A stretch of 64,000 bases of DNA from Aphrocallistes beatrix (taxonomy: Eukaryota > Porifera > Hexactinellida > Sceptrulophora > Aphrocallistidae). The translations under genes were made by a program, and so were the position numbers. How positions within the stretch are numbered: the first letter of the stretch is position 1; each line of letters begins with the position of its first letter. Below, in pieces: positions 1 to 64,000 of this stretch. The stretch spans positions 2,418,001 through 2,482,000 of the forward strand of contig OY725491.1 in the NCBI GenBank assembly GCA_963281255.1, given 5' to 3'. Below the pieces are notes generated by a model. The model ran no database searches. It was not told the origin of the DNA and saw nothing but the letters and a program-made list of their open reading frames with translations.

Positions 1-118
1 ATAAAATGATAAGTCATCATTTTTTGATGATAGTTATGTTAATATTCATAGTTTATTAAAATTTCAGCCTTCTATCACCTAAAATGGTTGAATTATAGTC
101 GAAAACTGAAATTTCGAA
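1..118 (-). repeat. Fragment of hairpin-core repeat family A
   Basis: This stretch is the reverse complement of the middle part of the repeat family that recurs at 7441-7680, 11930-12158, 18083-19950 and 50925-51385. Shared pieces include the segment around GATGATAGTT and the block AATTTCAGCCTTCTATC. Neither end of the element is present, so it is a truncated old copy. Confidence 0.6.
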
Positions 119-332
119 TAATATAAAAAGTGATAATCTAATTTGAGGTACACTGACTCAATAACATAACCGTTAACATGTGTATTCTCACAATAAGTTG
201 GAAGCACACGCCCATCCAGTCTGCAGGGGAGTTTTCATAATTAGAAAATAAGGCATGTGATAATAAAAGTGTTGAATTTGAGATACAAATATATCCTAAC
301 ATTCTACACATTTTTCATAATTTTTCTTGTAG

Positions 333-1478
333 AGGAGCTCAAAACTGGTTTTCTACAACAAAATAAAGAAAAGAAAATTCCAATCTTCCTTGCTACAGAT
401 CGTGCTGTTATTGAAATTATTTTGAAATATTCAGATGTTGAAGCAGTTGTTGACAAAGATATCGGTAGACTTATTCACTTTGCTGCCGCGGATAATCTCA
501 TAACTCTAGCAGAATGTTTGACCGGTATGAAGGTCGAGTTAGATATCGTGAATAGTAAAGGATTTTCGCCATTAAAAGTAGCTTCTAAACGTGGTAACGA
601 GAAGATAGTTGAAATATTGCTTGATAGAGCGAATCCTAATTTTATTGGAAAAAAAGTGCCAGGGTTTACCCCCCTAAACAATGCTGTGCAATTTGGTCAA
701 CTAGCCTGTGCTAAGTTGTTGATTGACCATGGTGCTGATTTAGTTCATAAAAATATGACGAATACGGCACTCCATTCGGCCGCTTTCGGTGGACATGCAA
801 ACATAGTAGAGTACTTAATCAAAGATATCGGAATGGATGTGAATCAGTTGAATAATGCAAAGAAGACAGCACTTTTTCAGAGTATCACTCAGGGTCACAA
901 TTCTGTGGCTAAAGTACTACTACGTTATGGTGCTGATCCTAACACATTTCTCAACCTAGATAATGAGACACTCGTGCACATTGCTGTAACCAACGGTAGA
1001 AAAGAAATACTCAAGATGCTTTTAAATGCCAAAGGAAAGCCAGACGAGCCACTGAAAAAGAGTGGAGAAACTCCCCTTATGTTATCTGCTATCGATGACC
1101 GAGCTGAGTTCATTCCCTTATTGATGTCACGTGGAATTACTCTTGCGAAGAAAGATGAAGAAGGGAACACACTTCTACATCATATCGCTAAATATGATTC
1201 TTGTGCTAGTGCCAGGTACATTTTAAAAAGAATTGGAACAATGAAGGGCATATCACAAGAATTTCAGTTATTTAAAAACAAAAACAAAGCCGATAAGTCT
1301 GCTTATGATATTGCTGTCGAGTGTAAGAATGAGAATGTTCTCAAGATTTTTATCGGATACGCGCCTAGCGACTATTTTAAAGAAAATCCGAAACGTTTAC
1401 ATGAACTATATGATTTAAAGTTATATCCTACATTGAAGACAGTTTTTGATAATCTGATCAAAGTGGATGAGGCTCTTG
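333..1478 (+). CDS. Ankyrin-repeat exon of a TRP-like cation channel (gene 1, first visible exon)
   Basis: This internal exon encodes about 382 residues with roughly eight ankyrin repeats, recognisable by units such as GFTPLNNAVQFGQLACAKLL, TALHSAAFGGHANIVEYL and ETPLMLSAIDDRAEFIPLL. In TRPA- and TRPV/NOMPC-type channels such repeats form the cytoplasmic N-terminal domain. The reading frame extends upstream to 257, but those residues are hydrophobic and a pyrimidine-rich acceptor ends at AG 331-332, so I start the exon at 333 (phase 1). The exon ends at 1478, before the donor GTAAGG. It leaves one base of a codon, and the exon at 3293 needs exactly one base. Earlier exons must lie outside the window. 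The family call is firm; the exact TRP subfamily is not. Confidence 0.85.
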
Positions 1479-1993
1479 GTAAGGCTATGTAAATATTTCA
1501 ATAATATTCTTTTAAGCTAGTATATCATGTGTTCCCAACTTTTTTTCACTCGTTTTTTTGTTTTTTTCGCTATAAACTATCCATGTTAGTATAAGGATGT
1601 ATTCTGTGAGAGCAGATACATACTCACTGATCGCTCTAGTTGAGCTAATGTTATTTTCTCGCCTAAACTTAGTAAAATTCCATATACATACTCTGTATTT
1701 TTATATATAACCATAGCTTACTGTATATAAGGCCTCACAGTAACTTGCGGATTTGGGACTATGGATGCGGTAGAAGATGGTTGAACTAATACAAATTTTC
1801 CGTATTAACCCATTCACATCCCAGTTCTATGCTAAAAATTTTAGGATAAAAACACTTAGAAGTGCCCCTAAACGGCCTCTGAAAATGACCAAATTTGTCA
1901 CAAATATAACCTAAATATAACCTATTGCGCAACCATATGGTGACTAATCTAAAATTTAACAACGGATATGGGTACTTTGACACCATATTTATA

Positions 1994-2927
1994 CACTGCC
2001 TGAACAAAAGTATTCGCTCACCCCATAATTCCCCATACAAATAGTTATAATACTGATTTATTTAGCGAGTCAAGGTATTTAATTGGTAAGAGATACGCTT
2101 AATTAACTTTCAAATTCGAATTCTCCATATTCGAATTACTCACTTTTTAATCTTTCAACTTGTTTACACTCCCACAAGGTTAAAATTTTTCAAACTGCGC
2201 CACCTCATACCACCAATGCCATCATATACAATGGTGATCACTCGTGACATGTAGCATAGGAAAGCAAATGCTGAAAATACTTAATCTTGAAGAAGAGTAA
2301 TTAAGTTAAAAACTTATAAAGTGGGTAATTTGAATGTGGAGAATTCGAATTTGAAGTCAAATTAAGTATATCTCTTACCAATTAAATACAGTGGATATCG
2401 GTTATAAGAACACCGGTTATAAGAACATGTCGGTTATAAGAACCATTTATTTGGGAACGGATTCTTTTCTATTCATTACTATTTAAACAGAACCGGTTAT
2501 AAGAACATATAATATCGGTTATAAGAACATTCTATCAATAATTTCTAGAACTATTAGTAGTCAAGTTATCATTTTTTTTCATTCATACACAACCAATTTT
2601 GTAATTTCTGACATGTTCTTATAACCGACAATAGATGTTCTTATAAACGATAAAAGGAGCAAAATATGTTCTTATAACCGACAATAGATGTTCTTATAAA
2701 CGATAAAAGAACAAAATATGTTCTTATAACCAACATATCTGACGTCTTATGTCGGTTATAAGAACATGTTGTTATAACCGAAATACTGTTATAAGAACAT
2801 TTTTTTCAACTTCCAACGATGTTCTTATAACCGGTTTCCACTGTACATTGACTCGCTAAATAAATAAGTATTATAACTATTTGTATGGGGAATTTTGGGG
2901 TGTAGGAATACTTTTGTTCAGGCAGTG
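1994..2927. mobile_element. Tc1/pogo-type MITE with TA target duplication, nested in IR-1
   Basis: Terminal inverted repeats CACTGCCTGAACAAAAGT and its complement are flanked by TA on both sides (1992-1993 and 2928-2929). It splits the IR-1 sequence ACACCATATTTATATATGC that is continuous in other copies. Related MITEs with a CAAAAGTATT motif near the ends occur at 39342-39820 and 52354-52833. This copy is itself interrupted by the element at 2389-2843. Confidence 0.8.
2389..2843. mobile_element. Innermost TA-type MITE rich in GGTTATAAGAACAT
   Basis: The ends are CAGTGGATATCGGTTATA and TATAACCGGTTTCCACTG, flanked by TA at 2387-2388 and 2844-2845. The motif GGTTATAAGAACAT and its complement recur about a dozen times in both orientations. 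It is inserted in the right arm of the 1994-2927 element. The left arm of that element shows the uninterrupted site (TTAGCGAGTCAAGG followed by TATTTAATTGG). Confidence 0.8.
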
Positions 2928-3292
2928 TATATGTTGGTAATACATTCCAAAGCTCTATTGTGCTTTGTTAATGATTTAAGACAGCTCATGTATTAGTTCA
3001 ACCATCTTCTACCGCATCCCAAGTCCCAAATCCACAAGTTACTGTGAGGCCTTATATCCAGTAAGCTATGATATGCCCTTAAAAATGTCAGACATCCACT
3101 TAATGGATAAACAAATTCAATGTTTTTGAATAACAAAGGATAGGAGAGGTTCAGGGAGACAAACCAAAATATTGAAGGCTATCGCGTTCCCTCGTTACAG
3201 TGAGAACCGCTTCCATATTTGTTTACTGAATATAAGTTTTATTCTTAAATTTTAAGTTATGAATAGATAGATAACTGATTTTCTTATTTTAG

Positions 3293-4606
3293 GTCAAGTT
3301 TCTGCGAACACAATTGTATTTGATTCGAATGAGGATGGAGTCTACCCCGACGATGAAGATTTCAAACCGCTCAAAAAATCATTGCTTCATAAATTAATAG
3401 ATTGTACAGAACCAGGGCTTAAATACCATCTCCTCATGAATATTATCGTTGACAAAAAATTGCGCTTTTACCGATGGTGGTATGTGGTATCATTCTTCTT
3501 CTATCTTTTCTTCTTTTTTTGCCTTGGCTATGCTCTGTTGCAAGCCTCAACTCTATGCGATTCTAGAATTTGGTTGTATGAAACTCCTTACGATTGGGTT
3601 AGGGGTATCTGTGAGGTAATTTCCATTCTTTATTTAATCTTCTTCTTATTCAACGAAGCGATTGAATTTTTTATTGAATGGACTCAAATCTACAACGACA
3701 AAGTATCCAGTGTAGAAGACAAGCCACTGACCGTTAAATATCTCAGCGAGGGCGCGGGCGGCACATCTATCATCACATCGGTCTTTGCTCTTTGGAATAA
3801 AACGAAATCGTTTGTAAGATATCTTGACAGGAAACTAAAATTCTTTCTCAGCGCATTCCCTGAGTACTTTGATGGCGTGTATAATTTTATCGATTGGGGC
3901 GGAATCACATCCTTTGTTATATTGATTCTCCTTCGGGCTTCTACTTCCTATGTTCAGTGGTCTTTTGCTGCTCTGACTTTCATATTTTTCAGCATTTCCC
4001 TAATCAAGTATACCAGAATCTTTCCAGCTCTCGGGGCCTATGTGAATAGCGTGTTTCGTATATTTGTGATAGACATCCCTCGATTCTTTGTAATAATTAT
4101 AATTATTCTGGTCGCCTTCATCGGAGGAATCCATTTGGCAGCGAGACAGCAGCCCATTAGCAGTCAGATGTCATCCGCTGAGAGTAATGATGGCCTCCCT
4201 TATCCCATTTGTAACGACTCAAGAACAGCTTTTTCTTGGTTCAATCCGGAATTGACTCAGACTTATGATCTTCGGCGTCCTCTATTATCGGGGATTATAT
4301 TTTTATTGGACGCTGGGCCTGGATCTTATGAAAATGATTTATTGAATTCTAATTTCTTTTTCGTAATCATTTATCTTTTGTTTGCGTTTACTATTATTGT
4401 TGTTATGTTGAATATCTTAATCGCTCAACTTTCAGAGACTTATGGAGAAATTGTTAAGGAAAATTCTTTCCATTATAAAATAGCCCTCGTTGTTAATTTG
4501 GAATTGAAGTCAAATCTAGCTTTTTCACTTGGAAAACGATTTAGAAAGTTCATTGCTTTAGAATCAATTGAAATCTCTATGGATTATTGGAAACAACTGA
4601 AAGAGA
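3293..4606 (+). CDS. Transmembrane and pore exon of the TRP-like channel (gene 1)
   Basis: This exon starts after the acceptor TTCTTATTTTAG and continues the ankyrin exon in frame. It encodes an acidic linker, then six hydrophobic segments: S1 near FYRWWYVVSFFFYLF, S2 near CEVISILYLIFFLF, S3 near WGGITSFVILILL, S4 near FAALTFIFFSISLI, S5 near FFVIIIIILVAFIGG, a pore loop around LLSGIIFLLDAGPGSY, and S6 near FAFTIIVVMLNILIAQL. The order and the S6 end (NILIAQLSETYGEI) are those of a TRP-type ion-transport domain. It should act as a tetrameric cation channel in a membrane. The exon ends before a consensus GTAAGT donor at 4607. Without splicing the frame adds 18 residues and stops at 4662, which gives a possible alternative C-terminus. 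Confidence 0.85.
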
Positions 4607-4662
4607 GTAAGTTATCTATACTATTAAAACTACAGTCGAACTTTGTTAATATGCAAAAATAG

Positions 4663-5830
4663 ATTATAGGAGACTCCGAATAAAAAATACTAACAGTTTT
4701 TTAATTCCCTACGGAGAAAAATACATGTAAGTCATTCTGATTGATACGAGTTCTGGATAAACGAAATAATTTCAACCATCTCTTAGTGTTCATATTAACA
4801 AGAATTCTACTGTATTTATTATGTTATTGTAAGCTCTATTCGCACGATAGCGCTATATGGGCAGAATACACTTGATATCTGCCTCTGTCACCCTATTGGT
4901 GACTTTCTCCTATCACATAGGTATAAGTGAACCGTTGAAAGCTTGTTTCCAGCATATTTCACATTTTTCTTGTCAGAAAATGATGACGCTATATGATTTT
5001 AGCCAATAAGTCTGCGATACAAAGTCGGATTGAGATTTGAATGGGGCCTAGTAGATATAGTTAATATACACCTTTAACATTATTCTCAAATTGATAGAAT
5101 GAAAACTGCCGATTTTCCAATTTTTTAAAACACTTCCATGACGTAATCATGATATGTTAACATGATTTTGTAGAAATGTTATTAGGAAATGATGACGCGG
5201 ATTTTCCTACACAAAAATCATACCTTAATTACATTTAAAGTAGGGTTAAAACTCAAAATCGTGCTTAAAATGACCTGTTGCGCAATGATATGATGACTAA
5301 TCGAAATTTTAACTATGGATATATATACTTTGGTACCATGTTTATATATGCTGGTAATAAATTCTTAAGATCTATTCTACATTGTTTATGATTTTAAGCT
5401 GATCGTGTATTAATCCATTCGGCTACTACTGTATCCTTGGTTATTTTACTGTGAGGCATTGTATTGAGTAGGCTATGATTGGGGGATATTTTCAATATAC
5501 AAATCATTTATCATGGTTAAACTAGACTTGTGAGGCCAAAAAAACTAGACCTGTGAGGCCGAAACTGAAAAAAGCCTACGAAAGCCATCCCTTGATTTTA
5601 CTCGAATTTCCACTTTGTGATAAGTTTTATGAAGTTTTATGAATAATTCGGACGCCTCCTATATGGGCGCTAATATTAATTACTTTCACTAGTTCATTTC
5701 GAAACTTGTCTAATTTATACATCTATTGTAGACAAAAACAAATATACTATTTACAACAAAATAGGTCAGCACTGACTAAACAATTGAAAGCTAGTCTCTA
5801 GCATGCTTTCAAATCTGATTACTTTATGTA
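4663..5830. other. Intronic DNA with a decayed IR-1 remnant
   Basis: There is no supported exon here. About 5230-5475 matches the right half of the IR-1 fold-back family, including TTTATATATGCTGGTAATA and the end motif GTAGGCTATG at 5468-5477. The rest is AT-rich and unrecognised. Confidence 0.5.
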
Positions 5831-6229
5831 TCTTATATATTAAAATGCTAGGATTTTTTGTGTGTGTTTGTCCGAATTGATTAAAGAATTGGGAAGTCAT
5901 AGTGATATGAAAATTGGCATGTAGGTGTCAAATGATATGACTACGATTAACTTCTAAGATCTAAGCGAAATTTTCACACCTCTGCGAAAAAAGGAAAACA
6001 AATTTTCACACCTGACAATACTATGTACGGCTTCACTCTCACAATAGAACTCATTGTACGACACTATGGTAGGCTATCATTGTTTTTAATACTTCAAAGC
6101 AATAACCTATATAGGTTAAACAAATTCACAAAATCGGCTAGATTGAGTAACTCCAGGCGCCCACAGGTCGACTCTGTGGACACGAAGTGTCTGCAAGTCG
6201 CGCAGCGCAAGCAAGCGAAGCGCGCTTGT
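5831..6229 (+). mobile_element. Short complete copy of the Helentron-like hairpin family (family B)
   Basis: It begins TCTTATATATTAAAATGC and runs through the block GTCCGAATTGATTAAAGA and a TTTTCACACC region. It ends in the GC-rich hairpin core AGGCGCCCACAGG..., ...GCGAAGCGCGCTTGT. The same start and end bracket longer copies at 13286-15412 and 51765-53702. The 5' TC start, 3' stem-loop and absence of TIRs or a visible target duplication suggest a Helentron/HINE-like rolling-circle element. That assignment is an inference from architecture. Confidence 0.6.
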
Positions 6230-6305
6230 CTATTTTAAATAAAAACAAACAAAATATTTATCATATAGGTTCGAAAATACGATATTCGGAATCTTCACTC
6301 CTTAA

Positions 6306-6470
6306 AACCCTATATCAGTGTTTCTCAACCTTTTTCTCACATTGCGGGACACTTAAATATAATTACATTTTCAAATCACACCTGCATTTGTTATGGGACA
6401 CATACTTTTGTCCGAATTTTGTAGTATGCATTTGTCAAACCGAAGCATACTTTTGCCATGGCACCTTATA
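6306..6470. mobile_element. Remnant of a hAT MITE starting CAGTGTTTCTCAACC
   Basis: It begins CAGTGTTTCTCAACCTTT, the same terminus as the intact hAT MITE at 8875-9216. It fades out without a matching right end. It lies in the last intron of gene 1. Confidence 0.5.
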
Positions 6471-6508
6471 TATTTTTGATTATTGCATTTATATTAAATA
6501 ATTATATA

Positions 6509-6688
6509 CAGTGGAATTCGCTTATTAGCAACTCGAGTCTTGCTCATAAAATGGCTGCTATAATACGCGAAGTTGCTAATAAGGGAACAGAATTAACACA
6601 AAATCTTCACCTGGGACCTGAAAATTGTTTGCTAATAGAGCAATACTGTATTGCTAAAAAGGCAGTTGCTAATAAGTGAATTCCACTG
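6509..6688. mobile_element. 180-bp TA-type MITE with TTATTAGCAAC ends
   Basis: TIRs CAGTGGAATTCGCTTATT and AATAAGTGAATTCCACTG are flanked by TA at 6507-6508 and 6689-6690. A second copy lies at 7069-7242 and a fragment at 26886-26938. The TA duplication and the CAGT...ACTG ends fit pogo/Tc1-mariner-derived MITEs. Confidence 0.8.
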
Positions 6689-6714
6689 TATATACGTGTA
6701 GTATATATATATAA

Positions 6715-6800
6715 CACAAGCGCGCTTCGCTTGCATGCGCTCCGCGGCTAGCAGACAGTGCGTCCGCCAGAGGCGCCTAGTCTCACATTGATTAATTATT
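6715..6800 (-). repeat. Hairpin core of family A/B, reverse orientation
   Basis: It contains AAGCGCGCTTCGCTTGC, then a diverged GCGGCTAGCAGACAG stem, AGGCGCC, and the family A continuation ACATTGATTAATTAT. The rest of the element is missing. Confidence 0.6.
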
Positions 6801-7068
6801 CTGACCAGGCAAAAAAGTCGACTCATCATCATCATAAGCACCAAGTTTTGGAAAATGAAATAAAGCCTGGGGGGTCAAGAGCGAGGGAAGCGAGCGACGG
6901 TAATAATTTTTTAATCTTAGACGCTCAAATATCGATATACAGCTATTGTTGTTACCTGGGGGGAAAAATCTCGGATTATAGTGGAATAAAAATGTACAAG
7001 TAATTGGTATATACTGTATATAGTATCTAGACTCAATTAACATAATTTTGGGGTTTAGTTGTAACCTA

Positions 7069-7242
7069 CAGTGGAATTTGCTTATTAGCAACTTCCCTAT
7101 TAGCAATATTGCTCTGTTAACAACCTGTTTTCAAGTCCCAAGTGTAGATTTTTTAAAAAATGTTGTTCCATTATTATCAACTTTGCGTATTAGCAACCAT
7201 TTTGTGAGCAAAACCCGAGTTGCTAATAAGCAAATTCCACTG
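7069..7242. mobile_element. Second copy of the TTATTAGCAAC MITE
   Basis: TIRs CAGTGGAATTTGCTTATT and AATAAGCAAATTCCACTG are flanked by TA at 7067-7068 and 7243-7244. It is 174 bp and related to 6509-6688. Confidence 0.8.
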
Positions 7243-7325
7243 TATCTAAGTCTATGTGAAGTCCTGCCATACCATAGTTTCCTCCATTACTCCACTGCCC
7301 GGAACCACGGCCCCCAACAGGCTCC

Positions 7326-7408
7326 AAACTTGGGAGGAGGGCTGCCCCCCCCCAAGTACCCACACTTGGGAGGAGGGCTGCCCCCCCCCAAGTACCCACA
7401 CTTGGCGC
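7326..7408. repeat. Short GC-rich tandem duplication
   Basis: The unit ACTTGGGAGGAGGGCTG followed by a nine-C run and AAGTACCCAC occurs twice in direct succession, followed by a partial third start. It produces the paired proline-rich frames seen here, which have no coding support. Confidence 0.7.
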
Positions 7409-7440
7409 CTATGCTTATCATGGAATTATGATGCCATTGT

Positions 7441-7680
7441 TTACCTTTTTTTTAATTAGAAATTTCAGTTTTTCGGGTAAAAGGCTAAAATTTTAATGGA
7501 ATGTATATATTAATATTCTTCACATATGACAACTATCATCAAAAAAATGATTACTCATCATTCCGTTATGACGTCATCATTACGCATCAAAACATTGACA
7601 ATTTTTGTGATTTTTCGAGTGATATCGATAATAATCAGTAAGACAGACAGAGATGTTATCCCCTAATTATTAATTAACGA
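7441..7680 (+). repeat. Family A fragment
   Basis: It matches the body of family A (AAATTTCAGTTTTTCGG, ATGACGTCATCATTACGC, GATTTTTCGAGTGATATCG, GATGTTATC). The GC-rich core and the 5' end are absent. Confidence 0.6.
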
Positions 7681-8173
7681 GCCTAGCCGCTAGGTGTTCA
7701 AGTACACTGTGCAATTCAATGATAATAAAGTGTATGTATATGAATGTACGTATGCATGTGTATCTGTAAATTGGCTCGAGTTTTTAAGACAATGTCAACC
7801 TTTGGTTTCGAAAAGTAGCGAAGAACAGCGGAAATTTCGGCGATTTCAAAATACCATAATAGTGTATGCTCAATGTAAAAATTAGCTTGCACTAACTGGA
7901 ACTAAACGCACTAAAATAGTTAAACACATTAATCGAGTGTAGCCGTGTTTTATAGAACATTAAGTGCACAATTCGAGCATTTTTGCATAATATTGCTGAA
8001 CTGTTCGGGGGGGCTAGCACCAAATTTGGACCAGATCCAAATTGACTATTGATCTAATTACTTCAAATGCCATAAAGTGACATCATACCAAGTTTAGTAT
8101 CTCAATATGCGCATCAAACCTGCTATCCGCTGGACTTGATGCATTTTTGCTATTGATTAATTCTGCTCTACAG

Positions 8174-8490
8174 ATAGCCCGAGTCAAGAGGTGGCTCAAG
8201 TGGTATTGGACATAAAAGGAGAGTTAAGTCGTACTCAAAAGACTATCGATCAAGAATTTGACAAAGCTAAAGACTCGTATAATGACCTTAGTGAGAAAGT
8301 TAATGATGTTGGAGATCTCTTAATCAGTACAAATGATCGTTTGGATACATTTGACAAAGCAAAAGACTCCTATAATAGCCTTAGTGAGAAGGTTAATGAT
8401 ATTGGAGATCTCTTAGTCAGTACAAAGGATCGTTTGGATACATTTGACAAAGCTCTTGCAGAAATTAGAGAATATATCCTAAACAAATGA
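8174..8490 (+). CDS. Last exon of gene 1: duplicated coiled-coil tail
   Basis: The acceptor CTGCTCTACAG ends at 8173. The exon begins in phase 1, exactly matching the phase-1 donor at 4606, and stops at TGA 8488-8490. It encodes about 105 residues rich in heptad-like acidic and basic positions. It contains a 31-residue unit (FDKAKDSYN..., ...STNDRLDT) that is repeated at a 93-bp period, starting at 8257, 8350 and partly 8443. The first two units differ at about eight bases. A C-terminal coiled coil is a known tetramer-assembly device in several TRP channels, so I infer that role here. There is no ATG at the start, which fits an internal or terminal exon rather than a separate gene. Confidence 0.7.
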
Positions 8491-8602
8491 ATTTTCACAT
8501 TTATATTTAGCCTTGTGAATATCCTTGTCTAGAACTGATGTAGTGTTTATCTATTATTTAGAATTATATCGGCTATTCTTCAGGATCTTTAACTGAATTT
8601 TA

Positions 8603-8624
8603 ATGTATGTATGTATGTATGTAT
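8603..8624. repeat. TATG microsatellite
   Basis: The tetranucleotide TATG is repeated about five times just after the last exon of gene 1. Confidence 0.8.
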
Positions 8625-8874
8625 ATAATCAGTACATTCATATTTACGTTTTAGGTATTATACAGCCCTCCAGAGACACTCGCCTAATCTGACATATATG
8701 CTTGGTAATGTTGCTAGAACATATTATATAACAAGGTTGTAGGATTTTTTATCGCTTACTTCTCGTTCTAGTTTCTTTGCTTTCTTGGAGCTCCAAAAAT
8801 GACCTTCGTGGAATTCTGTAGAATTTATCAATTCTCATTCTAACCAAATATTCGATACGTACCATAGTCTAGTA

Positions 8875-9216
8875 CAGTGTTTCTCAACCTTTTTCTTCTC
8901 GCGGCACCCTTTCTAAACTTACACCTTTCAGCGGCACCCCTTAATTTGACTTAGGGGCAGGCCAATGAACAAATGATAGTAAAAGTGGAGATTGATTTGA
9001 ATTATTACGACTTTATTATAGAATAACTAATTAATATACTAGGAAATTATTGTGAATATTGTGTAATAAATTATTCCAGAGGATTGTCAGAGGACAATCA
9101 TCAAATTCAACATTGGCAATGGTATCAATAGAAAATAAAATAAAGCAGTATGTAAGTGTGGTAAGGCCTGCGGCACCCCTAGAGGAAGCAAATGGCACCC
9201 CGGTTGAGAACCACTG
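8875..9216. mobile_element. hAT MITE with 8-bp target duplication
   Basis: It starts CAGTGTTTCTCAACCTTT and ends GGTTGAGAACCACTG. The flanks are the perfect 8-bp duplication GTCTAGTA (8867-8874 and 9217-9224). The 8-bp duplication and the CAGTG termini are diagnostic of hAT elements. It is 342 bp with no coding capacity. Confidence 0.9.
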
Positions 9217-9372
9217 GTCTAGTACAATACATATGGTATTTTAACCCGCTTTGGTCAGTTAGCGATTGCCATACCTGTTGTCCATAACATGACCCAAGAA
9301 TACCTCTTGTCATAGAGCAATGCATCAGTTGAAATCATTGTTTAAGCAGAAAAGTTGAGAACCCCAGCCAGT

Positions 9373-9530
9373 GGCGGATTTAGGGGTGGGTAGCCGATCA
9401 CCCTTAGATTTTCTTACTTGTGTCTGATATAAAAAGTAGAAACTTTGATGAGTTTTCAGTTGCCCACCCAGTCAGTTTCGATGCCGAGCTGATGCCCACC
9501 CTGTCGTAGCCCGCTACGCCGCCCCCTGAC
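9373..9530. mobile_element. Probable decayed hAT-like element (CAGTGGCGGATTTAGG)
   Basis: The start CAGTGGCGGATTTAGGGG and the GC-rich end around CTACGCCGCCCCCTGA resemble hAT termini. The ends are not clean inverted repeats and no clear target duplication is seen. Confidence 0.35.
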
Positions 9531-9690
9531 CCCAGGTCTAGTATAAGAATTATAAAATACTGACTCCAATTTTGTAAATCAAGAAAACTGTACTATTATG
9601 TTAGTCAACAAAGTTAGCAACATTACAACAAGTTACTTAACTGAACGATATACAGCATACTACACACATACATACACAATAATTTAATTA

Positions 9691-10827
9691 TCAGTAGATA
9701 AGACCAGATCTAATCGCCTGAATGAAAGGAGGTCGTTGTTGTTGAATTCTTCTCCCCTCCAGGTTAGATCGATACCTTTCCATCAGAGGGCGAGTTATCC
9801 AATCATTTATATGATTGAATTTCCTTCTTCGAATGAATAGTTTTACCAAAATACTTATCAAAACAAAGAAATATGCAAAAAATGCATATAACTCTAAAAG
9901 TAGAGCGGATACCCCGGTTAGAATTGCACTTATAGAGCGTATTTTGTATGCAAACGTGTGCCAAGGAAAGAAGAATTTAGGAAAATATCCGAATGGCACA
10001 AATTCAAAGAAATTTGGATTAAATAAAATGTTAATCGCGGCGTCGGCGAAAGCGGAGATGTAGAACAGCAACGATATAAATATCATGAAATGAATGAAAA
10101 CCTGCGTGTAAAAGAATCGATTGGCGGTTTTCTTTTTCTCCAAATAATCCTTCTGAGAAGAATGGTAAAGTGCTTCATCTCTTCTTCCTTTCAATAAAAC
10201 ATAGAAAGCACGAGAAGAAGAAATGTAGACACGAGTATCAAACAATGCCAAAAGTAATTGCACAATCGTTTCAATATTAGACGTTATAGAAAATGAATAT
10301 AATACTAACATGGCAATCACTCGAACAAAGATATACACACTATATCTTCTCACCCATAGTTTGTATGGTAGATTAATGAAAGCCCTTCTTAACACTATTA
10401 GAAATAGGCAGAGTACAGGCAATATTAAACTTAATATGTTTTCAGAAAGGTTACCCATAAACTGAATCAATTGATTTGTTTCATTTGTTCTGTTAAATGT
10501 AGTTTGATTCCTGTAAATACATGGCACACTTGTTCCAATTAATAATATCAGCTTAATTCCGAAAAAAGCATTTGCTACAATTTCAATCATCATAATAGCA
10601 ATAACGAAATTATGCACCATGGATTGTATCTCTAGATTCTTCTTTACTTTATCTAAGTCGATATTGAATATGGTCGAATAAGGAACATTACTAATCCGAA
10701 TTCTAACCTGATATTTCTGATACAGGAAGTATATCAACACAGGTAACGTGACAGCTGAAAATGGAATTTAAAAGAAGATTGCTTGAATGATATACCACAA
10801 AATGAGGTCTAATCCATATGATGACAT
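9691..10827 (-). pseudogene. Seven-transmembrane receptor-like gene with one in-frame stop in TM1
   Basis: Read on the minus strand from ATG at 10827, the frame gives 19 residues (MSSYGLDLILWYIIQAIFF), a TAA at 10768-10770, then stays open for 358 codons to 9691. The residues before and after the TAA form one hydrophobic segment, so they read as a single TM1. Six more hydrophobic segments follow, near FVIAIMMIEIVANAFFG, ILSLILPVLCLFLIVL, IFVRVIAMLVLYSF, TIVQLLLALF, VFIHFMIFISLLFYIS and LLLELYAFFAYFFVLIS. NQT and NLS glycosylation sites lie in the loop after TM2. The layout fits an invertebrate chemoreceptor-like GPCR, but I do not recognise the family. An intron removing the stop would be about 40 bp and breaks the frame, so I call this a nonsense allele, pseudogene or sequence error. 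Confidence 0.6.
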
Positions 10828-11076
10828 TTTTTATTTCTTCCTAATAATGAATTTGAACGAATATTTCTTATGTCCTAACTGAAGTAATTTTCCTCTATTA
10901 ATACTCAATTTATTGAGTAGGTAAGAGTGAAGTGCTAACATTTTAAATACTGGATTTCCTAGCATTAGTTGAGTAGTATATTATTTACTAATCCAATGAA
11001 AACCATATTGATTCATACAACATAAGAAAAGAGTAAGTTTATTTGAATTGTAAGCACAGGGCCAATATATCCCTAG

Positions 11077-11311
11077 CAGGGCTGTATCAACTCATTTTGA
11101 GTTGGTAAAAAAACTCATTTTCTAGGCACCAACTCATTCATTTATATTGTACCAACTCATTCAACTCATTCATTTGGATGTAACCAACTCATTCAACTCA
11201 TTCAATTCATCCAGCTTTATGTAACCAACTCATTCAATTAATTCAACTCATTCAACTCATTCAGAAATATGAGTTGATTTTGCCAACTCAAAATGAGTTG
11301 ATACAGCCCTG
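11077..11311. mobile_element. hAT-like MITE filled with CAACTCATT repeats
   Basis: The ends CAGGGCTGTATCAACTCA and TGAGTTGATACAGCCCTG are inverted over more than 25 bp. The interior is made of repeated AACTCATTCAACTCATT units. The flanks share CCCTAG, close to an 8-bp duplication but shifted by one base. Confidence 0.7.
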
Positions 11312-11744
11312 ATTCCCTAGATACATTTCATCCTCGGGATTTATTCAAATAATACGTCTGTACAACTCAGTAGCAATCCGCTCATTAACTTGAGTTTAGT
11401 TATAGTCAAATCGTATGCGGTATCAGTGTATTTTCAAGTTCTGAAATGGATATGCCTAGACACAACTATGCAACTTTATTTTAAATGTGCAGAATTGTTC
11501 TTAGGTTGTATGACTCAGGCATATTTCATTGAATAATAAATTAAAAATTAACTTATAGAAATGTTCTAAGTTTCCCTTTGTAGAAATCAAGACAGAGTTT
11601 TAGCATTAATTTTTAATATTCTCTCAATACTTACACAAACTGTGGAGACCAAAAGTGCAGATGAATCTAGAATAAGCTCAAATTTACCCAATGATGCTTA
11701 AAAGCTAGATCATTCGTACTCAAAAGGGGCTTCAGACGGCTTAC

Positions 11745-11850
11745 ATCGCCCGCCAGGCCCCCAGCTGGATGCTTCACCCCCGTCACTAAAATCAGTGATT
11801 ACGCCGGATCAATGTGGAAGTGCTTCCGGCGCCCCTGTTATTGCTGTTAA
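11745..11850 (-). repeat. Copy of the sequence flanking the 23542-24078 MITE
   Basis: The block CCCAGCTGGATGCTTCACCC...CACTAAAATC...ACGCCGGATCAATGTGG is the reverse complement of the two flanks of the element at 23542-24078, without the element. It shows a near-empty site. The parent repeat is not identified. Confidence 0.55.
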
Positions 11851-11929
11851 ATCACAACAAAGGGACACTTCTGAGAACAAAAAATTGTTCATTTAAAACA
11901 CTAATCGACCATAACTCAGCCATATCTGT

Positions 11930-12158
11930 AACGAATTGATTGAAGAAAGCTGATTTTGGAATGTGGGAGTCTTTTGGCTATGGCTCTACTAAGTTCTGAC
12001 CTCAGACCAAAATCTCGACTCATCATGGAATTATGATTCCATTGTCACTTTTTTAGAATTAGAAATTTCAGTTTTTTACTATAACTCAGTCATTTTAGGT
12101 GATAGAAGGCTGAAAATTTAATCGAATGTGTATATTAATATATCTCAAATATGATAAA
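11930..12158 (+). repeat. Family A copy, 3' truncated
   Basis: It starts with GTAACGAATTGATTGAAG and runs through GGAATGTGGGAGTCTTTT and the AACTCAGTCATTTTAGG block. It stops before the hairpin core. Confidence 0.65.
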
Positions 12159-12299
12159 ATCAACCTCTTTTTCAGGGGGTGTTACCCTGAAAAAGAGGGA
12201 GAGGAACTACCATAGTGTGTAATATGGTGCTATCTGAGGACTCGATGAAACCAAGTTTTATTGGATATAAAATTTCTGAAACTCTAACAATATTGGTTA

Positions 12300-12950
12300 T
12301 TATGTTCTTTTGAGTAATTTGAATATTTTCAATGATTTTAAAGAATCTTTTGAGTCTAAAACCTGGAACTGTTTTGTATGGTGAGTTTGGTGAAGAAAAA
12401 ATGTGTCCCTGCAAGCAATGAAAATCGCGAATCAGTGCCCACTGCTTTTCAAGCTCTCTATCCAGAGTCTTTAAACTCTAGGAAAAATTAGCTCACACAT
12501 ATCTTCGAACACTCTAAATTTGTAGAAATATACGATGTTCAGATCAGTGCATTTTGAGAACCTTTGGATCAGATTTTTGGTAACATGAAAAAAAGTTCAA
12601 TTTTGGGTGATTTTGCAAAATGTACCTAATTTGAACTTAAAGAATGATTAACCTTCTCTCATTTCTGATAATGACATATTCAATGGATTTGTGAAATATT
12701 TCCATGGTGAATGAAATATATCTGGTGCTAAATCGTGATGGATCATCGATTATGAGGCCATTTTTTACAGAAGCAGTGGGCCTTGATTCGAGATTTTCGC
12801 TACGTGCGACACATTTTTTCTACACAAAAATAACCATCATACAAAACACAGTTCTCGGTCTTAGACTCAAAGAATCTTTTAAAATCATTGAAAATATTCG
12901 AATTACAATCTCTTAAGAACATGAACTAATATTGCTTGAGTAAAACAAAA
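12300..12950. mobile_element. Fold-back family C element
   Basis: The left arm (TTTTCAATGATTTTAAAG..., AATCGCGAATCAGTGCCC) is inverted on the right (GGGCCTTGATTCGAGATTTT, ...TTTTAAAATCATTGAAAA). The two minus/plus frames here with similar peptides are just the two arms. A related copy lies at 62430-62990. Confidence 0.65.
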
Positions 12951-13584
12951 TTTATACCTGCTTGTAACAGAAATTATGTGTCAGCCTGTAATATATGTGT
13001 AAATCCGTATTTGATATAATTTTCATTGTACTTCTTTTTCTTTCTAGATTCAATATTAATTTGGTTATGAAGTCAAAGTCCCAAAGAAATGCTACGTAGT
13101 TCAATCAATTATTTCCATTTTATAAGAACAATACGATACATGGGTGGGTGTAATATGCAAATCAACATGAGGTGATACATACTATGTACGGATAATGTAA
13201 TCCTTATTCATTAGCATGGCCTCAAACAATATTCAGGTGATAACTGATAATTATTGATGAAACCATTGCAACCGATATATTTTATATATTAAAATGCTAG
13301 GATTTTGTTTGTTTGTTTGTTTGTCCGAATTGATTGAAGAATTGGCAAGTCGTAGAGATACGAAAATTGGCATGTAGGTGTCAAATGATGAATCTAGGAT
13401 TAAGTTCGAAGATCTAAGCGAAATTTTCACACCTCTGCAAAAAAAATGGAAAACAATTTTTCACACCTTTTCTATACAAAATAAATGACTACACTATCAC
13501 AATAGAAACCATTGTACGACACTGCAATAGATCGTCATTGTTATTAATATTTCAAAGCCACAACCTATGTTTGATATCTTAAAT

Positions 13585-14653
13585 CATAGCCTACTATATA
13601 TAAGGCCTAAGAGCAACTTAACCAGGGATGCGGTAGAAGATGGATGAAGAAATACATGAGCTGGCTTAAATCATTAACAAAGCACAATAGAGCTTAGGAA
13701 TGTATTACCAGCATATATAAATATGGTGTCAAAGCACCCATATCCGTTGTTAAAATTTAGATTAGCCATCAAATAATTCCGCAACAGGTTATATTTGGAT
13801 CAAATTTAGTGATTTTCAGAGGCCGTTTAAGGGCACTTCTAAGTGTTTTTATTATAAGGTTTTTCGCATAGAACTGAGAAGTGAATGTGTTAATACTAAA
13901 AATTTGGAATTTTTTGATGGAATGTTATTACATTCCAGTGTTGCTATGGAAACGTGTTTTGGTCAGTTGGGGCTATATCTTGAAAACAGCGATAGCTAGA
14001 CATTCAAATTTAATCCCATTTGATAGCAAATAGGCTACTTCCTATTTAGCTATAATACAATTTCTGTGTCTAAATTCAATGGTTTACGAGATATTCGACA
14101 AATTACCAATTGTGACCAATATGATAAATTGTCTAATAACTCGTAAATTATTGAATTAAGAATTATAAATTGTATTATAGCTTAATAGGAAGTAGCCTAT
14201 TTGCTATCAAATGGGATTAAATTTGAATGTCTAGCTATCGCTGTTTTCAAGATATAGCCCAAACTGACCAAAACACGTTTCCATAGCAACACTGGAATGT
14301 AAGAACATTCCATGAAAAAATTCCAAATTTCTCGTATTAACACATTCACTTCTCAGTTCTATGCGAAAAACTTTATAATAAAAACACTTAGAAGTGCCCT
14401 TAAACGCCTCTGAATATCACTAAATTTGACCCAAATATTGCCTGTTGCGCAAAGATTTGATGACTAATCTAAATTTTAACAAAGGATATGGGTGCTTTGA
14501 CACCATATTTATATATGCTGGTAATACATTCCTAAGCTCTATTGTGCTTTGTTAATGATTTAAGGCAGCTCATGTATTTCTTCAACCATCTTCTACTGCA
14601 TCCCTAGTGCCAAATTCGCTAGTTACTCTGAGGCCTTATTATAGTAGGCTATG
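13585..14653. mobile_element. IR-1 fold-back transposon with 7-bp duplication
   Basis: The ends are CATAGCCTACT and AGTAGGCTATG, with arms of about 500 bp that are inverted copies of each other (for example TTTGAATGTCTAGCTATCGC against its complement). The flanks are CTTAAAT on both sides (13578-13584 and 14654-14660), a 7-bp duplication. It is inserted inside the Helentron-like element 13286-15412. Confidence 0.8.
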
Positions 14654-14744
14654 CTTAAATGTATTATAGTATTTGGCAATAAAAAAAGATTATCTGCATA
14701 TTTTCACACCTTTATATACATATTTTCACACCATTTGATGAATT

Positions 14745-15315
14745 TTGAAAATAATGCTAGAGACTAGCTTCCAACGGTTGACATGGGGTTTTCAGGGGTG
14801 TAGATTTCGAATATCATATTTTCGAGTAAATTTGATGATCAATTTGTTTACTTTTGTTTACAATAGATACATAAAGTAAACAAATCTCAAAAATATGCTA
14901 GAAACTTGCTTTAAACGGTTGACATGGGGTTTTCAGGGGTGTAGATTTCGAATATCATATTTTCAGATCGATATGATGAATTATTTGTTTACTTTTGTTT
15001 ACAATAGATGCATAAAGTAAACAAATTACAAAAATAGGCTAGAGACTAGCTTCCTACGGTTGACATGGGTCTTTTAGGGGTGTAGATTTCGAATATCATA
15101 TTTTCAGATCGATTTGATAAATTATTTGTTTACTTTTGTTTACAATAGATGCATAAAGTAAACAAATTACAAAAATAGGCCAGAGACTAGCTTCCAACGG
15201 TTGACATGGGGTTTTAGTGCTGTAGATTTCGAATATTATATTTTCGGACCCATATGAGAAATTTTTCGTTGACCTTTGTTTAAAATATTTATATAAAGGA
15301 AAAAAATCCCAAAAT
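14745..15315 (+). repeat. 140-bp minisatellite, about four units
   Basis: The motif GCTAGAGACTAGCTTCCAAC followed by GGTTGACATGGGG, a TTTCGAATATCATATTTTC block and TTTACTTTTGTTTACAATAG recurs at about 14753, 14894, 15033 and 15174. Related, more diverged units are found at 51395-53600. Confidence 0.75.
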
Positions 15316-15412
15316 ATGTTAGATTGAGTAACTCCAGGCACCCGCAGGGTGACTCTGCGGACACGCAGTGTCCGCAAGCCGCGCAGCGCAAGCAAGCGAA
15401 GCGTGCTTGTCT

Positions 15413-15800
15413 TATATATTAAAATGCTAGGATTTGTTTGTTTGTTTGTTTGTTTGTTTGTTTGTTTGTTTGTCCGAATTGATTGAAGAATTGGCAAGTC
15501 GTAGAGATACGAAAATTGGCATGTAGGTGTCAAATGATGAATCTACGATTAAGTTCGAAAATCTAAGCGAAACTTTCACACCTCTGCAAAAAGAATGGAA
15601 AATAATTTTTCACACCTTTTCTATACAATACTATGTACGGCTTCACTCTCACAATAGAAATCATTGTACGACACTATTGTAGGCTGTCATTGTTATTAAT
15701 ACTTCAAAGCAAAAACTTATATCAATTATATTATAGTGTATGGCAGTAGAAAAGGTTATGTGTATATTTTCACACCTTTATACGTATACATATTTTCACA
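15413..15800 (+). mobile_element. Second Helentron-like copy, abutting the first
   Basis: It begins immediately after the previous hairpin core with CTTATATATTAAAATGC. It has ten GTTT units, then the GTCCGAATTGATTGAAG block and TTTTCACACC repeats. The 3' core is missing. Head-to-tail abutment is seen directly in the sequence. Confidence 0.6.
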
Positions 15801-17331
15801 CGATGATGAAACATTGGCGTACCCCAGTTTGAGGGTACGCCCACGAATGCTCAATCTTATTGAGCATTCGTATTAGTATCACACTTTCTATTTGCCTACT
15901 AGCTTAACAGCATTGGTGTCGGAAGCTCATAAAAAGTGTCAAGGCCATTGCCGTTATATTAATCAAGAGTGGATCATCCTCCTTATCGCCAATTTATACA
16001 AAAAAGTGGTTAGGCCATGGACTTTCCAGCCACACCATAGGCAGTGCTAGCGCTCTATCGTAGGTGAGGCACAGCAAATTCAGGTGGGGCATAGGCCTCA
16101 CCGGGCCCACCCTCGCGGCCGCCACTGAGCCACACTGCTTCCTATGGACATGATCAATGATTGGGTTGCTAGTAAAAACGGCCCTTCATATATCACCAGA
16201 CAATTCAAACATGTTTCCAAACTTGGCAATTCCAGAAACTGTGGGAGGAAATGTCATTAGATGGATTTGATTTAGATTCAGAACGCATGCAAACTGGAGA
16301 AGACCCTATTCCGTGTTATGTCAAAATCATCACAGAAGGGAAAAGATAAGCTGATAGAGAGAATGTTGTGTACTCTTACATAATAAAACTCAGAGGAAAA
16401 CGGTTAACTATTGGCGTTGTATCGTACGAAACATTACTTCGATTTGTCCTGCTATTGTACTCAACGTGGTAGGATGTCCACTCGTGGCACCTTGGAAACG
16501 AATGCCAGTCAACTCGCACCACATGCCAATTCATACACCATGCATGCCAACTCTTACCAAGTCAACATAAAATCCTGCTTTTCGCTTCTTACAGATATCT
16601 CATCCAAATACTATAGAAATCGTAGATTTCATTTTGGTAGTTGGTACGAGTTGGCTGGTCCCCTTGGAAACCACTGAAAGAATTTACTCCCCGAAGATTA
16701 TTGTGCCTGGTGAAATCATATCAATTGATGAGGTCAGCTCTTGATGACAAGTTGGCAAGACTTCCTCTACTGTAGAAACAGTTCTGTCTAGTACTGTGTG
16801 GGAAGAGTGAAGACATCGCAGCCACACGAACACGATAGTCTCCGGAGAAAAGAAGTTCACACATCTTGGCGCGCGAAAAGTACGATGTTGAAAGAAGTCG
16901 ATATAAGATTAGCCGACTACTTAATCGATTTTGTACTCGAAAGTAACGTTTGTGAACGCAGGCTACTCACTCATCTAAAATGTAGCATCTGTCGACTGAT
17001 CGGAGCCACAGTTTTCTGATCTCAAATTAAAGAGATGGCCAGAGATGATTCATGCTAGTTATGGGAAATTGTTGTCACATTAAGGTCATTAATTCAGGTT
17101 TTACCAAAATTGTTTGAGGCCGTCATACCCATGGAAGAGTTGGAAACAAAATATTGACGAAGACTAAGAGATCGAGAGTAGAATACAAGGATAGAAAGCG
17201 ATGAGAGCGAGCTATCACGAACATATATTTTACTGTTATTTTAACATAGTTTGTTACAAATGTAACAAAATATTGTTGTTTTGAAAGATATTGAAAATGA
17301 ATAAAGTTAAATTCAATTACATTGTTAGATA
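15801..17331. other. Gene-poor stretch; no supported gene
   Basis: A hairpin is formed by GAATGCTCAATCTTATTGAGCATTC near 15846-15872 (stem GAATGCTCAAT). The segment near 15925-15975 (CTCATAAAAAGTG...GGCCATTGC) recurs near 56965-56990. Several short open frames occur (16411-16677, 16798-17019), but I see no recognisable domain or splice pattern. They may be decayed transposon or gene pieces. Confidence 0.4.
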
Positions 17332-17519
17332 CAGTCGACTCCGCTTAATAGGGCCACTGTTTAATCGGGTCAGCCGCTTAATCGGACCACTTTTGGCAGG
17401 ACCGGAATAGCTCTCACACATAGAAGCTAATACAAAATATTTTCGGTTAATAGGGTCCTCCGCTTAATCGGGGCAAAATGTCCTCGGAACGATGTGGCCC
17501 TATTAAGCGGAGTCGACTG
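17332..17519. mobile_element. Pogo-type MITE (CAGTCGACTCCGCTTAAT)
   Basis: The ends CAGTCGACTCCGCTTAAT and ATTAAGCGGAGTCGACTG are perfect inverted repeats. TA precedes the left end. A truncated copy lies at 41662-41755. Confidence 0.75.
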
Positions 17520-17569
17520 TTTATGATTAGATAATCAGGAAATGGAAATATTGAGGACATTTAATAGCT

Positions 17570-17890
17570 TACAAGCGCGCTTCGCTTGCTTGCGCTGTGC
17601 GGCTGGCGGACACTTTGTGTCCGCCGGAGGCGCCCTTTGGGCGCCTGGGGTTACATTGATTAATTATAAGGGAAATAACATCTCTAAATCAGGCCCGGCG
17701 GAAGCAACTTTTTATTGGTCCGACCAAAGCGGAAGTTGGTCCAGCCAAAGCAGAAGTTGGTCCGGCCAAAAGCAAATTTGCATATGAAAATAAGCCATAA
17801 TGGCATAAAATTGGTCCGGCCAAAGCCGGACCAGTTCCGCCGGCCCTGTAAATACGTCTGTCTGATACACATATATATATATATACAGTC
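17570..17890 (-). repeat. Family A core in reverse with a nested MITE
   Basis: It has core hairpins AAGCGCGCTTCGCTTGC, GCGGACACTTTGTGTCCGC and GGCGCCCTTTGGGCGCC, then ACATTGATTAATTATAAG. The family A sequence TCTCTAAATACGTCTGTC is split by the element at 17690-17848. Confidence 0.7.
17690..17848. mobile_element. Small MITE with CAGGCCCGGCGGAA ends
   Basis: The ends CAGGCCCGGCGGAA and TTCCGCCGGCCCTG flank internal GGTCCGGCCAAA repeats. The host family A sequence shows that TAAAT is duplicated (5 bp). The superfamily is uncertain. Confidence 0.6.
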
Positions 17891-18070
17891 AGGGTCGCTT
17901 ATTATGAACACCTTGGGGACCAAAAAGTCTGTTCATAATAGAGAGACTTCATATTAAGCGAACTCGATCTAATACAAATCCTATGGAACCTGTTGATTTG
18001 GGACCAGAGAGTTAGTTCATAATAAACGAATGTTCATATTAAGCGGGTTCATAATAAGCGAACCTGACTG
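17886..18070. mobile_element. TA-type MITE (CAGTCAGGGTCGCTTATT)
   Basis: The ends CAGTCAGGGTCGCTTATT and AATAAGCGAACCTGACTG are flanked by TA on both sides. It is 185 bp and non-coding. Confidence 0.75.
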
Positions 18071-18082
18071 TATACATTAATT

Positions 18083-18470
18083 GTCGACTCATCATGGAAT
18101 TATGACGTCATTGTCACATTTTTAAAAGTTAAGCAACACAGTTATTCGGGCATAACTCAGCCATTATAGGAGATAGAAGGCTGAAATTTTAATAGAATCT
18201 GTATACTAACATGTCTCACATATGATGCGACTATCATAAAAAAATGATGACTCATCACTTTGTTATGACGTCATCATTACGCATCAAAAAATTTTAAATT
18301 CACAAATTTGGTGATTTTTCGAGTGATATCGATTAGCACAGTAGAATAGACATATTTAGAGATGTCTCTCCCTTATAATTAACCAATGTGACTCCAGGCG
18401 ACCGAAGGGAGCCTCCGGCGGACGCGAAGTGTTCGCCAGCCGCGCAGCGCAAGCAAAGCGCGCTTGTATA
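18083..18470 (+). mobile_element. Family A copy, 5' truncated, with hairpin core
   Basis: It runs from CGACTCATCATGGAATTATG through ATGACGTCATCATTACGC and GTGATATCGATTAGC to the core GCGCAGCGCAAGC...AAGCGCGCTTGT. Confidence 0.7.
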
Positions 18471-18495
18471 TATATATATGTGTATATATATATAT

Positions 18496-19405
18496 CTCTC
18501 TGTAACGAAATGATTGAAGAAACTGCCAGGCGTAGAAGGCTGATTTTTGGCATGTGGGAGTCTTTGGGCTATGGCTCCACTAAGTTCTGAGCTCAGAGAA
18601 AAATGTCCACTCATCATGGAATTATGACGTCATTGTCACATTTTTAAAAGTTAAGCAATACAGTTATTCGAGCATAACTCAGCCATTATAGGAGATATAA
18701 GGCTGAAACTTTAATAGAATCTGTATACTAACATACCTCACATATGATACAACTATCACCAAAAAATGATGACTCATCACTTTGTTATGACGTCATCATT
18801 ACTCATCAAAAATTTTAAAAATTGATAAATTTGGTGATTTTTCGTGCCATATTGATTAGATCAGTGGGACAGACGTATTTAGAGATGTTATTTCCCTTAT
18901 AATTAACCAGTGTAACCCCAGGCGACCGAAAGGAGCCTCCGGCGGACACTTTGTGTCCGCCGGAGGCGCCCTTTGGGCGCCTATGGTCACATTGATTAAT
19001 TATATGGGAGATAACATCCCTAAATATGTCTGTCCTACTGTTATATTCGACATCGCACGAAAGATCACCAAATTTGTCAATTTTTAAAATTTTGATGAGT
19101 AATGATGACGTCATAAAAAAGTGATGAGTCATCATTTTTTGATTATAGTTGCATCATATGTGAGGTATGTTAGTATACAGATTCTATTAAAATTTCAGCC
19201 TTCTATCTCTTATAATGGCTGAGTTATGCCCGAATAACTGTGTTGCTAAACTTTTAAAAATGTGACAATGACGTCATAATTCCATGATGAGTCGACATTT
19301 TGCTCTGAACTCAGAACTTACTGGAGCCATAGCCAAAAGACTCCCACATGCCAAAAATCAGCTTTCTGCGCCCGGCAGTTTCTTCAATCAATTCGTTACA
19401 GAGAT
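18496..19405. mobile_element. Two family A copies joined tail to tail at the hairpin
   Basis: The left half runs plus from CTGTAACGAAATGATTG, through GGCATGTGGGAGTC and AGCCATTATAGGAG, to GCGGACAC near 18950. The right half is the same sequence in reverse to CAATTCGTTACAGAG near 19403. The axis is the palindrome CCGGCGGACACTTTGTGTCC near 18941-18965. Each half is a near-full-length copy. Confidence 0.75.
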
Positions 19406-19447
19406 ATATCCTTACTATTAAAACTCGATTATTGTTTATATATATAT

Positions 19448-19950
19448 ATATACACAAGCGCGCTTCGCTTGCTTGCGCTGCGCGGCTGGCGGACACTTCG
19501 TGTCCGCCGGAAGCTCCCTTCGGTCGCCTGGAGTCACATTGGTTAATTGTAAAGGAGATAACATCTCTAAATACATCTGTCCTACTGTTATAATATATAT
19601 AGCACGAAAAATCACCAAATTTGTCAATTTTAAAATTTTTGATGTGTAATGATGACGTCATAACAGAGTGATGAGTCATCATATTTGGATGAGAGTTGTA
19701 TCATATGTGAGGCATGTTAGTATACAGATTCTATTAAAATTTCAACCTTCTATCTCTTATAATGGCTGAGTTATGCCCGAATAACTGTGTTGCTAAACTT
19801 TTAAAAATGTGACAATGACGTCATAATTCTATGATGAGTCGACATTTTGCTCTGAACTCAGAACTTACTGGAGCCATAGCCAAAAGACTCCCACATGCCA
19901 AAAATCAGCCTTCTGCGCCTTGCAGTTTCTTCAATCAATTCGTTACAGAT
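19448..19950 (-). mobile_element. Full-length family A copy, reverse orientation
   Basis: It goes from the hairpin core (ACAAGCGCGCTTCGC, GCGGACACTTCGTGTCCGC) through ACATTGGTTAATTGTAAAGG to the 5' end CAATTCGTTACAGATATA. With the neighbours this makes a cluster of five copies between 17.5 and 20 kb. Confidence 0.7.
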
Positions 19951-21044
19951 ATATATATATATATGGGGAATTCTATGTCAAAACACTAATAATTTCACCA
20001 CCATCAACCGATTTGTCTGAAATTTGCTGTGCAACAGGGCACTGATATGTCTTTACTTTTGTAAAAATTTCAGATCAATCGGTCATGTGGTTTTTGAGTT
20101 ATGACGTCACTAATTTTTAAATTTTTGCTATTTGACCAAGGATTTTCACAATGCTAAAATCACCATCCCATTTTAAACTCGAATAACTCGAGAAATATTC
20201 ATCAAATTCTTTCATAAATTGCAATACTTATGTTTTTACATATGGAGAATGCGAAAAACTTGAGTAAATTAAGTTTTGAGTTCCTTTTCTTTGTGAAAAC
20301 TGGAACTGAAACAAACTCCCGAAACAAACCGGAACTATGACGTAACAAAAATGTATATTTTGGAAACTATTTTATTTTTGAATATTTTACTGTTTATATT
20401 CATAATTCACTGTATAAAAAAATTCATTTGGTTTCCTTATGTTCTCTTTGAGTTATTCACATTTTTGTACCTGTAAACGCTTTCTAGTATATATTTGTAT
20501 AACTCAAAATTTTATGCCTTTTGTAAAAATATAAAATTGACCTGACAACTCCCAATTTCTACCATTTTGAAAATGCTTTTATGTCTTCTTCTATAATATC
20601 ACTCATTCTTACAACATTCTGCTATTGATATGTGCATTCGGAATTATAAGTCTGTTGTATATTTGACCACAGACAGACTAAACATAAACAGTGCAATGCT
20701 GTTGTTGCTATGTAATAGGAATGCAATAAATGTCACTAATGAGTTGAAAAGTTAATTTTAGAGGACTAATATTTGCTAAACAATCCGATATTTAGTCCGA
20801 CCTTCCATCTAAATCTCAAAAATGGACCAGGGATGCGGTCGAAGATGTTTGATCAAATACATGATCTGCCAAAAATCATGAACGACGCAGAATAGAGCTT
20901 CGAAATGTATAACCAGCATATATAAATATGACGCCAAAGTATCCATATCCGTTGTTAAAATTTACGTCTAGATTCAATGGTTTACGAGTTATTAGACAAA
21001 GATCACTTTGGTCACAATTGGTAATTTGTCTAATTACTCGTAAA

Positions 21045-21189
21045 CAGAGGCGTAGCCAGGGTGCGGCACATGAGGCCTAGGCCGCAACCTCAAAGGCTGT
21101 GCCCACTAAAATTTCACAAATTAGCATTGGGTGCCGCAACCCTCTCACGAAATTGCCGCACTCTAAAAATTGGGCTGGCTACGCCTCTG
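21045..21189. mobile_element. 145-bp hAT MITE in the loop of the fold-back
   Basis: TIRs CAGAGGCGTAGCCAG and CTGGCTACGCCTCTG are flanked by the perfect 8-bp duplication CTCGTAAA (21037-21044 and 21190-21197). It is hAT by duplication length and terminus. Confidence 0.9.
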
Positions 21190-22018
21190 CTCGTAAACCA
21201 TTGAATCTAGACGTGGAAATTATGTTATGGCTTTATAGGAAATAGTCTATGGGCTATCAAATAAGATCAAATTTGAATGCATAGTTATTGCGGTTTTCAA
21301 GATATGACCTCAACTTATCAAAATGCGTTTCCATAGCAACGCTGGAATGTAGTAACATTCCATAAAAAATATTCACTTTTCGCATCAATCCATTCACAGC
21401 TCACTTCTATACAAAAAACTATAATAAAACCACTTAGAAGTACCAATATTAAACAACCTCTGAAAATCACTAAATGTGTCCCAAATATAACCTATTGTGC
21501 AATCATATGATGACTAATCGAAATTTTAACAACGGATACGGATACTTTGGCGTCATATTTATATATGCTGGTAATACATTTCGAAGCTCTATTCTGCGTT
21601 GTTCATGATTTTTGGCAGATCATGTATTTGATCAAACATCTTCGACCGCATCCCTGGTCCATTTTTGAGATTTAGATGGAAGGTCGGACTAAATATCGGA
21701 TTGTTTAGCAAATATCAGTCCTCTAAAATTAACTTTTCAACTCATTAGTGGCATTTATTGCATTCCGATTACATAGCAACAACAGCATTGCACTGTTTAT
21801 GTTTAGTCTGTCTGTGGTCAAATATACAACAGACTTATAATTCCGAATGCACATATCAATAGCAGAATGTTGTAAGAATGAGTGATATTACGTATAGAGG
21901 AAGACATAAAAGAATTTTCAAAATGGTAGAAATTGAGAGTTGTCAGGTCAATTTTATATTTTTACAAAAGGCATAAAATTTTGAGTTATACAAGTATATA
22001 CTAGAAAGCGTTTACAGG

Positions 22019-22220
22019 CAAGGTTTCATCCAGCTTTCCAAAGTCATGCGCCTAAATGGACACCACCATTTTTCTACGCGCCTAGACTCTGCATTTTTAT
22101 ATGTTTTATTCCACGCGCCTAAGTAGGCGTATGCCGCGCGCCTAAATCATACGCCTAATTATGATCCATGGGACCAAATACGCGCCTCTAGGCGCGCCCA
22201 GTACGCCTGGATGAAAGCCT
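22019..22220. mobile_element. 202-bp MITE with GTTTACAGG duplication
   Basis: The flanks are GTTTACAGG at 22010-22018 and again at 22221-22229. The ends AGGTTTCATCCAG and CTGGATGAAAGCCT are imperfect inverted repeats. The interior repeats GCGCCTA. It interrupts the right arm of the fold-back, whose left arm has the intact site. Confidence 0.8.
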
Positions 22221-22394
22221 GTTTACAGGTACAAAAATGTGAATAACTCAAAGAGAACATATGGAAACCAAATGAATTTTTCGAAGCGCGCTTGTATATA
22301 TTATATTCAAAAGAAAATAAAGGCGTATCGGCCGATACGCCATAACAGACTGGGGAGAACCCTGCGGAGGTGTGAAAATTTGCTTAGATATTTC

Positions 22395-23111
22395 CAGGGA
22401 TTCAAGAACTGGCAAAAAAAAGGTTGTGCAGATTTTCTTTCGCCAACCGTTTACTTGCTACTTTATTTTTTCCTCCAATTTAGATTTAGTTTTATTCACT
22501 CACTACTTTTTTTTCACATGCTACTTATTTTTTCCCGGTACAGTACACCCTCGATAGTCCGAACCTCGCTAATCCGAACACTTCATTCTTAAAATCCGAA
22601 CACCCAAAATATATTATTATTCGCCTCTATTCTTTGAATAAAAGTTTATTAACTTAAATCTATCAATAAGATTGAGAAACCTCGTTGAATAAGCAATCAA
22701 AGCGAACTAATATCCTTAATATTCTAACAATACAAATTTTGTTATAATTAATGCCCTATTGAATTAGTGTTATTTCACTAATCGGAACAAATTCACTACT
22801 CCGAACGATTTTTTCGATCATTGGAACAGAGCTGTTCGGATTAGCGAGGGTGTACTGTATTTAGTTGGCGTGAGGAGAAGAAATTATTGATTGTGCAATA
22901 TAAAACCGAAACGAGTCTTCATCGAGCGATTTCCAGAAATATTTGAGCATTTCAGAATCAGAATTTTCTTAATTTAACCATGTCCGTTTCATCAGGGTAT
23001 CTGGGAAATTTACTTGCTACTTTTTTTTTGCTCGCCATCCAGAATATTTACTTACTACCTTTTATTTTCCTCCAAAAAATAAAAAGGTAGCTAGTAGCAA
23101 GTAAATCCCTG
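22395..23111. mobile_element. hAT-type MITE CAGGGATT with 8-bp duplication and a nested MITE
   Basis: It starts CAGGGATTCAAGAACTGG and ends AGTAAATCCCTG. It is flanked by the perfect duplication GATATTTC (22387-22394 and 23112-23119). A relative lies at 28315-28679 without the nested insertion at 22541-22857. Confidence 0.85.
22541..22857. mobile_element. Pogo-type MITE (CAGTACACCCTCG), nested
   Basis: The ends CAGTACACCCTCGATAGT and TTAGCGAGGGTGTACTG are flanked by TA at 22539-22540 and 22858-22859. The terminus type is that of pogo/Tigger-derived elements. The copy at 28315-28679 shows the uninterrupted host. Confidence 0.8.
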
Positions 23112-23119
23112 GATATTTC

Positions 23120-23245
23120 GAAATTAATCATGGACTTATCATTTGACACCTAAATGTCAATTTCATATTCCTACGACCTGCCAGTCCTCCTATCAATTCG
23201 AACGATCAAATAAATAAAAATCCTAGCGTTTTAATATATAAGATT
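23120..23245 (-). repeat. Family B 5' end, reverse
   Basis: It carries ATTTGACACCTAAATGTC, CAATTCGAACGATC and the terminal AATCCTAGCGTTTTAATATA, which is the reverse of the Helentron-like 5' end. Confidence 0.6.
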
Positions 23246-23541
23246 AGCAAGTTACATGAACAGAACTACGCATTTAGAACGTTTTAAAAGGTTATTTATA
23301 TTACCTGCTAACTGTTAGATATTTGTCTTATAAAACTAGGTATGATGATGACGATATACCTAATACACTGGATGCAACAAAAACCGATGATCAATTTGAA
23401 GGAAACATTTTATATTCTGCCGGCACAGCAGTGTGGGTGATATCAAATTTGGTCTTGAGTTCCTCAAAAACGCAGAACATGAGCTCGAGTAGTATGATCT
23501 GGAAGCACTTCCACATTGATCCGGCGTAACCAATGATATTA

Positions 23542-24078
23542 CAGTCCACTTCCGAAAACCGGGTCACCTCGGGACCAGAGCTGGGCGTCCCGGTTTTCGA
23601 GTGATTAGATGTACTGTATCATGTTAGTATAGCTCGTGACAAAAACAAAGCATTTTAAGAGAAATAATCTTGGGTCCGTGTAAACTAGCATCCTCAATCA
23701 TTATGCTATAGTAAGACCACACCAAAAAGTGACACGGCTCTCACATACCCGCCGAACCTGTTGTTTCGCCCTTGTATAGTACATATATATGTATGTACAT
23801 ACTACACAGTCAGTCTGTCTCATTGGTATTACATTATGACAGTAAAAATTTGTACTTTGAAATTTGTACTTTGACTCTAATTCATCGTGGCACCCACACC
23901 CATAAATGCTGTGTAACAACTCTTCATACATTAAACATATACAAATGGAATGTTTTAAACTAAAAACATAATTTTGCAAAGAAAAATATCATCCAAACTC
24001 GCCCCGGTTTCTGAGAGTAATTTGTATAGAACACGACCATATTTTTCCGGATGTGCCCCGGTTTTCGGAAGTGGACTG
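23542..24078. mobile_element. TA-type MITE (CAGTCCACTTCCGAAAAC), 537 bp
   Basis: The ends CAGTCCACTTCCGAAAAC and GTTTTCGGAAGTGGACTG are flanked by TA. A copy truncated at its right end lies at 58922-59430. The flanks match 11745-11850. Confidence 0.8.
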
Positions 24079-24309
24079 TAGTGACGGGGTGAAGCATCCA
24101 GCTGGGGTCTGGGGGCGCTGTAAGCTTCCCCATTGGGGTCCAGGAGCTTTGCCCCTGGAAGCTGACAACACATTGTATAATATTCCCAGATTCATCGAAG
24201 AGTTACTTCTCGATAAAATGACAAAAGAATTTTTCTACCAGAGGTCATTATTGACTCGACATTATAATCATTTTAGTTCACTTTTCATTCATACTGATCT
24301 ATTGTAAAG

Positions 24310-26564
24310 AGACATAATTATAGGACAGTTCAATAGTTCAATGTATTTACTGAACCACTTGTTTAAATATGTAGAATTTGGTCTACTATCATGATAGAGA
24401 TAGCATGAGTATCCTATCTACTCTGAAATCTAACCACAGCAACTCACCTTTCTAGAAAAGTTAATTATGTCTTTCTAATGCTTCTCATATACCCTGGACA
24501 TACCATTCAATACAGTATCAGGTTCTTATCTTGTTCTGTCTTGCTGTATAAATATGTATTGAAATGGACAATCATGTTTTTGATTTGTTCTGTTTTATTT
24601 TGGAGTTGTTTCTGTTGTTACACACCAAAAGAAAAGTATTCGTTTTGAACGAAATTTCGAAGTAAGTTTTACTTTTTTAGACTATATATTGATAGAACTC
24701 GATTTTTCACATTTATATTTTATATATTTTTTATATGTATGTATACATTTTTAAATTGTCTGGCACAGAAAGCTAATTTTTGGTATATCAGGTTATTTCG
24801 TGGATGGCTCTAGCCTCTAGTCTCAGACGAAAAATGTCAACTAATTAGGAATATGCCGTCATTGCCACTTTTTGCTAATTTGAAATTCCAGTTTTTCGAT
24901 CACATCTCTGCATATATGGTAGAAATATGGATTACAATGTAAAAAACATACTTTACCTAATAATACCTATACCTAAATCATAAACAAAAAGATGAATTAT
25001 TGAAATTATTATCATCATTATGTTCAAAATCGAGTAATGAATATTATGGATTTTATAATTGAAATATTGTGATACGAAATGGATTTAAGGATCCTGTGTA
25101 CCAAGAGCACCCTTGGACCAAAACATTTAATATCAAAATTTCCGAGTGATATTTCCTTTTAACATTTGGTGAATCGGGTCGAATTTGAAAATTTCAAAAA
25201 ATACCTCAAAGCCAAAAGCCCCTTTCGGGACTTTTGGGGCTTTTAGGTTAATAATAAGAAAGTTTAACGAATTCATTGCCCAAAATAAGGCTTCGACCCA
25301 TTTAACCGAATGTTAACCTATATTATATTAATTAAGATGTTACAATGAACTCCATCTGATCACTGATAAATGTAGTTTGGGATATATATGTATTTATTTT
25401 ATCAAACAATCTTAGAATGTGTATGAAATCCCTCCTTACTATCTTGAATTCATTCAATCTTTATGAGGTTATTTAGAAAAATTAATCATCTAACTCGTGT
25501 AGCAGATTGTTCTTTTGGGGTTTGCAATGCTTTTTCCGCTTCCTATCCTATTCTCTTCAAATGCAGTCAAATTTTAGTTATATATAAATCCTACTTGAGT
25601 TTTCGCAATATAAAGTTTGCCATGTTGCTGCGATTGACCAGAAGAACTCTTATTTAGTCCTACTATCTGTTTGAATTATGCTCATTTATATTATTTGAGG
25701 CCATAAATTTCCAAAATCGCAACTTTGGACTGTCAATATTCCTCACATGAAATACTATTGCTCCTAGATTTTTAGATAAAGTCTAGTATATCTGATTCGA
25801 GTTCTATTCACTAAGATAGGGAATCCTGGAATGGTGTATTGAAATAGTAATGTAGTTTTAACATTGGTTTGAAATAGGAACTCTTTCTAAAACAATGGCC
25901 GTAATTCTGAATAGTCAGATGGAAAGTATGCGATGTTCCACTGTAATTCAGAAAGGAACATTATATGTGAATCTTTATTTCGCGTTTTAAAATAACATTA
26001 TTTTAGGAGCATCGTCCTGCCTGGTTACTTCATTAGATAATTGGTAAATCTTCTCATTCGAAAAATATGACACTTTGAATTTATCGATTTGACTGCTCAA
26101 GCGAAAATTTTAAATGGCAATAAGTCAGTTGGGCGAAGTCCAATCCAATTCAAGTATGTATTGCCTTAGTTGATCAATGTGCACCTATATTAACTGAAAT
26201 CCATGAGAATTCTTGGCAAGAAACAATGACAATATTTCAAAATATATCTCACACCAATAACATCATACATAACACAAGTAATATGATTCACAGTGAATAA
26301 AACTAATCCGAGTAAACTGATAAATGTGAATGGATAAGACATTGAATATAAATTGAAAGGTTACCTATGCTGAGTAATGGTACAGAGGCAAACATAAGCA
26401 AAATTTTATTTGACTTTGGCACGAAATATGTTATTTTGCGTGAGTTAGATAGCATCCTCTTGAGAAATCACAAATCCATATGCCTCATGAATTCGCAGTT
26501 AGAGTTGTACTTGAGTTTGTATATGATACTTTTGATACTATTTAAATTGCTTACTTTTTATTAG
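24310..26564. other. Upstream region of gene 2; no other gene seen
   Basis: The region is AT-rich. A degraded family A piece lies near 24755-24930 (GAAAGCTAATTTTTGG...TGTCAACTAATTAGG). A fold-back spans 25157-25315, with CATTTGGTGAATCGGGTCGA against its complement and a loop hairpin of AAAAGCCCC/GGGGCTTTT. I see no convincing upstream exon or promoter for gene 2. Confidence 0.45.
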
Positions 26565-26837
26565 ATGGAGAAAGATCCTCAAAGTTTAAAGCACCTTTTG
26601 TCAAACACCTCAGTCACTTCTGATGGTGAACAAACCCCGATCGATGCCATTCCAATGTCTACAATCACCAAAGCTGAATCTGCCTTCGAAAAACTTTGTT
26701 TTACGAATAATGAAGCGGGCGATAAGCAGTTGGCAATTTGTATGGAAGATATGGCTCCTTCTTCTGAAGGGAAAGAAGTCTCTGTGAAGATGCTAGAGGA
26801 TGGAGAAGTTAGAAAGCTCCCATTAGAAGAAGTTAAG
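26565..26837 (+). CDS. First coding exon of a second ankyrin-channel gene (gene 2)
   Basis: The acceptor TTACTTTTTATTAG ends at 26564 and the exon opens directly with ATG. It encodes 91 hydrophilic residues (from MEKDPQSLKHLLSN to LPLEEVK) and ends before the donor GTAATG in phase 0. Joined to the exon at 40797 (phase 0) and then the ankyrin exon at 63724 (phase 2 to 2), it gives one continuous frame. This segment would be the cytosolic N-terminus ahead of the ankyrin repeats. I recognise no domain in it. A non-coding first exon probably lies upstream. Confidence 0.6.
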
Positions 26838-26885
26838 GTAATGCAATTTTAATATTAAAGCGAAATATTTTGTATTGCTTATGTT

Positions 26886-27482
26886 CTCTTATTAGCAACC
26901 TTGAACGAAACCCGAGTTGCTAATAAGTAAATTCCACTGTATTTGATTAAAGTTTAACTTTATTTGGTGTACTCGGACAAAAATGTCTGTCGACAGACCG
27001 ATATTGCAGCTCCAGAACATCAAGATGTGTAATTCCACACATCCAGTGGCGTAGCCAGGATTTTCTTTGGCGGGAGGGGGGCAAAATTCATTATTTTCCG
27101 CTAACGATTTAAAATCTCACCATTTCTCCTTAGACTTAAACGCACTGAGTTGGTAATATGTAATACAGTGGAACTCGCTTAGTACGTACTCGGCTTAGGA
27201 AGTACTCAGCGCATAATTTGAATATTGCCATAGAAGTCGTATTTTATTTTCCCCCTAAATCCCGATCTTTATTTCACATATAAAAGTAATGCGTGTTTAT
27301 TTAAAAATTTTGGAAGTGGATTTTTTGCAAAATTAAATTATCAAAATTTTCAATATCAGGTCAAGCTTAGTCCAAAATTCATATTTCAACCATTTAATAC
27401 TAATATCAGTTAACCAGTTGACCGCCCTGGAGGAAACCGAAATAACCGAGCCCTAAAATCGGTTAACCAACCCCAGCCCTGA
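26886..27482. repeat. Cluster of transposon end fragments
   Basis: 26886-26938 is one end of the TTATTAGCAAC MITE. 27044-27120 begins CAGTGGCGTAGCCAGG (hAT-like). 27166-27240 begins CAGTGGAACTCGCTTAG. 27400-27482 carries GGTTAACCAACCCCAGCCCT, which matches the reverse of the sequence starting near 58523. Confidence 0.5.
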
Positions 27483-27789
27483 TTGAACATTTTATGTAAG
27501 TAAAAGTATGAGTGTCATTTTCAAAATTTCGGGGTTGGGGATCCAAAATTTGAAATTTCGAGATGTGATAATTTTAGAACCAGTTGACAGATTGATCTGA
27601 AATTTGCAGAAATTCAAGATTTGGCGAATGTTGGTGAAACGGTTGGATGACTTGGCGTGGAATTTCCCTAAATAATCTATTTCAGTCGATGATTTGAGTC
27701 AAAGGCTAGAGCCTGTTCGAGGTCTATGCGACTTCGTTACGGATGTCCAATTCAGCGCGCTCGTACGTGTATGTGTAACCAACAGATTA

Positions 27790-29290
27790 GTTAAGAAAGA
27801 AGTTAAAGCATGAGGTACTCACCTATTTAGTGTCCCATGATGCCTTTCCTTGTCTGATAGAGTTTGGTTGAGTGGTTTGTAGATAAACTGGCGTTCGGTT
27901 GTGTTAAGGATAGTTACTAGAATCCAGGTGTCCGGCAGGTTCAGCCTTGTACTTGGGAGTGTCGTTTGTTCTGGAGCAAGGTTAGGGGACGGGTGACTCG
28001 CTGGAGTAGTGGTAGCGTTGTTAGGTGGTAGAGGAGTGATTAGATTGTTAGGGCTATTCGCAGTGTTGTAAGCTGATAAATTGATGGGAGTATAGAGCCA
28101 TCATAGTCTGCCTTTGCTTCTCTTGGGCAGCTGAAATATTCGCTTTTGATTTACGAGATAATGTGGACCTGCTTCCAATCAGCTTTGCTCTAAATCCCTC
28201 CAAGCTTTCAAATATGGAGCTCTCTGGAACTCTTTCAGAATTTCTTCTAGTGACTCATTCTGTGTTGTGAACTCAATTGGAAGAAATGCTTTTCTCCCAA
28301 ACATTAGCTCGATACAGGGATTCCAGAACTGGAAAAAAAAGCTGTACTGTTTTTTTTCCCCAACCTTTTACTTAGTACTTTTTTTCAAATTTAGTTTTAG
28401 TTTACCTACTCACTACTTTTTTACTGGCTACCTATTTTTTGACCTGCATATAGTTGGGTAGGGTGAAGAAATGATTGATCGTGTAGTGTTAAGACCGAAA
28501 CGAGCGCGCATCGAGCGATTTGTAAAAATATTTTAATATTCCAGAATCAGGATTTTATGTTAACCATGTGCAATTTCTCAAGGTGTCTGCGAAATTTACT
28601 TGCTACTTTTTGTTTGCCCGCCATCCAGAATATTTATTTTTTTTCCTCCAAAAAAATAGAAGGAGCAAGTAAATCCCTGGTACAATCCTCCGATAGTGTG
28701 AGGATGTAGTGATTACTGCTTCCACTGACAGGTAATGGGATCTATCCCAACGCGGTACCATGGAGAATGGACTTTGACTGGATGCAAATCCGGCCGAATC
28801 TTGTCCAATGTGCGGGTGTTTGCGTACTGACACTTCTCACAAACATTGACCTGTATGATAACAGTAGAATTCGAGTAGCTTCCATGCTTAGTTAACCACC
28901 GTCACTTTAAATATGAGGCCGTTCAAACCTTACGTAAAAATGGCAACAAACAGACCCCACCGCCCTTCAGTCACACTATGTCACAAAATACACACATTTC
29001 CTCCACGTTACGTAACGTTAAAACCATTTCATTGAATATATCTTGTGTGATTTATACATTTTAGCAAGGAAAATTCATTTATTATTCAGCATTTCCCCTC
29101 CAATACTGCGTTACGTAACACCCTGTCACCTTTAACCTGATACCCCCTCCCTTAGACCCCAGGCCAGTAGCAGCGCTCCGACACTTCGTAGAAAGTCCTT
29201 GTTTGTTTACGATGACCTGCAATTGGGTCACTGTAACAGGCTTTCAAGATCTGGATTCTCTGACTCTTGCTGGATCACTTCTACCACAGC
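27790..29290 (-). pseudogene. Decayed gypsy-type integrase region
   Basis: On the minus strand there is an integrase zinc-binding-like stretch near 29166-29245 (AGHRKQTRTF, then YWPGV), a core segment near 28740-28830, and a later segment near 28190-28310 (MFGRKAFLPIEF), followed by a proline-rich tail. Stops and frameshifts break it. It is split by a hAT-type MITE (28315-28679) and an AT-rich insert near 28900-29130. It is a dead retrotransposon remnant. Confidence 0.55.
28315..28679. mobile_element. Second CAGGGATT hAT-type MITE
   Basis: It begins CAGGGATTCCAGAACTGG and ends AAGTAAATCCCTG. It is similar to 22395-23111 along its length, except that it lacks the nested MITE. The flanks do not show a clear duplication. 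It interrupts the gypsy integrase remnant. Confidence 0.75.
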
Positions 29291-29299
29291 TCCTTCCCG

Positions 29300-30140
29300 G
29301 TCTTGTAAACCTAGGCCAAGAAAGTACAAGTACTAAGTATGAGCATTTTATATTCCAATCCAGACTAACAGGGTACATATGAACCTTTTGCCTTTTCCTC
29401 GAAGTCCTCTCCTTTGCTCCTTGGTGTGCTCTCTGGGGTAGCGCTCCGACCATTCGCCTGTAATCAATAAGTAGTTATGGACAGCAACAAAAACTCTTCG
29501 GCCTCCACGCGGTATCTCTCTTGTGGTGCCTTGCTGTGTCTCATCACGATCGATCGTCTGTCCTGTCATCTGCCGTAGAATCGTTGTTGATTCTTCTTCG
29601 CCCATGACTAAAATGCGCTATTTCTAAAAAATGACTAAAATGCGCTATTTCTAAAAAATGACTAAACTCAGTTCAGTTCGTTTCGGTATAATGAAAAGGG
29701 GGAGGTGGTGGTGTTGGGGCAAATAACTTCAAAGGAGGCACTTAATTTGAAGTATAGTAGCTAAGGATACATATTTTTTTCTGGCACTTGAAGCTGTATG
29801 AGTAATGTGATGCTTTGATTTGTAATACCGTATATCCGCCAATAGTATCCGGGATTATTAATTTTTAGCCTCATTCACCACCTGAATCTGATGAAAAATT
29901 AATATTTCTTTTATAATATACTTTCAACTAATATAACTGCACACAGGGAATTACAACAAACTTCTTCCCAAAGGGTAGCAAAAGTTTTACACCCTCTTTG
30001 GGACGGATGAAAAAATATAGAATAAAAGTTGTGATTGTTGGAATGTTTCGTATGAATGTCTCTATAATAAACCTCGTTATGCTGATGTGTCAAGATGGAG
30101 CGACTATTAACATTCCTTATAAGGGTGTGGTTGTTTTTGA
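29300..30140. other. No supported gene
   Basis: Short open frames only. A direct repeat, CTAAAATGCGCTATTTCTAA, occurs at about 29607 and 29635. Nothing else is recognised. Confidence 0.4.
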
Positions 30141-30332
30141 TATACTACGGGCGTTCAATAAGTTGTCGTTATTGCGATATATCTTGTTTGTTTGATTTGA
30201 TTTAGAGGTTAGCATATCTAATGTAACCTTACCGATGCTCTTTCTAATGATACTTTACTTTTTCAATTCTGAGATTTGGTTTTTATACTGTGGCTATTAT
30301 TAGTTTGGCATTTTTATATACTGGCATTTATT

Positions 30333-31232
30333 ATGGCTTCCGAGAGTGCAGATTTCAAAATTGAGCAGCGAGCCTATGTAAAGATTCGCACGCTTCTCCA
30401 ATTTTCTTCAACGGTTTATAATGATAGAACTCTTCCATATTCCACGATAGTCGACTGGGCTCGACGTTTTCGCGAGGGAAGAGAGTCGATCGAAGATAAG
30501 CCAAGAGCATGGAGGCCGATTTCCGGCGCCAGTGACAAATGTGTCCTCGAGGTTTCGGAATTACTTGAAGAAGACCCTCATATTTCATTGATGGAGATAG
30601 CTAATGCAGTTGGGGTCTCAACGGGAACCGCTCATACCATTGTGCATAACAATTTGCAATTTAGGAAAATCTGCGCTCGGTGGGTCCCGCATGCACTAAC
30701 ACAGGCCCAGAAAGCTAAGAGGGTTCAATGTGCTCAAAAGTTGCTTTCTGACTTCGATATAACCGACTCCAGGAGACTATTCGAGATCATGACTGGTGAT
30801 GAGACTTGGGTGCGTTCTAGCGAGCCTTTGTCAAAGGAAGCTAACAAAGTCTGGGTAGCTAAAGGCCAGGACCCACCAATGATCCCTCGACATGACTTCC
30901 GGAACCCCAAGGTTATGTACTGCATATTTTTTGATTCTTATGGTCCAGTGTGCCAGATTTGTGTCCCCAAGAATACCACTATCACTGGATCATTTTACAT
31001 GAATGAGTGCCTGTCTGAGGTTGAGAAATTCTACCACAATCGACGGCCAAGGACTGGGACTCGTGGACTGAGATTATTGCATGATAATGCCCGACCCCAC
31101 AAGACCAAGCTAGTAAGGGAAAAGTTGGATCGTATGAGAGTCGTAGAGCTAGATCATCCTCCCTACTCACCAGACCTCGCTCCATGCGACTTTTGTCATG
31201 GAAATACTTTAGTGTTCAAATACACATCCTAA
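30333..31232 (+). pseudogene. Mariner transposase, 3' truncated
   Basis: The frame from ATG 30333 encodes a mariner-family transposase. It has an N-terminal helix-turn-helix region (IEQRAYVKIRTLL, WARRFREGRESIEDKPR), the signature WVPHALT, the first catalytic Asp in TGDETWV, the second in LHDNARPH, and the third in YSPDLAPCDF (DD34D arrangement). After CDF near 31192 the protein becomes unrelated and stops, so about 40 C-terminal residues and the right terminus are missing. A candidate left end, TACTACGGGCGTTCAATA, lies near 30145. This copy has probably lost function through the 3' truncation; the lesion looks like a deletion. Confidence 0.85.
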
Positions 31233-31309
31233 TCTAATCATGGCCATCGGTGTTCTAATTCCGGGACCTATCATTTACTAGGTCTGGGTCTTGAATCGTC
31301 ATTTATTTC

Positions 31310-32798
31310 GCTCCACGAAAAAATATTTCATCTTTTCTACCCGGCCACTTCCAGTACTTTCCAGATTTTATCATAACGTATACCACTGCACCTTTTATGT
31401 CAAATACATCTACTAATGGCCTACTATAACACGGCTATACATGTTGCCGAATCATAGTAAAAATAAGAGCCCAGTTTTAACACAGTCAAAATTTAATTAG
31501 ACCGATAAATCAAAAACCGCTTCCGATAGATATTTGAAATGTATTATTACCATATATAAACATAATATCAGAGTATCCAATTCCGCTGTCAAAAATTTGA
31601 TATGTCATCATGTGATTCCGCAATAGGCTCTTTTTAGAGTGGAAAATGTTGCTGTTCTAATCATATTAAACATCGTTATCTGCATTTCTAATGCTTTATT
31701 TTTTGATAGAGCACATTAGGAAGACCTCAAGCCAAAAAATCTGAAAATTTTAGTTAGAATGTTTATGCATTCCTCAGTTGCTATGAAACAAAAAATTGCA
31801 TGTTTAAGCCATAACTCGAAAAGTATAGCTCGTAGATACTAAGAAATTATACCATTTAATCCGTAAGCTATTACTTCCTATATAAGAATAATACTATTCA
31901 CATGTTTATTTTCAATATGTTCTGAGTTAACTAGGATTTTGTCACATTTCATTACTTCTCTATAGATCGTGATAAAATCCTAGATAACTCACACATATTG
32001 AAAATAAACATGTGAATAGTATTATTCTTATATAGGAAGTAATAGCTTACGGATTAAATGGTATAATTTCTTAGTATCTACGAGCTATACTTTTCGAGTT
32101 ATGGCTTAAACATGCAATTTTTTGTTTCCATAGCAACTGAGGAATGCATAAACATTCTAACTAAAATTTTCAGATTTTTTGGCTTGAGGTCTTCCTAATG
32201 TTGCTCTATCAAAAAATCAAGCATTAGAAATGCAGATAACGATGTTTAATATGAGTTAGAACAGCAACATTTTCCGCTCTAAAAAGAGCCTATTGCGGAA
32301 TCACATGATGACATATCAAATTTTTGACAGCGCAATTGGATACTCTGATATTATGTTTATATATGGTAATAATACATTTCAAATATCTATCGGAAGCGGT
32401 TTTTGATTTATCGGTATAATTAAATTTTGACTGTGTTAAAACTGGGCTCTTATTTTTACTATGATTCGGCAGCATGTATAGCCGTGTTATAGTAGGCCAT
32501 GCTCTACTCTACCTGCAAAACGTTCGCCTTCATATTCAACAATTACTTGAGAGCCGACTCTGGGATTCAAATGTTTTGTGGGTGATGCAGTAACTTCTTC
32601 TTGTTCAATATCTGAATCCGAAATTTCTTCGTTCCTTACATTTCTCTCTTTAGGATCCATTATCACTTCATCAAGAATATTATCTCCACAATCTTTTTCT
32701 CCTCTGACTTTGATACATTCCTCTACACTCATCCCAGGTGTAACATTTGATCTCCTTTTGCCTTTTAGGTTCTTTAGTTGTATCAGTTCGGAGCTCAC
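31310..32798 (-). pseudogene. Unidentified coding remnant split by a fold-back element
   Basis: The minus-strand frame from 32798 to 32501 encodes a charged segment ending VGSQVIVEYEGERFAGRV. The frame resumes at 31414 to about 31310 with DVFDIKGAVVYVMIKSGK and WKWPGRKDEIFF, then a stop. Removing the fold-back 31415-32500 and one target duplication restores a single frame. The C-terminal pattern (a short SH3/Tudor-like beta segment with WKWP) looks like one I associate with proteins of repetitive gene families in invertebrates, but I cannot name it. No ATG is evident; the start is a GTG codon after a stop, so upstream exons may exist. Confidence 0.45.
31415..32500. mobile_element. 1.09-kb near-perfect fold-back element (IR-2)
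   Basis: The two arms of about 530 bp are nearly identical inverted copies (ATGGCCTACTATAACACGG against CCGTGTTATAGTAGGCCAT) around a loop near 31955-31975. The flanks CATCTACT and GCTCTACT agree at 6 of 8 bases. A related element is at 55506-56306. There is no coding capacity. Confidence 0.8.
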
Positions 32799-32893
32799 TT
32801 AGTTTGTCTGTTAAAGCCGATTAAGAAAGAGCTTGTATAATAATAAAGAGAAACACAAGTGAATATAGGTAGGTATCTGGGAACTAGCTAAAG

Positions 32894-33752
32894 CATAGCC
32901 TACTGTATATAAGGCCTCAGAGTAACTTGCGGATTTGGGACTGGATGCGGTAGAAGATGGTTGAACTAATACATGAGCTGCCTTAAATTATTAACATAGC
33001 ACAATAGAACTTAGGAATGTATTACCAGCATATATAAATATGGGTCAAAGTACTCATATCCGTTATTAAAATTTAGATTAGTATGGTTCCGCAATAGGGT
33101 ATATTTGTGACAAATTTGGTGATTTTCAGAGTTTAAGGGCACTTCTAAGTGTTTTTATTATACAATTTTCTGCATAGAACTGAGATGTGAATGGGTTAAT
33201 ACAAGAAATTTGGATTTTTTTTTTATGGAATGTTGCTACATTCCAGTGTTGCTATGGAAACGTGTTTTGGTCAGTTGGGGTCATATCTTGAAAACCGCGA
33301 TAGCTAGACATTCAAATAATTCCATTTGATAGCCAATAGACTATTTCCTATTAAGTGATAATATAATTTATTTGTCTAAATTCAATGGTTTACGAGATAT
33401 TCGACAAATTACCAAATGTGACCAATATGATAAATTATCTAATTTTTCGTATTAATTAACCCATTCACATCTTAGTTCTATGCGAAAAATCTTATAATAA
33501 AAATACTTAGAAGTGCCTTGAAAATCACCAAATTTGCCACAAATATACCCTATTGCGGAACCATATTGTGACCAATCTAAATTTTAACAACGGATATGAG
33601 TACTTTGACACCATATTTATATATGCTGGTAATACATTCCTAAGCTCTATTGTGCTTTGTTACTTATTTAAGGCAGCTCATGTATTAGTTCAACCATCTT
33701 CTACCGCATTCCTAGTCAAGTTACTCTGAGGCCTTATATACAGTAGGCTATG
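32894..33752. mobile_element. IR-1 fold-back transposon, third copy
   Basis: The ends are CATAGCCTACTG and CAGTAGGCTATG. The 7-bp flanks GCTAAAG occur on both sides (32887-32893 and 33753-33759). The arms match those at 13585-14653. Confidence 0.8.
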
Positions 33753-33991
33753 GCTAAAGTTACTATTCTTGGTATTTATACTAAGTGACCTAAGCTAAAG
33801 TATTGGGCCTATAAGTAGGGGAGACCATCCAGTGAGGGTGTACTAGTGATCTAATACAACATCACCCCCCCTTTACTACTAAATTCGTCACTTTGGCATC
33901 TCGTCCCAATTTGTATAGTCAGAGAGATATGCGGGTTTTCTCCTCTCCCTTGATGGGTAGCGTCGTAGCTCTGCACTAGCATTGCTTGTAG

Positions 33992-35045
33992 CACAGAATG
34001 ATTTTTTGATCAAAATACTCGAAATAATTGCGCGCAAAAGTTATTACCATTAATATATTCTATATACCTAAGTAAATTAATATTACTATATAAAAGCTTT
34101 CCAACGGTGGGAATTCTTGAAATATGACACCTAACGTCCGGACGCGTCCGGAACCCTTTGGACAAAAATGACCGTGAATATTGGAGCTCACTCGACTGTT
34201 TTTTTTGTTAATTGAATATATGCACTAGTTGTATGCTATCAATCGTGTTAAATAGTAATTAAACCGTAGTACGTATTTCATGGCATTCTTGACTAAATTC
34301 GAATTGAAATAAGAGTTATGGTACAGTGTGAGTTGTTACAAAAGTGATTAACTTCATATCTTGTTTCAAAAATATCGTCCATAATAGTATACAAGCGCGC
34401 TTCGCTTCCTAGCACTCCGCGGCTGACGGACTCTTTGTGTCCGCCGAAGGCGCACTTTGGGCGCCTGGGGTAACATTGATTAACTATAAGGGAGATAGCA
34501 TATCTAGACACGTCTGTCCTACTGCTATAATCGATATCGCACGAAAAATCACCAATTTTAAAAATTTTGACCACACTGTACCATAACTCTTATTTCAATT
34601 CGAATTTAGTCAAGAATGCCATGAAATACTACGGTTTAATTAATATTTAATACGATTGATAGCATACAACTAGTGCATAAATTCAATTTAAAAAAAAACA
34701 GTTGAGTGAACTCCAATCTTATGAGAAAATACAATGACACACCAGGTATACTCCATTATCGATATATTAGTATTTAAGACAATTAGAGTTAGCAATAAAC
34801 ATATATCTAGATTAGAAAGCATTTAGTATACCCAAAAGAAGCGGAAAATCATAGAGTTAAAAAAAATTCAAGACGGTCATTTTCGTCCAAAGGGTTCCGG
34901 ACGTTAGGTGTCATATTTCAAGAATTCCCACCGTTGGAAAGCTTTTATATAGTAATATTAGTTTACTTGGTATATAGAATATATTAATGGTAATAACTTT
35001 TACGCGCAATTATTTCGAGTATTTTTATCAAAAAATCATTCTGTG
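33992..35045. mobile_element. Fold-back element IR-3 with a family A insertion
   Basis: The left end CACAGAATGATTTTTTGAT is inverted at 35027-35045. Inner arm blocks such as GCTTTCCAACGGTGGGAATT are inverted near 34925. A reverse family A fragment (34392-34575, with AAGCGCGCTTCGC) lies near the centre, between the flanks GAGTTATGGTACAGTGTG and its complement. Confidence 0.75.
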
Positions 35046-35590
35046 GTAGGTCCGTCCTCCGTTACGTGTGTCCCTTCTTCATTGTCGATGCCGTGATCGG
35101 GATGCTCGTTGTGGTAGTCTTCATTTCTCGTTGCGTACTCTTCAACTGGAGGAGAATTGTCATTTCCTGATCTTCGTCTTATATGAACCACAGCAGGTTG
35201 GTCACCGACATATTCTTTGCAATGGTTTAGGTGGATCCATTGTCACGTGTGGCTAAGCGAAGCTTAACGTTTGGACCTTTTCGCTTGATTACGGTATAAG
35301 GGCCGTCACAGCGTGGAGCCAACGAGTCCTGCAATATGTTTCTTTTAAGCATTACATAGTCACCGGCTTGGACGCGTGAGGTGGTCCTTCCTTTACGTTT
35401 GAGCTTTGGTAAAGCCAATTGGAAAACCAATCGTCAAAGATAACACCATCAAACCATCCAGACTTGCTTCTATTATATCTTGTGCCAGATGGACCACCCT
35501 CCGCCATGTGCTCCATAAGTGTTCTGCTTGTAAACCACATAAGGGGGCAATAATTCTCCCATAGCGTTTCCACAGTACATTATACTCGTC
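35046..35590 (-). pseudogene. Degraded gypsy-type pol 3' fragment
   Basis: The minus-strand frames include VQAGDYVMLKRN, DGPYTVIKRKGPNVKLRL and then WIHLNHC. This is the C-terminal integrase-tail pattern also seen in the element at 35930-39961 (GPYTVRDGRKG, VKWVHLNRC). The frame is broken. It belongs to a different, older copy, more like the remnant at 61180-62262. Confidence 0.6.
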
Positions 35591-35631
35591 GATGCTTTAG
35601 ATGTATCAAGTATCTGTTGTGGATATTTGCA

Positions 35632-35929
35632 TCATCTTTTGCATAATACTTTCTTTGCACCAGGGTCGTCAGTTAAATTCGTCTCATCGTAGTTCCAGAT
35701 ATTCGATGGTGGTATAGAATCTAGTTCCTTTGAAATGTGATTAAAGAATTCATTTATTGTTTCATGAGGAATAGAAGCTTTTGTTTTACTGATATTTGAA
35801 GAAAATCTGAGAGCGATGTTTTTATTCAGTTTTAAGTCCATTCAACTCATGGCATGTTTTGTTTGAATCTTGGTTCTGTGCATCCAGTTTTATCTAAATA
35901 GGATTTTAACAATACACTTCAAATCATAC
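35632..35929 (-). pseudogene. Pogo/jerky-like DDE transposase fragment (middle part)
   Basis: The frame contains PPSNIWNYDETNL followed by TDDPGAKKVL, the catalytic-Asp neighbourhood of DDE_1 (pogo/Tigger/jerky-type) transposases. Its N-terminal part is at 39962-40241, on the other side of the gypsy element, which was inserted in between. The 3' part is lost. Confidence 0.6.
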
Positions 35930-36100
35930 TGTAACAAGGTATGCAGTGCTATATATACTTGTATAATCACAGCAAGGTATATTATCGAGAAGTAACAATT
36001 AGCCAATGACTACTAAATAGGCCCTAGTGTTTGAGTATCTAACTCAAGTAAGCTGTTCTACTTGAGGTTAACTAATAAACTAAGTAATCTTCCCATGACA
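35930..36100 (-). repeat. Gypsy LTR (3' LTR)
   Basis: This 171-bp repeat reads TGTCATGGG...CCTTGTTACA on the minus strand and is near-identical to 39316-39961 minus its insertion. Just inside it a purine-rich tract (GAGGGGGAGGTGA on the minus strand) is the expected polypurine tract. The outer flank is ATAC. Confidence 0.85.
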
Positions 36101-36111
36101 TCACCTCCCCC

Positions 36112-37180
36112 TCATTTAGGATCTTCATCGCGAGCGCCATGGGGGGTCTTTATACTGTTCCATGAAACGGGGTTGCCAAAGAATTCCATCTGCCTGGTTA
36201 CCCGCGACGATCTTCTCGTTCCCCGATCACCTAATTCCAAATCTACCTCCATTCTATTCGATTTGTCTTGGGGGAATTCCTCGTAAGGTTCGTTGTCCTC
36301 TCCTTCTGCCGGTGTTACACCTTCGGGGCTTTCCTCGTGAAATTCATTGCCTAATTCATCCGGAAGTGTCAATCCTATCGGCATCGGAAATGTATTTGCC
36401 GCTGATTTTTTGCATCGATTCAGATGTACCCACTTCACCTTTTTGCTTACGGGATCTCTCAACAATACATTGGCCCCCTTTCTCCCATCGCGCACCGTGT
36501 ACGGACCGATGTACCATGGATCCAATGAGTCGTGCTTGGATTCATTGCTTAAATATACTCGATCTCCCTCAGTAATGCTGCTGTCCTTCCCTTTGTCATA
36601 CGCAGACTTTATTCTCTCTTTAGCCTCTTTCGAATTATTTAGGGCCACCTCTCGCAACTCTGCTTGTATTCTCTTTAGCTCAGACACAGTATCATGTTCG
36701 TCTAGGTTTCCCATCGCATCGTTGTTCTCGAGCATTGCGTCGATCGGGCCCCTCAATCTGTTCCCGTACATCAATTCCTGAGGACATAGTCCGGTAGAGG
36801 CGTTCACCAATGTGTTACACGTGAAACTAACTTCGCTGAGCAGACGCGGCCATTCTGTTTTAGGGATGTCCCGTTCTAACAGCAGGCACCCCATAACCTG
36901 CTTAACTGTACCAATAGAGCGCTCTGCTAAGCCATCCCCTTCGGGATGATATGGCGAAGAGTGTCTTTTGTCAATCCCTAACTTTGCACATAGTTTGAGG
37001 ATTACCTCTCCGTCGACGTTTCGTCCCTGGTCGGACACCAAGATTCTTGGAACACCATGCCTATGTATATCCCGATGTAACTACACTCTCAATGCTCTCA
37101 GACGTCTGATCATGTAGTGCAACTAGTTCAATATGCCGAGTGAACATATCGACAACTAGGAGGAAGTACCTGTAACGCTC
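36112..37180 (-). pseudogene. Gypsy integrase core and C-terminal tail
   Basis: The core begins near 37170 with the first catalytic Asp region (LLVVDMFTRH). It continues, after frame breaks, with VSDQGRN, then HSSPYHPEGDGLAERSIG including the catalytic Glu, and a tail with GPYTV and VKWVHLNRC. The zinc-binding segment expected between RNase H and the core is deleted. The start of the longest open piece is 37041. Confidence 0.75.
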
Positions 37181-37181
37181 A

Positions 37182-37838
37182 TCACTCCATGGTAGGGTGG
37201 CCGTGCACCATGCTAATCACCTTTCCTTTTAGAGCATTCGGAACCGCGACTTGTCTTCCTCGACACAACATATCGTCTGTTATATTCATGTCTCGATAAG
37301 ATTTGAACTTCCCTGAGCATATTCCACCTTGTTTAAACTGCTCCTTAGCGCGCTTGATAGCTTCATCATTCTCTTGCGCTGACCTTAATTCATTAATCCA
37401 CTCCGGGTCACCTGAAAGAACGTAGACCCGATCTTCGAACGTATTCTCGCAGTTAACCTTTTCATCGTAAAAGTTGGTACCTCTGCTCAGTGTATCCGCT
37501 ACAGTATTGTCACTCCCTTTCCGATATACAACCTCGTAATCTAGGTCCTCTAGTTCCATTATCCATCTAGCGAAGGTATTGCGGGGGTCTTTTTGCTTCT
37601 TCATCCACAGGAGAGGGATATGGTCCGTGATCAGGTAGACATGGGTGGCCGCTCTCAAATAGTCGTACCACTTCCGCGTAGCGCTGACCAAAGCCCAAGC
37701 TTCTGTTTGACCGGCAGAATACCTCCGCTGACTCCCATTCAATGTCGTGGAAAAATAACTAATCGGACGCAATATACCTGTACGCGGATCTTTCTGACAA
37801 TACTGCTGCCACCCCCATTGAACTAGCATCAGCCTCAA
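37182..37838 (-). pseudogene. Gypsy RNase H domain
   Basis: It contains the PISYFSTTLN, YSAGQTEAWALV and YLITDHIPLLWM segments and the YRKGSDNTVADTLSRG ending characteristic of Ty3/gypsy RNase H. It is separated from the reverse transcriptase frame by a frameshift near 37840-37870. Confidence 0.8.
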
Positions 37839-37868
37839 CGAAAAAGGGTGAGTCCCATTTGGGATGGG

Positions 37869-38970
37869 CTAACACCACCGGTTGGTGGGCAAGCCTCCGG
37901 CATAGCGATGGAATGCCTCTTGACACTTGACATCCCAATTCCAGCTAGAAGACTTCCTCATTAGCATGTGTAGTGGTTCGGCGATAGTTGATAGATCCGG
38001 GATATGCTGCCTATAATAATTTATCATCCCCATAAACCTCTGCAGCTCCTTTATTCTTGTTGGAGTAGGGAAGCTAACGATGCGCTCCACCATCTCGCCC
38101 ACTGGCCTACGGCCGTCTTCAGAAATCTCGTGTCCAAGGAAAACACCGCTACCATACCCAAAACGACATTTGTCGCGCCTGAGCTGGATGTTAGCTACTT
38201 TAAAGGATTCGAGCGCCCTTCTCAAGTCGATCAGATGACTCTGAAAATCCAACGAATGAGTTATGCAGTCGTCCACATATGACTCTGTATTCTTGGCTCC
38301 GTTGAGAGCGACGTCTAGGATACGCTGGAATGTACTCTGGCTGTTACACAGGCCGAAGGGCATCACTAACATCTCGTAGTGGCCACGAGGAACGGTAAAT
38401 GCGGTTTTCTCTACATCTTCCTTTTTTAGCTTTACACACCAATACGCCGATGCGGAATCTAGGAAAGAGAAAATCTTACTCCCCTCTAACGCATCGAAAA
38501 GTGATTGTGGGTCTGGCATGGCGTAAGCGTCCTTTCTTGTATGTTCATTTAGCTTCCGATAGTCGATGGCAAACCGCAAGCTACCATCCTTTTTCTTGAC
38601 CATTACCACTGGACTGCTCCATGGTGAGTTGGAGGGCCGACAGATACCATTCCGTAGCATCTGCTCTATCTGCCTGTTAATCTCTGCTTCTGTCCCAGGA
38701 GACACGCGCCTCAACCTCTGTTTCACTGGCAAGGCCCCACCAGTATCGATGGCATGTTCTCCAAGGTGCGTTGTAGCTGGCAGCTGGCTTCTTGGGATTA
38801 AGGGCGAAAACTCCATCAAATTCCGTCAGAAGTTCTGTCAACGCCCTTCTTTCAGTTTCGTTCAATCCTGGGTTGACGTCAAAGCGTGCATTGCTATCCA
38901 CGTCTTGTGAGTCACACAGTTGAGAAACTACAGCACGTGTAACGGCGGAGCCGCCTCTAATAATCCCCAA
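37869..38970 (-). pseudogene. Gypsy reverse transcriptase with upstream linker
   Basis: Linker residues (ERRALTELLTEFDGVFAL) lie in one frame from 38970. The main frame from 38819 holds reverse transcriptase motifs: AIDYRKLN, FSFLDSASAYWCVKL, MPFGLCNSQSTFQRI, the YVDDC active-site box, and FLGHEISEDGRRP. The active-site box is intact but the frame is broken at both ends. Confidence 0.8.
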
Positions 38971-39051
38971 TGGTTTCTCCGGGCCTCCACTTCATATCGC
39001 AGACACAAAGGATAGAAGTGTATTCATCAGTCGGGAGGTCCAGCCGCTCCC

Positions 39052-39291
39052 TCAGTCTTGAATGCTTCGTCGAGAGTGGTGCTCGCCTGAACAACCACCC
39101 TTACAACTTCTCCCTCCTCTATCTACACTGCGGCATATGTAAGCGGGAAGCATTCCAATTGCCAATTTCAAACCGTTTTCTCCTTGGGCCACCAGAGGGC
39201 CTGTAGCAGCGCGAAATAGCAGTTCCCAATTCTCCACTCGTTCTCCAGGTATGAGATGTGGGACAGCCATACTCGAATTGGGGGTAGCCAT
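39052..39291 (-). pseudogene. Short gag-like start of the gypsy element
   Basis: A 79-codon frame begins shortly inside the 5' LTR (ATPNSSMAVPHLIPG). No zinc knuckle or major homology region is present, so gag has been largely deleted. Confidence 0.4.
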
Positions 39292-39315
39292 GATAGTTGA
39301 GGTAATTGTTACTTA

Positions 39316-39961
39316 TGTAACAAGGTATGCAGTGCTATATACAGTACCCAGACAAAAGTATTTGCACACTTCATTATCTCACGTGCATTTAATACTAAAA
39401 TGGGTCTATTCATGAAGATTAAAACTCCGAAACGGTAAGTGATACAACTAATCGGGTTTCAAATTCGAAATCTTCGCATTCGAATTAGTTATTGTAGGAT
39501 ATTTCTAATCAATTATTAATTCCCAATTTTTTCAAATTATCAATCACTGCCACCTTGTGCCACATATGTCCCTTTTTATCACTATACATTATGGTGATGT
39601 ACTACCTCTTGTGTCACAAGTTGATAATTTTACTCATTGGGTTGAGCAATTTATTAGAAATATCCTACAATAACTATTTCGAATGCGAAGATTTCGAATC
39701 TGAAACCCGATTAGTTGTATCACTTACCGTTTCGGAGTTTTAATCTTCATAAATAGACCCATTTTAGTTTTAAATCAACGTGAGATAATGAAGTGTGCAA
39801 ATACTTTTGTCTGGGTACTGTATATAATCACAGCAAGGTATATTATCGAGAAGTAACAATTAGCCAATGACTACTAAATAGGCCCTAGTGTTTGAGTATC
39901 TAACTCAAGTAAGCTGTTCTACTTGAGGTTAACTAATAAACTAAGTAATCTTCCCATGACA
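39316..39961 (-). repeat. Gypsy LTR (5' LTR) with a nested MITE
   Basis: It is identical in design to 35930-36100 but split by the 479-bp MITE at 39342-39820. The LTR at 35930 gives the approximate empty site. Confidence 0.85.
39342..39820. mobile_element. Tc1/pogo-type MITE inside the LTR
   Basis: The ends CAGTACCCAGACAAAAGT and ACTTTTGTCTGGGTACTG are flanked by TA. It is related in terminus and size to 52354-52833. Confidence 0.85.
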
Positions 39962-40241
39962 ATACGTATCAAGAGGAAATCCATAATCGCTCATTACAAT
40001 GCAATGTTGTACAATTGCATTTTCGGCTTCATCTATCGAAACTTTGTTTCCACCAAAAGGAAACTGGTGTTCCCCTTATATTTTAACTTATATTTTAATG
40101 TGCTTCTTGGGATCTTAAAATACTTAGCTGCATTGCGCTGAGTCATCCTTTTTGTTCGAATGATTTTTAAAGCTGACTCTAATTTTTCTGTCGAGTAGTC
40201 TCGATATGTTCTACTTCCTGGAGTGTATATTCTCTAGGCAT
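39962..40241 (-). pseudogene. N-terminus of the pogo/jerky-like transposase
   Basis: On the minus strand, ATG at 40239-40241 opens a frame with LESALKIIRTKRMTQRNAA and FKIPRSTLKYKLK, a psq/CENP-B-type helix-turn-helix used for DNA binding by pogo-class transposases. A stop follows within 70 codons. The rest of the gene is at 35632-35929. Confidence 0.6.
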
Positions 40242-40796
40242 TGCTAATTGTGGTTAATAAGGTATAAACCATTATACTGATAATACATTACAAAGTGGGC
40301 CAAACCCACCCCAAATTTTCCCCAAAAACAAGGTTTCTCAATATAATGTATAAATGACAAATCTTACAGTATGCCCTTATTGATTGGTTTAAAAAAGTTC
40401 TTACTTTATAATGGAATCCACTGGAAAACTTTTGAACTATGTGCATATTGATGTATTTACTCGAAAATTCCAAGGAATTTCTAAATATGATACCTTCGTT
40501 GACATATATCTCTAAATACTCAAATGAATAAAACATGATTAATTAATATACTTCCGAATTATGAATCAATGTAATCACATTGATAATATGTTGAATGAAA
40601 CTCTCAATATATCCAAAGATTTGTAAACCGCAATATTTCTAAGTTTGAGTATATTTTATTAAAATTGCTATTGTGGGACAAAGCAACCTCTTAGGGCCAA
40701 AGTCGCCCCAGTTTACGGTATAATATTAGAAATTTCTATATCCGTATCTAAGTAATTGTGGTTTGAGTGTAAAAATAAATATTATTTTCTATCTAG

Positions 40797-40837
40797 ATAT
40801 TTACTGACCTAGCTGCAGAAGAATTGGAAGAAGATTT
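40797..40837 (+). CDS. 41-nt micro-exon of gene 2
   Basis: The acceptor TTTTCTATCTAG ends at 40796 and a consensus donor GTAAGT begins at 40838. The exon reads IFTDLAAEELEED plus two bases. It enters in phase 0, matching 26837, and leaves in phase 2, matching 63724. The acidic sequence continues the acidic end of the first exon (LPLEEVK). Splice phases and composition agree, but there is no direct transcript evidence. Confidence 0.55.
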
Positions 40838-41233
40838 GTAAGTTTTTGTGTATTCTATTGATTTACATTTTTTAGTATTTTCAAATGTTTAACAAATAGT
40901 CCATGAGCCAGAGCTTAAATTTTGACAAAAAGGTACTACCTCGAGGGACGAGAATGCTAATGTTGATTGTTGGCAAGGTATACCAAGTGGCGTCGCTAGG
41001 AATTTCTTCTGGGGAGCGGTCAAAGTGGCTGCCAATGCACAGAGATCTAACAGTTTTACTACGTAATTAATTACACTTCTCAAGCATAAGCATAAATACC
41101 CCCATTGTTTAGAGTGGGGGATGGGGTGTTAAATAAAATCATCCCCCCCACATTTTGAGATGATAAGATACTCTATATGGGCCTTGAGCATGAAATAGTA
41201 TGTCCAGGGTCAATAATAAAGCACATATATTAA

Positions 41234-41655
41234 GAAGTCCATTGCGCATGCGCAATCGTCACATTGCGAATGATCAATTGGTACATTGCGCATGATCAAT
41301 CGCCACATTAGGAGAAATACAATCCCAATGGTGAAGAATGGAGGCTTTTAGGTGCGTTTAGTTGGAGGAGATTGGATTAAAAAATGAGCCGAAATGAGGC
41401 TTTTATTGCGCTAAAAATTCAATGCAATGTGGAGGTTTTAGCGACATTAATTTTTGGAATAGTTTTGCATATATAGAAATATTTTAAGTGATTTTTGCAT
41501 ATTATGTGCAAAGTGATGATAGATCATGTGCAATGGGTCAATTAGTCATCCGCAATGGGCTTAGTCCAACCAATCGTGCGCAATGTGCAATTGATCATCG
41601 CAATGTGTCAATTGATCATGTACAGTGTGACGATTGCGCATGCGCAATGAACTTT
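41234..41655. mobile_element. TTAA-flanked MITE with GCGCATGCGC palindromes in both ends
   Basis: The ends GAAGTCCATTGCGCATGC and GCATGCGCAATGAACTTT are inverted, flanked by TTAA on both sides (41230-41233 and 41656-41659), as in piggyBac-type insertions. The 16-bp palindrome ATTGCGCATGCGCAAT occurs near each end. The arms repeat GCAATG and GATCAATTG motifs. Confidence 0.7.
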
Positions 41656-41661
41656 TTAATA

Positions 41662-41755
41662 CAGTCGACTCCGCTTAATAGGGTCACATCGGTCAGAGGA
41701 CATTTTGCCCCGATTAAGCGGAGAATCCTATTAACCGAAAATATTTTGTATTAGG
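41662..41755. mobile_element. Truncated pogo-type MITE
   Basis: It starts CAGTCGACTCCGCTTAAT like 17332-17519 but is internally rearranged and lacks the right end. Confidence 0.55.
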
Positions 41756-41759
41756 ACAC

Positions 41760-42489
41760 GAAATGTTAATATTCTAATACATCTGGAAATATTCATTTAG
41801 GAGCTTTCTAATTCGAAATCTTCGCATTCGAATTAGTTATTGTAGGATATTTCTAATCAATTATTAAACATGAATACATATTTTATGTAGACAGTGAAAA
41901 TGCGGCTTGAAGGCCTTAGTTCAGCATAACAAATGCCCGTATTAGCTGGTTTATTTAAAAATGTCTATAGCCTGCGAGAAAAAATGGATAAAATTTTGCT
42001 TTTTATTAACTATTTTTTTCTATATTATGGATTTAGAAGATTTTCTACTGAAAATGCGCACTATAAAATTGATTATATTACACTTTACAATAAATGATAT
42101 TTCCTTCTTAACCCACGCTTGCCACAGGAATGTGTTGCGTCATTTCCGGTTTAAGCAATTTTCAATGGGGAAGCCATATAAGTTTGGGGTTACTACTATA
42201 AATAGAAAAATCCCAAATGCTTTCAAGGGTTAATACCACGAAAAGGTGGACCGAATAAATAAATTGTGTAAAAGAAGATATTTTAATGAAAGAAAAACCA
42301 CACACCTAACTAACAACCAAAAGAATAATGCACAAATTTGGTTGTCATGCACTAGTATATAAACAGTAGTAGAGAGGGGAGAGTAAGTACAAGTATATGC
42401 ACAACTACAAAAAGATAGAGGGCCAAAAAATGAATCAAAGAGCAATAACTAAGATGGATGGTTCTAAGACCTAACCAAACTAACCTAAC
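41760..42489. other. 3' flank of the IP3R-like gene; no other gene seen
   Basis: Near 41815-41870 a segment (TCGAAATCTTCGCATTCG) repeats part of the MITE at 39342-39820. I do not see a clear poly(A) signal for the minus-strand gene. Confidence 0.4.
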
Positions 42490-45400
42490 CTAACTAGCCC
42501 TATTGTTTTCAAGTTTGAGGATTTTCGCCAAAATTTGGCTGAGGAGTTTGGACTGTTCTTCTAGCGTGTCAGCAACGCTCACATCGTCTTCCGGCCTGAG
42601 ACAACGAGCTTCGTTGTGTGGGAAAAACACGGTTTCGTCGTCCTTTAAATTCTTGAATACAAAACTCTCTGTAGCGCTGTGGTCACTTTGGTCTACGGTG
42701 TCCAAGTAGAGGAAGAAACTGTAATAATCCCACATGTTGTGTTCTTTTCTAACGTGCGTTTTGAATCCATTACCCTTAAGATCGAATTTATAATTTTCAA
42801 TTCCGCAAATGAAGCAGACGTTTTTCATATCTTCTTCTCTTGCAAATTTTTCGTCCCTCAGTTCAGCGAACGTATCTACGATAATGCCGAACACAATATT
42901 CAACCCAATTGTCGTGATGATGATGAAAAAGGCAACGTCATAAATAATACGGATTACTTCTTGTGAGAATTCCATTGAGCCTTGTGGAAGAAAGAGACCA
43001 ATCGTATCCAAGAGACCCCACCGCGCAATGCTGACGACGCATTCGTAAAGAGAGTGACAAAAGATATACGCCTCGCTTTCAGGGTTTACAGTAGACTGGG
43101 CTTGTTGGTAGAATAATGCAAATGCGATAACTGAAAATATGTAAATGATGATCATCCCGAAAATTGCAACGTAGATTAGGGATTTGCCATTTTTAGTGAC
43201 GGCAAGCAATACCCGCCTGAGGACTTCACTTCTCTCTATGATGTAGAGTAGCGATATCGGATACAAATACCCACGTAAAGGGAGCGAAAATATGGAGGAA
43301 AGGAAAATCATCCAAATGAATAAAACATGAGGTCCGATTATGTTGATTTTAAGATGTTCCGTTTCTCCTTTTTTCTTTCCTTTTTTTGCTTTTTCCTCTC
43401 CTTCTGTAAGTTTTCTTATCCATTTGAATTCCCACTTAATGTTCATGTTCTTAATGTTTTCCAAAATATGAAAATATTTAAGAAATATCTTTGGAACGAC
43501 GAAGTTGGCTTTATTTACGATGTAGAAAAGGATCAAAAGATCTAGTGCCATTAAGAGATGAATGATTCCTAGCGGGAAGAATGCATAGAAATACCAGAAT
43601 GGAACCACTGGTAGAATTGGTGGGATTACGTTGGAATTGGAAGGATTCATGACACAGTCGTAAAAAATCGTGGCGTCGTTTACAGTCATGGCTTCTACTC
43701 GGCTGCAAGGTGTGACCCAGGTTGAGAGCATGAATAGGTTAATGATGAAGCTCCACAACAAAAATATGTGTTTCCTCCAATTTTGACCCTTAAGATAGTA
43801 GAACATCACGGGGTTGTTTTTCAAGTTGTTTTGGTATTTTTGATCAACTTTGACTGCTTTAAACCAATCAAGGAAGTCCCTTAGTTTATCTTCAGCTGAA
43901 TCACGGTTCACACCTTCCTTCACATTTTCGCAGACTTCTTCTGTTATCATTCTAGATTTCAGACTCTTGAAATGTACCTTATTCAAGATGTGAACATTAT
44001 CTTCTGTAATGTATGTTATTTCAATGGATTTAGAATTTGTTTCGCAGTAATTCCATGCTTCCATTACGGATTCTTGATTGTCTTGTTCCTGTGGAATTAT
44101 CCTGCAACCTTCCTTCGACTCTTCACCGCCAAAATCATTTAAATGTACAAGAAAGAGGTAATAACGAAACATAACATCTTCGGCCTTAGTGATAACTCTC
44201 TCGTCCAATTTAGTACTAATCTTTTTGCTCATTTTGGGGTGTGATCTAATGTCATTGAGTAAACCGATTATTTGATGGACACTATCGACATCTAGAAGAT
44301 TGATGATATCTCTGACGAGATCCTTGGTGGACAAACTTGTCTCTTCGGATATTACTTGTAGCATGCGGATGATTGAATCGTATAATTTTGTCATCTCTTC
44401 GAAAGAACAAAATTTGAAAATGGTAGTCTGGAAAATTCGGTTTATCACATCTATAATTTTTGATCTAAAGGCACTTCTCTGGTTCTTATAATTTCCGCCC
44501 ATAAACTCAGTTAGGACCTTAAACACTTCTATTATAAGAACGATACTATCCTTATTTATATCTTTGTAAAGTACTGTTAAGAACTCAACTGTTTTTGCTA
44601 CCATGTTGATAGACTCGGGGTTGTCAGACTGTTCACGGAAGTAGTCTTGAAGAAATTTCTGCTGGCCATCGCACATAAGACCCATCAGTTTGAAACAAAC
44701 CTGGATATCGTGTAGAGTATTCTTAAAAGAAGCGCCTTTTAATCGTGAAATACGCGTACTTTCTTGTTGAAGGTCTTTGATTTTATCCTCCTCCTCCTTT
44801 ATTATTCGAAATCGTGTTTTGTGGACTAGGAATCCTTCTGGCTCCTTGGTGGTCTCATGGTCAGGAATGCGGGATGTAGCATCCTGTCCATGTCTTGCAT
44901 GTGTATATAGGGGTTCTAACTCAATTCCACTCTTCCCTGATATTATTAGAGACCTTTCTCTAGATTCTATTTCTTCGCTTATGAACTGGGTTGGCGGTCT
45001 AGGATTACGGATGTTTAGATCTTTGCAAATATGTTCGAAGCTTTTTCTCATTTGACTAGAAGACAAATCTATCTTTTTTAACTCTTCTATAAGGAACCGA
45101 CTTTCGCGAATAGTGTTACTCCCATGCAATAAAACATCAGACATTTGATTGAAGTATTTTTCATCTGAAATTGTAGCCAAAGATTTAAACTTTGACTGTA
45201 TGTACTCATTCCCCCCATAGAGCATGTCAGTGAGTAAAGCTAAGCTTTGAGCAGCCACACTTTTGCAAGGATGATCTATCAGAGTTAATGCTTTCAGGCA
45301 TGTATCGTCTAGATTTTGAATTTCTTCCTGGATTTCTTTCACCTTTTCAAACTCAGTACGAAATTGAATAGGATTTTGATTCTTCAAATGATCAATGTAC

Positions 45401-46308
45401 ATAATTTCGTTGTGTATAGCTCCTCGTAATAGTTGTAATGATTTTATGTCCAATCTTTCTTGTTTTAATTTCTCCCGTTCGGGTAGCGCGTTAAATTTTT
45501 GGTAGGAATAATCAATTTGTCGCACGATACTCCTAGCAAACTTTACTTTCGCTTCACAGCCGTCTTTCGTATGCGTAAAAAACAATGCTAAGTGTTTCTG
45601 AAAGGATTTTCCCAATGGCATAGAATCAGGCAGAGAATCATCGCATAATTCATCTAAAAATTCTGAATATTTCGTATTATCCCCTCCTATCCCGCCTATT
45701 TGAACTTCCACAGTGTTTTTGCCCCAATAAGCTCTTCTCAGATGTTTCACGTAATTGTTGAATCGTTTATTTAGTTCAATCTCATCATGATATTCTACTT
45801 GGTAGCTTCTTGCTGACTGGGATACAAAATTATCCTCTTCGTCTACAAGCATAGAGAATTTTCTTAGTTTCTCTTTATCGAAATGTTGATCAATTTGTGG
45901 GAGGCGTGATTTTATCTCAGGATGGGTTAGAATGGAGAGGACTGCATCGTACAGGAGTTTTGCTTGATGTTGTTTTTCAATGAGAGGTTGCAGGATAATG
46001 GACAGTTCGATTAACTTTTTGCATATCTCAAACGATACTGATAAGGGATCATATTCTTTCAGGGATGCACTTTCCTTTGGACTGGTTGAAAAATAGCGTC
46101 GGTAGAATACCAAGATGATAGGCAAAATTCCTTTCATGAAGTAGTTAATTAATGCAGGGTCAGAGAAATCAATTAATGCCATCGAAGATTTTGAACGATG
46201 TTTAGGTATTTCATACGATACGCTAGATTGTTGACGGATCGTTTTCTTTAGTTCATTTGAATTATCGTGAGAATATACCTCTAGATATTTTAGATTGAAG
46301 TCAAAAGT
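42490..46308 (-). CDS. IP3-receptor-like channel, C-terminal half (gene segment 3)
   Basis: An open frame of about 1,270 codons (ATG-to-stop part 46182-42490) carries the second half of an inositol-trisphosphate-receptor-like protein. It holds a RIH-associated helical region (FKLMGLMCDGQQKFLQDYF, VFKVLTEFMGG), then the membrane domain with segments near FLLWSFIINLFML, FFPLGIIHLLMALDLLIL, ILPLR-like loops, VLRRVLLAVTKNGKSLIYV, YIFSVIAFALF and FGIIVDTFAELRDEK. The C-terminal zinc-binding pattern CFICG...EHNMWDY follows, and the last residues form a short coiled coil. In the family this forms a tetrameric calcium-release channel of the ER. The pore-loop stretch reads ARWGLLDTIGLFLPQ, with no GGGxGD filter. 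The frame joins segment 2 through a one-base shift between 46290 and 46308. Confidence 0.85.
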   Translation of the reverse strand, partial: TFDFNLKYLEVYSHDNSNELKKTIRQQSSVSYEIPKHRSKSSMALIDFSDPALINYFMKGILPIILVFYRRYFSTSPKESASLKEYDPLSVSFEICKKLIELSIILQPLIEKQHQAKLLYDAVLSILTHPEIKSRLPQIDQHFDKEKLRKFSMLVDEEDNFVSQSARSYQVEYHDEIELNKRFNNYVKHLRRAYWGKNTVEVQIGGIGGDNTKYSEFLDELCDDSLPDSMPLGKSFQKHLALFFTHTKDGCEAKVKFARSIVRQIDYSYQKFNALPEREKLKQERLDIKSLQLLRGAIHNEIMYIDHLKNQNPIQFRTEFEKVKEIQEEIQNLDDTCLKALTLIDHPCKSVAAQSLALLTDMLYGGNEYIQSKFKSLATISDEKYFNQMSDVLLHGSNTIRESRFLIEELKKIDLSSSQMRKSFEHICKDLNIRNPRPPTQFISEEIESRERSLIISGKSGIELEPLYTHARHGQDATSRIPDHETTKEPEGFLVHKTRFRIIKEEEDKIKDLQQESTRISRLKGASFKNTLHDIQVCFKLMGLMCDGQQKFLQDYFREQSDNPESINMVAKTVEFLTVLYKDINKDSIVLIIEVFKVLTEFMGGNYKNQRSAFRSKIIDVINRIFQTTIFKFCSFEEMTKLYDSIIRMLQVISEETSLSTKDLVRDIINLLDVDSVHQIIGLLNDIRSHPKMSKKISTKLDERVITKAEDVMFRYYLFLVHLNDFGGEESKEGCRIIPQEQDNQESVMEAWNYCETNSKSIEITYITEDNVHILNKVHFKSLKSRMITEEVCENVKEGVNRDSAEDKLRDFLDWFKAVKVDQKYQNNLKNNPVMFYYLKGQNWRKHIFLLWSFIINLFMLSTWVTPCSRVEAMTVNDATIFYDCVMNPSNSNVIPPILPVVPFWYFYAFFPLGIIHLLMALDLLILFYIVNKANFVVPKIFLKYFHILENIKNMNIKWEFKWIRKLTEGEEKAKKGKKKGETEHLKINIIGPHVLFIWMIFLSSIFSLPLRGYLYPISLLYIIERSEVLRRVLLAVTKNGKSLIYVAIFGMIIIYIFSVIAFALFYQQAQSTVNPESEAYIFCHSLYECVVSIARWGLLDTIGLFLPQGSMEFSQEVIRIIYDVAFFIIITTIGLNIVFGIIVDTFAELRDEKFAREEDMKNVCFICGIENYKFDLKGNGFKTHVRKEHNMWDYYSFFLYLDTVDQSDHSATESFVFKNLKDDETVFFPHNEARCLRPEDDVSVADTLEEQSKLLSQILAKILKLENNRAS

Positions 46309-49300
46309 TCACTTGTATTTTCCAGAAATTCCCAAAATTTTGGATTGTCGTCTATGGTAGTATCAAATCCATATGAAACCTTATGTGTATTCAGGTACAC
46401 CCAGTTAAAGAACGAGGCAAATTGGAATTTCCGGTCGAAAGTCAATTCCCTCTGATTTAAGATATCCAAAAGTTCATCAACCGTGATCATGGATTGACAA
46501 ATTGACTCGTGATGAAGGTTCTCTCCTTCACAAAGTGAAGCCATCAAATCGAAAGTAGCCAGCATCAACTCAATTCCATTGTCATCGGAGTCTTCGCATT
46601 TCAGTAAATTTGCTCTTATCTCATCCTTCCTTACTTCGGTTCCTAGAAACTCATTAATTCTTTCAGGCTTGATGGACATAAATTTTTTCATAACATGAAC
46701 CTGGTTGAAATGGAGTGGTAAATCGATTTCTTCAACTTTAGTGATTGCCTTGAGTATTCCCAGAATCGAAGGGATATATTGAACTTGGAGAGTTTCCCTT
46801 TGCTCCATCAGAGAACAAATCAATTTGATGTCATCAATTTTCACATTCATCACAATATCTTGAGCGCCTGTAAACATTTCTGTCAGTAAATCAGCTAATT
46901 CCTTTGGAGCTGCGTCAAATAAAGATTTTTCGGCTAGTATTTCAAGTCGGTTGTAGAGTCGTTGCTGAACGATAATATTGTCCAGTGCCATTCTCTGTAA
47001 GAGTCTGCATGAGACTTTTGCAAGTTCAGTAGGGCCAGAGTAAGCGAAAGTATCAGTTAGAGAAGATGCCAGCGCATCTCTAGCTTCTAGTATTCTCTCT
47101 ATGAGGTTTAGGACATCTGCTAAAATGCCCAAATTGTAGAGAATTTTTTGGTTCTGGGGGTGTGGTTCAGTATTTTGATTGGAAAGCGTACAAGCCTGAA
47201 CGAAACACTCTAGAATGTCATTGAGCTCATTACACACATCGCTATCTGTTAAAGTGGATTTTAGGAGCCGACGAAACTGAGGAAGTTGTCCGCTTGTCTG
47301 ATTGAAAAAAATGAGAGAATTTTCATTAACAAGAACTTGCGTTTGGATTGCCTTCTCGAATAAATTGTTTTCTACCATGTACTGATTGTTCAATAGGCGA
47401 AGTGATGCTGTCACGACATCAAGGTTATCGTATTGAGTTAGGTCCAAAAGGATAGTTTCAAATTTATCTTCTCCTTGATAATCTTCAAATTTGTATGTTG
47501 CATAATCTAAAATTCTACTTGACAAGTGGTTCACTGCTTTGCTTGCCAGATTCGGATATTCATGGATATTAAATTTTGAGTTGTGCAGCTTATCTAAATA
47601 GTGATTAAGCGTGTCTTCCGTATTTGTAACCTGATCAAGGATATTTTTTCGAGCTTCTATCCTCGTCTCTTTTTTAACGACACGGTACAAAAATATTAGA
47701 CGCTGCAATCTTTTGAGAAATCTATAGTTCATAAATAACTCAAAGATGTGTAAAGTCTTAATCTTAATTTCGAATATCGGTTCATTTCTTGGAGTGTTTT
47801 CATACCTCCCTTCTTCTTCAAAATGAGAATGAGGTTGTGAATATTCCGATTTTTTTCCCTTTGGTGAGTGCATATCCTTTTTTCCATTTAAGATATTGAT
47901 TAGCAGTTTCAATAGTTCATCTGCATCGTCCTGATTAGTATAATAACCAAACTTGGTGAATAATAGGATCATCTCCAATACGACTGTTATGAGGTTGTTA
48001 GTTTCTTTAAAATCCTCACTTCCATATATGGATAATCCATTAAAAAATTCAAGGAACCAGATTTTCATTTGGGGGAAATATTCATTCGTAACCCCACTAA
48101 TTGCAGTGTCATTCATGTCAGCATTGTCTTTGGGATTCTCTATGCAATCTTCATATTTGAAAGTTAGATTGAAGTTTTCAAGTACAGCACGATTAGCACC
48201 AACATCGATAAACATAGTATTTATGAGTAACATAGTATTTATGAGTAGAGCGATTTTAGTTCTAATCTGTGGATGTATATCTTCATCTTTTAAACCATTA
48301 AATAGCACATCGAATGAAAATTGAGTTTTTAGGATTTCGATAGCGTTGTCATTACTCCCATGGCAAAGTTTGGCAAAAAAGTCAAGCTGTGCCAGCAAGT
48401 ATTTGCGATCATTTTCCAAATTGTACTCCGAAAGAAGTTTGTATCCTGCTGGGTTCAGCGGGGAAATTGCATAGACTTTGTTGTCAGAATGGAGTTCCAT
48501 ACGAAATATTAAGCTTTGAATCTGTTGATCTAATAAATGATTAGCAAGTACTTCTTGGTTCTTCTGTATCGGATTCTTATTAGCCACACACATGACGTTG
48601 AAATAGTTGAATATCTGTCTGTTATGTGTCTCTGCCAATTTATAGAATAATTTTTTCGTCTTTTCTTCAAAGTCAAGACTGAACTGTTCTATAATGACTT
48701 TGTTATCCCGAACTAGTTCTATCAAAGTTGATTCTGCGTTGATTTCTAAATCGAAATGAGATTCAAAAATTGGGATGAAATCGTAGGTGTAGTTTTCATT
48801 TTTTCTACTTTGACCCTTAAGATAAGCCTCTATAACTGTGTACACCTTTTTGGTTGCAGCTTTACGAATCTCATAATTTGGTCCGTTTCTAAGATTAGGA
48901 GGAATGTCCTTAAACCTATTTTGGATTTCCATCAGTAATTTTATAACTCCAAGGTTACGGAGAAGTTTTTGCCGTTTCTTTCTTTCTTTCGCTTTATCTT
49001 TATTGCCAGGAGTTTCGAGTATCCAATTAGCCAGAGATTCCAGGGATGTCACTATTTCAGCCGATGGCTTGATTTCAATATCGTAGGTTTTGAGATAATT
49101 TTTGATGATCGGTAAGTATCCCATTACATAATGGAAATAGGACAAAAGTTTAGGATCAACCTCTTCTAGGGTGAATGCATCACGAAATTCGTTGGAGTGC
49201 TCTGCTAGTATTTGGTAGCAAGCTGCATTATCCCATCTAAATGTTGATTGATTTGTTTCAATAGGGAATGTTCTACCATGACAATCCTCCGCTTTTAACC

Positions 49301-49634
49301 AAGTTTTGGTTTTTGAATGAAAAATTCGAGCATGCGATGCGAAAACAATATTTTCTGATCCCTCATTGATTGAAGAAGGGTAGAAAGTGAAACTTGTATT
49401 CAAACGTGTTTCATCATCTTCAAGTTTTACTAGCTTGACAATAAATTTGGAATAATCTTCAATTACAGATAAATACCTCTGGGTTAGCAAATGCTTCAGT
49501 CGAAATGAGTCTTGACGCTTTATTTCATCACCGGATAGAGGAGAGCTGGTTAGTTCAATTTCCCAATAGGTAATTGCAGAAGTTGAAGCAGGTTTAAGTT
49601 CTCCAGATTTAGTCTGTCTTTGCGAAGATGCACA
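46290..49634 (-). CDS. IP3-receptor-like channel, middle part (gene segment 2)
   Basis: This frame of about 1,110 codons starts in the frame of WEIELTSSPLSGD and FRLKHLLTQRYLSV, the third MIR beta-trefoil region of IP3 receptors. It continues through the ligand-binding armadillo domain: ERKKRQKLLRNLG aligns with the binding helix of animal receptors, and GQSRKNENY with the later binding site. A RIH domain (LDFFAKLCHGSNDNAIEIL) and long helical repeats follow. From memory of the vertebrate alignment, the Lys and the second Arg of the first site and the Arg-Lys pair of the second are kept, while one Arg is Lys and the Tyr is Ser. The frame ends at 46290 while the next segment continues in another frame. 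Confidence 0.8.
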   Translation of the reverse strand, partial: CASSQRQTKSGELKPASTSAITYWEIELTSSPLSGDEIKRQDSFRLKHLLTQRYLSVIEDYSKFIVKLVKLEDDETRLNTSFTFYPSSINEGSENIVFASHARIFHSKTKTWLKAEDCHGRTFPIETNQSTFRWDNAACYQILAEHSNEFRDAFTLEEVDPKLLSYFHYVMGYLPIIKNYLKTYDIEIKPSAEIVTSLESLANWILETPGNKDKAKERKKRQKLLRNLGVIKLLMEIQNRFKDIPPNLRNGPNYEIRKAATKKVYTVIEAYLKGQSRKNENYTYDFIPIFESHFDLEINAESTLIELVRDNKVIIEQFSLDFEEKTKKLFYKLAETHNRQIFNYFNVMCVANKNPIQKNQEVLANHLLDQQIQSLIFRMELHSDNKVYAISPLNPAGYKLLSEYNLENDRKYLLAQLDFFAKLCHGSNDNAIEILKTQFSFDVLFNGLKDEDIHPQIRTKIALLINTMLLINTMFIDVGANRAVLENFNLTFKYEDCIENPKDNADMNDTAISGVTNEYFPQMKIWFLEFFNGLSIYGSEDFKETNNLITVVLEMILLFTKFGYYTNQDDADELLKLLINILNGKKDMHSPKGKKSEYSQPHSHFEEEGRYENTPRNEPIFEIKIKTLHIFELFMNYRFLKRLQRLIFLYRVVKKETRIEARKNILDQVTNTEDTLNHYLDKLHNSKFNIHEYPNLASKAVNHLSSRILDYATYKFEDYQGEDKFETILLDLTQYDNLDVVTASLRLLNNQYMVENNLFEKAIQTQVLVNENSLIFFNQTSGQLPQFRRLLKSTLTDSDVCNELNDILECFVQACTLSNQNTEPHPQNQKILYNLGILADVLNLIERILEARDALASSLTDTFAYSGPTELAKVSCRLLQRMALDNIIVQQRLYNRLEILAEKSLFDAAPKELADLLTEMFTGAQDIVMNVKIDDIKLICSLMEQRETLQVQYIPSILGILKAITKVEEIDLPLHFNQVHVMKKFMSIKPERINEFLGTEVRKDEIRANLLKCEDSDDNGIELMLATFDLMASLCEGENLHHESICQSMITVDELLDILNQRELTFDRKFQFASFFNWVYLNTHKVSYGFDTTIDDNPKFWEFLENTSELLTSI

Positions 49635-50578
49635 TCATCAGTAACCACTTCGGTTTTCCAATCTTCGTCTTCAAATACACAAGAACCAGAAGCCGCCACA
49701 TAACACTGCTGCTGCAAATGATGTAGGCGGATGACTGAACCACCGCGAATGTTTTTCAATGCCAGATTTTCGTCCTCCTCCTGACGCCGAAACTTGCTAT
49801 GCGAATAGATGGAGAATGGAGAGTCAACAGCTGAGGCATTAATTTCGTAGCTATTAGGCTGAATACCGTAAAAAGTATCTTTCAATGGAGTTTTACTAAT
49901 TTGCAAGTATTGATGGGTTTTCACATTTTCGAGTACAATTTGGTCCTCAAAACGAATCTTGTCCCCAAGATTATTAATTCTGTATTTGGGAATGATTTTG
50001 AATTGGACATTTTTTCCATTCGTTTCAAATAACATAACTTTGAGACTAGCTCTATCAACTACTGCGGTTTGGCTATCACTCACCCCTATGAATTTATCAG
50101 TGTAATGATGCTGGAGTTGGCAAATGTTACCATATGCAATCTCTTTCCCTAATAAACTCTGCTGTTCAGAGGCGTTTTCCTTTTTTTCGTTCTCTACTTC
50201 CTTTCTCAACCGAAAAAGTTCGCTTTCTTTCTCTTTAGTCAACTTTCCCCTCATATTGAACTTGGACAACTCTTCCTGCTCAGAACTTTTGTTGGGACCT
50301 AAGACACGAAATGCGGCCATATGCATATCGGGCGCTGGGTTAGGATTTTCATCATATGAAAATTTATCAAGAGTTACTATTTGATGGAGAGGACTGCTGA
50401 TGAATGAAGAAACGGCATTAATAGACTGAGTGTTTTCAGTTTCAGTTACAACCAAATAAATGCTATCTCCGTAACAAAGCGACTCTTGAGAATGAGTTGA
50501 GAGCGTAACGGTATTTACTGTATCAAAGCTCGCTCCTGGTGAGGTGATGTTAACAAGAGTGTCCTCTTGTTCCGACAT
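49550..50578 (-). CDS. IP3-receptor-like channel, N-terminal part (gene segment 1)
   Basis: ATG at 50578 opens a frame with the suppressor and first MIR domains: SLCYGDSIYLVV, then AFRVLGPNKSS, KEIAYGNICQLQHHYTDKFI, and IIPKYRINNLGDKIRFEDQI, as in IP3 receptors. Residues up to about 319 align with the family. The last 20 or so before the stop at 49550 do not, and the aligned sequence continues in the frame of segment 2. Together the three segments make about 2,690 residues, the usual size of an IP3 receptor. A signal peptide is not expected and none is seen. Confidence 0.8.
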   Translation of the reverse strand: MSEQEDTLVNITSPGASFDTVNTVTLSTHSQESLCYGDSIYLVVTETENTQSINAVSSFISSPLHQIVTLDKFSYDENPNPAPDMHMAAFRVLGPNKSSEQEELSKFNMRGKLTKEKESELFRLRKEVENEKKENASEQQSLLGKEIAYGNICQLQHHYTDKFIGVSDSQTAVVDRASLKVMLFETNGKNVQFKIIPKYRINNLGDKIRFEDQIVLENVKTHQYLQISKTPLKDTFYGIQPNSYEINASAVDSPFSIYSHSKFRRQEEDENLALKNIRGGSVIRLHHLQQQCYVAASGSCVFEDEDWKTEVVTDDVHLRKDRLNLENLNLLQLLQLPIGKLN

Positions 50579-50920
50579 GATGTTTTGTTAGCTTTTCTAG
50601 GAACTAATAATTACAGAAAGAATTTAAATACTATCAATTCTGCATCAAAATTCTAAGTGATTTGACACGAACTATATGGAGTGCTAAGTGGCAACTCAAA
50701 CATTATGCAACACCTCGAGTACAACATTGTCAGTTAATCCAGTGGATGAAAATTTTTCTTACTACAAAGGTTTTTTGTGGGTCACGCAGCGAATGTAGCT
50801 AGCGTGCTTGCAGGTATACTACAATGTATATTTCACTTTATTATTCATTCTATAGACGGGTTACGGTTGGTCTGAAAACTCTTAAATTTAACCCGAATTC
50901 TATCTGATATTTTTTAAACG
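50579..50920. other. 5' flank of the IP3R-like gene
   Basis: The sequence is AT-rich with no recognisable promoter motif. It would hold the promoter and 5' UTR of the minus-strand gene if the ATG at 50578 is in the first exon. Confidence 0.3.
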
Positions 50921-50924
50921 ATAA

Positions 50925-51385
50925 GCACAGAAAGCTGATTTTTGGCATATGGGAGTCTTTTGGCTATGGCTCCACTAAGTTCTGAGTTCAGAGCAAAATG
51001 TCGACTCATCATGGAATTATTTCGTCATTGTCACCTTTTTATTATCAGAAAATTCAGTTTTTCGACTATAACTCAGCCATATTAAGTGATAGAAGGCTGA
51101 AATTTTAATAGAATATGTATATTAATATTCTTCGATACAACTATCATCAAAAAAATGATGACTCTTCGTTCTGTCATGACGTCATCATTATGCATCAAAA
51201 ATTTTAATATTGATAAATTTTATAATTTTTCGAGTGATATCGATTTTAACAGTAAGACAAACATATTTCGAGATGTTATCTCCCTTATAATTAATCAATG
51301 TGAGCCCAATCGTCCGAAAGGCGCCTCCGGCGGGCACAAAGTGTCTCCCAGCCGCGCAGCACAAGCAAGCGAAGCGCGCTTGTAG
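50925..51385 (+). mobile_element. Family A copy, nearly full length
   Basis: It runs from the AGCTGATTTTTGGCATATGG block through ATGACGTCATCATTATGC and AATTAATCAATGTGAGCCC to the GC-rich core GCGCAGCACAAGCAAGCG and AAGCGCGCTTGT. Confidence 0.7.
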
Positions 51386-52353
51386 TAAATAAATCTGAAA
51401 AATATGCTAGTAACTAGCTTTGGCGTAGATTTCAAATATCGTGTTTTCGAAACTGTCTAATAAATTATTAGTTTACTATTGTACACAATAGATACATAAA
51501 CCACAAATCTTAAAAATGTAATGGAAATTATCTTCCAACCATTGACCTGTTGTTATCAAGGGTGTAGATTCCAAATATCGTATTTTCGATCTTATATTGA
51601 TAGTTTTTATCTGTTTATAACATATTTATAAAATAAGCAAATTTGAAATGGATTAGTGAAAGTCATCAATATTTGGTACCCGTATGGACTTTTTTACTAT
51701 TCACAGGCGTGCGCAGGGCGACTCTGTAAACACGAAGTATTGGCTAGACGCGCTACAAGTGCGCTTGTATATATTAAAACGCTAGGATTTTTGTTTGGTT
51801 TTTGTTTGTCCGAATTACTACTAATTGAAGAACTAGGAAGTTGTATAGCTATGAATATTGGCATTTAAGTGTCAAATGATGAATCTACGATTTAATTCGA
51901 ATATCTAAACAAAATCTTCACTTTCCTGCAAACAAAATGAAAAACTATTTTTTTCACATATATTCTATACAGTATTTCTGGCATCACTCTCACTCTAGAA
52001 ACTATTGTACGACACCACAATACTTTCGTCGATATATCAATACTTCAAAATAATAACTTATATCCATATGTTAATTTTATTATAGTGTATGGTGATATTA
52101 AATATTTTGTCATATTCTCACACCTTTTTACGAATTTTGAAAAATATGCTAGAGACTAGCTTTCAACGGGTGACATGTTATTTTTAGTGGTATAGATTTC
52201 GATATCATATTTTCGAGATGATATGCTAAATATTTTTATTGATTTGTTCACAATAGATACATAAAGTAAACAAATCCCCAAAATATGTTAGAAACTAGCT
52301 TTCAACAGTTGGTATAGCTTTTTGCAGATCCGAATATCCTATTTTCGAATCTA

Positions 52354-52833
52354 CACTACCCGGACAAAAGTATTCGACCACCACGAAAATCTCCATACAA
52401 ATAGTATTAAAGTGGATCTGATATTCATAATGGAATTTGTAATCAAACAGAAGAGATATTCTATTTTTGATTTCAGATTCGTAAACTACACATTCGAATT
52501 ACTAATTTTTGAAACTTTCAATACAAATACTAATTCTCATGTAGAAAATTATCAACCTCTGCCACTTTGTGTCACTAGTCGCCATCATATATAATGGCTG
52601 TGACTCGGGAGAAGTAGCATCAAGTATCAAAGGTAGATATTCATAATTTAGGGAGTTAGTAATTGAGTTGAGGATCTCAATTATGAGTAATTAGAATGTG
52701 TAGATTAGGAATTAGAAATCAAAAATAGAGTATTTCTAATAGTTTGAGTACATATTCCTTTATGTACAGGTCCACTTTAATACTATTTGTATGGAGGTTT
52801 CTGTGGTGGTCGAATACTTTTGTCCGGGCACTG
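52354..52833. mobile_element. Tc1/pogo-type MITE, 480 bp
   Basis: The left end CACTACCCGGACAAAAGT and the right end ACTTTTGTCCGGGCACTG are inverted. TA flanks both sides. The long arms include CCATACAAATAGTATTAAAG and its complement. Confidence 0.8.
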
Positions 52834-53092
52834 TATATATATATATACTATGATAAATATTTTTTTTTGTTTACAATTGATAAATAGAGTAAACAAATTC
52901 CAAAAATAGGCTACTAGCTTTGAGCAGTACATATAGAGTTTTTAGGAGTGTAGATTCCGAATATTGTATCTTCGAATATAATAAATATTGTTTGCTTTTG
53001 TTCACAATAGCTGCATAAAGTAACCAAATTTCGAAAGTATGCTACGTAGCTTTCAACTGCTGGCCTGTTTTTTTAGTGATGTAGATTCTAGG

Positions 53093-53368
53093 ACATTAAT
53101 CGATCGTCACAAAGAAGATCCCGATCCAAACTCCGATCATTTTTCCGATCGTTTTTGTTACTTGAACATAATTTTGATCGGAACTAATATTCGAAATATT
53201 AATCAAGCTTAACTATCAGAATACATAATAGTCTTTTATTGATGGAAGAAAACTCAAATTGGTGGAGAGAAGGCATAAAAATTTCCAAAATGATCTGAAA
53301 AATGATCGGGTTAAAATAGGATCGCGATCGTGTCGAGCTGTTAATGATCGCGCGATTCTAATGCCCTA
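53093..53368. mobile_element. MITE with CTAGGACATTAATCG ends
   Basis: The ends CTAGGACATTAATCG and CGATTCTAATGCCCTAG are imperfect inverted repeats. The interior is rich in CCGATC. It sits inside a 140-bp unit (the sequence GATGTAGATTC is cut). Confidence 0.6.
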
Positions 53369-53709
53369 GTAAATTATCAATGTGGTACTTTTGGGACTGT
53401 TAAAGTAAACAAATATAAAAAATATGCTAGATACTAGCTTTTAGCTGAATCCCTGAGGTTTTTAGGGATGTAGATTCCTAATTATATGTTCTGAAACTAT
53501 GTGGCCGATACTTTATTTGTTTAGGTTTACAATAGATACATAAATTAAGCAAATTTCGAAATGGATTAATCAAAGTCATCGATATTCGGCGCCTGTATGG
53601 GGGCGTCTGAATTTTTTAATATTCCCAAGCGCCCACAGAGTGACTCTGCGGACACGAAGTGTTCGTTAGCCGCGCTATCAAGTGCGCGAAGCGCGCCTGT
53701 TTTAAATTA

Positions 53710-54340
53710 TAATAATATTATTGCTAAAGAAATAGGGCGAAGTCTCTACATTACATAACAGCAATTATTTAAATATTTATTGTGGAGTAAATATCTCCAG
53801 TTTTATCATGTCAAAACTAACATGAAATACATCTTTAAAATCCATCTCCCGCCATTTTAGGAAAATTATATAAACAAATGATCCATACAATTTATATAAC
53901 CAGAGTCAAGAGTGTAATTTATTTTCTAAGATGAAATCTAAGATCTAGTTGATACCACCTGATTGTTAAAGTAACAATTTAGAGTTGCACCTTGAAATAT
54001 TAGATATTGTAAATCTACAAGTAATTGTGCTTGTATTTATAGATTATATCTCTAGACAGATATATACTACATTGATTGCGTCATGCGGTCATTTCCAATT
54101 CTATATAAATTTGTTAAATGTAATAATTTAATTGTTTTAGAAATGACTACCATTCGTCATCTACCATACTAATATAGTAGATAATGAATAGGAGTCATTT
54201 CTAAAACAATTAAACAATATTTTCGACTATGTTTAATTAACCACTATAATACATGATGGTGATTAAATGCACCTGGTGGCATTGGGTATAAATTTATAGA
54301 GTAAAGTAATAAGGTTGAAATCTTCCAAAATAAGTAATTC
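53710..54340. other. No gene; one hairpin
   Basis: An inverted pair TTGTTTTAGAAATGACT / AGTCATTTCTAAAACAA brackets 54131-54214, with an inner inverted ATCTACCATACTA/TAGTAGAT segment. The rest is AT-rich and unrecognised. Confidence 0.5.
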
Positions 54341-54354
54341 TAGTGTGTAGAATT

Positions 54355-55175
54355 CAGCTTGGTAACTACTTATGTAAGTATTACGTAGAACACTGAGTAA
54401 CAGCTTACTTGCTTAGAATAATAAAGTGTCTTAACCATTGCACCAGCCGCTATTTAAATGAATTGACTAGAGACATCTTCATGGGTAATCAATTGGTTTA
54501 AATTGCTATTGCTGAGAAGTAGCCTTACCTAATCTAAAATAACAAATTCTACTTGTAATTAATAATGCTGCTATAGAGCGTCTACGTAATATGTAGTCAA
54601 ATTGTAAACCTTTAATAGAAAGTAATCCATTTATTTGGTCGCTGGAATTTGTCCTAAAGAAAAACAAAGCTTGAATTATGCCCCAAATCACTTGAAAATT
54701 GACTTTATTCCAAACTGAAAATGCTTCCTTTCACTTTGCTCTTATAACGGATGTTATGAGCTGTCACGTTTAACAACTATAGGAAACCTTAGTTGATCAA
54801 TTCATAGTATGTTGTGTTATAATAAGAATTCCAAGCTTGATTATAACTCTTTAGGACAAATTCCAGTACTTTTTTAGGACAAACTTAGTTAATTTAGGAC
54901 AAATTCCAACTTTGGATTTTCTTTAGGACAGATTACGGAATTGTTTTAGGACAAATTCCGGATGTAGAATTTAGGACAAATTCCAATATTGAGTTAGGAC
55001 AAATTCAGGTTTCCCCCATTTATTATCTAAAATTATTGGTCAGCACCACATATGAATATTCATACTTTCAAATTGTGCAATATGACATATTAGCATTCGT
55101 AATTAATATTTATGCTAGAAGGATATGCTCGCCTAGAAAAGGAAGCTACTAGAAAAAGACAAAAATTGAGGTATA
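54355..55175. repeat. Local duplication, copy 1, with a TTAGGACAAATTCC block
   Basis: The segments 54355-54570 and 55005-55175 match 57825-58025 and 58070-58250. Between them lies a stretch (54850-55008) with seven spaced copies of TTTAGGACAAATTCC-like motifs and one reverse copy near 54645. Neither copy is coding. Confidence 0.65.
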
Positions 55176-55505
55176 ATTTGAATTTTCACGAACTCTTTTA
55201 AATCGTATTTAGTGCAGCTCCTGTAGGGAGATGCCTTTTTGGCATGGACGGAGTATCTCGTTCATCCGTATGTATGCGCGATCCTGCGAAATCTAACAGT
55301 CTGATGTTTACCAAATTTCGCATGTAGGATCACTTTATGGTGTAGGTGTGCAGCGTCAATATTTTTCGCAAAATCTCATCACTTACGGTTTATATAAGTG
55401 TATATTCATATTTTAACACCTCTACTGCAAATTGTTTAAAGGTATAAATAAGATCTCTACTACAAATGCAGGGTATTTGACAATGTAGAATCCGATTTTC
55501 GCACT

Positions 55506-56306
55506 CATGGCTTACTAAATGTACGGCTAGATATGTCCCCGACTAGGTCTTCAAACAAGAAGGCCAGTTTTAACACAGTCAACATTTAATTAGACCGATA
55601 AATCAAAACCGCTTCCGATAGACATTTCAAATGTATTATTACCATATACAAACATTATATCAATATATAGGTAATAGGCTCTTTTTAGAGCGAAAAATGT
55701 TGCTTCTCATATAGGAAGTAATAGTTTACGGATTAATTAAATAGTATAATTCCCTAGTGTCTACGATCTATACCTTTTGAGTTATGGCTTAACCCTCGCC
55801 TGGCTAGGTCTCAAAAGTATAAATAGAGAAAACCCCACTTTCATTTTCACTTTCAGTTCACTTTCAATGTACTTTCATTTTCACTTTCAACATTCCTAGC
55901 CAACCGCGGGTTAAACATGCAATTTTTTGTTTCCATAGCAACTGAGGAAAGCATAGGCATTCCAACTAAAATTTTCAGGTTTTTGGGATTGAGGTCTTCC
56001 TATTGCTGCTCTATCAAAAAAGCAAGCATTAGAAATGCAGATAACAATGTTTAATATGAGCTAGAACAGCAACATTTTTTGCTCTAAAAAGAGCCTATTT
56101 CGCAATCACATGATGACATTTTGACAGCGGAATTGGATACTCTGATATAATGTTTGTACTTAGTATATGGTAATAATACATTTGAAATGTCTATCGGAAG
56201 CGGTTTTTGATTTATCGGTCTAATTAAATGTTGACTGTGTTAAAACTGGCCTTCTTATTTGAAGGCCTAGTCGGGGACATATATAGCCGTACATTTAGTA
56301 AGGCAT
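55506..56306. mobile_element. Fold-back element related to IR-2
   Basis: The ends CATGGCTTACTAAATG and CATTTAGTAAGGCATG are inverted, with inner blocks GGCCAGTTTTAACACAGTC and complement matching 31415-32500. It contains the piggyBac-like MITE at 55793-55910. Confidence 0.75.
55793..55910. mobile_element. 118-bp piggyBac-like MITE with TTAA duplication
   Basis: It is flanked by TTAA at 55789-55792 and 55911-55914. The ends are CCCTCGCCTGGCTAGG and CCTAGCCAACCGCGGG, and the interior repeats CACTTTCATTTTCACTTTCA-type units. The homologous IR-2 element near 32100 has the single empty TTAA. Confidence 0.85.
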
Positions 56307-56339
56307 GTCGCACTTTGAAAGTAATAATGTGAATATTTT

Positions 56340-57815
56340 ATGAGTTATTAACGTATTGATATACACATATTTTCATACTTTTGAAAATTTATTTTAAGCT
56401 AAAAGTGATCTCTCAACGGCTAATATAGGGTATTTTATATATATATTCCATAGTTGAAAAATGAGTATTTCCCGATGTATTCCGATATTCACATTTTATA
56501 TTCCTTCGAGTCATTTACTGGAGCTGCACTCTCTGCCTGTCGACCGACACTTTTAAAAGTTATAGTAGAGTTTGTAGATAAATAATAAGTTCAAAAATTG
56601 GTCTAGGGATTGGTATAGTTGACACTTGACCATGCAATGAAGCTCATTTTGGCACATCTTTGGATTTGTATCTATACACAGGGCCGGAAGCAGGAATACA
56701 TTAGGGGGGACACCGTTCCCTTACTTTAAATTCCAAAGGGAACGCAAAGGTGCTTCTGTTATATTTCTTCTAAGAATATTTTGTGAGATAATTTTACTCT
56801 TATTTTCTAAATTCAATTTGATGAATAAGCGCACATATTCGCTCCCACATTTTTGAAAACCAGGACACCAAGGGGTGCAGATCAAGAAATTTTAGAAAAA
56901 GGCACAGTCATTTGAGTGTTCCCTTACTTTTAGATTTAGGAATACACCCCTGAACGGAATCTCATAAAAAGTGGTAAGGCCATTGCTATTATCTTAATAA
57001 AAAGTCCAACTGTACCGGTGGCTACGGTCCTGCTATCTGCTCTCAACCAGCATGACTCCCAAGTTTGAGTGGGCCCAATGCGGGTCACCCTAGGCCTAGT
57101 CACTAGGTAGACTGTATATTTTGATCAGAAATGTGGAATTTGTATAAATTAGTATTGAAATGCCACATTCCTGATCAAAATTCTACTTGTACATTGGTTT
57201 TCTGATTAAAATATACAGTCTAGTCACCATTGTGGCCAAGCTTATGATCTAGGAGTCCAGACCTGGCTGATCCGCACCCACGTTTGATACTATTTCCAAA
57301 ACCTGGCGCATATATTCAGCAGTTAATTATTCTTTTGAAAATAATTCCATCTCATTTCTAGCAGTGATTCGGTAGATCATCATGACGAGTGTGAACGAGT
57401 TAGGGGAGTCCTACCTATCAGTTGGAGAGAGTGAAGGAAGAAATAATATAATAAGTATTTAGGACCAGATTTGGGAGTGAAGAAATGTGCACGGATTTGA
57501 TATGTACCAATTATGGTTTATAATATAAAATTATAAAATACAAACAGCACGTATATTATAAAATACAGTGCTTAATATGCTCTGTAGACTGTAGCTGTTT
57601 AGGCATTAAATCAATTATAATTGTAATAATAATGTAGACACTATTATTCTGTATTTGTGGGTGTTTGTGACACTCATAACTCTCACTTAATGTTTTATTA
57701 TTTGATCGGTGGTATGAGAGAGAGAGAGAAATATTCCTACTTAGAATTAGGAATATATTTCACAATTTAAGATTATTTTGTTGTGCCAGTAGGAGTATTC
57801 TTACTTGGCACAGAA
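56340..57815. other. Repeat-rich, no gene
   Basis: 56610-56790 matches 58350-58520 (part of the local duplication). A MITE-like inverted pair, AGACTGTATATTTTGATC and GATTAAAATATACAGTCT, brackets about 57108-57224, and a single related end is at 60625. A GA microsatellite lies near 57717. No coding frame is supported. Confidence 0.5.
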
Positions 57816-57824
57816 CAGAATTAG

Positions 57825-58520
57825 CTTGGTAACTACTTATGTAAGTATTATGTAGACACTGAGAAACAACTTGCTTGCTTAGAATAATAAAGTGTCTTAA
57901 CCATTGCACCAGCCGCTATTTAAATGAAATGACTACACACATCTTCATGGGTAATCAATTGGTTTAAATTGCTATTGCTAAGAAGTAGCCTTACCTAATC
58001 TAAAATAACAAATTCTAATTAATAATATATATTTGCTCTAGAGCTTTTAATATGTAACATAGAAAGTAATCCATTTATTATCTAAAATTGTTAAGTACCA
58101 CATATGAATATTCATACTTGGTTCGGTTTAATTGTGCAATATGACATATTAGCATTCGTAATTAATATTTATGCTAGAATCTAGGATTCTAGGATATGTT
58201 TACCTAGAAAAGGAAGCTAAAACACAAAACTAGAGGTCTGATTTAAAAGTTCACGAACTTTTTCCCGTATCTAGAATGGTATTTTGTGCACTTTTAAATA
58301 TGAAGTCGAGATTGTATATAAATATTATGTTCGACAATCAGTATAGGGATTGGTATAGTTGACACTGGACAATCTAATTTAAAAAACTCATTTTTGGTAC
58401 ATCTTTGTATTTGCATCTGTACACAGGGCCGGAAACAGGGGTGCATTGGGGGGAGCACCGTTCCCTTACTTTAAATTCCAAAGGGAATGCAAAGGTGCTT
58501 TTCTAAGAACATTTTGTTGG
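57825..58520. repeat. Local duplication, copy 2
   Basis: It is collinear with 54355-54570, 55005-55175 and 56610-56790 but lacks the intervening insertions, including the fold-back 55506-56306. Shared blocks include ACCATTGCACCAGCCGC and ATGACATATTAGCATTCG. Confidence 0.65.
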
Positions 58521-58522
58521 TA

Positions 58523-58700
58523 CAGGGCTGAGGTTGGTTAACCGATTTTAGGGGTTAGGTTATTTTGGTTTCCTCCAGGACGGTTAACCGGTTAACCGAT
58601 ATCAACATTAATTGATAGAAATCTGGATTTTTGGACTAATCTTTAACCTGATATTGAAAAAGTTGATAATTTTCAGTGGTCTCGAAATATACTACTACAT
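58523..58700 (+). repeat. One-ended hAT-like fragment
   Basis: The start CAGGGCTGAGGTTGGTTAAC is the complement of the fragment ending near 27482. Only the left part is recognisable. Confidence 0.4.
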
Positions 58701-58921
58701 ATATGATTAGACCAATAAAAATTACTATATTGTATTATCAAATTTCTAGAAGTTAATATTCACGAATCTCCGTCGAAAAACAATGAAATTAGTGTAGATA
58801 TTTAGAAAATAAAGCAGATCGGCTAACCGACTAAGATTTCCTTAACTGTTAAAGAAAACTAAGAAGGAATGATCTTGCTCGCAAATCCGGAATACAGATT
58901 ATCAGAGAAGAATGTATATAC

Positions 58922-59430
58922 AGTCTACTTCCGAAAACCGGGGAACCTCGGGACCAGAGCTGGGCGCCCCGAGTTTAGGGAGTGCCCCGGTTTTCGAGTG
59001 ATTAGATGTACTGTATCAAGTTAGTATAGCTCGTGACAAAAACAAAGCATTTTAAGAGAAATAATCTTGGGTCCGTGTAAACTAGCATCCTTAATAATTA
59101 TGCTATAGTAAGACCACGCCAAAAAGTGACACGGCTCTCACATACCCGCCGAACCTGTTGTTTCGCCATTGTATAGTACACACTTATGTACATACTACAT
59201 AGTCAGTCTGTCTCATCCCTCTCATTGGTATTACATCGATGACAGTAAAAATTTGTACTTTGACTCTAATTCATCGTGGCACCCACACCCATAAATGCTG
59301 TGTAACAACTCTTCATACATTAAGCATATACAAATGGAATGTTTTAAACTAAAAACATAATTTTGCAAAGAAAATATCATCCAAACTCGCCCCGGTTTCC
59401 GAGAGTAATTTGTATAGAACACGACCATAT
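58922..59430. mobile_element. Truncated copy of the CAGTCCACTTCCG MITE
   Basis: It starts CAGTCTACTTCCGAAAAC and is collinear with 23542-24078 up to GACCATATTT, where the right end is replaced by other sequence. Confidence 0.7.
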
Positions 59431-60950
59431 TTTTAAAAGCATTAACTGTGGCACATCCTGTGAAAGAATGCTTTCCAGGAAGTACACTACATATGTCGTC
59501 GGCCAACCCGACCAAAAGCAGCAGCAACCTTTCGCACGTCAACAAATCTCTCTCCACTATTGGTGCCGCACTTTATGTACACCTGTGCACCACAAAGGAA
59601 AATACGGACGAATGAAAAGCAAATAATAAGCACATCTGTATCTTCAGATGGTATTCTCTGTAGTTTTTATTTTAGATTGTAGACTGTTTAGTGTCTTGTG
59701 CGAAAAAGCACTAGCTCAATTCACGGTGGTAAAATATGTTAGGGGACAATTCATCACTCGTTGCCACAAAATTTCTTTTTAACAAAATTTCTGTCAATTT
59801 GAAGGTCACAAGGTTATATTCGGCTCACTTTGTAACCCTAGCAACACCATAGCATCCAAGAATGTGACAAAATACCATTTTCAAAACATGTATCGAATGA
59901 CCTCTCTTTCGGCTCCACTCGGTTATCTGAGTGTAATTAGAAACCCAATTATATGGTCATTTAATTGTCGAAAATCAACAATAGCATTAGTCCGTTGATT
60001 TTGATCTACCAACCCACCTGGCTCACGGACTAAAATACGTAGAACAAGGCTTGATTACTGCTTTAAATTTAAAACATCATAGATGCCATTGATGCCATTG
60101 AAGAACATTTAATGAAATCTTAACACCTATTAATGAATATATATATGTGGTCAGGTGACGATGATGACTCATCAAAAATCTAAAATGTCGAATCTGCATA
60201 ATTATGCTTTCCAAAAGGTTTCTCCCAAAATTTCATAATTATCACACCAAGTTGATGTTAAAATGAATTGACTTGAAAACATGGATAGATAGAGACTGGG
60301 TTACTTGATGCGAAATGTTTATTAGGCATCACAACACTTTTCTATATAAATATTTTCATGATCAAGTAATAATGACTCATCAATGGTTGCATCATGTATA
60401 AAAATAATATTAAAAAGATACCCCAGTTTGTCTCCACCTTTATCATGCAGTCGCCATCCAGACGTCCCACGAAGTGAGTATATTCTGGCACAGGCATTGC
60501 TCAAATAAGTCCCACATTTTGGGGCTTCTGGATGGCGATTGCATGATAAAAGTGAAGGAAAACTGAGGTATCTTTGATATTTTTAGTTCTACGGTGTTTC
60601 ACTAATATTTTAACATTCTTTATATAACCGAGACTGTATTTTTAATCAGAAAATATATAGAATTTTAATATAATTAGTATTGAAATTCCACATTTCTGAT
60701 CAAAATTCAAATTGACTATAAGGGAACACTAGTTTATGACTAGAAATGGTTATGCAAGTTAATTTGCACTGAATATTGTATTTTGATATTCGCCACTGAG
60801 TCTATGGTAGAGCCAACACTGTTTATGGCTTGAATATTCCCTTTCTGGGCCTGCAGAAATGTATATACGTATATATACATCTTAAAGTGCCAGTAGAGCC
60901 TCCTTGAAATTAGTTAGCTTGGATCGAGGTTATTCAACATCAATGTACCA
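59431..60950. other. No supported gene; one inverted repeat
   Basis: An inverted pair (GATACCCCAGTTTGTC..., CAGTCGCCATCCAGA against complements) spans about 60414-60575. Short frames have no recognisable domain. Confidence 0.4.
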
Positions 60951-60954
60951 GTTC

Positions 60955-61152
60955 TTATGTGCCAGTCACTAGATTCGAATCATCTGAATCATTATCTTCA
61001 TCTTGCTGATCTAGTCCAAGTTCTTCCATAAAGTTGACATCCCAATTTTCATTGTCTTGGTCTATGAACAGTGGGAGATTACCATCTCCTTGTAAAGTAT
61101 AACGCTCATCAACAGGCATAGACCTCTCAATTAAAGTTTGAATCTGTAACAA
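60955..61152 (-). CDS. Possible acidic exon of unknown gene
   Basis: On the minus strand an acceptor-like TATTGTTACAG precedes a 65-codon frame with an acidic end (NWDVNFMEELGLDQQDEDND). No partner exon is seen. Composition suggests coding, perhaps the tail of a transposase or of a host protein. I cannot identify it. Confidence 0.25.
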   Translation of the reverse strand: MLQIQTLIERSMPVDERYTLQGDGNLPLFIDQDNENWDVNFMEELGLDQQDEDNDSDDSNLVTGT

Positions 61153-61179
61153 TATATTTAATCATCATTTCCAGTTACT

Positions 61180-62262
61180 GCCTGCCTACGTTAACCGTGA
61201 TGTTGCAGACCGAGAGGCAGTAAGAGATATTGTAAAACGCCCCGCAACGGCTACTGGGGTTAAACACGTAATCGACACAGGTAGCACAATATTTTGAATT
61301 CGATACCGAGCACCAGCACCGGTTTTACTCTTTACCGAATTATGTATGGGGTGGAACCGAGTCACTTGGCGTTGCTTCGTTTGGACTTGGAGACAGGTGA
61401 ATCATTATTATTCCTTCCTCGAGTGGACAAGGGAGCTTCAGGATTGGAAGGGTGGTGAATGAGGTCGAGGAAAACCTCGGGAAGGCGCGAGACAAATGAA
61501 GAGGGTTTGTGATCCCGGGAAAGGTGAATCCACTGCGAAGCCAGGAGATCTGGGTAGTGAACGTGGACTAGACCAATGTTTCAAGGGACCGGACAGTTTG
61601 TTGTTCTGAAACGAAATGGGCCCAACGTCATGATCAGACAACAGAAAGAGGGAGGCAAACCGTCGTGACAGAGTTGCACGCGGGCCGTAATTTGTAACCG
61701 CGGCCCGCAACTAATTTAATCGGTCCGCAAGAAGCCCGCATAAATATTTTTAGCCCGCTTTGTAAGTTACTAACTATGGAGAGACACTAAGGGAATCCTT
61801 TTATGGGAGTGAGTTTCTGCAAACACAAATAAGTGGAAACTAACAAAGTTCCATTTACGTAAATATTCCTTAATTGGTACCTCGTGACAATTAAAAACAT
61901 CGTCTCGGTTGTCATCGTGGGGAGTTCTGCCAAGATTTCTGTCTCACGGGCTCGTAAACTATTATATTCGGCCCGCACGGCCCCCGGGCCGATAAGAAAA
62001 GTCGGCCCGCGTGCAACTCTGCGTCGTGAAGTGGCTGCATTTGAATAGGTGCAATAAATACGTCTCAGATCATTTGCAACCTCTAATAACTGTGCCCCGT
62101 GCCGTAATAAACCAGGGATCGGAGCTGGACCCATCCGAGGCATCATCTGAGAAGACACATGCTATACTGATGCCTCCAACGAGCTCGCAGGCGAAAGTAC
62201 ACCTAATGAATTTAAATGCTCGTAGATCAGACCGAGTAAGAAAACCGTCAGAAAAGCTTTGA
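61180..62262 (+). pseudogene. Gypsy pol remnant interrupted by a hAT MITE
   Basis: On the plus strand TLYRIMYGVEPSHL near 61321 is the gypsy integrase MYG pattern. Farther on, frames with GPNVMIRQQKEGG and then, past the MITE, VKWLHLNRC and RRSDRVRKPSEKL correspond to the integrase tail. Stops and shifts break it. It is closest to the fragment at 35046-35590. Confidence 0.6.
61669..62021. mobile_element. 353-bp hAT MITE with 8-bp duplication
   Basis: The ends CAGAGTTGCACGCGGGCC and GGCCCGCGTGCAACTCTG are perfect inverted repeats, flanked by CGTCGTGA on both sides (61661-61668 and 62022-62029). It cuts the gypsy remnant. Confidence 0.9.
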
Positions 62263-62429
62263 AAACAGTTGGATGACTGACGGATGACGACGATTGATTG
62301 ACGATAGCTGATGGAAGGGAAAGTGATTTAACGATCTATTTAATCATTATTTAGTTAGCTACCATAGTTACCGTAGTTCTATTACTTACCTCCCAAGTAG
62401 AAGCCTGAGACGGGCAAGTATGTTAGATT

Positions 62430-62990
62430 AGGCATAGATTGAAGAAAAAATGTGTCCTGACTCACAGCCAAAATCGCGAATCAGGATCCAATGCTTCTGT
62501 AAAAAATGTCTTCATAATCGATGTTCCATGACGATTTAGCTCCAGATAACTTTCATTCACCATGGAAATATTTCACAAATCCAATGAATTCATTATCAAA
62601 AATGAGGAAAAGTTATTCATTCACAATTCAAATTAGGTATATTTTACAAAATAACACCTTTTTCACATCACAAAAAAAATCTGATCCAACTGGTTCTCAA
62701 AATGCACTCCTATATTTCTACAAATTTAGAGTGTTTGAGGGAAATGTGTGAGCTAATTTTCCCTAGAATTTGAAGATTGGATAGTTAATTTTAAAACTAG
62801 TGGGCCCTGACTCGCGATTTTGGCTGTGAGTCAGAGCACATTTTTTTCACAAAAGTCGCCCTACAAAACACAGTTCTAAGTCTTACACTCGAAAAATATT
62901 TTATCGTCATTGAAAATATTCGAATTACATTCTCTAAACACCATAATAACTAAGTTTGTTTGAGTAAAAGAAATTTTATACCTGATCAAG
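62430..62990. mobile_element. Fold-back family C, second copy
   Basis: The left part (TGTGTCCTGACTCACAGCC, AAATCGCGAATCAGG) is inverted on the right (CCCTGACTCGCGATTTTGGC, TGTGAGTCAGAGCACA). It is related to 12300-12950. Confidence 0.65.
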
Positions 62991-62999
62991 CTTGTAAAA

Positions 63000-63723
63000 T
63001 AACTTTTTGTCACCTTGTAATATCGTACCATACATGTCTCGATTTCTAAAGAGAGATGTCAACATCTCTTATGCAAAAGTGGCTGGGGGATAATTAATAG
63101 AAGAGCCGGTTATTGATTGGAAATTCCCTGTTCATATCGGCTCTATATAAGGATCCAGAGAATACATTGATAAAATGAAAGAACTAATTAGCCCTTTGAA
63201 GACCAATGGATTTGTATAAAGAGCTAAATTTATCGTAATACTGTACATATACTTTGGTAATGATAAAACTTTTTTTGAAATTCTACAGTTTGGATTATGC
63301 CAAGAAAGGAAAAAATATCAATGAAACATCGTGGAACTAAAAAATATTTGCGCCTTTAGATTTGTGTCTGACGAGATAAGTTTATTAGAATAGTTAATAG
63401 TGGAATTTTTAATGTGCCACACTGTGGCTTCCAAATGGATTTTTTGACGCAAAAATTTCGTGAGTGATCTTATGCGTTTTAATGTACTGAAAATAAAAGC
63501 AATTGATAACAATGAGATTTGAATGGGTGAAATGAGATGGAATGCCTCAAAACTGAGACATAGTTCTCGCAAGAAGTAAACTCTAAGTGTAGTGTATAGT
63601 TCTCCATATTTGATGTCAGAACATATCGCTTTAATCTTGCAATTACTGTTCAGATTTGATCAACTGGATGGAGACTGGTTGTATTAATTTCCAGTGCCTT
63701 GAAGCATTTTTTTTTTCATTTAG
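63000..63723. other. End of the long intron before the ankyrin exon
   Basis: No repeat or gene is recognised here. Near 63040-63078 a small hairpin is formed by AGAGATGT and ACATCTCT. A polypyrimidine run leads to the acceptor at 63722-63723. Confidence 0.4.
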
Positions 63724-64000
63724 ATTGGATATTGTGACACAGTTGGTTAGTGTTAACGATTCAAACGCTTTGAGTTTGGCTTTGAAACAGAAAATAATCG
63801 ATTTGGAGTCCCCACTCCCAGATGCAAATGGAGATACTTTGATACATCTTACCTCAAGGACTGGCACAACTGAATGTTTGAAATATCTACTTTATGATGT
63901 TTACGAACCATTTCCATATACTTTAAAGAATGATGACGATTACTCTATATTACATTCTGCAATAAAGGGCGGGATTAAAGAGAATGTAGAGATGATACTT
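63724..64000 (+). CDS. Ankyrin-repeat exon of gene 2, runs off the window
   Basis: After a strong acceptor (a long T run, then CATTTAG) a frame of 92 codons is open to the window end. It contains ankyrin repeats: ALSLALKQKIIDLESPLPDA, GDTLIHLTSRTGTTECLKYL and YSILHSAIKGGIKENVEMIL. The exon enters in phase 2, which matches the micro-exon at 40797-40837. By comparison with gene 1, the rest should be more ankyrin repeats followed by a TRP-like membrane domain beyond 64000. The start has no ATG, as expected for an internal exon. Confidence 0.75.

What the first reader, a model, noticed from the sequence alone, without database searches (positions are those of the whole stretch)
42980..43060. IP3R-like channel with a rewritten selectivity filter
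IP3 and ryanodine receptors share a GGGxGD filter just before the last membrane helix. Here the equivalent position reads ARWGLLDTIG, although the flanking parts (the NGKSLIY helix, the VDTFAELRDEK end and the zinc motif CFICG...EHNMWDY) are well kept. A changed filter in an otherwise conserved membrane domain predicts altered ion selectivity or a non-conducting, regulatory paralogue.
Basis: partly seen in the sequence, partly recalled or inferred. Interest (0 to 1): 0.75.

Follow-up and report, generated by a model that had tools for sequence, protein, structure and literature searches.

The report
IP3-receptor-like genes with altered pore loop
An animal genome carries a small family of calcium-channel-like genes, related to the IP3 receptor, in which the short loop that normally selects ions has been replaced; the copy in this window has this loop but also two breaks in its reading frame.

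Summary
On the minus strand, ARWGLLDTIG (42997-43026) sits where IP3/ryanodine receptors carry GGGxGD; the S6 gate and zinc motif around it are kept. It is not a local error: three other loci of the same 100.5-Mb animal genome share the loop (RWGLLDTIG, RWGLLEKIG, RWGLIETVA). One, on contig C11, is an unbroken 2702-codon frame with IP3R domain architecture.

Selection has kept this pore: window versus closest paralogue gives dN/dS 0.25 overall, 0.06 over 120 pore/tail codons. But the window copy has two one-base frame breaks (about 49620 and 46293): recent decay or assembly error. Only 1 of the 4 copies is unbroken.

No canonical GGGxGD paralogue was found: the intron-rich IP3R reads GGGIGH, two RyR-like genes GGGVSD and GGNLD.

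Best reading: a lineage-expanded IP3R-like subfamily with a non-canonical pore, inferred to be a less selective cation channel; a non-conducting regulatory role is a close rival. Nothing here measures conduction. New variant of a known kind; variant filters have precedent in Paramecium.

The parts
42490..50578 (-). IP3R-like gene (ATG at 50578, stop at 42490-42492); the coding stretch aligns with paralogues without introns; reading frame broken twice
   Evidence: ORFs P0003, P0002, P0001; alignment with three paralogues
49874..50479 (-). Ins145_P3_rec N-terminal domain
   Evidence: Pfam PF08709, 1.8e-19, P0003 37-238
49290..49601 (-). MIR domain
   Evidence: Pfam PF02815, 1.2e-8, P0002 12-115
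48525..48995 (-). RIH domain
   Evidence: Pfam PF01365, 8.6e-16, P0002 best stretch 214-370
44431..44706 (-). RIH_assoc domain
   Evidence: Pfam PF08454, 8.8e-20, P0001 535-626
42850..43260 (-). Ion_trans pore domain
   Evidence: Pfam PF00520, 8.8e-13, P0001 1017-1153
43171..43191 (-). NGKSLIY, aligned to IP3R3 NGRSILL before S5
42997..43026 (-). ARWGLLDTIG: replaced selectivity filter
42874..42897 (-). IVFGIIVD: S6 gate segment, kept (IP3R3 LIFGVIID; the gate role is recalled)
42730..42816 (-). C-terminal zinc motif CFICG...EHNMW, kept
49619..49621 (-). first frame break: one base fewer than paralogues C10 and C11 (C14 lacks the segment)
46292..46294 (-). second frame break: one base fewer than the three paralogues
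42230..50883 (-). extent of DNA homology with the C10 paralogue (90.5% over 8708 aligned bases): gene plus about 300 bases on either side
   Evidence: blastn

Best explanation
This is one of four loci of an IP3R-like subfamily, closest to IP3R by score (no tree was built) and without introns in the aligned coding stretch, in which the GGGxGD loop is replaced by a shorter RWGL(L/I)(D/E) loop. Because 4 of 4 share it, the replacement most simply predates their separation. The intact member has the IP3R domain order, the gate segment and zinc tail are kept, and the pore was held by selection (shown). Most likely mechanism (inferred): a tetrameric endomembrane channel subunit in which four acidic side chains, not a GGG backbone cage, line a shorter filter, giving a pore with lower Ca2+ preference or conductance than a normal IP3 receptor. 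The window copy was itself constrained until recently; its two one-base breaks mean that it has just begun to decay or that the assembly is wrong there; the C11 copy is unbroken.
For: Four paralogues share the replaced loop; C11 is an unbroken 2702-aa frame with Ins145_P3_rec, MIR, RIH, RIH_assoc and Ion_trans and no SPRY/RyR match. Best PDB relatives of C11 are IP3Rs (IP3R2 244 bits against RyR2 161). dN/dS window-C10: 0.25 over 2597 codons, 0.056 over 120 pore/tail codons. In the 14-codon filter core 1 nonsynonymous against 5 synonymous changes, in the 40-codon P-loop 3 against 8, binomial P = 0.006 and 0.0006, uncorrected. Window branch dN/dS 0.23 (bootstrap 0.16-0.33) against 0.61 (0.46-0.82) for the visibly broken C14 copy. 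RWGL and the acidic residue recur in 4 of 4 although synonymous sites to C11 are near saturation (dS about 1.5). Of the five regions compared, S6 plus zinc tail is the most alike between window and C11 (80% aa identity against 64% overall).
Against: Conduction was not tested. In mammalian IP3Rs one change in this motif (G2498S in IP3R2; D2550A in IP3R1) already abolishes Ca2+ release (PMC7939385, PMC6700175, passages seen), so a loop this different may not conduct. Between window and C11 the 14-residue filter core is only 50% identical, below the 64% average, so the filter is not held especially tightly. Three of the four copies are broken: window (two one-base breaks), C10 (one-base insertion), C14 (in-frame stop plus a missing 1.4 kb). 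The 83 codons before the first break give a window-branch dN/dS of 0.64. The subfamily's IP3 contacts are only partly kept. A single-sequence AlphaFold model was uninformative (mean pLDDT 42.6).
Confidence: 0.5

Rival explanations
1. Non-conducting regulatory or scaffold subunit: the pore is dead, but the protein still assembles with itself or the intron-rich IP3R and acts through IP3 sensing, store-operated entry or membrane contacts.
For: 1 of 6 filter positions kept. Single filter mutations make pore-dead mammalian IP3Rs, which still support ER-mitochondria contacts (PMC6700175) and store-operated entry (PMC10406432); heterotetramers with two G2498S subunits keep partial function (PMC7939385); passages seen in each. 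The filter core drifts faster than S6/tail between C11 and the rest.
Against: The P-loop shows fewer amino-acid than synonymous changes between window and C10, and RWGL plus an acidic residue recur in 4 of 4, which a dead loop need not show.
Confidence: 0.33
2. The window locus (as distinct from the subfamily) is a pseudogene or decaying copy with no full-length product. This does not exclude either reading of the subfamily.
For: Two single-base frame breaks relative to paralogues; sister copies C10 and C14 also broken; dN/dS 0.64 on the window branch in the 83 codons before the first break.
Against: Whole-gene window-branch dN/dS 0.23 (0.16-0.33), like C10 and unlike C14; the 1272-codon C-terminal frame is open. 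One break is in a short A run, a common place for sequencing error (recalled).
Confidence: 0.4
3. Local sequencing/assembly error or missed exon hides a normal GGGxGD filter.
For: Single-base assembly errors at other places in this gene cannot be excluded.
Against: Three other loci carry the same kind of loop; 0 matches to an unsplit GGGxGD codon pattern in the window.
Confidence: 0.01
4. It is an ordinary, canonical IP3 receptor.
For: IP3R domain order in the intact paralogue; several basic IP3-contact positions of the arm domain kept in alignment.
Against: Filter replaced; a separate intron-rich IP3R on C4 (fetched as C4:566000-593499) is closer to human IP3R3 in the pore and tail (52-53% in two exons, against 37-39% for the four copies).
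Confidence: 0.03

Closest known systems
Animal IP3 receptors (ITPR1-3)
   Same: Ins145_P3_rec-MIR-RIH-RIH_assoc-Ion_trans order, about 2700 aa in the intact paralogue, S6 gate segment, C-terminal zinc motif
   Different: GGGVGD replaced by a loop two residues shorter in the window copy; no introns in the aligned coding stretch; four paralogues
Paramecium Ca2+-release channels (CRC-I to VI)
   Same: Lineage expansion of IP3R/RyR relatives in which three members have the complete consensus filter and others only a core motif or variants of it; CRC-V has a slightly shortened pore-TMD6 distance (PMC3213138, passages seen)
   Different: A ciliate; the sentence on CRC-VI was cut in the passages that I saw, and I did not read further
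Oomycete ITPRs and PKDRR proteins
   Same: Variant filters such as GGGLG(G/S) in some oomycete ITPRs; PKDRR carry LGA or AG(D/E) (PMC7399828, passages)
   Different: PKDRR filters are described as related to PKD channels, whereas here the pore core is IP3R type
Pore-dead laboratory IP3Rs (D2550A, G2498S)
   Same: Filter lesion in an otherwise intact receptor (PMC7939385, PMC6700175, PMC10406432, passages)
   Different: Point mutations made in the laboratory or found in disease, not a loop kept by selection

Membership tests
IP3 receptor (ITPR) | Ins145_P3_rec, MIR, RIH, RIH_assoc, Ion_trans in this order, about 2700 aa | tested here: met
   Window ORFs (split over three frames); intact C11 paralogue, one 2702-aa frame
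IP3 receptor (ITPR) | Closer to IP3R than RyR; no SPRY/RyR repeats | tested here: met
   (C11: IP3R2 244 against RyR2 161 bits); by score only, no tree
IP3 receptor (ITPR) | GGGxGD selectivity filter | tested here: not met
   1 of 6 positions kept; codon pattern absent from the window
IP3 receptor (ITPR) | S6 gate segment and C-terminal CxxC...H zinc motif | tested here: met
IP3 receptor (ITPR) | Six membrane helices near the C-terminus | tested here: inconclusive
   A hydropathy scan shows about five hydrophobic clusters between P0001 856 and 1140, one of them long; the structure model was too poor to use
IP3 receptor (ITPR) | IP3-contacting residues | tested here: inconclusive
   Alignment of C11 with IP3R2, IP3R1 numbering recalled: R265, K508, R511, R568 and K569 equivalents present, Y567 to S, R504 to K; R269 region has ambiguous gaps. 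R269W disrupts IP3 binding (PMC7939385, passage)
IP3 receptor (ITPR) | IP3-gated Ca2+ release | not testable with these tools
   needs expression
Ryanodine receptor | SPRY and RyR repeats, about 5000 aa | tested here: not met
   Absent from C11; present in frames of two separate RyR-like loci
Functional protein-coding gene (window copy) | One open reading frame, or frames joined by introns | tested here: not met
   Two one-base frame breaks relative to paralogues; assembly error not excluded

The most novel reading that the evidence does not exclude
In this animal lineage the whole intracellular Ca2+-release channel set has moved away from GGGxGD (0 of the 7 loci found keep it exactly), and the four-copy subfamily is a natural class of IP3R-type channel with a short acidic-ring filter, so that IP3-type gating has been coupled to a different ion pore.
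Probability: 0.2. Interest if true: 0.75.

Novelty: new variant of a known kind. Interest (0 to 1): 0.5.

Why it matters
The GGGxGD loop is described as conserved in human, schistosome, trypanosome and Leishmania homologues (PMC3194816, passages), and single changes there kill mammalian receptors (PMC7939385, PMC6700175, passages). A natural animal subfamily that replaced it and still shows purifying selection would be a ready experiment on what the filter is for, and on whether IP3R-type proteins have lasting roles without canonical Ca2+ conduction.

Tried and rejected
Structure: one AlphaFold job on residues 835-1236 of P0001 alone gave mean pLDDT 42.6 and pTM 0.27, so no fold search was run. 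Organism: two 18S searches returned machine errors. The printed 90-base heads and tails of eight end stretches (both ends of C4, C10, C11, C14) show longer repeats and, by eye, no TTAGG or TTAGGG array. The mitochondrial contig C28 fits invertebrate code 5 (judged against COX1 as I recall it), but I could not name a phylum. Recent retroposition: the copies lack introns in the aligned coding stretch, but I saw no poly-A tract at the 3' homology boundary near 42230 (by eye), so it is left open. In-frame 'stops' listed at codons 1871, 1889, 2388 and 2393 I take as alignment slippage beside indels, since P0001 is open and one search found a stop in the C14 match only (the one at codon 1654). Missed canonical exon: rejected (one search gave 2 pattern hits in 58 loci, one in the mitochondrion and one in the flank upstream of the C10 copy). 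Literature: seven answered searches listed no report that I recognised of an animal IP3R subfamily without GGGxGD; five of the seven lists were capped (20 of 2,397, 20 of 47, 20 of 62, 10 of 23 and 15 of 69 shown), I saw titles and abstract openings only, and most subscription papers and all bioRxiv preprints are missing from the library.

Full report
What is there. The window lies at C4:2418001-2482000 of a 100.5-Mb genome in 28 contigs. Contig C28 is an 18-kb mitochondrion; its COX1 match has 11 TGA codons under the standard reading and, judged against COX1 as I recall it, reads well under invertebrate code 5, so the source is taken to be an animal; I could not name it. On the minus strand three overlapping open frames (50587-49550, 49634-46290, 46308-42490) together carry the IP3-receptor domain series Ins145_P3_rec, MIR, RIH, RIH_assoc, Ion_trans.

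It is an IP3R-like protein with the filter replaced. phmmer against solved structures gives IP3R3 at 1.2e-41 and RyR2 at 8.9e-36 for the C-terminal frame. Human IP3R3 HGLRNGGGVGDIL aligns to WGLLDT--IGLFL: 1 of the 6 motif positions identical and two residues missing, gap placement being uncertain. The S6 gate segment (IVFGIIVD against LIFGVIID) and the CFICG...EHNMW tail are kept.

It is a shared trait of four loci. A search of the genome with the C-terminal frame gave 7 matches at 7 loci: the window itself; C10:3.35 Mb (88% identity), C14:3.85 Mb (81%, one in-frame TAA), C11:3.66 Mb (62%); and three more distant ones (29-38%). The four close loci read RWGLLDTIG, RWGLLDTIG, RWGLLEKIG and RWGLIETVA in the order window, C10, C14, C11. 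The C11 frame is open for 2702 codons from its first ATG and carries the domain set without a SPRY or RyR match; its best solved relatives are IP3Rs (IP3R2 244 bits, RyR2 161).

No canonical filter was found elsewhere in the genome. RIH_assoc gives 8 matches at 7 loci, and a human pore query gives 9 matches, 8 of them at the same 7 loci plus one weak hit at E 0.17. The intron-rich IP3R on C4 (fetched as C4:566000-593499) has a filter exon reading WQGMREGGGIGHVLRKPS, followed by a GT and with an AG before the next matching exon. Two RyR-like loci, recognised by SPRY, RyR and RIH domains in their large frames, read AVRAGGGVSDVI and IPGGNLDISEK in their pore frames. So 0 of 7 keep GGGxGD exactly, and none of the fetched stretches of these loci holds the unsplit codon pattern. 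This rests on one assembly, and is the part most worth an independent check.

The window copy has two frame breaks. DNA alignment of the four loci shows the window one base short at about 49620 (a short A run, against C10 and C11; C14 lacks the segment) and one base short at about 46293 (against all three, C11 being diverged there). C10 has a one-base insertion; C14 has the stop and lacks about 1.4 kb matching window 48837-50257. These are not introns: the paralogues that hold the segment run straight through. I cannot tell recent decay from assembly error. So 3 of 4 copies are broken and 1 of 4 is unbroken.

Selection. Nei-Gojobori counts in the frame of C11: window-C10 dN/dS 0.249 over 2597 codons and 0.056 over 120 pore/tail codons; window-C11 0.147 and 0.057, with dS 1.5 or more. 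Three-way branch estimates on 1690 of 2686 aligned codons (the rest dropped for gaps, stops or nearness to gaps) give window 0.227 (0.160-0.327), C10 0.207 (0.150-0.279), C14 0.607 (0.457-0.822). The short segment before the first break (83 codons) gives 0.64 for the window, against the trend but with few changes; the other two segments give 0.195 and 0.225. In the P-loop (40 codons) window-C10 shows 3 nonsynonymous and 8 synonymous changes, in the 14-codon filter core 1 and 5; binomial P 0.0006 and 0.006, uncorrected. Against C11 the window's filter core is 50% identical, below the 64% average, while S6 plus tail is 80%. In the broken C14 copy the P-loop has changed more than the average of that copy (63% against 82% identity to C10). 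So the new loop has been constrained in the window and C10, but the gate and tail are constrained more.

How it may work. Shown: replaced loop shared by four loci, IP3R architecture, purifying selection. Inferred: the recurring acidic residue (D, D, E, E) could form a four-fold acidic ring in a shorter filter. Published tests: G2498S in the IP3R2 filter binds IP3 but releases no Ca2+ as a homotetramer, while heterotetramers keep partial function (PMC7939385, passages); pore-dead D2550A IP3R1 still supports ER-mitochondria contacts (PMC6700175, passages) and store-operated entry (PMC10406432, passages). These make the non-conducting reading a serious rival. IP3-contact residues are partly kept in C11 by the alignment, with the R269 region ambiguous; R269W disrupts IP3 binding (PMC7939385, passage).

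Comparison with what is known. Paramecium has an expanded set of such channels in which three members have the complete consensus filter and others a core motif or variants of it (PMC3213138, passages). Some oomycete ITPRs read GGGLG(G/S) (PMC7399828, passages). Trypanosomatid and schistosome homologues are reported to keep GGGxGD (PMC3194816, passages). In searches, seen as partly capped lists of titles and abstract openings, I recognised no report of an animal IP3R subfamily lacking it. Because the filter test fails, I call this IP3R-like, not an IP3 receptor.

Duplication. Homology between window and C10 covers 42230-50883, the gene plus about 300 bases each side; outside it the flanks give only shorter scattered matches (the longest 626 bases at 69%), which look like dispersed repeats.

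Noticed in passing
L034 7551-7736 (C4, about 591.05-591.24 kb): The intron-rich IP3R of this genome has GGGIGH, histidine at the place of the acidic residue that ends GGGxGD (its loss, D2550A, is reported to make IP3R1 pore-dead; the equivalence of the position is recalled).
   Followed up: partly
L030 304-750 (C10) and L029 6762-7166 (C14): Two RyR-like genes with altered filters, GGGVSD and GGNLD; the C14 one holds a 3123-codon open frame.
   Followed up: partly
window 245-1492 + and 3835-4461 +: An ankyrin-repeat frame followed by an Ion_trans match at E 5.3e-5 in the genome search, though the frame 3271-4662 gave no Pfam family at 0.01; possibly a TRPA-like gene. 17 of the 89 Ion_trans matches lie on C4 between 1.56 and 1.90 Mb.
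   Followed up: no
window 36112-38825 - and 30273-31232 +: Fragments of a retroelement (reverse transcriptase and RNase H over cut-off, integrase core below its cut-off) and a Transposase_1 (mariner-type) frame.
   Followed up: no
L043 1795-2385 (C28): A 197-aa mitochondrial frame that I could not assign; the mitochondrial protein genes that I recognised by eye lie on one strand.
   Followed up: no
ends of C4, C10, C11, C14 (L045-L052): The printed 90-base heads and tails share satellite-like motifs and show no TTAGG or TTAGGG array by eye.
   Followed up: no
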